Positions 1 through 35,731 of a stretch of DNA of 35,731 nt are shown piece by piece (positions within the stretch are counted from its first letter, which is position 1; each line of letters begins with the position of its first letter). Location: NCBI GenBank assembly GCA_007571275.1, contig RKRS01000050.1:1-35731 (forward strand). The letters are read 5' to 3'. The notes under the pieces are model-generated. The model searched no databases, was not told where the DNA came from, and was given only the letters and a program-made list of their open reading frames with translations. The position numbers and the translations under genes were made by a program. Source of the DNA: Dehalococcoidia bacterium (lineage in GTDB: Bacteria; Chloroflexota; Dehalococcoidia; Bin125).

Positions 1-2
1 GG

Positions 3-839
3 TTGCTCGTGCCGGTGGCGATTCTGGCGATGGGTTGGTTCTGGTCGCATCGGATGCGCAAGCCAACCCTGTTGATTCCGGCGATCATGATCGCCGGCTG
101 GATCGTCTACCTCTTCATCGATCCCTGGTTCCTCTCCTCCTTCCCCTCGCGCAAGCCGGCGGAGGCGGGAATATTCTCCGCGGTCACCGGCACCCTCTAC
201 ATGATGGTGATTACAGCCGCCGTGGCGTTCCCGCTCGGAGTCGGCGCGGCCATCTACCTCGAGGAATACGCGAGACGCAACTGGTTCTCACGGATGATCC
301 AGGTCAATATCTCGAACCTCGCCGGCGTGCCTTCGATCATCTACGGCCTGCTCGGCCTGCAGGTCTTCGTTCGCGTACTGGAGTTTGAACGCTCGGTGCT
401 GGCCGGCGCCTGCACAATGGCGTTGCTGGTCATGCCGATCATCATCGTCTCGGCCCAGGAGGCGCTGCGTACCGTGCCGCCGTCGATGCGCGAGGCGGCC
501 TACGCGGTCGGCGCGACCCGCTGGCAGGTGATCCGTTATCACGTATTGCCCTACGCCTTCGGCGGAATGCTGACCGGCAACATCCTGGCGATGTCCCGCG
601 CGATCGGTGAGACGGCGCCGCTCATCGCGATCGGCGCGCTCACCTTCATCGCCTTCCTGGCCGACTCACCGACGGACGATTTCACCGTACTGCCGATTCA
701 AATATTCAATTGGGTTGCTCGTCCGCAGAGCGGCTTCCATGAGATCGCGGCGTCGGGAATCATCGTGCTGATGGTCATCCTGTTACTGATGAACGCGGCA
801 GCGATCATCATGCGCCAACGCACCCGCACGGACTGGTAG
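3..839 (+). CDS. pstA: Phosphate ABC transporter permease PstA (5' end may lie outside the window)
   Basis: Membrane permease with EAA-like loop ([55 protein letters not shown]); followed by pstB and phoU. Confidence 0.93.
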
Positions 840-882
840 ATTCACACTCCACAGGTGGAGGGACACTGAGGGGGAGACCGAG

Positions 883-1821
883 ATGGCACGCAACTTCTTC
901 ACCGTGATGCGATCGAGCGCGCCGAGCAGTACTGCAGAGCGAGGCACGGTCACCGCGCCGCCGCCACCGTCGAACATGAAAGAGGAGGCCGCGGCCGGCG
1001 TCGGCGTACATCTCGACCCCAGTCTGGGCGCGGTGCGGCACGAGATCACCGAAGCAGTCGAGATGGCGCTCGAACTGCGGGACGTCTCGGCGTACTACGG
1101 CACGTTTCAGGCAGTGGACCGGATCACTCTGCCGATTCCCAGGAATCGTGTCACGGCGTTGATCGGCCCGTCCGGCTGCGGTAAGTCCACGCTGCTGCGC
1201 TGTCTCAATCGGCTGAACGACCTCATCCCGGGCGCGCGGATTGAAGGCAACATCGAGTTTGAAGGACGCAACCTGCTGGACCCGAACGTCGACGCCGTCG
1301 ACGTCCGCCGCCGAATCGGGATGGTCTTCCAGAAGCCCAACCCGTTCCCCAAGTCGATCTATGAAAACGTCGCGTTCGGCGCTCGAATCAACGGGTATTC
1401 GGGCGACATGGATCGACTGGTCGAAGATTCCCTGCGTCGGGCTGCGCTCTGGAGTGAAGTCAAGGACGAGTTGAACAAGTCCGGGCTGGCGCTGTCCGGC
1501 GGTCAGCAGCAACGACTGTGTATCGCCCGCGCCATCGCGGTGCAGCCCGAGATCATCCTGATGGATGAGCCGGCCTCGGCGCTTGACCCCGTCGCCACGC
1601 TGAAAATCGAAGACCTGATGCGCGAACTGGCCGAGCACTACACGATCGTCGTGGTGACCCACAACATGCAGCAGGCTGGTCGCGTGTCCGACTACACGGC
1701 GTTCCTGCTGGCCGGTGAGGAGCGGGTCGGGCGACTGGTCGAATTCGGCCCGACACAGGAAATTTTCACGAACCCGCTGGATCAGCGGACGGAAGACTAC
1801 ATTACTGGCAGGTATGGCTAA
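883..1821 (+). CDS. pstB: Phosphate ABC transporter ATP-binding protein PstB (about 60-aa N-terminal extension, or start at 1063)
   Basis: Walker [38 protein letters not shown]; ends ...EDYITGRYG typical of PstB; GGGGGAG upstream of ATG 883. Confidence 0.95.
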
Positions 1822-1869
1822 CCTGCTCAGTGATGGGAACAACGAATCCGCCCGGACAGCGAGGTGCGT

Positions 1870-2562
1870 ATGTCAACCGTTCGGCTGACGTATTCCGCTG
1901 ATCGGGCAGATGTCCTGGACCGTCTTCGCCTTCAGCAGGCACGGGCTGACCGTTCGATCGTTGACGCGATGCAAGCGCTGCTCCGTCGCGACCTTGTGCT
2001 TGCTCGGCAGGTGTGCGAGGCCGATCACGACGCGAAACAGGTGCGCTACGCGATCGAGGAAGCAGTGACCAGCATCATCGCGCTGCAACAGCCGGTTGCT
2101 GGAGATCTGCGCGAATTGATGTCGATCATCGCGATCACGCTCAACCTCGAGCGGATCGCTGGCCATGCTGAGGGCATCGCTCGCAACGCCATCTTCCTCG
2201 AGGATGACCCGGTCGCTGCGACCGAGCCTGACCTGTGGCGCATGGCTGACGTCGTGCGCGAGATGTTGCAGTCAGCGACACGCTCCTTCCTGGAACGCGA
2301 TCAGCGCCTGGCGCGCTTCACGGCGAAGCGGGACGATGAAGTCGACGAACTGTACGGCGACATTCACGAACGCCTGATCGCCAGGCTGGCCGGCGTCGAG
2401 CGCGGCGCGGAGGAGTTCGACGCCATCACGCATGTACTCTGGTGCTCGCACAATCTCGAGCGCATCGGTGACCGCGCCCTGAACATCTGCGAGCGCACGA
2501 TCTTCCAGGTCACCGGTCGATTTGAGCGCCTGACCGGTCCCGACGACGAGGCGGCGTCTTAA
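1870..2562 (+). CDS. phoU: Phosphate transport system regulator PhoU
   Basis: PhoU repeats (NLERIAGHAEGIARNA; HNLERIGDRALNICERTIFQVTG); adjacent to pstB. Confidence 0.93.
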   Translation: MSTVRLTYSADRADVLDRLRLQQARADRSIVDAMQALLRRDLVLARQVCEADHDAKQVRYAIEEAVTSIIALQQPVAGDLRELMSIIAITLNLERIAGHAEGIARNAIFLEDDPVAATEPDLWRMADVVREMLQSATRSFLERDQRLARFTAKRDDEVDELYGDIHERLIARLAGVERGAEEFDAITHVLWCSHNLERIGDRALNICERTIFQVTGRFERLTGPDDEAAS

Positions 2563-2589
2563 CGCACCCCGAAGCCGACGCATTCGCTC

Positions 2590-2601
2590 TAGCCTTCGCT
2601 C
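2590..2601 (+). promoter_or_regulatory. Putative leaderless promoter -10 (TAGCCT-N6-ATG)
   Basis: TAGCCT at 2590-2595 exactly 6 nt before ATG 2602. Confidence 0.35.
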
Positions 2602-3177
2602 ATGGAAGCATTGGTGATCGCCCTGATCCGAGTGGCCGGCTCACTGCCGGTGCTGCGCTGGGCGTTCGTCGGCGGGTTGATCGCCGTCTTCGTCGATCTC
2701 TCTGACCTGTTCCTACGCCAGGCAATCGATCTGGGCGGTCTGCCGAACTACCAGGAGTGGGACAAGTGGGTCGACCAGGTGTATATCTGGTTGTTCTTGG
2801 TGGTCGCGCTGCGCTGGTCGGGCTGGGAGCGGCGGGTTGCACTGGGACTCTTCGGCTGGCGTCTGATCGGCTTCGTCGCGTTCGTGGCTGGGGCCGGACG
2901 CGACATCCTGATCTACTTCCCGCACGTCTTCGAGTTCTGGTTCCTCTTCGTCGCGGCCAGACCGCACTGGCCGTCACGACTACGTCCAGGCTGGGCGCAG
3001 GCCGCGGATGGTACCCCGGCGCCGCTCACGCGGGCTGAGGCGGCGCGTTGGTTACTGTTCCTCGCGGCGCTCAAGATCTTTCATGAGTACACGCTGCATA
3101 CGGGCAAGTGGTTCGACAACTTCTCTGCCTTCGAGGCGGCGGAGGCGATCTGGGACTTCGTCAGCGGGCCGTTCTAG
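2602..3177 (+). CDS. Hypothetical multi-pass membrane protein
   Basis: Complete ORF with several hydrophobic segments; no family recognised. Confidence 0.75.
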   Translation: MEALVIALIRVAGSLPVLRWAFVGGLIAVFVDLSDLFLRQAIDLGGLPNYQEWDKWVDQVYIWLFLVVALRWSGWERRVALGLFGWRLIGFVAFVAGAGRDILIYFPHVFEFWFLFVAARPHWPSRLRPGWAQAADGTPAPLTRAEAARWLLFLAALKIFHEYTLHTGKWFDNFSAFEAAEAIWDFVSGPF

Positions 3178-3290
3178 CCTGTTCTGGCGATGTGGCAGGT
3201 TTCGATCAGGAATACCGCATCGACAGGCTCGATCTCGGGGTATCCTGCCCATATTGCGCGTTTGATCTGAGCAGGTTCCTGGAGTAGACA

Positions 3291-4238
3291 ATGACGACTA
3301 GTGCGGCGGTTCCGCCGATTCGTCCCGACGAGATGTTGGCGGAGCAGCATGTGACCTGCCGCGACCTGTTCAAGATCTACAAGATCGCCGACCTCGAAGT
3401 CGTCGCCTTGCGCGGGCTCGACCTGACCGTTGGCCGCGGAGAGGTGCTGGCCATTGTCGGCGCGTCCGGTTCGGGTAAGTCGACCCTGCTCAACGTCCTG
3501 GCCGGCCTCGATGTCCCGTCAGCTGGTCAGGCCTACGTCAATAAAGCGGACCTGCTCGCCCTGACCGAGCAGGAACTGGTTGACTACCGACGCGAGGAAG
3601 TCGGCTTCGTCTGGCAGCAGACCGGTCGCAACCTGATTCCCTATCTCAATGCCCAGCAGAACATTGAGGTGCCAATGATCCTCGCTGGTCGCCCGCGCAA
3701 ACATGCCCGAGAGCGAGCGCTCGAATTGCTCGAAGCTGTCGGATTGATGAACAAACGACGACAGCGTCCCGACCAGCTCTCGGGCGGTGAGCAGCAACGC
3801 GTATCAATCGGCGTGGCGCTGGCCAACGACCCACCCTTGCTCCTGGCCGATGAGCCCACCGGTGAGCTGGACACGCATACCTCCGAAGAGATTTTCCAAC
3901 TGTTCCGCAACCTCTCAAATCAATTCGGACTGACGATCATCATCGTCACGCACGACCCGGCGATCGCATCGCGGGTTGACCGTGTCGTCGCCATTCGCGA
4001 CGGTACGATCGCGACGGAGACGGTGCGTCGCGTCGAAAATGCCGGGACCGAGATCGCTGAAGTGGTCCATGAAGAGTTCGCCGTGGTCGACGGCGCCGGG
4101 CGGCTACAGATTCCCAAGCCGTTGCTCGAACAGGTCGCGCTCGGCCGCAGGGCATACGTCGATTCACGCGACGGGCGGATCGTGATCACGCCGGCGCACG
4201 AGGCCGACGCCGGCGATGAAGAGGCTGAACAACGATGA
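3291..4238 (+). CDS. ABC transporter ATP-binding protein (LolD/MacB-type) with C-terminal AbrB/SpoVT-like segment
   Basis: GASGSGKST, LSGGEQQRVSIGVAL, LLLADEPTGELD; C-terminus EFAVVDGAGRLQIPKPLLEQVALGRRAYVDSRDGRIVITPA resembles an AbrB-like fold. Confidence 0.9.
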   Translation: MTTSAAVPPIRPDEMLAEQHVTCRDLFKIYKIADLEVVALRGLDLTVGRGEVLAIVGASGSGKSTLLNVLAGLDVPSAGQAYVNKADLLALTEQELVDYRREEVGFVWQQTGRNLIPYLNAQQNIEVPMILAGRPRKHARERALELLEAVGLMNKRRQRPDQLSGGEQQRVSIGVALANDPPLLLADEPTGELDTHTSEEIFQLFRNLSNQFGLTIIIVTHDPAIASRVDRVVAIRDGTIATETVRRVENAGTEIAEVVHEEFAVVDGAGRLQIPKPLLEQVALGRRAYVDSRDGRIVITPAHEADAGDEEAEQR

Positions 4239-5332
4239 CATCTCCTCAGGCAACCAACGGCATGACCGCTCTCCGCAATCAGGACCTGGTCGTCGATGTC
4301 CAGGGCGTCTCGCGCAAGTTCGTGGTCGGCGGCGAGGATATCTGGGCCGTCCGTGATGTCTCGCTACAGGTTGCGCGAGGCGAGTTTGTCGCGTTGATTG
4401 GACGCTCTGGTTCGGGCAAAACGACGCTGCTCAATCTGATCGCCGGATTGGATTCCCCGACCTCAGGGCATGTCACGATCGACGGGGAGAACATCACCGA
4501 TTACACCGAGCGTCAGCTGACCCAACTGCGTCGTCACCGTGTCGGATTTGTCTTCCAGTCCTTCGGACTGCTGCCGCTGCTCTCGGCGTACGAGAACGTT
4601 GAGCTGTCGTTGCGAATTGCAGGTGCCGGCATCCGCGAGCGTCGCCGTCGCGCTGAGGAATTGCTTGAGGCGGTCGGACTCGCCGGGCGCGCTCGCCACC
4701 GACCGTACGAACTGTCTGGTGGCGAGCAACAGCGGGTCGCCATCGCTCGGGCGTTGGCCAACTCACCGGCCCTGATTCTGGCCGACGAGCCAACCGGGGA
4801 GTTGGACTCCACGACCGCCGTTTCGATTTTCCGACTGCTACACGACCTGGTCGTCGAGCAGGGCGTCACGATCATCACGACCACACATGACCGCACCGTG
4901 ATGGAACTGGTGCCGCGGGTCGAAGAGATGAGGGATGGTCGGTTGTTGCAGCCCGAAGAGCAGGAATTGTTCCGCTACACGGTCCGCGACGAGCGTTCGC
5001 GCTTCGCTGCCGATCTACCCACCGACATCCAGGATGAGGTCTCGGCCGTGCGATCGCACGCCGCCGATTTCGCGCCGACGGTGGAAGAACGCGTCGCGGC
5101 GGAACGCGCCGCTCATCCGGAGCTAACCGAAGCCCAGGCGCGCCACGTGTTCGGCGCTGATCGCGAAGAGCCTGAGCCGTCTGCGATCGGGTCTGCTGCG
5201 GCAGCGGACGCGACCGACGAAACCTGGCAGCCGCAGATTCCCGATCCGGAGCCGCCCAGCGAAGAAGAAGCGTCGTTTGCTCCTCCCGCTGGTGTTGAGC
5301 GACCGGTCTGGGCGCGACCACGCGACGAGTAA
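4235..5332 (+). CDS. ABC transporter ATP-binding protein (LolD/MacB-type) with long acidic/Pro-rich C-terminal tail
   Basis: GRSGSGKTT, LSGGEQQRVAIARAL, LILADEPTGELD; 4-bp ATGA overlap with the previous gene. Confidence 0.92.
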   Translation: MTSPQATNGMTALRNQDLVVDVQGVSRKFVVGGEDIWAVRDVSLQVARGEFVALIGRSGSGKTTLLNLIAGLDSPTSGHVTIDGENITDYTERQLTQLRRHRVGFVFQSFGLLPLLSAYENVELSLRIAGAGIRERRRRAEELLEAVGLAGRARHRPYELSGGEQQRVAIARALANSPALILADEPTGELDSTTAVSIFRLLHDLVVEQGVTIITTTHDRTVMELVPRVEEMRDGRLLQPEEQELFRYTVRDERSRFAADLPTDIQDEVSAVRSHAADFAPTVEERVAAERAAHPELTEAQARHVFGADREEPEPSAIGSAAAADATDETWQPQIPDPEPPSEEEASFAPPAGVERPVWARPRDE

Positions 5333-5335
5333 CGA

Positions 5336-6085
5336 CTAAGGCTCGGTCTCGACCTTGGTCAGAATGAAGCGACGCGGCTGCTGATCCCAGCGAATCAGGC
5401 GGTGTGGCGGATCGATCGCGTACCAGGCGCGGGAGATTTCCACGCCCGGCGTCGCCACGACCTGCCAGACGACCACGTCGCCGTCGGGGCTGCGCAGCGT
5501 GTCCTGCCCGCGCACCGCAACCTGAACGACCTGGCTGCGGCGCTGGACGACGTTCACCGAGCGATAGGTCAGCTCCAGGTCCTGCTCGAACGCCAGCGTG
5601 CGCCAGAGCCAGGCCGACGAGTCATTGTCGAAGGCAAACGCGCCGGCCTCGACGGTTTCTTCAGTGACTTCGCCGTCTTCATCGAGGATCACCTCGGCCG
5701 AAATTTCCGCGTCGGCATTGATGCGGTACGTCGCCTCCGCGGTGAGCGTCTCCTCCGACGACTCCGCGTGTCGCTGGTAGCGAAGCGGTTGCAGCGTGTC
5801 GGCGTCAACCCAGACGCTCACTCGATCCGTTACCGTGCCATCTTCGCTGTCAAGAGTGAACTGCAGCGACAGCAGGTACTCGTCGTCCTGGCGAATGGTT
5901 TCCAGCACGAGCGTCCCCAGCCTGGTGTCGGTCTGGTCGAGCATGTCGTAGTGCAGCCGCTCAAAGTCCGGCCACGAGATCTGCGAGACAGGATTTTCAG
6001 GATCGTTGAAACCAGCCTCGGAGCCACAGGCGACGAAGATTCCGACCATCCCGGCCAGGAACACAGCGAACAACGACCGCGTCAC
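5336..6085 (-). CDS. Putative lipoprotein, DUF3108/LolA-like beta-rich
   Basis: GTG start at 6085 overlaps the methyltransferase stop (GTGA); signal VTRSLFAVFLAGMVGIFVAC with lipobox; VWVDADTLQPLRYQR and WYAIDPPHRLIRW segments. Confidence 0.7.
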   Translation of the reverse strand: MTRSLFAVFLAGMVGIFVACGSEAGFNDPENPVSQISWPDFERLHYDMLDQTDTRLGTLVLETIRQDDEYLLSLQFTLDSEDGTVTDRVSVWVDADTLQPLRYQRHAESSEETLTAEATYRINADAEISAEVILDEDGEVTEETVEAGAFAFDNDSSAWLWRTLAFEQDLELTYRSVNVVQRRSQVVQVAVRGQDTLRSPDGDVVVWQVVATPGVEISRAWYAIDPPHRLIRWDQQPRRFILTKVETEP

Positions 6086-7458
6086 TGCAGAGTCCCAATG
6101 ACGCCCTGCGCCCGAAGACGCGGCTTCAGGTCGGCCTGCGAACCATTGCCTTTGGTCGAATTGCATGCCCCACAAAGCAGCTGCAGGTTATCGAGATGAT
6201 CGGAACCACCTCTCGATCGTGGAACGATGTGGTCGACTGTGAAATTGCGAAAGGGAAACGCGGAGTTGCAACCGGCGCAGATGCCTTCCTGTTTGCCGAA
6301 GAGGGTGTGCTTGTGCGTGCGGTAGTTCGGCAATGTCCCGAAGTCAGTTCGCTGAGGCACGTCATCGCGGACGATGATGTCCCCGAACATGCCAAGCTCA
6401 TTTCGCATTCGTTGCTGCACGAGTTGAGCGGCGCGTGGAGCGATATCAATGCCAATCCACTGGCGCGGTTCTTCGACTTCCTGGTTGCCTGCTCGGCGTC
6501 TCATTCCCTCAGCGGCAACACAGGCGGTTGCGCAACCTGCATAGGGATCGAGCACCATATCCCCTGGCCTGGAAGAAGCCCGGATGATGCGGTCAAGCAA
6601 TTTCAACGGCTTTTGCGTGGGATATCCGGTTCGTTCCTTCTTGGGAGTGTGCATCATATCCGGAATGTCGTTCCAGACACTGCCAACCAATCGATCCTCG
6701 ACGAGATATCCACCTCGTTCCTCCACGAAGTACTTGATTCGGATATTCCCGGTACGCGTGACATGGATGCGCCCTGCTGCGCTCAACCGCTCGATGCTCT
6801 CGTCCGTGTAGTCGCCACGCGGCGCCGTGCGGAACCAGCGTCCGTCAGCACCCCGTTGATAGCCGTTTGCAGATGCTTCCTGTATCGGGATGAGGCGCTC
6901 TCCGTACACACTGTGATAGGTGTGGCCTCCGCCGTTGCTGTAGAAAAGAATGTCGTCATGGTTGCGGGGAAACTGGTTTGCAACTGCCTTGGCGCCACGT
7001 CCACCGTAATGCCAGATGATCTCGTTGCGATGACGATCTGTGCCGAACACCGCGTCCATTGCGAGTTTGAGATAGTGGCCGGCATTCGGATCGCAATGAA
7101 GGTAGATGCTACCTGCAGGCTTGAGTAACCGCTTCATCTCGATGAGACGTACACTCATGTATATCAGGTAAGCCTGCATGGACTTACTGTGGGTCAGCCC
7201 CGCAGTCTTGATCACCGAGTACAGAGCAGGTTCCCGTTCATCGATTTCTCCATGCCATTCCAGGTCAACATCTTTGAGGGTCCATGTGTCCTGAAATTCG
7301 GCGCCAGCTGCGTCGGAGCCAATTGGAGCTGCATAGTTGTGGTTGGAATTAAAAGGCGGATCGAGATAGATCAGATCAACGCTATCGGAATTCAACCCCC
7401 GCATAATCGGGAGATTGTCACCGGTAAAGAACGTGCGATTTTTCCAGTTGGGATGCAT
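6082..7458 (-). CDS. Beta-class N4/N6 DNA methyltransferase fused to a C-terminal HNH endonuclease domain
   Basis: Motif IV YLDPPFNSNHNY before motif I MVLDPYAGCATACVAAEG; C-terminal CAGCNSAFPFRNFTVDHIVPRSRGGSDHLDNLQLLCGACNSTKGNG (HNH with two CxxC). Confidence 0.9.
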   Translation of the reverse strand: MHPNWKNRTFFTGDNLPIMRGLNSDSVDLIYLDPPFNSNHNYAAPIGSDAAGAEFQDTWTLKDVDLEWHGEIDEREPALYSVIKTAGLTHSKSMQAYLIYMSVRLIEMKRLLKPAGSIYLHCDPNAGHYLKLAMDAVFGTDRHRNEIIWHYGGRGAKAVANQFPRNHDDILFYSNGGGHTYHSVYGERLIPIQEASANGYQRGADGRWFRTAPRGDYTDESIERLSAAGRIHVTRTGNIRIKYFVEERGGYLVEDRLVGSVWNDIPDMMHTPKKERTGYPTQKPLKLLDRIIRASSRPGDMVLDPYAGCATACVAAEGMRRRAGNQEVEEPRQWIGIDIAPRAAQLVQQRMRNELGMFGDIIVRDDVPQRTDFGTLPNYRTHKHTLFGKQEGICAGCNSAFPFRNFTVDHIVPRSRGGSDHLDNLQLLCGACNSTKGNGSQADLKPRLRAQGVIGTLQ

Positions 7459-7462
7459 GGTG

Positions 7463-8530
7463 TCATCCAGGGCCGATTTCTGCTTCGGCCATGCGACGCA
7501 GGGCTTCGGCGCAGTCCTCACTGGTGACATCAGCATGGGTGACCAGACGGATTTTGGTCCGGTCTGGAGTGGTCACGAGCACGCCGATCCGCTTCAGCTC
7601 AGCCTGTAGCTTCGGCGACGGCGCCGGGTCACTGGATGTGTCGAGCTGCGCGATGATGATGTTCGTCTCCACGCGCTCGGGGTTGACGTCGAAACCGAGC
7701 TCGGCCAGTCCACGTGTGAGCTGTCGCGCGTTGGCGTGATCGTCGTGCAGACGATCTACCATCTGATCGAGGGCGACCAGTCCCGCCGCCGCCAGAATCC
7801 CGGCCTGCCGCATACCGCCGCCGACCAGTTTGCGAGTGCGGCGAGCCTGGGCGATGAACGCCTCGTCGCCACAGATCAGCGAGCCGACCGGCGCTCCGAG
7901 TCCTTTGGAGAGGCAGAAGGTCACGCTGTCAGCCGGCGCGGCGAGTTCGGCCACGCTGTGTCCCGAGGCGACGGCTGCGTTGAAGATGCGCGCCCCATCG
8001 AGGTGCACGCGCAGTCCCAGATCATGCGCGACGCCGGCGATCTCCTGCATCCGCTCAAGCGAAATGACCGTTCCGCCACAGAAGTTGTGGGTGTTCTCGA
8101 GCGCCAGCAGCGTCGTCCGCGGCTGATGCATGTCGTCTGGACGGACGGCGCCCGGGATCAGCTCGGGATCGAACCCGCCGTCCGGCTGGTTCGGCAGTGT
8201 CGTCGCGAGCACGCCGCCCAGTCTCGACACGCCGCCTGCTTCTGAGCGCACGATGTGCGCGCGATCGCCGACCAGTAATTCGTCACCGGCTCTGGTCTGA
8301 GATAGCAGCGACACTAGGTTGGCCATCGTCCCGCTGGATACGTACAACGCCGCCTCTTTGCCAGTGACGGCCGCGGCCTGCTGCTCCAGTTTGATGATCG
8401 TCGGATCTTCGCCGAATACGTCGTCGCCGACCTCTGCTTCGTACATGGCCTGGCGCATTGCCGGCGTCGGCTTGGTCACGGTGTCGGAGCGCAGATCGAT
8501 CAATGGCCGTTCGCTCTGGTTGAGGGTCAC
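7463..8530 (-). CDS. Low-specificity threonine aldolase (PLP-dependent)
   Basis: LIDLRSDTVTKPTPAMRQAM; HLDGARIFNAAV; FCLSKGLGAPVGSLICG (PLP Lys); GTG start overlaps upstream gene stop (GTGA). Confidence 0.92.
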   Translation of the reverse strand: MTLNQSERPLIDLRSDTVTKPTPAMRQAMYEAEVGDDVFGEDPTIIKLEQQAAAVTGKEAALYVSSGTMANLVSLLSQTRAGDELLVGDRAHIVRSEAGGVSRLGGVLATTLPNQPDGGFDPELIPGAVRPDDMHQPRTTLLALENTHNFCGGTVISLERMQEIAGVAHDLGLRVHLDGARIFNAAVASGHSVAELAAPADSVTFCLSKGLGAPVGSLICGDEAFIAQARRTRKLVGGGMRQAGILAAAGLVALDQMVDRLHDDHANARQLTRGLAELGFDVNPERVETNIIIAQLDTSSDPAPSPKLQAELKRIGVLVTTPDRTKIRLVTHADVTSEDCAEALRRMAEAEIGPG

Positions 8531-8970
8531 GCGGTTGGTCCTTGCCGTTCCCAAATCGTGCGGAATCCCTCGCCGCCGGTAATGGCGGCGAGGGTGACGG
8601 CGCGTTCGCCATCGAGGAGTTGTCGTTGAATGTCCTGGACGTGGTCCGGATCGGCGCCCAGGCTGATCAGTCGCGCCTCGATCTTCTGCCAAATGCCGGA
8701 CTCCTCGAACGCCCTGATCGCGCGTGGCCAAGGGAACGACATAATTCGCTCGGGCAATGGCAATCGTGGGCGGAGCGACTTCAGATGGCGAAAACGCTCT
8801 TCAGCTGAGTTGACGCGGTCAACGAGCTGGATGATCGGCATATCCGGCGGATCGGCGCGGAAGTCCACCAGGAGACGCGGTTCCAGCACTTCGAAGCGCA
8901 CGATCAGCACCGACGCACGGTCGATGACACGTAGAATTTCATCGAGGTCGACGCCGTAGTCGTCGCTCAT
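8527..8970 (-). CDS. Hypothetical protein
   Basis: ORF from MSDDYGVDLDEILRVIDRAS; translationally coupled to the threonine aldolase. Confidence 0.65.
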   Translation of the reverse strand: MSDDYGVDLDEILRVIDRASVLIVRFEVLEPRLLVDFRADPPDMPIIQLVDRVNSAEERFRHLKSLRPRLPLPERIMSFPWPRAIRAFEESGIWQKIEARLISLGADPDHVQDIQRQLLDGERAVTLAAITGGEGFRTIWERQGPTA

Positions 8971-9003
8971 CGCGCTATGCAGTCCTGCCCAGCCCAATGC
9001 TGA

Positions 9004-9288
9004 TTAATCAGATTGAGGGCTCGATATCCCTGAGTGTATGGACGCTGAGGGAGAGCGTCCAATGTGGCCAACAGGCGCGGCGGGGAGCGCGCCGATGCCG
9101 AGCAATGCCTCGCGGGCTGCGTCGTAGCGCTGCTTGGCGCGCGCCTCGCGGTTGAGTAAGCCTTTCAGCTTGGGCGGCTCGAGCGGTTTGCCGTCGAGAA
9201 AGATCTCGTGCAGCCGAGACAGCTGCTTCTGCCACGCCTGCCACGCTTCTTGATACTCGGCTTGTCGTTCAGGATCGACACGAACCAT
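9004..9288 (-). CDS. Hypothetical small charged protein
   Basis: Complete ORF MVRVDPERQAEYQEAWQAWQKQL... within a tightly packed minus-strand operon. Confidence 0.6.
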   Translation of the reverse strand: MVRVDPERQAEYQEAWQAWQKQLSRLHEIFLDGKPLEPPKLKGLLNREARAKQRYDAAREALLGIGALPAAPVGHIGRSPSASIHSGISSPQSD

Positions 9289-9306
9289 GATTGTCCTGTG
9301 GGTCTC

Positions 9307-9618
9307 TCAGATCAGATTGCGGTAAATGTTGATTTCGGCGGAATCGAAGACCATTGCCTCGCGGACGGCGCGGCGCAGCTGGGCGAAGCGCTGATCCTGC
9401 GCGGCCAGCTCCTCGTACTGCTCGAGTTCCTTGAGGTCTTCGAACTCAGCGATGATCTCCACGTTGGAGGTTGGACCAGTGATGGCGTCCCAGACCGAGA
9501 ATCTCGCTTCGATTCCGCGCGCGGACTGATAGTCGAGCGCCTCTTCGACCGCGCGGAGAAACTCGCTGTGCTTGCCCGGCGCGACTCGGCCGGTCAGCAC
9601 CCGTCGAAACATCGGCAT
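9307..9618 (-). CDS. Small protein, dimeric alpha/beta-barrel (ABM-like) candidate
   Basis: VLTGRVAPGKHSEFLRAVEEAL...EIIAEFEDLKELEQYEELAAQDQRFAQL pattern; aaggga RBS upstream. Confidence 0.6.
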   Translation of the reverse strand: MPMFRRVLTGRVAPGKHSEFLRAVEEALDYQSARGIEARFSVWDAITGPTSNVEIIAEFEDLKELEQYEELAAQDQRFAQLRRAVREAMVFDSAEINIYRNLI

Positions 9619-9630
9619 CGGATCGTCCCT

Positions 9631-10281
9631 TCAGCTATTCGTTCGCGTTCGGACCAGTTCACTCGTGGACGCGCTGCTCAGGAGTCGGTCAACGCGGGCG
9701 AGGTCGTCTGGTCGGTTGACATTGGTGAATGACCGCAACTCGGGATCGTGCGTGCGCAGTGCGTCGATTTCCAGCAACCGATGCTCGACCAGTGGTAAGA
9801 GCGCTCGGATGCGGCCGTCGCCTTCATCCAGCAACTGTGTCATATGCGGCAGGACCGAAGAGCGATAGGCGGCGAACAGCGGTTGCGCGACGCCATCAAT
9901 GCGCGGCATCGCGATCTCGACATCCGCACAGGCGTCCGCAACCGCGCGTAGCAGCTTCGGCTGGATGAAGGGCATGTCACAGGCGACTGCGACGGCGATG
10001 TCGTGTTCGATCAGCGGCAGCGCTGCTTCAAGCCCAGCCAGTGGGCCGCGGTCGTGTCGATGATCGATCGCCTCTCGCCAGCTGACGCCTGCGAGCGGAG
10101 GGAATTGCTGGTCGGGGCGGCGGGCGACCACGATGTCATCGCTCACTGAGTGAGCGGCGAGCGCGCTCCAGTGCAGCAGCGGACGTCCGCCGGCCTGGGT
10201 GGTCGCTTTGTCGCGGCCCAGCCGACGACCGAATCCGCCCGCCAGGATGACGACAGAGAACGCGTAGGTCGTGGGTTCCAT
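9631..10281 (-). CDS. mobA: Molybdenum cofactor guanylyltransferase
   Basis: VVILAGGFGRRLGRDKA; GPLAGLEAAL; VACDMPFIQPKLL; FTNVNRPDDLARV. Confidence 0.9.
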   Translation of the reverse strand: MEPTTYAFSVVILAGGFGRRLGRDKATTQAGGRPLLHWSALAAHSVSDDIVVARRPDQQFPPLAGVSWREAIDHRHDRGPLAGLEAALPLIEHDIAVAVACDMPFIQPKLLRAVADACADVEIAMPRIDGVAQPLFAAYRSSVLPHMTQLLDEGDGRIRALLPLVEHRLLEIDALRTHDPELRSFTNVNRPDDLARVDRLLSSASTSELVRTRTNS

Positions 10282-10287
10282 GGCTTG

Positions 10288-10297
10288 AGTTTAGGCT
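10288..10297. promoter_or_regulatory. Overlapping divergent -10-like elements (TAGGCT on +, TAAACT on -), each 6 nt from its ATG
   Basis: 22-bp intergenic region ggcttgagtttaggctgaagat between ATG 10281(-) and ATG 10304(+); hexamers share TA at 10292-10293. Confidence 0.45.
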
Positions 10298-10303
10298 GAA
10301 GAT

Positions 10304-11059
10304 ATGAGTACCGAACTGCCGTTGCCGTTGCATGAGGCGTTGGGCATCGTGCGGCCGAGTGTGTTCGCCACGGTCGGCGGCGGCGGGAAAACGACGGTGC
10401 TGTTCGCGCTCGCCGCCGAGTGGGCAGCAGCGGGTGGCGCCGGTCTCACAGTGTTGACCACGACAGCCAGGATGACCATCCCTCGTGAGGGTCGGACACT
10501 GCCACTCGCCATCGGTCGCGACGATGCGTTCCGCGCCGGCGCGCTGGACGACATTCGTCTGCGCGGTCTCTCCACTGCGGTGGTCGGATCAGGCAGAGGC
10601 GACCGCGAGCGTGTCCTGGCCGTCAGTCCCGGTTGGCCGCGTCAGGCAGTCAACGCCGGGCTTGCCAGCCTGGTTGGGGTTGAGGCCGATGGCTCCAGAG
10701 GTCGTCCCTTCAAGGCGCCCGCCGTCCACGAACCGGTGCTGCCAGAGGGAGTCGATGTTGTGGCGGCGGTCATCGGCGCGGGGGTATTTGGTCGCCCGTT
10801 GGACGAACGATCGGTGCACCGACCTGAGCTGGTCGCGCAGATCGCAGGAGCTGAAATCGGCGATCGCATCACCCCCGAGCTGGCGGCCAACGTCCTGATG
10901 TCTCCAGACGGCGGCCGAAAGGCGGTCCCGGAGTCAGCAGCGTTCGTGGTGCTGGTCTCAAACGTGTCCCGGAATCTGGATGCATCGAGAGCGTTAGCGT
11001 CGCAGATCGAGGGACGGGTCGTCCTCTGGGACGCAGGCTCGGGGCTGTTGGCAGTCTGA
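10304..11059 (+). CDS. yqeC: Selenium-dependent molybdenum hydroxylase accessory protein YqeC
   Basis: P-loop ATVGGGGKTTVLFALA; LVGVEADGSRGRPFKAPAVHEPVLPEGVDVVAAVIGAGVFGRPLDERSVHRPEL. Confidence 0.9.
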   Translation: MSTELPLPLHEALGIVRPSVFATVGGGGKTTVLFALAAEWAAAGGAGLTVLTTTARMTIPREGRTLPLAIGRDDAFRAGALDDIRLRGLSTAVVGSGRGDRERVLAVSPGWPRQAVNAGLASLVGVEADGSRGRPFKAPAVHEPVLPEGVDVVAAVIGAGVFGRPLDERSVHRPELVAQIAGAEIGDRITPELAANVLMSPDGGRKAVPESAAFVVLVSNVSRNLDASRALASQIEGRVVLWDAGSGLLAV

Positions 11060-11110
11060 AATCCCGCTGGCGCTCTCAGCCGCCCTCAGCTGCCAAGCCG
11101 ATGTTGTGAA

Positions 11111-11130
11111 TGTCATCGCGCGTACTGACA
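11111..11130. promoter_or_regulatory. Operator-like inverted repeat TGTCA-N10-TGACA (site 1)
   Basis: TGTCATCGCGCGTACTGACA; 18/20 identical to the reverse complement of 20173-20192. Confidence 0.55.
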
Positions 11131-11262
11131 GTCCGCGTAGCGATTTTTCAGACTGCCGCTACACGAGTGGACCGAGCGTGCCGAAGTTACTGACTACCCG
11201 GTCTGCCCTCTCCTGATTGCTCACCGATCAGGCGAAGGGAGTCGCTCTCAGCCACGCGAACC

Positions 11263-11281
11263 GTCCGCCGCGACGGCGGAC
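11263..11281 (+). promoter_or_regulatory. 5'UTR hairpin upstream of the LLM gene
   Basis: GTCCGCCG-CGA-CGGCGGAC perfect 8-bp stem, 37 nt before ATG 11319. Confidence 0.4.
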
Positions 11282-11318
11282 CAGATCCTCGCCGACGGCG
11301 GCGAACGAAAGGAACACC

Positions 11319-12704
11319 ATGCTTGAGCTCGCGATCTTTCACAACGGAGCGGTCGACCTCGGCAGCGATGTCGTTAATGGCACTCGAGTCAATTCGGGGA
11401 CACTTGAGGAAACCAGCGAAAGTTTCCAGCGGATCCTGATCAATCAGATCCGACAGGGCGTGCTGGCCGAGGAGCTTGGCTTCAACTATTGGTTCATGAC
11501 CGAACACCACATGCAACCCGAAGGGGTGGAGTTCAGTCCCAACCCGATCGTCGCCGAGACAGCCATCGCCGCGCGGACGAGCCGCATTCGGCTCGGACAG
11601 ATGGCCAACATCCTGCCCTGGCACCACCCGGTGCGCTTGGCCGAGCAAGGCGCCATGCTCGATGTGATCAGCGGCGGCCGACTCGAATTCGGCGTCGGAC
11701 GCGGCTACCAGTCCCGTGAAACTGAAGTGCTGGGCGGCGCGATGGGCGCGACGATCCAGGATCAGGAACGCAACCGCTCGTTCTTCGAGGAGTGTTTCGA
11801 GATCATCACCAAGGCCTGGACCCAGCACTCGTTCAGCCATCACGGTGAGTTCTTCAACCTCCCGCCGAGCTACACCAAGTGGGGCAACCCCTCCACGATC
11901 GCCTACTTCAGCCAAGAGCACGTCGATCGCGATCTGGACAGCGTGCTCGATATTGGCGCGCCGGACATGTACGCCTCCGGCCCGCCCGTCTATGCAACCG
12001 GCACGACGCTGAAGGAGATCAGCGTCTACCCGCACCCGATCCAGAAGCCGCGGCCGCCGATGTGGATGCCCGTCACCAGCCCGCGCTCGATCGAGTGGGC
12101 AGCCTCGCACGGGGTCAACTGCTACACGATTCCCGAGCCCAACTCCCGACTCAAGGCCAACGTCGAGCGGTACTACGAGACCCTGGAACGGACCAAGTGG
12201 CCGGACCGCCTCGATCGGGAAGGGCCCTGGAAGTTTGGCTACGACGCCGACGTCAAGCGCGGATTCACCCCGGCCCGATACGTGCACATCCTCAAGCCGG
12301 GCGATGAAGCGAACGACCTCGAGCGCTACAAGCTGGGCATGGAAGCGGCTTGGCCGTACCTCGGCGCATTCGGCTTTGGCGGCGTGATCACCGACATCGA
12401 CGAGCCGCCGCCGCCGCCCGACCGACCGGTGACTGCCGATCTCTGCATCGACAAGGGTCTCGCCTTCGTTGGTACGGCCGACCAAATCGTCGAGCAGATC
12501 ATGGAGATCAAGGAAACGGTCGGCTACGAGGACTTCATGTTTACGGCCTGGTTCGAAATGGGCGGCTACCTCGGCGAAGAGGTTGAGGAGCAGATGCACA
12601 TGTTTGCCGACCAGTGCATGCCGGCACTCGCCGACGCCTGTGGCGGGCTCGTCATCAACCCCGACGTCGGACCGGCCCTGACCGGACCGACGAACGGCGT
12701 CTGA
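11319..12704 (+). CDS. LLM-class flavin-dependent oxidoreductase (luciferase-like monooxygenase)
   Basis: LGFNYWFMTEHHM; AARTSRIRLGQMANILPWHHPVRLAEQGAMLDVISGGRLEFGVGRGYQ. Confidence 0.92.
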   Translation: MLELAIFHNGAVDLGSDVVNGTRVNSGTLEETSESFQRILINQIRQGVLAEELGFNYWFMTEHHMQPEGVEFSPNPIVAETAIAARTSRIRLGQMANILPWHHPVRLAEQGAMLDVISGGRLEFGVGRGYQSRETEVLGGAMGATIQDQERNRSFFEECFEIITKAWTQHSFSHHGEFFNLPPSYTKWGNPSTIAYFSQEHVDRDLDSVLDIGAPDMYASGPPVYATGTTLKEISVYPHPIQKPRPPMWMPVTSPRSIEWAASHGVNCYTIPEPNSRLKANVERYYETLERTKWPDRLDREGPWKFGYDADVKRGFTPARYVHILKPGDEANDLERYKLGMEAAWPYLGAFGFGGVITDIDEPPPPPDRPVTADLCIDKGLAFVGTADQIVEQIMEIKETVGYEDFMFTAWFEMGGYLGEEVEEQMHMFADQCMPALADACGGLVINPDVGPALTGPTNGV

Positions 12705-12767
12705 CGCGGTCGGTTGGTCTCGTTGTTGGTTGCGCCAAGTTGGGACACCGTTGAAGGAGTTCACCTC

Positions 12768-13604
12768 ATGAGCATCACCCTGCAGGGACTCAAGCTCGGC
12801 CATATGGGCATGGATTACGGATTGCTCGGTTATCCGAACCCGAATGACATGCTCCTGCCGAGCCGTCGCGAAGCGCCGCGGACCTGGTACCGCTGCCCGT
12901 CGTTGGCGTACATCATCAATCACCCAGCCGGACGGATCCTGTTCGATACCGGTATCTCGACGAAGTTTGCGGAAGAGTGGCTGCCCGAATGGCAAGGCAC
13001 GCTTGATCTGACCGAACTCACGGCCGACGACCTGCTCGAGAACGCGCTCAAACGGGTCGGCCTGGGGCCGGATGACTTCAGCCATGTCATCCTCAGTCAC
13101 TGTCACGCCGACCACGCCGGCGGGCTGCGGATATTCGAGGAAGCTGGAGCGCAAATCATCCTGCATGAGGATGAACATCGCTACGCGACCAGCATCTGGT
13201 CAGCCGCGAATTTCTTCATCCGTCAGGACTGGCACTTCCTCTCGCGGCGCAACCCGATCTTGATGTATGGCGATCAGGAGATCATGGAGGATCTGTGGAC
13301 GATCAGTCTGCCTGGTCACACGCCTGGCTCGATGGGAGTGCTGGTGCGTCTGGAGACCACCGGCTGGGCGCTGCTCGCCGGCGACGCCGTCAGTACCCAC
13401 GAGGCGTTCGGGCCGCCAGGCTTGCCGAACTTCGTCAACATCAGCAACGAGGCGTTCATCCAGTCGTGCGCGAAGGTCGAAGCCATCGCCTCGGAGCGCG
13501 ACGCATTCATCTTCCCCGGCCACGACGAGTCGGGTTTGCAGTACTCACAAGGCGACCTGGCGATCAAACCGATCGAATTTCTCCCAGGTCATACATATGA
13601 GTAA
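12768..13604 (+). CDS. MBL-fold metallohydrolase, N-acyl homoserine lactonase-like
   Basis: ILSHCHADHAGG (HxHxDH), LPGHTPGSMGVLV, LLAGDAV, FIFPGHDESG; RBS aaggag. Confidence 0.9.
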   Translation: MSITLQGLKLGHMGMDYGLLGYPNPNDMLLPSRREAPRTWYRCPSLAYIINHPAGRILFDTGISTKFAEEWLPEWQGTLDLTELTADDLLENALKRVGLGPDDFSHVILSHCHADHAGGLRIFEEAGAQIILHEDEHRYATSIWSAANFFIRQDWHFLSRRNPILMYGDQEIMEDLWTISLPGHTPGSMGVLVRLETTGWALLAGDAVSTHEAFGPPGLPNFVNISNEAFIQSCAKVEAIASERDAFIFPGHDESGLQYSQGDLAIKPIEFLPGHTYE

Positions 13605-13654
13605 GGTGCGCTGACCGAAACCATCGGTGCAGCGCAGCAGCAGGAGGCACCGAT

Positions 13655-15110
13655 ATGACCGACCACATGGCAGACAGTCGCCTGACACGTTGGCGCTGGA
13701 TGAGATTGGTCGGTGCCGCACTCGCTGCACTGGTGCTCGGCTTCGTTGTCGCCGCGTGCGGCGACGACGACGCCGAGCAACAAACCGCCGCCCAACCCCA
13801 ACCGCAGGCGCAGCAACAGGCGCAACCCCAACCTCAACCACAGCAACAGGCGCAGCCGCAACAGGCAGCAGCCGCAACAGGCAGCAGCCGAGACAGGCAT
13901 TGTGCGGATCGGTTCGGTCCAGCCGCTCTCCGGTGGCGGGCTCGCCTTCTACGGCAAGTCGGAGGAGGTCGGCCTGATGCTCGCCGTCCAGCAGATCAAC
14001 GAGTCTGGCGGCTTTGTCGTCGGTGATACGACGTACACGATCGAGGTCGTCGCGCGCGACACGCGTTCCGATGACGCGGTCGGCATCGCCGCGGTGCAAG
14101 AGTTGATCCGCGACGAGGGCATCAAGATCATCTTCGGCCCGATCCCGCACGGTGTTGGTCTGGCGGCCTCCGAGCTCACACAACCGGAGCAGGTGCTGCA
14201 CCTGATGTCGCTGAGCATTCTCACCTCGGAAGGCGGCGTGCTGAATCCGGAGACCTCCCAGACCAGCCACAAGTGGCTCTTCCAGATCGAGCCGTCGGAG
14301 CTGACCCGCAGCACGATCACCGCAGCGGGCGTGCTCGAACTGCTCGGCGCACAGCCCGGTGACACCTCGGTGATCATCGCCACCGACGACCCCTCAGGAC
14401 AGTTCCTGGGCAGGTTCTACAACGGCGTCCTGACCGCGCTCGGACAGAAAACCCACCCGGTCGTCTTCTATCCGCCCGGCACCACTGACTTCACTCCGTT
14501 CCTGACTCGGCTGAAGGGTCTGAACCCAGATTGGGTACACAACTGGTACATCGCCGCCGACTCGGTCTTGATCGCCGAGCAGGCGCTCGAGCTTGAAGTC
14601 GCCCGCGGCTACATGGTCTTCGGCGTCGACCCGGGCTGGTGGCAAGAGAACTTCCCCGACGGTATCGAGAACGAGTCGCCGATCGTGCTGGCCTGCATCA
14701 ACCTCTGTCGAGCGATCAACAGCAGTGAACGGTCGCGCGAACACTACCGAGCCGTCAACGAGTTCGAGTGTGGCGACCCCGACGGCTGTTCACCGGCGCC
14801 GCTGACCGACATCACCCTCTGGCAGTACGACTACGTCTACATGCTAGTTGCGGCGATGCAGAAGGCCGGCACGGTTGACGACACCACGGCGATCGCCGAA
14901 GCGCTGGAGGGAATCACCATCGACGGAGTGCTCAGTTCCACGCTGACGATGGACCCCGAGTGGCACCGCGTCGCGCACGGGTACGACACCTGCCGCGTCC
15001 AGCTCGGGGAGATCGCCTGCACCAACTTCTCGCTTGAGGAGTACGGACCCGAGGCCCTTGGCGTCACCGAGGAGTTCGTGTTGGCCAATCAGGAGGGGAG
15101 CGAGCAGTAG
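13655..15110 (+). CDS. Branched-chain-amino-acid-type ABC transporter substrate-binding lipoprotein, interrupted by a frameshift in the Q/P-rich linker
   Basis: Signal peptide and lipobox (ALVLGFVVAAC) in frame of ORF 13655; periplasmic-binding domain (IVRIGSVQPLSGGGLAFYGKSEEVGLMLAVQQIN) in frame of ORF 13713. Confidence 0.85.
13853..13900 (+). repeat. Tandem 16-bp repeat (2 perfect copies plus 1 degenerate copy)
   Basis: cagccgcaacaggcag at 13853-13868 and 13869-13884, then cagccgagacaggcat at 13885-13900. Confidence 0.95.
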
Positions 15111-15159
15111 GCCACTCCAGGCTGTTCCGTTGCTCGTCGGCACGGGACAGCGGGCGACC

Positions 15160-15196
15160 TGAGCCCTCGCACGCCGTTCGGCGCCGCGAGGGCTCA
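15160..15196 (+). promoter_or_regulatory. Strong stem-loop between SBP1 and livH1
   Basis: TGAGCCCTCGC / GCGAGGGCTCA 11-bp perfect stem with internal cgcc-gttc-ggcg. Confidence 0.6.
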
Positions 15197-15270
15197 TTCT
15201 GGCAGGCCACCGATGGTGGTTGCTGCGAAACCGCCGACGGCTTTGGAGAGTTGGGAAGGTTGAGACGGCG

Positions 15271-16149
15271 ATGGAGATCTTCCTCCAGCAGGTAATCAAT
15301 GGACTCTCCATCGGCGCCGTCATCGCCTTGATGGCGCTCGGCGTCACCCTCATCTTCGGCCTGACCGGACTGGTGATGTTCGCACACGGCGAACTGCTGG
15401 TGATCGGCGGGTTCCTCGCCTGGTTCGTCACCATTCAGCTCAGCAGTAGTTTCTGGCTGGGCATGGTGTTCGCCATCGTCGCCGTCGGATTGATCGGTCT
15501 GGCCCTGGAGCGCGGCGTCTTCCGCTTCACCTTTGATTCGCCGATTAACGGGTTCATCGTCTCCTTGGGTCTGATCATCGTCTTACAACATCTGTTGGTC
15601 GAACTGTCTCCGGCTGGCGCCAGCATCGTCGACATACCGGCGCCAATCGGGAAGGTCTTCGACCTCGGCGGCGCGCGGATACCAGGCACACGGGTGCTGG
15701 TCGTCGGCGCGACGCTGGCGGTCGTCGCCGTCATGCTCTGGGTGATCTACCGCAGCAGCCACGGACGCGCGCTGCGCGCCAGCGCCATCGACCGCGACAC
15801 GGCGGCGCTGATGGGTATCCCGGTGCGCCGCTACATCATGGTCGTGTTCCTGGTTGGCTCGCTGCTCGCCGGCCTCGGCGGCGCCTTGATGATTGGGCTC
15901 TTCCCGATCGACCCGTTCATCGGAGGACGGTTCGTGATTAAGGCATTCGCCGTCGCCTTGGCCGGCGGTCTCGGCAATCCACTCGGGGCGATCCTTGCGG
16001 CGTTCGGACTCGGACTCGCCGAAGCCATGGGTACCCAGTACTTCCAACCTGAGTGGTCCGAGTCCTACGCCTTCATCGTCATGATCATCATCCTGCTGGT
16101 GCGGCCGCGAGGCTTGCTGACCGGCCTCCAGGGGCCGGCGGCGCGTTAG
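15271..16149 (+). CDS. livH: Branched-chain-amino-acid-type ABC transporter permease LivH (set 1)
   Basis: MEIFLQQVINGLSIGAVIALMALGVTLIFGLTGLVMFAHGE; DRDTAALMGIPVRRYIM. Confidence 0.92.
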   Translation: MEIFLQQVINGLSIGAVIALMALGVTLIFGLTGLVMFAHGELLVIGGFLAWFVTIQLSSSFWLGMVFAIVAVGLIGLALERGVFRFTFDSPINGFIVSLGLIIVLQHLLVELSPAGASIVDIPAPIGKVFDLGGARIPGTRVLVVGATLAVVAVMLWVIYRSSHGRALRASAIDRDTAALMGIPVRRYIMVVFLVGSLLAGLGGALMIGLFPIDPFIGGRFVIKAFAVALAGGLGNPLGAILAAFGLGLAEAMGTQYFQPEWSESYAFIVMIIILLVRPRGLLTGLQGPAAR

Positions 16150-16175
16150 CGGCCGCCGCGAGATTGCGCGTGCAG

Positions 16176-17246
16176 ATGCGAATGACGACCAGTGCCAGGA
16201 ATCAGATCGCCGAGGCGATCAGCAACCCGCGGCGGATGGCCACGGTCGAGCGGGTCGTCGTCATCGTCGCTGTCGGCATCTTCATTCTGCTCATTCCTGA
16301 GTTCACCACTTCGCGCCATCTTTTCCTGGCGACGGTCACCGGTACCACGGCCATCGCCGTCTACGGACTGGCGGTGATCTTCGGGCAGGCGGGCATTCTC
16401 TCCCTGGCGCATGCCGGCCTGTGGGCGATCGGCGCGTACACGGGAGCGATCTTCTTCCGCGAGTTCGGCTGGTCCTATTGGGCGGTGCTCCCGCTGGGCA
16501 TCATCTTCTCCTCGATTGCGGCCGCGATGCTGGCCTATCCGGCGCTGCGCATTCGCGGGCACTTCTTCCTGATCGCGACGTTTGGCTTTGGCGAGCTGGT
16601 GCGGATCGTGCTCGAAAATGGCGGAGGGTTTGAGAGCGGGCGTCGGCTGGGCCTGATCGTCCAAGGCGGCATGCCCGATTTCTTCGGCATCGGGCTGCAG
16701 TCGGCGAACTCGATCTACTACGTCACCGTGGCCTATCTAGCCATCGCGATTGTCACTGTCTACCTGATTCGCCGCTCAGGGTTCGGGGCGACCATGCGCG
16801 CGGTGCGCGAGAACGAGGACCTGTCCGAATCGATCGGCATCCACATTGCGCGCACGAAGATCCTGGCCTTCACCATGAGCGGCGCGTTCACCGGAGCCGC
16901 CGGTGTGCACTACGCCTTCCTGCTCAAGCACATCGAACCGAGCTTGTTCGGCGCCCAGGACGGAATCGAACTTGCCCTGATGGTGCTGCTCGGCGGCGCG
17001 GTTCCCTTGCTGGGGCCGTTGCTGGGCGCCTCGGTCGTGCTGTTTGTGCCCGAGCTGCCCTTCGCCGACAATCCCAACTTCGTGCAGATCGCCTACGGTC
17101 TGGCTCTGATCCTGCTGATTCTGCTCCTGCCGCGCGGGCTGGTCAGCGGGTTGAAGGCGCTCTACATCGAGGCGCGCGATCTGCTGATGCGTACGTTTAG
17201 ATCGGTTCGCGAGCCACCGCAGACGCCCACGTCCGAACACACCTGA
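16176..17246 (+). CDS. livM: Branched-chain-amino-acid-type ABC transporter permease LivM (set 1)
   Basis: VIFGQAGILSLAHAGLWAIGAYTGA; MRAVRENEDLSESIGIHIARTKILAFTMSGAFTGAAG. Confidence 0.92.
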   Translation: MRMTTSARNQIAEAISNPRRMATVERVVVIVAVGIFILLIPEFTTSRHLFLATVTGTTAIAVYGLAVIFGQAGILSLAHAGLWAIGAYTGAIFFREFGWSYWAVLPLGIIFSSIAAAMLAYPALRIRGHFFLIATFGFGELVRIVLENGGGFESGRRLGLIVQGGMPDFFGIGLQSANSIYYVTVAYLAIAIVTVYLIRRSGFGATMRAVRENEDLSESIGIHIARTKILAFTMSGAFTGAAGVHYAFLLKHIEPSLFGAQDGIELALMVLLGGAVPLLGPLLGASVVLFVPELPFADNPNFVQIAYGLALILLILLLPRGLVSGLKALYIEARDLLMRTFRSVREPPQTPTSEHT

Positions 17247-17263
17247 CCTGACTGATTGGTGAG

Positions 17264-18496
17264 TCAGGAACCGCCAACCCGTTCGGCTGCCTGATCGGCC
17301 TCGGTGGCCTCTTCATCTGCCTCAAGCATTTCAGCCGGTTGCTCTGCCGACTCGTCGGATGCCTCGTCTGGTGGTTCTGGAGGATTGGCCGAGGCCGCAT
17401 CTCCATCTCCGGGTCTTGGCGGGCGCAGGTATGCGGCCAGATATCGCTTGGCGTAGCCGTAAAGGTCGGCGACGCCCTGCACTAGACCGTGAGGCAGCAG
17501 GATGATCACTGCAACCAGCATCGCGCCGAAGACGATCTGACGCTGGAACGGGGTCAACCCCAGTCCGATGACGTCCAGAACTTCCGGTAGGAAGCCAACG
17601 ATGATCGCGCCGACCAGCGGGCCCATCAACCGACGCGATCCGCCGAGCAGCACCATCAGCGCCAATTCCACGCCCTCGAATGAGTTGAAGAGGTCGGGTG
17701 CGATGTGTCGCAGCTTGTAGGCGTAGAGCGCTCCAGCCACGCCGGCGAACAAACCGCTGATTCCGAAGGCGAAAATTTTGTACCAGTTGGCGCGGATGCC
17801 AACCGAGCGTGCCAACGGCTCATTTTCACGGATCGCTCGGAATGTCTTGCCCAACGGCGACCTGACCAGGATCTGGGTCACCACGATGGTGATGAACAGA
17901 AACGCGATCACGAGATAGTAGAAGGGCTCGAGTTCGAGGTTGATGTCGAAGCTCTGGCCGAAGATGGCGCCCACCGGTTCGGTGATGTCAAGACCCTGCG
18001 CGCCGCCGGTCAGGCCCTTGCGAGCTTCGGCGCCGCCCAGGTTGCGGGTCGCCAGCACGAAGAGCTCGCAGGCGGCGAAGGTGACGATCACGAAGTGATA
18101 GCCGCTCACCCGCAGGGCGGGGTAGCCCAGCAACAGCGCCGCTGCCATGGCGAAGATCGCCGCCAGTGGCAGCACAGCCCAGAACCCGAATCCGGCCTGA
18201 ATAAACAGGATCGCCGCGGTGTAGGAGCCCACCCCCATCAGGGCCGAATGCGCGATCGAGAGGTAGTTGGTTTGCCCGTAGAGCAATCCCAACCCGTACA
18301 GGGCGATGGCAAAGATGCCGTAGGTGATCGCGGTGTCGATGAAGCGTGAGCTGTTGACGATGCTGGGGAACAGGATCATCACGACTACCAGCGCGGTCCA
18401 GAGCATGCTCTGCGCTGGTGTGAGTTCCCGTGTGAGCTGCCTGGCGAGGCGCCTGGTGACGGGACGACCGCGTGAATCCCAAAACTCAGCAATCAC
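17264..18496 (-). CDS. livM: Branched-chain-amino-acid-type ABC transporter permease LivM (set 2) with acidic C-terminal tail
   Basis: LLYGQTNYLSIAHSALMGVGSYTAAIL; FRAIRENEPLARSVGIRANWYKIFAFGISGLFAGVAGALYA. Confidence 0.92.
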   Translation of the reverse strand: MIAEFWDSRGRPVTRRLARQLTRELTPAQSMLWTALVVVMILFPSIVNSSRFIDTAITYGIFAIALYGLGLLYGQTNYLSIAHSALMGVGSYTAAILFIQAGFGFWAVLPLAAIFAMAAALLLGYPALRVSGYHFVIVTFAACELFVLATRNLGGAEARKGLTGGAQGLDITEPVGAIFGQSFDINLELEPFYYLVIAFLFITIVVTQILVRSPLGKTFRAIRENEPLARSVGIRANWYKIFAFGISGLFAGVAGALYAYKLRHIAPDLFNSFEGVELALMVLLGGSRRLMGPLVGAIIVGFLPEVLDVIGLGLTPFQRQIVFGAMLVAVIILLPHGLVQGVADLYGYAKRYLAAYLRPPRPGDGDAASANPPEPPDEASDESAEQPAEMLEADEEATEADQAAERVGGS

Positions 18497-18601
18497 AGCT
18501 TGGTTCCAGACCTTCCTCGATCACAGGTAGAACGCGGCGGGGGCAAGTTCCATTCACTCTCTGACTCGATGGACGACAGCTCAATCGGCGCAGCCGCCGC
18601 G

Positions 18602-18642
18602 TCACGCTGTTGGCCGCCGTCGAGGGGCGACCAACAGCGTGA
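18602..18642 (-). promoter_or_regulatory. Strong stem-loop between SBP2 and livM2
   Basis: TCACGCTGTTGG / CCAACAGCGTGA 12-bp perfect stem, 17-nt loop, no U-tract. Confidence 0.6.
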
Positions 18643-18700
18643 TGATGACACTCGCGCCTGAGCTGATGACCAGTCGAGTCTCGTTTCGATTCGGCGCCGA

Positions 18701-20065
18701 TCAGAATCCTGGCGTGCCGGGCGGCGGCTCAGACGGCGGCGGTGTGAACTGGCACTCGAACTCGAGCTGTCGCGATACGCAGACTTCGGTTCCATGCGCC
18801 ACGATGTGCCGATCGTCGAAGAAGAATCCATCCGCGATCACGCCGTCGTGCCGCACCTCCAGCAGCGCGTCGACCACGGCGTCGGGGTCCTCGAACGTGC
18901 CGGCGGCTTGATACGCCTTGATCAGCATGTAGTAGTCGTCATAGGTCAGCAGGCTGACCGACGAGAAGGAGCGCAGCTCGTTGCCGAACTCTTCGTAACG
19001 GATCCAGTATTCAGCCGCTTGCTCACGGTCGGTCGCGCCCCAACAGATCGGCACGCAGGCCATGCCGACGGGTAGGTCTGACTGGAGTTCTCGCTTCTTG
19101 TACTCGCCGGGGTCGATCCCGAACATGAAGTAGCCGCTCTTCGCTGCGCCGATCTCCAATGCCTGAGGGATGGCCTGGATGGCGCGGTCGGGGTCGTAGA
19201 GGAACAGCACGATGTCGGGGTCGTGCGCCTTCGCGCGGGAGAACAGCGGCGAGAAGTCCGTCGTATCCGGGTCCCAGTAAATGATGTCGGGGACGGTCTG
19301 CCCGTTCGCTTCCAGCGCCCGCTTGAAGTACGGCCCCAGGAACTGCCCGGTCGCGTCGTTCAACATCAAAATCACCGAGACTTCGGAGTCCGGGTCAATC
19401 AGGTCAACCGCGCCCTTCATAACGCTGCCGCTGCGCTGCCACTCGCGCGTTTCTGTCTGGAACAGATAGCGGTTTTCACCGCCCGGCGCGGTCGCCTCCT
19501 CCGTCAGGATCTCTTCCAGCGTGCTCGAACCGGAGAAGTGCAGCACCTTGGCTGGCTGGGTGACCTTCGAACTGGCGATGGCGAAGTCGTGCGGAGTACC
19601 GCACATGCAGGCGACGATACCGACGTCACGGACGAGCTCCTGCACCAACGCCACGTGCGCATTGATGTCGCTGCGGTCGTCACGGAAATGGATGCGCAGC
19701 TTGTGCAGCTTGCCGTCGATCAGGAAGCCACCGCCCTCTTCGCAGACGCCTTGATCGATGCAGTACTGCGCTCCGGTGTTGATCTCGTGCTCGATCAGCT
19801 TGCCCGATGCTTCATAGGTGTGCCCGAAGACTTCGTAACTGCCGGAACTCGGCGCGACCACGCCGATATCGATCCAGATCACGTCCTCATCGTCCGAGGC
19901 TGCCTGTTGTGGTTCGTCTTGCTGTTGTTCGGCTGGCGCCGCGGCAGCTGGCTGCTCCTCGTCGTCGCCGCAGGCAGCGAAGATCAGCGCGACCATGACG
20001 ACGACGCTCAACAGGGCAGGCAGGACGAGCCCGCTAGGCAATACCTTCCATCTCGTTGTCGTCAT
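18701..20065 (-). CDS. Branched-chain-amino-acid-type ABC transporter substrate-binding lipoprotein (set 2)
   Basis: Lipobox VALIFAAC; IDIGVVAPSSGSYEVFGHTYEASGKLIEHEINTG; VILMLNDATGQFLGPYFKRALEANGQ; aaggag RBS. Confidence 0.88.
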   Translation of the reverse strand: MTTTRWKVLPSGLVLPALLSVVVMVALIFAACGDDEEQPAAAAPAEQQQDEPQQAASDDEDVIWIDIGVVAPSSGSYEVFGHTYEASGKLIEHEINTGAQYCIDQGVCEEGGGFLIDGKLHKLRIHFRDDRSDINAHVALVQELVRDVGIVACMCGTPHDFAIASSKVTQPAKVLHFSGSSTLEEILTEEATAPGGENRYLFQTETREWQRSGSVMKGAVDLIDPDSEVSVILMLNDATGQFLGPYFKRALEANGQTVPDIIYWDPDTTDFSPLFSRAKAHDPDIVLFLYDPDRAIQAIPQALEIGAAKSGYFMFGIDPGEYKKRELQSDLPVGMACVPICWGATDREQAAEYWIRYEEFGNELRSFSSVSLLTYDDYYMLIKAYQAAGTFEDPDAVVDALLEVRHDGVIADGFFFDDRHIVAHGTEVCVSRQLEFECQFTPPPSEPPPGTPGF

Positions 20066-20172
20066 GGAGTTCGCTCCTTCCGTTCACCGGAGGCGCTACC
20101 AGTCGCGTCGTTCCGGCGATCAGCGGCCTGACATCGGCAGCTCTCAGGCAAGATGAAAATTCCCGCACGGGA

Positions 20173-20192
20173 TGTCAGTAAGCGCGATGACG
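20173..20192. promoter_or_regulatory. Operator-like inverted repeat TGTCA-N10-TGACG (site 2) between divergent SBP2 and livH2
   Basis: TGTCAGTAAGCGCGATGACG; reverse complement 18/20 identical to 11111-11130. Confidence 0.55.
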
Positions 20193-20290
20193 AAACACGC
20201 TGTGCCTCTGCGCTAGCTTGACCCGCACCCTCAGAGGGCCGATCGGAGCACCGGTTGGTCCGCGCACGATGGCGAGAGGACGACAGCCAG

Positions 20291-21166
20291 ATGGATATCT
20301 TCCTCCAGCAGCTGGTACTCGGCCTGTCGATTGCCAGCGTGATTGCGCTCATCGCGATTGGCATCACGCTGATCTTTGGTCTCACCGGGATCGTCAACTT
20401 CGCCCAGGGCGAGATGTTGATGATCGGCGGCTATGCCGTCTGGGGGCTGATCGTCCAGGTCGGCTTGGGCGCTGGATTCGGCTGGTACTTCCTCGGCCTG
20501 ATGCTGGCGATCGCCGTCGTCGGCCTACTGGGCCTGGTGCTGGAGCGCGGCCTCTTCCGCTTTACGCTTCAGGAGCCAATAAACGGTTTCATCGTGTCGA
20601 TCGGACTGATCTTTATCCTCCAGCACGTCGTCGCCGGCATCTGGAACGCCGACGCGGTGGATATTCCCCGCCCGCTCAATGTCGTCTGGGATGTCGGAGA
20701 CGTGCGAGTCCTCGCCACGCGCGTGTTTGTGATCGGCACGACCATCGCCCTGTTTGCGACCACCTTCTACGGGATTCAACGCACTCGTTGGGGCCGCGCC
20801 TTGCGCGCGATCGCCACAGATCGCGACACGGCGGCCTTGATGGGCATTCCCGTCCAACGCTATGTGATGGGCATCTTCATCGTCGGCAGCGCGATCGCCG
20901 GACTGGGCGGCGGGCTCCTGATCTCCTTCTTCCCGGTCTCGCCATTTGTCGGCGCGAACTTCGTGATCAAGGGTTTCGCCGTGGCGATCATCGGCGGACT
21001 GGGCAACGTGACCGGCGCGGTGATCGCCGCCCTCTTCCTGGGGCTGCTGGAGGCGATGAGCCAGGGCTACTTCGCGCCCGCCTGGACCAATGCCTACGCG
21101 TTCGGGCTGATGATCCTGATCCTGCTCGTGCGGCCGCAGGGACTGCTGCGCGGTTCGGCTGCCTAG
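20291..21166 (+). CDS. livH: Branched-chain-amino-acid-type ABC transporter permease LivH (set 2)
   Basis: MDIFLQQLVLGLSIASVIALIAIGITLIFGLTGIVNFAQGEMLMIGGYA; DRDTAALMGIPVQRYVMG. Confidence 0.92.
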   Translation: MDIFLQQLVLGLSIASVIALIAIGITLIFGLTGIVNFAQGEMLMIGGYAVWGLIVQVGLGAGFGWYFLGLMLAIAVVGLLGLVLERGLFRFTLQEPINGFIVSIGLIFILQHVVAGIWNADAVDIPRPLNVVWDVGDVRVLATRVFVIGTTIALFATTFYGIQRTRWGRALRAIATDRDTAALMGIPVQRYVMGIFIVGSAIAGLGGGLLISFFPVSPFVGANFVIKGFAVAIIGGLGNVTGAVIAALFLGLLEAMSQGYFAPAWTNAYAFGLMILILLVRPQGLLRGSAA

Positions 21167-21240
21167 CAGCTGTCTGCGATTGTCTGGCGCAGGCACGGCA
21201 GGTCGGGGATACATCCGAACACGCGAAAAGGAGACACCGC

Positions 21241-21660
21241 ATGGCCGCGACAATGAGCAAACAAACGATCAGTGCGGAAGGGGCTCAGCAGGTGATGTCT
21301 GCCGCCATCGCCAAGGCCAACGAGCTGGGTGTGCCCATGTCAATCGCCGTGGTCGACGACTCGGGACAGCTCAAGGCATTTCTGCGCATGGACGGCGCGA
21401 TCTTTCCGAGCGTGACGGTCGCACAGGACAAGGCCTACACCGCATCGGGATTTGGTCTGCCGACGATTCAGTGGTACGACGCGATCAAGGACGACCCTCG
21501 ACTGTTGCACGGGATCGGCTCGATATCGCGATTCACGATGCTCGGTGGAGGTCACCCGATTGTCAGCGACGGCGCGGTGATCGGCGCCATCGGAGTCAGC
21601 GGCGGTAGCTATCAGCAGGACGCGGAAGTGGCGCAAGCCGGCGCCGACGCTCTCGAGTAG
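21241..21660 (+). CDS. GlcG/HbpS family protein
   Basis: GVPMSIAVVDDSGQLKAFLRMDGA...AQDKAYTASGFGLPT...GGGHPIVSDGAVIGAIGVSGGSYQQDAEVAQAG. Confidence 0.9.
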   Translation: MAATMSKQTISAEGAQQVMSAAIAKANELGVPMSIAVVDDSGQLKAFLRMDGAIFPSVTVAQDKAYTASGFGLPTIQWYDAIKDDPRLLHGIGSISRFTMLGGGHPIVSDGAVIGAIGVSGGSYQQDAEVAQAGADALE

Positions 21661-21675
21661 CGGTTTGAGGCAAAC

Positions 21676-22410
21676 TTAATCGCCGCCTGCGGCGTCCGCG
21701 GCACCCAGGTAGAGCTCACGCATCAGACCTGTTTCTCGCATCTCGTCGAGCAATCCCTGCGCGGCGATTGCACCGGTCTGCATCAGGTAGCCGCGCGCGG
21801 CGACGGCCAAGGCCAAACTCGCATTCTGCTCGACCAGCAGCACCGACGCGCCGAACTGTTCCCGCAGACCGAGGATGATCTCCTGCAGGTCGCGGACGAG
21901 GACCGGTGACAGCCCGAGTGACGGTTCATCCAGCAGCATCAGTGTGGGGCGCGCCATCAGGCCGCGCGCGATCGCAAGCATCTGTTGCTGTCCGCCGCTC
22001 AGGTCGCTGCCTTGTGAATCAAGCCGCTCGCGCAAGATCGGAAAGTAGTCCAGCACCCGCTCTAGGTCCGCCGCGACGGAGCTGCGGTCCGTCTGCACGT
22101 ACGCGCCCAGCTCGAGGTTGTCGCGCACGGTCATCCCCTGGAAAATGCGCCGACCCTCGGGTACCAGACTGATACCCGCCTTGGCCGCGCGATCGGCGGT
22201 CCAGCCAACCAGATTCGTGCCCTGATAGACGATCTCACCACTGGTCGGACGGATCAGGCCGGCAATCGCACCGAGCAATGTCGACTTGCCCGCTCCGTTG
22301 GGCCCGAGAATCGCCACGATTTCTCCGGCGTCGATGCTCAGCTCGATGCCTCGGTGCACGCGCGTGCGTCCGTATGCGGTGTGGAGGTCGTTAATCTGCA
22401 GCAGCGGCAA
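21676..22410 (-). CDS. livF: Branched-chain-amino-acid-type ABC transporter ATP-binding protein LivF (likely TTG start)
   Basis: GPNGAGKST, AAKAGISLVPEGRRIFQGMTVRDNLELGAY, LSGGQQQMLAIARGLM. Confidence 0.92.
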   Translation of the reverse strand: MPLLQINDLHTAYGRTRVHRGIELSIDAGEIVAILGPNGAGKSTLLGAIAGLIRPTSGEIVYQGTNLVGWTADRAAKAGISLVPEGRRIFQGMTVRDNLELGAYVQTDRSSVAADLERVLDYFPILRERLDSQGSDLSGGQQQMLAIARGLMARPTLMLLDEPSLGLSPVLVRDLQEIILGLREQFGASVLLVEQNASLALAVAARGYLMQTGAIAAQGLLDEMRETGLMRELYLGAADAAGGD

Positions 22411-23161
22411 GGTCTTCTCCCAAATACACTTCCAGCACCTTGGGATCGCTACGAATCTCGTCAGGACGGCCCTCAGCGATTTTCTGACCGAAGTCCAGCA
22501 CGACCAAGCGGTCACAGATGTTCATCATCATGTTCATGTCGTGGTCGATCACCGTGATGGTCACGCCGCGCTCACGGATGGATTCGATCAGCTGACTCAG
22601 ATCGGCCGTCTCGTTGTCGTTCAGCCCGGCGGCGGGCTCGTCCGCCATCAACAGCTGCGGATGTCCGCCAATAGCGATACCGATACCGAGACGGCGCAGG
22701 TTGCCGAAGCCCAGGTTGGTCGCCTGTTCATGAGCGAACTCGCTCAGCCCAACGAATTCGATGATCTCTTCCGCGCCGTGCAGCCCATCGTATGCCTGAT
22801 CGACCCGAGCTGAGCGTGGCCGGTGCTGGCAAGCGATGCCCACGTTGTCCAGCACTGTGAGGTCCTCGAACGCCATCGCCTGCTGGAAGGTGCGGATGAT
22901 CCCGCGCCCGGCCATTGATTCCGCCGCCTGGCCGGTGATGTCCTCACCCATCCAGGTGACGGAGCCGCCGGTTGGACGATGCACCCCGGCGACGACATTG
23001 AACAGCGTCGTCTTGCCGGAGCCATTGGGTCCGATGATGCCCAAGATTTCGCCGTCGTAGATTTCCAGGTCCACGCCATCGAGCGCATGCACGCCGCCGA
23101 ACCATTTGCGCAGGCCGCGGATCTCGAGAATCGGCTCTCGTTCTTCCATCCGAATGTCCAC
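22391..23161 (-). CDS. livG: Branched-chain-amino-acid-type ABC transporter ATP-binding protein LivG
   Basis: GPNGSGKTTLFNVVAG, RGIIRTFQQAMAFEDLTVLDNV, LLMADEPAAGLN, VTITVIDHDMNMMMNICDRLVVLDFGQKIAEG. Confidence 0.93.
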   Translation of the reverse strand: MDIRMEEREPILEIRGLRKWFGGVHALDGVDLEIYDGEILGIIGPNGSGKTTLFNVVAGVHRPTGGSVTWMGEDITGQAAESMAGRGIIRTFQQAMAFEDLTVLDNVGIACQHRPRSARVDQAYDGLHGAEEIIEFVGLSEFAHEQATNLGFGNLRRLGIGIAIGGHPQLLMADEPAAGLNDNETADLSQLIESIRERGVTITVIDHDMNMMMNICDRLVVLDFGQKIAEGRPDEIRSDPKVLEVYLGEDLAAAAD

Positions 23162-23253
23162 TCACGCCCCTCCGACGGCACCCGGCCAACCGCCTCAAAG
23201 TCGAGGCAAGGGTAGGAGTTGCGAACGTAATTCTCAAGCGTGATAATCCTGCT

Positions 23254-23269
23254 AGGTAATCGATTGCCT
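23254..23269. promoter_or_regulatory. Palindromic site between livG and the Crp/Fnr gene
   Basis: AGGTAATCGATTGCCT, 7 of 8 base pairs symmetric. Confidence 0.4.
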
Positions 23270-23363
23270 CGTTTGGATCAACCCCAAAGGCCCGAGACCC
23301 ACTCAGCGGCAAGCGAGACCGAGTAGCCGTGCGCACGGGAGCGGCTCTGGGCAGGCATCGACG

Positions 23364-24230
23364 ATGGCGGAGCGACGCAGAATAGTTTGGAACGGCACGT
23401 ACATCAAGCAGGGACTGGATGTGCAGAATCAGGTCCGCGCGAACCTGATTCTGCGTGGGATGCCCTCCGAGACGCTGGCTGAGTTGCTCGACAACGCCGA
23501 ACTGGTCTACTTCGATCGCGGCGACCGGCTCGATCATTGGGTGAGTCGTGGCTACGTGATCTTCCCACTGAGCGGCATCCACGGCGGCCTGCTCGAGACC
23601 GAAGACGGCGAGTGCATTCAACCGGTCTTCGTGGGCTCCGAAGGTGTGATCGGCGGGATGCGCGCCCTGCACCGGATGCCGTTTTTCTTCAGCTTCAAAG
23701 TCCGCTTGCCAGGCGAAGCGGTCGTGCTGCCGGCGGCGATCTTTCGCCAGATCGCTGAGCGAGAGCCGGCCCTGAGAGTGGCGCTCACATATGCCTACGA
23801 CAGCAAGTTTCACCTGTCGGCCATGCACGCCGTGTGCGCTCGTTTCCACCCGCTCAGCGTGCGCTGTTGCGCTTGGCTGTCGTTGATCTACAACGAAACC
23901 GAAGACGATATCGTGCCGATCACGCACGAAGAGTTGGCTGAAGTCGTCGGCGCGACCCGGCCCGCCGTCAGCGCGGCACTTTCCCTGTTTGACCAGGCAA
24001 GGATTGGTCTCCTCGATTCGGCGAGGCGCGCTCCGCCTGCTCGATCCGGAACGGGTCGCGCAACTCGCCTGCTCATGTTGGACGACCGCGGAACCAGTCC
24101 CGGTCGAGTGAGACGCATAGTCGGCGCAGTTACGCCGCCAAATCTCCCTCTCCCCTCTGGGGGGAGAAGCCCCCTGCCTACGAGGGGTGGCGCCGGCAGA
24201 GGAGGGCCAGCGACAACCTTTAGCCTCTAA
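23364..24230 (+). CDS. Crp/Fnr family transcriptional regulator; likely 1-nt frameshift near 23999-24000 (restored stop at 24111)
   Basis: cNMP-type domain then ITHEELAEVVGATRPAVSAALSLFDQA; +1 frame continues GLVSSIRRGALRLLDPERVAQLACSCW, a Crp wing/C-terminus. Confidence 0.85.
   Translation: MAERRRIVWNGTYIKQGLDVQNQVRANLILRGMPSETLAELLDNAELVYFDRGDRLDHWVSRGYVIFPLSGIHGGLLETEDGECIQPVFVGSEGVIGGMRALHRMPFFFSFKVRLPGEAVVLPAAIFRQIAEREPALRVALTYAYDSKFHLSAMHAVCARFHPLSVRCCAWLSLIYNETEDDIVPITHEELAEVVGATRPAVSAALSLFDQARIGLLDSARRAPPARSGTGRATRLLMLDDRGTSPGRVRRIVGAVTPPNLPLPSGGRSPLPTRGGAGRGGPATTFSL
23423..23454 (+). repeat. Perfect inverted repeat inside the 5' coding region of the Crp/Fnr gene
   Basis: GCAGAATCAGGT-ccgcgcga-ACCTGATTCTGC (12-bp stem, 8-nt loop). 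Confidence 0.85.
24146..24171. repeat. C/G-rich dyad resembling a dispersed intergenic repeat fragment
   Basis: ccctctcccctctggggggagaagcc; similar in style to the hairpin at 35685. Confidence 0.3.
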
Positions 24231-24254
24231 CCAGCTGATCGTTCCTGGAGGGAG

Positions 24255-25052
24255 ATGGCGATGCCCAAGACGCTTGAAGTGAGCGGCGCGACCCTGGTCT
24301 ACGACGAGTTTGGCGAAGGTCCCGAGACAATCGTCTTCGTCCATGGGGCGGGCGGGAATCATCTCAGTTGGTGGAATCAGATTCCGCGCTTCAGCGACCG
24401 CTTCCGCTGCGTGACCTATGAGGTGCGTGGTTGGGGGCAGAGTCAGGACATCTCCGGCGAGGGTCGCACAGCGTTTGCCCGCGATCTCGGCGAGTTGATG
24501 GATCAGTTGGACATTGCCCGCGCAGCGCTGGTCGGGCAGTCGATGGGTGGGTTTTCCATCCTGCCCTACGCCGCTCGCCATCCCGAGCGGGTGACCGCGC
24601 TGCTCATGGCCGACACGATGCTGGGCATCGGCGATCAGGAGCTGCTGGACGCGATGCGAGTTGCGACTGCGGCGGCGGCCGAGAACGCGCGGCTCGGCGG
24701 GATGACTCGCATGGTGGGGTCGGCGTACCTGGAGCGATCGCCGGCCGGAGTCTTCCTCTACAACCAGATTCGCGCGCTCAACCCGCCACTCGATCTTGAC
24801 CGCCCACTTTCATTCGGCGTCGAGGATGGAGCGATTCCGCTGGATGAGCTCTCGGCGCTGACCATGCCGATCGTCTTCCTGGCTGGCGCGGAAGATGCGA
24901 TCATTCCCGCCGACGTGATTCGTCGAGCTGCGGAGATGGCGCCAGGCGCGCGCTACGTCGAGATTCCGACCGGCGGACACTCCGTCTATTGGGAATTGCC
25001 GGACGAATTCAACGCCGTCCTGGAAGAGCTGCTGGCCGAGGCGTATGGCTAG
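24255..25052 (+). CDS. Alpha/beta hydrolase
   Basis: VFVHGAGGNHLSWW; LVGQSMGGFSILPYAARHPERVTALLMADT; GGHSVYWE. Confidence 0.9.
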   Translation: MAMPKTLEVSGATLVYDEFGEGPETIVFVHGAGGNHLSWWNQIPRFSDRFRCVTYEVRGWGQSQDISGEGRTAFARDLGELMDQLDIARAALVGQSMGGFSILPYAARHPERVTALLMADTMLGIGDQELLDAMRVATAAAAENARLGGMTRMVGSAYLERSPAGVFLYNQIRALNPPLDLDRPLSFGVEDGAIPLDELSALTMPIVFLAGAEDAIIPADVIRRAAEMAPGARYVEIPTGGHSVYWELPDEFNAVLEELLAEAYG

Positions 25053-25084
25053 CATTGAGGGCCACAGCGATTGAGGAATGACCG

Positions 25085-26113
25085 ATGAGCCAAATCACCG
25101 ATGATCCCCGCATTGACCCGCGGATCAAGGAAATGTTCGGCGATCTGCCCAACTTCCCCTTGCCCAACTTCGATTCGCGCGACGCGCTTCTCGCCGCCAT
25201 GAATGCGCCCGAGACGCTGGCTGCCGTGGAGAACATGACCCTCTTCAGCGAGGCGGAAGCAGAAGCGGTCGCGCCCTCGGACGAGTTGACGATCACCACC
25301 GAGACCTTTGTCTCGCAACCCGATGGCAACACGATCAACGTGTTGCTGATCCGACCTGAGGCCGACGCGCCACTGCCCTGCGTCTACTACATACACGGCG
25401 GCGGGATGGCGCTGATGTCCTGCTTCGACTTCACCTACCAGTCCTGGGGGCGGATGATCGCCAACCAGGGCGTGGCCGTAGCCATGGTCGACTTCCGCAA
25501 CTGCGTGGTACCTTCCTCAGCGCCTGAGGTTGCGCCCTACCCCGCCGGTCTCAATGACTGCGTCTCGGGCCTCAAGTGGCTGATCTCGAACGCGAGCGAG
25601 TTCGGCATCGACGCGAATCGGATCGTCGTCGCCGGCGAGAGCGGCGGCGGCAACCTGACGCTTGCCGTCGGTCTGCGACTCACGCGTGAGGGCGATGCCG
25701 GACTGATCGCGGGCTTGTATTCAATGTGCCCCTACATCGCCGGCAGTTGGCCGCGCGATGATCTGCCCTCATCGATTGAGAACAACGGCCTGGTACTCGA
25801 TCTGCACAGTAACTTCGGCGCTCTGGGTTACGGGATGGACGCCTTCGACGCGCAGGACCCGGAAGCCTGGCCGCTCTTCGCCAACGAGGAGCACGTGCAG
25901 GGCTTCCCGAACACGGTGATCAGCGTCAACGAGTGCGACCCACTGCGTGACGAAGGTCTTGAGTTCTATCGATTGCTGCTGCGGGCAGGACAGTCCGCGC
26001 GTTGTCGGCAGGTGATGGGCACTACCCACGGTGGCGATAACATGGTGCTGCCCTGCACCGACTTGGCATTGTCGACCGCCCGCGATATGGCCGCGTTCTG
26101 TCGGGGGGACTAG
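25085..26113 (+). CDS. Alpha/beta hydrolase, HSL/acetyl esterase type
   Basis: CVYYIHGGGMALMS (HGGG) and VVAGESGGGNLTLAVGLRL. Confidence 0.9.
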   Translation: MSQITDDPRIDPRIKEMFGDLPNFPLPNFDSRDALLAAMNAPETLAAVENMTLFSEAEAEAVAPSDELTITTETFVSQPDGNTINVLLIRPEADAPLPCVYYIHGGGMALMSCFDFTYQSWGRMIANQGVAVAMVDFRNCVVPSSAPEVAPYPAGLNDCVSGLKWLISNASEFGIDANRIVVAGESGGGNLTLAVGLRLTREGDAGLIAGLYSMCPYIAGSWPRDDLPSSIENNGLVLDLHSNFGALGYGMDAFDAQDPEAWPLFANEEHVQGFPNTVISVNECDPLRDEGLEFYRLLLRAGQSARCRQVMGTTHGGDNMVLPCTDLALSTARDMAAFCRGD

Positions 26114-26163
26114 CGCTCTCCCTCCGTTTCATGTGTATTGGCGTGTAGGTTTCTGGAACGATC

Positions 26164-27084
26164 ATGGCGCTCGGTTTGCATACCCCGCGGACGCGGGCGA
26201 TTACCCGATTGAATGCAGTCTCGGATGTTGTTGAGACTGAGTGCGGGCCGGTTGAGTTTGCCCGACGCGGAAATCCTCCCTACGTGTTGATCATGCACGG
26301 CACGCCGCAGGGTCACCATGCGAGTTTCATCGGTGAGCCGTTCGAGGAGGCCGGCTTCGGCACGATTACCCCATCCCGACCCGGATACATACGGACGCCG
26401 CTGACGACTGGCCGGACACCGGCGGAACAGGCCGACGCCGCGGCGGCGCTGTTGGACGCACTCGAGATCGACCAGGTGGCTGTCTATGGAATCTCGGGCG
26501 GCGGACCCAGCAGTATCGAATTCGCCGCCCGACATCCCGAGCGGGCGCAGGCCCTGATTCTCGAGGTAGCGATTTCACATGCGTTTCAGCCAGATGTCTC
26601 CGAGCGCGTCATCAAGCTGTCGGTACATCCACTGGTGCTCTGGATCGCGAAGCGGACGCTGCAGTGGTTGCCGCGCGTCGGAGTCGGGCAGTTTGTCAAG
26701 ACAGAGAGCACCCTGGACGACGCAGAACGGGCCCGGGTGACGAACGACATTCTGGCGACGCCGTCGAAGCTCGCACTGCTCCGTCGCCTGATCAACAGCC
26801 AACCGCCGCCCAACCTGTTGCTGGACGGGTTTGACAACGATCTCAGGCAATTCCGCGAGATTGAGCGTCTGCCACTGAGCGAGGTTCGTTGTCCGACGCT
26901 TGTGGTTCATGGCACGCACGACCGCGACGTGCCATTCAGCCACGCCGAGCACTCGGCGAACGAGATACCGGGCGCTGAACTGTTTCGAGTGGAGAAGGGT
27001 TGGCATTTGCTCGCGCTGAGTGACAACGCGGACGCCTACATCCAGGCCGAGATCGATTTCCTCCACCGACATCTGGGTCCGTAG
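26164..27084 (+). CDS. Alpha/beta hydrolase
   Basis: VLIMHGTPQGHHASFIGEPFEEAGF; VYGISGGGPSSIEFAARHPERAQALILE; LVVHGTHDRDVPFSHAE. Confidence 0.88.
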   Translation: MALGLHTPRTRAITRLNAVSDVVETECGPVEFARRGNPPYVLIMHGTPQGHHASFIGEPFEEAGFGTITPSRPGYIRTPLTTGRTPAEQADAAAALLDALEIDQVAVYGISGGGPSSIEFAARHPERAQALILEVAISHAFQPDVSERVIKLSVHPLVLWIAKRTLQWLPRVGVGQFVKTESTLDDAERARVTNDILATPSKLALLRRLINSQPPPNLLLDGFDNDLRQFREIERLPLSEVRCPTLVVHGTHDRDVPFSHAEHSANEIPGAELFRVEKGWHLLALSDNADAYIQAEIDFLHRHLGP

Positions 27085-27178
27085 CGCGCCCGTGAAACGG
27101 CCTGAGCTCGTTAGCTACATTGCAGTGACCGACAGCAACGGGACGACAACCAACTGACTGCAAGTGAGGCCTGCCCCG

Positions 27179-28072
27179 ATGACTCAACGCATCAACGCAT
27201 TCCCCGAACTCGAGCGCGACCTGCGGTTCTTTCCACTGGGCGTGGATCAGCCCCGTCACCTCTCCGCTGAGCAGATTCAGCAGTACAACGAGCGGGGCTA
27301 CGTCTTCCCGATCGATATCTTCTCACCCTCAGAGATCGAACAGATCCGCAGCTACTTTGACGAACTCTTGCCCAAGGCGCTGGAGGCAGGCTGGAACAGC
27401 TATGAGCTGACCAACTGGCATAAACACTGTCAGGGCGTCTGGGACATCGTCACCGACAGTCGGATCATCGACGTGATGGAAGACATGCTGGGCGAGACGG
27501 TGATCCTGCGTCACAGCCACTTCTTCGCCAAGTTGCCGGGCGACGGGATGCGGGTCAGCTGGCACCAGGATGCGTCCTACTGGCCGTTGACGCCGAGCAA
27601 AGTCGTCTCCGCCTGGTTGGCGATTGATGACGTCGACCTCGGCAACGGAGCGATGCAAGTGATTCCCGGCTCACACCTCAAGGCCCAGGTCGAGTTCCGT
27701 GACAGTACGACCGGTGAGCGCAACGTGCTCAATCAGACGGTCGAGAACCCCGAAGCGCATGGCGATCCGCCCGTCGCGCTGGAACTGCAGGCGGGACAGA
27801 TATCCCTGCATAGCGACTGGGTGCTGCACGGCTCAGAACCCAATGAGTCGAACCGTCGGCGCTGCGGTCTGGCAATGCGCTATCTGTCCAGGGATGTTCG
27901 CGCTTACAACGGCTGGAACGACAACTCGATCGTGTGCCGTGGTCAGGAACCCACCGGCCACTGGGCCAATCATCCCCGTCCGAGCGGGGAGCTGATCCCG
28001 ATCAAGGACGCCATCGAAGATCCGACCTCGGTCAGTATGGAGCAACGCAGCGGCGAGACCGAGAGCGACTAG
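27179..28072 (+). CDS. Phytanoyl-CoA dioxygenase (PhyH) family protein
   Basis: SWHQDASYWPLTPSKVVSAWLAIDDVDLGNGAMQVIPGSH (HxD) and distal LHSDWVLHGSEPNESNRRRCGLAMRY. Confidence 0.92.
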   Translation: MTQRINAFPELERDLRFFPLGVDQPRHLSAEQIQQYNERGYVFPIDIFSPSEIEQIRSYFDELLPKALEAGWNSYELTNWHKHCQGVWDIVTDSRIIDVMEDMLGETVILRHSHFFAKLPGDGMRVSWHQDASYWPLTPSKVVSAWLAIDDVDLGNGAMQVIPGSHLKAQVEFRDSTTGERNVLNQTVENPEAHGDPPVALELQAGQISLHSDWVLHGSEPNESNRRRCGLAMRYLSRDVRAYNGWNDNSIVCRGQEPTGHWANHPRPSGELIPIKDAIEDPTSVSMEQRSGETESD

Positions 28073-29850
28073 CCAGAGCCATTCCGGGCCGACCACGAGC
28101 GTTGTGGCCGCGCCTGCGCCACCCAAACCATCGCAGCATTGCCATTCGCCGAGCGCGTTTCGTTACCGCTGCCATTGGTCGCACGGCCAACTGTTGACAC
28201 AACTGGAGTCACGGTTGCCGGTTCGGGGCGCTGCACGACCGTCCCATGAGCTATCTCGGGCTCGTCGTGTTCACCGGTGCGGAGCCGCTTCTCACGCAAG
28301 GTGAGTACGGTGACCAGCGCCGCCACCCCGACGCCGACGGAGATCCAGAAGTTGCTGGTGATCGCTACGGCGAGCGCCTCGGGCAACGCTGCGATGACTT
28401 GCTGGAATTGTTCTACACCGAGTTCGGCCTGCAGGCTGGTTCTGGCCTCTTCGTTCAGTAGCTGGTCTGGATCGGCACGCGCAGCGAGATCGGCGGGCAG
28501 CCGCGCGACGAGCTCACTCGTCAATCGCCCGGTTACCAACGCGCCGACCAGTGTGACGCCGATAATCCCACCGATCTCCTGGAAGAACTGGGTAGCTCCC
28601 GAGATCGTGCCGAGCATGCTCTGCGGCAGCGCGTTCTGAGCCGCCACCATCAGGGAGGGAAAGAGCAACCCTAACCCGCTGCCGAATAGCACCAGGCGCC
28701 AGATCACATCGATGGGCGCGGTTTCGGTGCTGAGCTGTGTCATCAGCCAACCGCTCACCACGATGATGACGCCAGCGCAGATCGAAAGCATTTTGTAGCG
28801 ACCGGTGCGCGCGATGACCTGACCGGCGATCGTCGCTGTCACTACCAGCGAGATGATCTCGCTGCTCAGCAACAATCCGGAGGCGGTCGGTGAGTAACCC
28901 AGCACGCCCTGCATGAAGTAAGCGAGGAAGAACGTGACGCCGAACAGTCCAGCGCCGATCACGGCCATCACGAAGGCAGCCACGCGGAACGTATGGTTGC
29001 GGAACAGCTGACCGGGCAAGATCGGCTCAGCCGCAGCGCGCTCGGCGCGGATAAAGCCGAGCACGCCGATGGCTGACACGCCAAACAGCGCCAGCGTTTT
29101 CACGTCTAGCCAGGCGGTACCGGTCGTGACCAGTCCCAGGGCGAGCATCGCCGGCATCAGGGCCAGCAGCATCGCGCCGATACCCCACCAGTCGATCACG
29201 ACTCGGCGCGGCGGCGGCCGCAACCACGGCATGATCACCGCAATCGAGGTGAATGCCAGCGCCGCCAGCGGCAGCACCGCCCAGAACACCCAGCGCCAGT
29301 TCAGCGCATCGACGATCAGCCCACCCAACAGTGGGCCAACCAGCCCGCCGATCCCGAAGACGGCAGCGAAGACGCCCATGTACTTCGCGCGCTCCGCGGG
29401 CGGAAAGAGGTCGCCCGAGATCGAGAAGGTGTTCGCCATCAGGATGCCGCCACCGATGCCTTGCAGCGCGCGGAAGCCGATCAGCATCTCCATCGACGTC
29501 GCAAACCCGGCCAACGCCGTCGCGCCGGCGAAGATCACCAGGCCAACCAGCAGGAACGGCTTGCGGCCATAGACATCGGACATGCGCCCGGCGATCGCCA
29601 CCGCTGGCACCGAGGTCGCCATGAAGGCGGACTCCATGAAGGCGATCAGATCGACGCGACCGAGATCGGCGGCCAGAACGGGGGTCGCGGTGGCGACGAT
29701 TGAGTGCTGCACGGCCGAGAGGAACATCGCCACCACGGCGCTGCCCAGGATCAGCATCTTGGTGCGATGCGGCAAGCGGAAACCGACCGTGGCGGCGGTC
29801 GGCGTCGTGCCTGGCGTGCCTGAAGCTGTGTCTGCTGGCGCGTGGCTCAT
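28069..29850 (-). CDS. MFS transporter, DHA2 (14-TM, EmrB/QacA-like) family
   Basis: VVAMFLSAVQHSIVATATPVLAADLG; AGRMSDVYGRKPFLLVGLVIF; FRALQGIGGGILMANTFSISGDLFPPAERAKYMG. Confidence 0.92.
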   Translation of the reverse strand: MSHAPADTASGTPGTTPTAATVGFRLPHRTKMLILGSAVVAMFLSAVQHSIVATATPVLAADLGRVDLIAFMESAFMATSVPAVAIAGRMSDVYGRKPFLLVGLVIFAGATALAGFATSMEMLIGFRALQGIGGGILMANTFSISGDLFPPAERAKYMGVFAAVFGIGGLVGPLLGGLIVDALNWRWVFWAVLPLAALAFTSIAVIMPWLRPPPRRVVIDWWGIGAMLLALMPAMLALGLVTTGTAWLDVKTLALFGVSAIGVLGFIRAERAAAEPILPGQLFRNHTFRVAAFVMAVIGAGLFGVTFFLAYFMQGVLGYSPTASGLLLSSEIISLVVTATIAGQVIARTGRYKMLSICAGVIIVVSGWLMTQLSTETAPIDVIWRLVLFGSGLGLLFPSLMVAAQNALPQSMLGTISGATQFFQEIGGIIGVTLVGALVTGRLTSELVARLPADLAARADPDQLLNEEARTSLQAELGVEQFQQVIAALPEALAVAITSNFWISVGVGVAALVTVLTLREKRLRTGEHDEPEIAHGTVVQRPEPATVTPVVSTVGRATNGSGNETRSANGNAAMVWVAQARPQRSWSARNGSG

Positions 29851-29870
29851 GGACGGCTCGGTGTGTTCAT
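29847..29870 (-). other. Candidate 7-codon upstream ORF (MNTPSRP*) overlapping the MFS start codon
   Basis: ATG AAC ACA CCG AGC CGT CCA TGA; TGA overlaps ATG 29850; TAGCCT 5 nt upstream. Confidence 0.35.
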
Positions 29871-29986
29871 GGTTCAGGCTAACGGCGCCAGTTGCGAGGC
29901 TCGTGATCCAGACGCATCTCCCTCCTCGAAATCGCTAGCCTCAGGGTCGATGTGACATGTGGTTGGCGCATCAGGAAGGAATCAAG

Positions 29987-31603
29987 ATGGAACTGCTCTT
30001 TACCGGCGGACGCGTGTTGACGATTGATCCGCTCGATCGCATTGCGAGCGGTGTCGCCGTACGGGATGGTCGGATCATCGCCGTCGGGGACAGCGATGAG
30101 GTGCGGTCGGCCGTTGGACCCGACGCTATGACCGTTGACCTGCAGGGGCGGGCGCTGATTCCCGGCTTCTGCGATCCACACAACCACTTCTCGATGACCA
30201 CCTTCGAGCCGCGCTCGGTCGATTGTCATACACCGCCATTGGCTGGCAAGTCGTCCGTGCTCGACGCACTGGCCGCCGCCGCCGATGGCAGCCCCGACGG
30301 CCAATGGATCTGGGGTCTCGGATATAGCACTCGAGATATCGGCGGCACCGGCGAAGAGATGCTGCTGCGCCACGAGCTCGACGACGTCGCGCCCAACAAC
30401 CCCGTCTGCGTGATGGATTCCTCGTATCACGCCTGCTATGCCAACTCGGCGGCGATGGCGTTGGTCGGAATCAACCGCGACATGCCCAATCCTCGCGGTG
30501 GCGAAATCCTCAAGGACGGCAGCGGCGAGCCGAACGGCGTGCTCTGGGAACGGGCGATGGACCCGGTCCATCACGCCTCGATGCGTTCCTATATCGACAC
30601 CTTCGGCTCCGACGTGGTGGCCGGCCTGGTCGAGCAGAATGCGCTGCGTCACCTCTCGCACGGCATCACCAGCGTCGGTGACGCCCTGGTCATGCCCGAG
30701 AGCGCAGAGATCTACCGACTGACCGACGAGCGCGGCAAGTTGCCGATCGTGATTCACCAAATGCGGGGCGGGCCAGGATTCTTCGCGGCGCCCGAGGAAG
30801 CGGCTGGCGGCGCGTTCATGGAAGACGACGTCTCCGATCGCCTGCGCGGCGGGATCGTCAAGATCTTCATGGATCCGGTCTGGCCCAGTCCGGCCATGAC
30901 GATCTGTCACGAGGACGGCACGACAGAGCCCGTCGGAGAGCCGTACTACGGACAGGAAGAGGTCGATCACCTCGTCCTTGACGCCGCTTCGCACGGATTA
31001 CAGGTCGCGATTCATTGCATTGGCAACCGCGCGGTCGAGCAGGGACTGAACGCCTTCGAGCGCGCCCAGCGCGAGATTCCCCGCTCCGATCCGCGCTACC
31101 GGATTGAACACTTCGCTTTCGCCACGCCCGAGCAGATCGCGCGGGCGAGCTCGCTCGGAGTGATCATTTCTCACCAACCACCGTTCCTCAATGCGATCGG
31201 TGAATACTTCGAGACCCGCATCGCTGAGGCCGGTCTCGACGCCGTGCCGATCCCGTATCGCTCGATGCTGGACGAGGGTGTCTTTGTCGCGTCCGGTTCC
31301 GACTTTCCCTGCGCACCGGTCGAGCCGTTGCTTGGCCTGTACGGTCTGGTCGCCCGAACTGCTCGCGATGGCCGTCCGGTCGCGGCCGACCAGGCAATCA
31401 CGCCGCTCAAGGCGCTGCGGACGTACACGCTCAACTCAGCCACTGCGATGTTCCGTGAGCACGAAGTGGGCTCAATCGAAGTCGGAAAACGAGCCGATCT
31501 GGTTGTCCTCAGCCACGATCCAACGCTGGTCGCTCCGACCTACATCAGCGAGATCGTGGTGCAGCAAACCTACGTCGATGGCCAGTTGGAATACATGGTC
31601 TGA
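29987..31603 (+). CDS. Amidohydrolase family protein (YtcJ-like)
   Basis: LLFTGGRVLTIDPLDRIASGVAVRDGRIIAVG; RALIPGFCDPHNHF; GLQVAIHCIGNRAVE; VASGSDFPCAPVEPLLGLYGLV; VGKRADLVVLSHDP. Confidence 0.93.
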   Translation: MELLFTGGRVLTIDPLDRIASGVAVRDGRIIAVGDSDEVRSAVGPDAMTVDLQGRALIPGFCDPHNHFSMTTFEPRSVDCHTPPLAGKSSVLDALAAAADGSPDGQWIWGLGYSTRDIGGTGEEMLLRHELDDVAPNNPVCVMDSSYHACYANSAAMALVGINRDMPNPRGGEILKDGSGEPNGVLWERAMDPVHHASMRSYIDTFGSDVVAGLVEQNALRHLSHGITSVGDALVMPESAEIYRLTDERGKLPIVIHQMRGGPGFFAAPEEAAGGAFMEDDVSDRLRGGIVKIFMDPVWPSPAMTICHEDGTTEPVGEPYYGQEEVDHLVLDAASHGLQVAIHCIGNRAVEQGLNAFERAQREIPRSDPRYRIEHFAFATPEQIARASSLGVIISHQPPFLNAIGEYFETRIAEAGLDAVPIPYRSMLDEGVFVASGSDFPCAPVEPLLGLYGLVARTARDGRPVAADQAITPLKALRTYTLNSATAMFREHEVGSIEVGKRADLVVLSHDPTLVAPTYISEIVVQQTYVDGQLEYMV

Positions 31604-31672
31604 GATCCAAGCCTGACTCTGATACAACGGTTAGCCTCGGGAAGCCTGCCGGCGTCCGATGATGGAGTGCGC

Positions 31673-32890
31673 GTGACCAACCAACAATCGCAGCCGGAAC
31701 CGTTGTTCAAGGGACTCAAGGTGGTTGAAATGGCCACCTGGCTCTTTGGCCCGATGTGCGCCTGTGTCTTGGGCGAACTCGGCGCCGACGTCGTCAAGAT
31801 CGAGCCGCATGAAGGCGATCCGATGCGCGGGCTCATCCATCGCGTCCGTGACCACGTTGACTGGGTCTTTGAGCTGGCCAATCGGAACAAGCGCAGTGTG
31901 GCGCTCAACGTGCGCAGCTCCGAGGGTCAGGAGGCGCTGCGCAGGCTGTTGGCCGATGCGGACGTGTTCATCGTCAACCTGCGTCGGGGCGCGCTTGAGC
32001 GATTGGGGATCGACTACGCGTCGCTCAAGCCTGATCACCCCAGGCTGATCTACGCGCACGCCACGGGCTACGGCACGGAAGGTCCTGATATCGACCGACC
32101 GGCGTTCGACGAGCTGGCCTACTGGGCGCGCGGCGGCTTCATGTCGACTCTGGGGCCGCCCGACAGCGAACCGGTTCGGCTCGTCGGCGCGATGGGGGAT
32201 CTGCCCAGCGCGATGAACATCTCGGCGGCGATCTTCGCCGCGCTGTACCAGCGTGAGCTGACTGGCAACGGTCAATTCGTCACCTGTTCGCTCTACGGCG
32301 GCGGGATTTGGGCGAACGGGTTCGCCATCCAGGGAGCGCTGTCGACCGGTCAGAATTTCCCGCGTACTGATCGCTACACGGCGTTCAACCCGCTCTATAA
32401 CTCCTACCAGGCCGCCGATGGCAGATGGATGCAGCTAGCGATGATCCAGGAAGAACGATTCTGGGGGCCGTTCGCTGAGGTGATCGAGCTACCCATCCTG
32501 ACCGAGGACGCCCGCTTCGCCGTTGCCGCCGATCGACGCGACCACATTCGTGAGGCGGTGGCGCTGATCGAGCAGCGGATCGGTGAAGAGCCACGCGATC
32601 ACTGGGCGACGCTATTCGACGCCAACGATTTCCCCTGGGCGCCGGCTGCTGATGGGCTGGAGATCTCTGAGGACCCGCAGGCCTCGGCCAATGGCTATGT
32701 GCGGTTGATGGAGCACAAGATTGCGGGGGAGTTCAAGATTCTCGGCGTACCATTCCAGCTTGAGCAAGCGCCAACGACCAACTACTCAAGCGCTCCTGAG
32801 CTGGGTGAGCATACGGAACTGGTCCTGGAAGAGCTGGGCTACGACTGGGACGCAATTACGCGGATGAAGCAGGCCGGGGCAATCCCCTGA
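31673..32890 (+). CDS. CaiB/BaiF family CoA-transferase
   Basis: LKVVEMATWLFGPMCACVLGELGADVVKIEPHEGDPMRG; NKRSVALNV; RLIYAHATGYGTEGPDIDRPAFDELAYWARGGFM; GGAG 5 nt before GTG 31673. Confidence 0.93.
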   Translation: MTNQQSQPEPLFKGLKVVEMATWLFGPMCACVLGELGADVVKIEPHEGDPMRGLIHRVRDHVDWVFELANRNKRSVALNVRSSEGQEALRRLLADADVFIVNLRRGALERLGIDYASLKPDHPRLIYAHATGYGTEGPDIDRPAFDELAYWARGGFMSTLGPPDSEPVRLVGAMGDLPSAMNISAAIFAALYQRELTGNGQFVTCSLYGGGIWANGFAIQGALSTGQNFPRTDRYTAFNPLYNSYQAADGRWMQLAMIQEERFWGPFAEVIELPILTEDARFAVAADRRDHIREAVALIEQRIGEEPRDHWATLFDANDFPWAPAADGLEISEDPQASANGYVRLMEHKIAGEFKILGVPFQLEQAPTTNYSSAPELGEHTELVLEELGYDWDAITRMKQAGAIP

Positions 32891-32920
32891 CCTGACCGTC
32901 GCGAGCGAAAGGTAGATGCC

Positions 32921-33808
32921 ATGCCCGAGATCATCGATTTCAGGGTCACGCTACCACCGCGTGAGTACACCGACCCCGCCGGCGCTGGCGACGAGCGCTT
33001 TAGCGACTCCAGCTACCTGGCCAACTACAACCGTATCTACACGCGCGAACGTGGTGGCGGGCGCGACGCCGCGGCGATGGTCGCTGCAATTGGCGAGGCC
33101 GGCATCGACCGCGCCGTCCTCCAGGCTGAGTGGGCGGCGGGCGACTATCGGGCGATGAATGACGCGGTGCATCGGATCGTCGCCGACTATCCCGACGTGC
33201 TGACCGGCTATGTCACGGTCAACCCGGACGCTGGCGACGACATGGCTGCGGTCGTTGAGCGCGAGGTCCGTGAGCGCGACGCCAAAGGCGTCAACCTGCA
33301 ACCGTTCTCCTATCGCGTCCTGGCCAACGACAAACGCTTCTATCCGCTCTATGCGAAGTGCCAGGAGCTTGGCGTTCCGGTCACGATTCACTCGTCGATC
33401 AACTTCTCCAACGACCGCTCCATCGAGTTCGGCCGTCCACTCTATCTCTGCGAGATCGCCTGCGACTTCCCCGATCTGGTGATCGTGGCCAACCATGGTG
33501 GCTGGCCCTGGGTCAATGAGCTGGTCGCGATCGCCTGGAAGCACGCCAATGTCTACATCGAGATCGGCGCGGTCGCACCCAAGTACATCGGTACGCCGAG
33601 CACGGGCTGGGAGACGCTGATGCAGTATGGCAACTCGTCACTGCTCAGCGACCGCGTCCTCTTCGCAACCGACAACATGATCCCATTCCAGCGCGCGGTG
33701 CAGGAGTTGCAGGCATTGCCGCTCAAGGATCGGGTCAGGGAAGGCTGGCTGGGCGGGAACGCCGCGCGCCTGCTCGCTCAGGTGGAAGATCGCCTGTCAG
33801 TGCTGTGA
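32921..33808 (+). CDS. Amidohydrolase (amidohydrolase_2, TIM-barrel) family protein
   Basis: EIIDFRVTLPPREYTDP; GVNLQPF; LGVPVTIHSSINF; LVIVANHGGWPWVNELVAIAWKHANVYIEIGAV; GNAARLL. Confidence 0.88.
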   Translation: MPEIIDFRVTLPPREYTDPAGAGDERFSDSSYLANYNRIYTRERGGGRDAAAMVAAIGEAGIDRAVLQAEWAAGDYRAMNDAVHRIVADYPDVLTGYVTVNPDAGDDMAAVVEREVRERDAKGVNLQPFSYRVLANDKRFYPLYAKCQELGVPVTIHSSINFSNDRSIEFGRPLYLCEIACDFPDLVIVANHGGWPWVNELVAIAWKHANVYIEIGAVAPKYIGTPSTGWETLMQYGNSSLLSDRVLFATDNMIPFQRAVQELQALPLKDRVREGWLGGNAARLLAQVEDRLSVL

Positions 33809-33857
33809 TGCGTCCAGCGACCGTCTGGCTGGAGAGTTCGCTCAGGGTTGATCTCGA

Positions 33858-34343
33858 ATGACTCATTACAACTACCGCGCTACCAGACTCTTTGCGCTTG
33901 CGGCGCTTTCAGTCTGTCTCATGCTGCTCGCCGCGGCATGTAGTGGCGAGGACGCCAGTAGCGATGACACAGGCGCATACGAAGCGACACAGTCCAGTGA
34001 TACGACAGTGGCGTCGGTGACTGAGGGTGAGCTGTCACAGGCTGGCCTGGCCGGCGAGCGGCTGTTTATCGCCAACTGCTCGAGCTGTCATGGTCTGCAG
34101 GCTTCAGGGACAGCGCAGGGGCCGCCGCTGGTGCACGAGATCTACGAATCCGGACACCATTCCAATGCCAGCTTCGTCATCGCCGTCGCGCGCGGCGTGC
34201 GTCAACATCACTGGCAGTTTGGCAACATGCCAGCCGTGCCCGATCTGTCAATCGACGAGATTCACCAAGTCATCTGCTACGTGCGCGAGCTACAACTGGC
34301 CAACGACATCATCGATCAGATACCGACGTCAACTCCCTGTTGA
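33858..34343 (+). CDS. Monoheme cytochrome c lipoprotein
   Basis: Lipobox LLAAAC; heme motif CSSCHG; QFGNMPAVPDLSIDEIHQVICYVREL. Confidence 0.9.
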   Translation: MTHYNYRATRLFALAALSVCLMLLAAACSGEDASSDDTGAYEATQSSDTTVASVTEGELSQAGLAGERLFIANCSSCHGLQASGTAQGPPLVHEIYESGHHSNASFVIAVARGVRQHHWQFGNMPAVPDLSIDEIHQVICYVRELQLANDIIDQIPTSTPC

Positions 34344-34368
34344 TCGGACGCCCGGTTCTCAATGCTGT

Positions 34369-35559
34369 TTAGCCGACGACGCCGTCCGCTTTCAGTCTGG
34401 CAATCGCTTCTGCAGCGCAACCGATTTCTTCGAGCAGCGCGTCGGTGTCCTGTCCCAGCTCGGGGCCCAGCGACTTGACCCGGCCCTGTGCGCCGTTGGC
34501 GCGGATCGGCGAGCCGACGGTGGTCAGCGAACCGAAGCGCTTGTCCTCATACTGGACGATGTATTCGTTGGCCGCCGCCTGCTCATCCCGGGCGATCATC
34601 GGATAATCCTGGATCAGGGTGCTGGGCACCTCTTCCGCGTCGAAGCGGATTGGCCACTCTGCAGCGGGACGGGTGCAGATCGTCGACGCGACTTCGCGGC
34701 GTAGCTCGTCCATATTGGCGTTGCGATCAGCTAGCGTGGCGAAACGCGCATCGCTGAGCAGGTCTTCGCGCTCGAGCGCTCGGCACATTGGCGCCCAGCG
34801 GTCGGTGATGTAGCCGACGAAGAGCCAGTCGCCGTCGGAGCCTTGGGCTTGCAGGGTGAACATGTTGGAGATCGGCATGTTCCTCGCGGACGGCACGATG
34901 TTGCCGTTGGCGATTGCGTTGATCGCCGGCGCCCGACCCCAGATCTGGCTGCCGTACAGCGACGTCTGCACCAGCTGTCCCTCGCCAGTCCGCTCGCGCG
35001 CGACCAACGCGCTGGCGATGGCAAAGGCAAAGATCATGCCGCCGGTTTGGTCAGGATCAGGGGCCGCCACGTTCGCGTAGGGCTTGTCTCCACGGACGCC
35101 GTTGGCCCACATCCCGCCGCCAGCGGCGCCGGCGACTGAGGCCCAGGAGGTCGCGGTCGCGCGCGGTCCTTCCGGACCGAAGCCGCTGGCGCTTGCGTAG
35201 ACCAGACGCGGGTTGCGGACGCGCAGCTCGTCCCAACCGAGCCCGAGTCGCTCCATCACGCCGGGCTTGAAGTTCTCGGTGACGACGTCGACCCGCGTAA
35301 TCAGCTCATAGATCAAATTGCGACCTTCGGGCGCGCGGAGGGCGATGGCGATGCTGCGCTTGCCTCGGTGGTGGGTGTGGAAATACTGCGAGAACCCATC
35401 GGCGCGCTTGCCGACGTGCCGCGACGGGTCGCCGGTCTGCAGCCGCTCAACCTTAATCACCTCAGCGCCGAGATCGGACATCAGCACCGTCGCGGACGGT
35501 CCCTGTTGGAACTGGGTGAAGTCGAGCACGCGAATGCCGTCAAGTAGTTGGCTGGTCAT
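34369..35559 (-). CDS. CaiB/BaiF family CoA-transferase paralog lacking the usual catalytic Asp
   Basis: IRVLDFTQFQQGPSATVLMSDLGAEVIKVERLQTGDPSRH; GKRSIAIAL; RLVYASASGFGPEGPRATATSWASVAGAAGGG. Confidence 0.9.
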   Translation of the reverse strand: MTSQLLDGIRVLDFTQFQQGPSATVLMSDLGAEVIKVERLQTGDPSRHVGKRADGFSQYFHTHHRGKRSIAIALRAPEGRNLIYELITRVDVVTENFKPGVMERLGLGWDELRVRNPRLVYASASGFGPEGPRATATSWASVAGAAGGGMWANGVRGDKPYANVAAPDPDQTGGMIFAFAIASALVARERTGEGQLVQTSLYGSQIWGRAPAINAIANGNIVPSARNMPISNMFTLQAQGSDGDWLFVGYITDRWAPMCRALEREDLLSDARFATLADRNANMDELRREVASTICTRPAAEWPIRFDAEEVPSTLIQDYPMIARDEQAAANEYIVQYEDKRFGSLTTVGSPIRANGAQGRVKSLGPELGQDTDALLEEIGCAAEAIARLKADGVVG

Positions 35560-35684
35560 GGTTCATCCCCTCAGTCAGTGAGATGACTATAGGCCAGAAC
35601 AGCAAGTCGCTTCGCCCACCATCAGGCTATGGGCGGCCTCATTCCCTCGCTCCTTGCTCAGGCTGCGAGTGACCTATTCCCATC

Positions 35685-35731
35685 GCTCCCCCTTTGGGGG
35701 AGCTGTCACGGAGTGACTGAGGGGGCTTCGG
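35685..35731. repeat. Hairpin-rich intergenic repeat fragment truncated by the window end
   Basis: GCTCCCCC-TTT-GGGGGAGC followed by GTCAC-GGA-GTGAC. Confidence 0.5.

Follow-up and report, generated by a model that had tools for sequence, protein, structure and literature searches.

A conserved operator candidate shared by two adjoining Liv-type uptake units in a Dehalococcoidia genome

Two Liv-type transport units adjoin each other in the window (the whole 35.7-kb stretch of DNA analysed here, from an uncultured member of the Chloroflexota), and a near-identical 20-bp element stands 5′ of each. Are these elements copies of one operator, through which both units would be controlled together, and which protein might bind it? 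A first-pass annotation of the window had reported that positions 11111–11130 match the reverse complement of 20173–20192 at 18 of 20 positions; both coordinates and identity were reproduced. The sites and the genes around them are as follows.

11111..11130, plus strand: site 1, near-palindromic operator candidate TGTCATCGCGCGTACTGACA (orthologues G001:C14:405639-405658 and G005:C14:100931-100950)
11319..12704, plus strand: luciferase-like monooxygenase (LLM) gene that opens unit 1, with an ATG start kept in four genomes
12714..13604, plus strand: metallo-beta-lactamase-fold hydrolase (MBL), AHL-lactonase-like
13713..15110, plus strand: SBP1, Liv-type substrate-binding protein (Peripla_BP_6)
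15220..16149, plus strand: livH1 permease
16053..17246, plus strand: livM1 permease, ORF as listed; the true start is probably further in
17264..18496, minus strand: livM2 permease
18701..20065, minus strand: SBP2, Liv-type substrate-binding protein
20173..20192, minus strand: site 2, operator candidate CGTCATCGCGCTTACTGACA, 5′ of SBP2-livM2 (orthologues G001:C14:396558-396577 and G005:C14:91655-91674)
20255..21166, plus strand: livH2 permease, divergent from SBP2

Each site is 20 bp long, its tetrads lying 14 bp apart centre to centre. Beyond both, the likeness extends across A/T-rich sequence as far as TGCC, the two copies being offset there by 1 nt (TTTTTCAGACTGCC and TTTTCATCTTGCC), as the annotation had also described. 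Site 1 is directed toward LLM, which most likely starts at the ATG at 11319, and site 2 toward SBP2, which starts at 20065 on the minus strand, so that the orientation relative to the genes is the same for both. The earlier placement of site 2 between divergent units was right, but its direction had to be corrected: it faces SBP2-livM2 just as site 1 faces its own unit. Site 2 may affect the divergent livH2 as well. The ORF at 21180–21608 downstream of livH2, first taken for an apparent HbpS, had no Pfam or NCBIfam match. Neither the third transcription unit, that of the ATPases (21676–23161), nor the Crp-like gene that is considered below has a copy of the site, and the palindrome was absent when the intergenic region between them (23161–23364) was inspected for further copies.

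The match had been called very unlikely by chance. Taken alone it is too weak for that: 20-mer pairs matching at 18 or more positions form 16 direct and 16 inverted clusters in the window, some of them paralogous livH genes or local repeats, and with 32 such clusters an 18/20 match is not decisive. Stronger evidence comes from shuffling and from comparative genomes. When the two intergenic regions alone were considered, 18/20 was attained in only 4 of 2000 dinucleotide shuffles. A window-wide scan with the pattern, allowing up to 3 mismatches, returned these two sites only (0.55 matches expected by chance). Among the 15 congeneric genomes, matches to this first pattern with at most 1 mismatch were confined to the six sites of the three full-locus genomes; at up to 3 mismatches there were background matches, and these were scattered. 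The consensus of the six sites was then sought in 393 genomes of the class, where it had six exact matches, all at these positions, and 1-mismatch matches numbering one each in two unrelated genomes; the backwards control of the same pattern gave 1 match in total. The pattern is thus not scattered through the genome or through relatives that lack the locus. Chance likeness of the two intergenic regions, although 18/20 matches are not rare in the window, is very improbable in view of the shuffles, the retention at both places in two further genomes and the lack of any exact match elsewhere in the 393. Chance and a repeat-element origin of the sites were both rejected because exact copies occur at only these two positions.

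The two further genomes are congeners (G001 and G005) that share a syntenic block with the window and have both sites in place. Synteny was judged from blastn rows alone, the tblastx tables being too noisy. The first aligned base of the blastn match to G001 is 11111, where site 1 itself begins, and the block runs into the Crp-like gene, ending near 24113. Window and G001 agree at 85% of positions in site 1, compared with 41% in the 51 bp before it and 67% immediately after it. For site 2 the identity is 95%, with flanks at 64–87% (82–87% on the SBP2 side), and this site is less discriminating than site 1 since its flanks are similar too. Both sites are therefore conserved above flanking DNA in orthologous upstream regions, more weakly so for site 2. 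Site 1 also stays with LLM across three lineages whose upstream neighbours differ: the window has a YqeC-like gene there, G001 an SBP_bac_5 transporter operon and G017, a genome of another genus, a gene of the SMP-30 family. As both sites are intact in three closely related genomes only, common descent accounts for some of the conservation, most of all at site 2.

Across the six sites of the window, G001 and G005, GTCAT...GC.TACTGACA is invariant, and variation is limited to the first and central positions. The palindromic core TGTCA-N10-TGACA proposed in the first-pass annotation survives in its GTCA/TGAC arms but is imperfect, in that the symmetry common to all six copies is limited to these arms and the central GC.

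The right arm had been read as doubling as a −35-like element. The corresponding promoter features in the window are these.

11125..11130, plus strand: −35-like hexamer CTGACA, the right arm of site 1, invariant in the six sites
11149..11154, plus strand: weak −10-like CAGACT of site 1, 18 bp after the −35
20150..20155, minus strand: weak −10-like CATCTT of site 2, 17 bp after CTGACA

All six sites carry CTGACA; a −10-like hexamer (CAGACT, CAGAAT or CATCTT) stands 17–18 bp further on, GCC comes next, and the spacer contains a GATT or AATT tract. Orientation, spacing and this tract before the −10 are common to sites 1 and 2. In the relatives the −10 of site 1 is CAGAAT at 17 bp (G001 and G005) or TATAAG at 18 bp (G017). 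Measured against the sigma-70 consensus, CTGACA agrees at 5 of 6 positions, and the window −10 hexamers, CAGACT and CATCTT, at 3 of 6. The overlap of operator and −35 is plausible, but a strict sigma-70 consensus scan accepted a promoter at neither site, because the −10 hexamers are weak. On the sequence, the operator centre would precede the inferred transcription start by about 40 bp, close to the class II position of the CRP/FNR family, in which the site is centred near −41.5 (PMC8561392). Weak −10 hexamers together with the class II position make activation somewhat more likely than repression. This is a slight lean, a repressor covering the −35 being equally possible physically.

The genome of the other genus, G017, has the block in a shortened form without SBP1-livH1-livM1. 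A relative of site 1 (TGTCTCCGCGCGTACAGACT) is found 5′ of its LLM gene, 96 bp before the ATG, matching the consensus at 16 of 20 positions, a score also reached by 8 of 20000 shuffled versions of the local sequence. Both arms are altered there, GTCA..TGAC having become GTCT..AGAC, with dyad symmetry kept; such a symmetric double change, read as a single event, is as expected for a site that binds a dimer. The SBP2 copy in G017 retains the right half (CGCTTACTGA) and has lost the left arm.

We consider it probable that the two elements are copies of one operator, built into the promoters of two Liv-type operons that are controlled together. The GTCA-N10-TGAC arms would be contacted by a regulator that binds DNA as a dimer, its site centred near −40 of each promoter, and the arm on the downstream side would double as the −35 (CTGACA, 17–18 bp, weak −10). 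Such a regulator would switch LLM-MBL-SBP1-livH1-livM1 and SBP2-livM2 together; its first candidate would be the Crp/Fnr-like protein that the block itself encodes. The sequences show the sites, how they are oriented, their conservation and specificity, and a single symmetric double change in G017; from these we infer promoter use, dimer binding, the sign of regulation, the identity of the regulator and the reading of unit 1 as a single operon. A shared, selectively kept regulatory element before both units appears well supported by the two congeners, the specificity among 393 genomes and the double change in G017. Since relatives keep the switch at both places, both gene sets are probably under one protein. 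The earlier suggestion of one regulator for both operons is partly supported, the Crp/Fnr-like protein being only a candidate for it. Could the likeness instead be that of two matched core promoters, each a conserved −35 with its flanks, perhaps produced by promoter duplication, in which the palindrome is incidental? Conservation is highest in the right half (TACTGA), which persists even in the SBP2 copy of G017, and the similarity reaches the −10 and GCC, as such an origin would have it. However, the six sites all have GTCAT as their left arm, at a place where no core promoter element is expected, and site 1 of G017 is altered symmetrically in both arms. We therefore think this explanation unlikely.

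Within the preferred reading of a shared operator, the regulator may be encoded in the block itself or elsewhere in the genome. The local candidate is the following gene.

23364..24230, plus strand: Crp/Fnr-like regulator (HTH_Crp_2), candidate binder, the only regulator gene of the conserved block (11111–24113)

The first-pass annotation had named this protein as one regulator to try, and it might act at both sites as a class II-like activator or as a repressor. Its counterparts in G001 and G005 match HTH_Crp_2 (E 2e-13 and 8e-13), and clear orthologues occur only in the locus-bearing genomes (G000, G001, G005 and G017), being absent from the other 12 congeners. This co-occurrence, the lack of a second regulator gene in the block and a site centre near −40, in agreement with the class II position (PMC8561392), all favour it. 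Against it stands the geometry: the 5-mer half-sites of known Crp/Fnr-family operators are separated by N6, as in CooA (TGTCGGCnnGCCGACA) and HcpR (TTGTGAnnnnnnTCACAA) (PMC545781), and TGTCA-N10-TGACA departs from that half-site spacing; an N6-spaced version of the site was sought in the locus and none was found. The G017 protein has the same recognition helix, TRPAVSAALS, although the G017 sites have changed, and the gene's own promoter lacks the site. Moreover, the window copy shifts frame just after the recognition helix, leaving the C-terminal wing in another frame (about 23947–24108), whereas the copies in G001, G005 and G017 are intact there; the shift is either genuine or an artefact of assembly. 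Near the distant Crp-like homologues of the class (loci L087–L092) there was no TGTCA-N10-TGACA site. A structure predicted from three of the Crp-like sequences was too poor for use (mean pLDDT 39), and searching solved structures by sequence brought up no match. On balance we regard the local protein as a possible but doubtful regulator.

A 20-bp length and 14-bp tetrad spacing are more in keeping with several dimeric families than with Crp/Fnr. A dimer encoded elsewhere in the genome, for example of TetR, GntR or LysR type, is accordingly a credible binder of both sites, at least as likely as the local Crp-like protein, and the N10 geometry that speaks against the latter works in its favour. 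No such regulator was identified, however, and the congeners that lack the locus have no sites, so a regulator encoded elsewhere would have no strong target outside the locus. That the locus Crp/Fnr-like protein itself binds GTCA-N10-TGAC, coordinating two Liv systems, a monooxygenase and a lactonase-like hydrolase, strikes us as improbable; if true, it would be a new and unusually wide binding geometry for the superfamily.

The arrangement resembles known systems in part. As at class II CRP/FNR promoters, a dyad site lies about 40 bp upstream of the presumed start, overlaps the −35 and is paired with a weak −10, and a Crp/Fnr-like gene is present in the locus; unlike them, the half-sites are N10 rather than N6 apart, the −35 is good (5/6) and the activator role is putative. 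The TGTC half-site of the CooA operator resembles the outer arm of the sites, but that operator is 16 bp long with N6 between 5-mers, compared with 20 bp and N10 here, and the block is without CO-oxidation genes. Two same-pathway operons under one operator kept in relatives recall the local transporter regulons of the RegPrecise type (PMC3840689), with the difference that here the site sequence was not recognised as any known operator and the regulator is a candidate only. From sequence comparison, then, this is a real, conserved and locus-specific shared operator-promoter for two Liv-type units, with binding putative. It is an ordinary kind of local regulation in a little-studied group, and the regulatory principle itself is ordinary.

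To our knowledge, there has been little work on gene regulation in uncultured Dehalococcoidia, and the sites supply a specific operator candidate for a gene block in such a bacterium. They also suggest that two adjoining Liv-type uptake systems, a monooxygenase and a lactonase-like enzyme form one physiological unit.

A scan of viral contigs with SBP2 found nothing. Over 13713–23161, the two SBP/livH/livM sets adjoin a single ATPase pair (21676–23161), so both permeases may share one ATPase pair. The block from LLM to the Crp-like gene (11111–24113) has a patchy distribution: 3 of the 15 genomes in the genus contain it, its flanking genes differ, and outside the genus it occurs in one genome, where it is without SBP1-livH1-livM1; it may be a horizontally moving or a repeatedly lost module. 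The intergenic region between the ATPases and the Crp-like gene contains a separate conserved noncoding block at 23200–23260 (AATTCTCAA...GATAAT), probably a separate promoter region.
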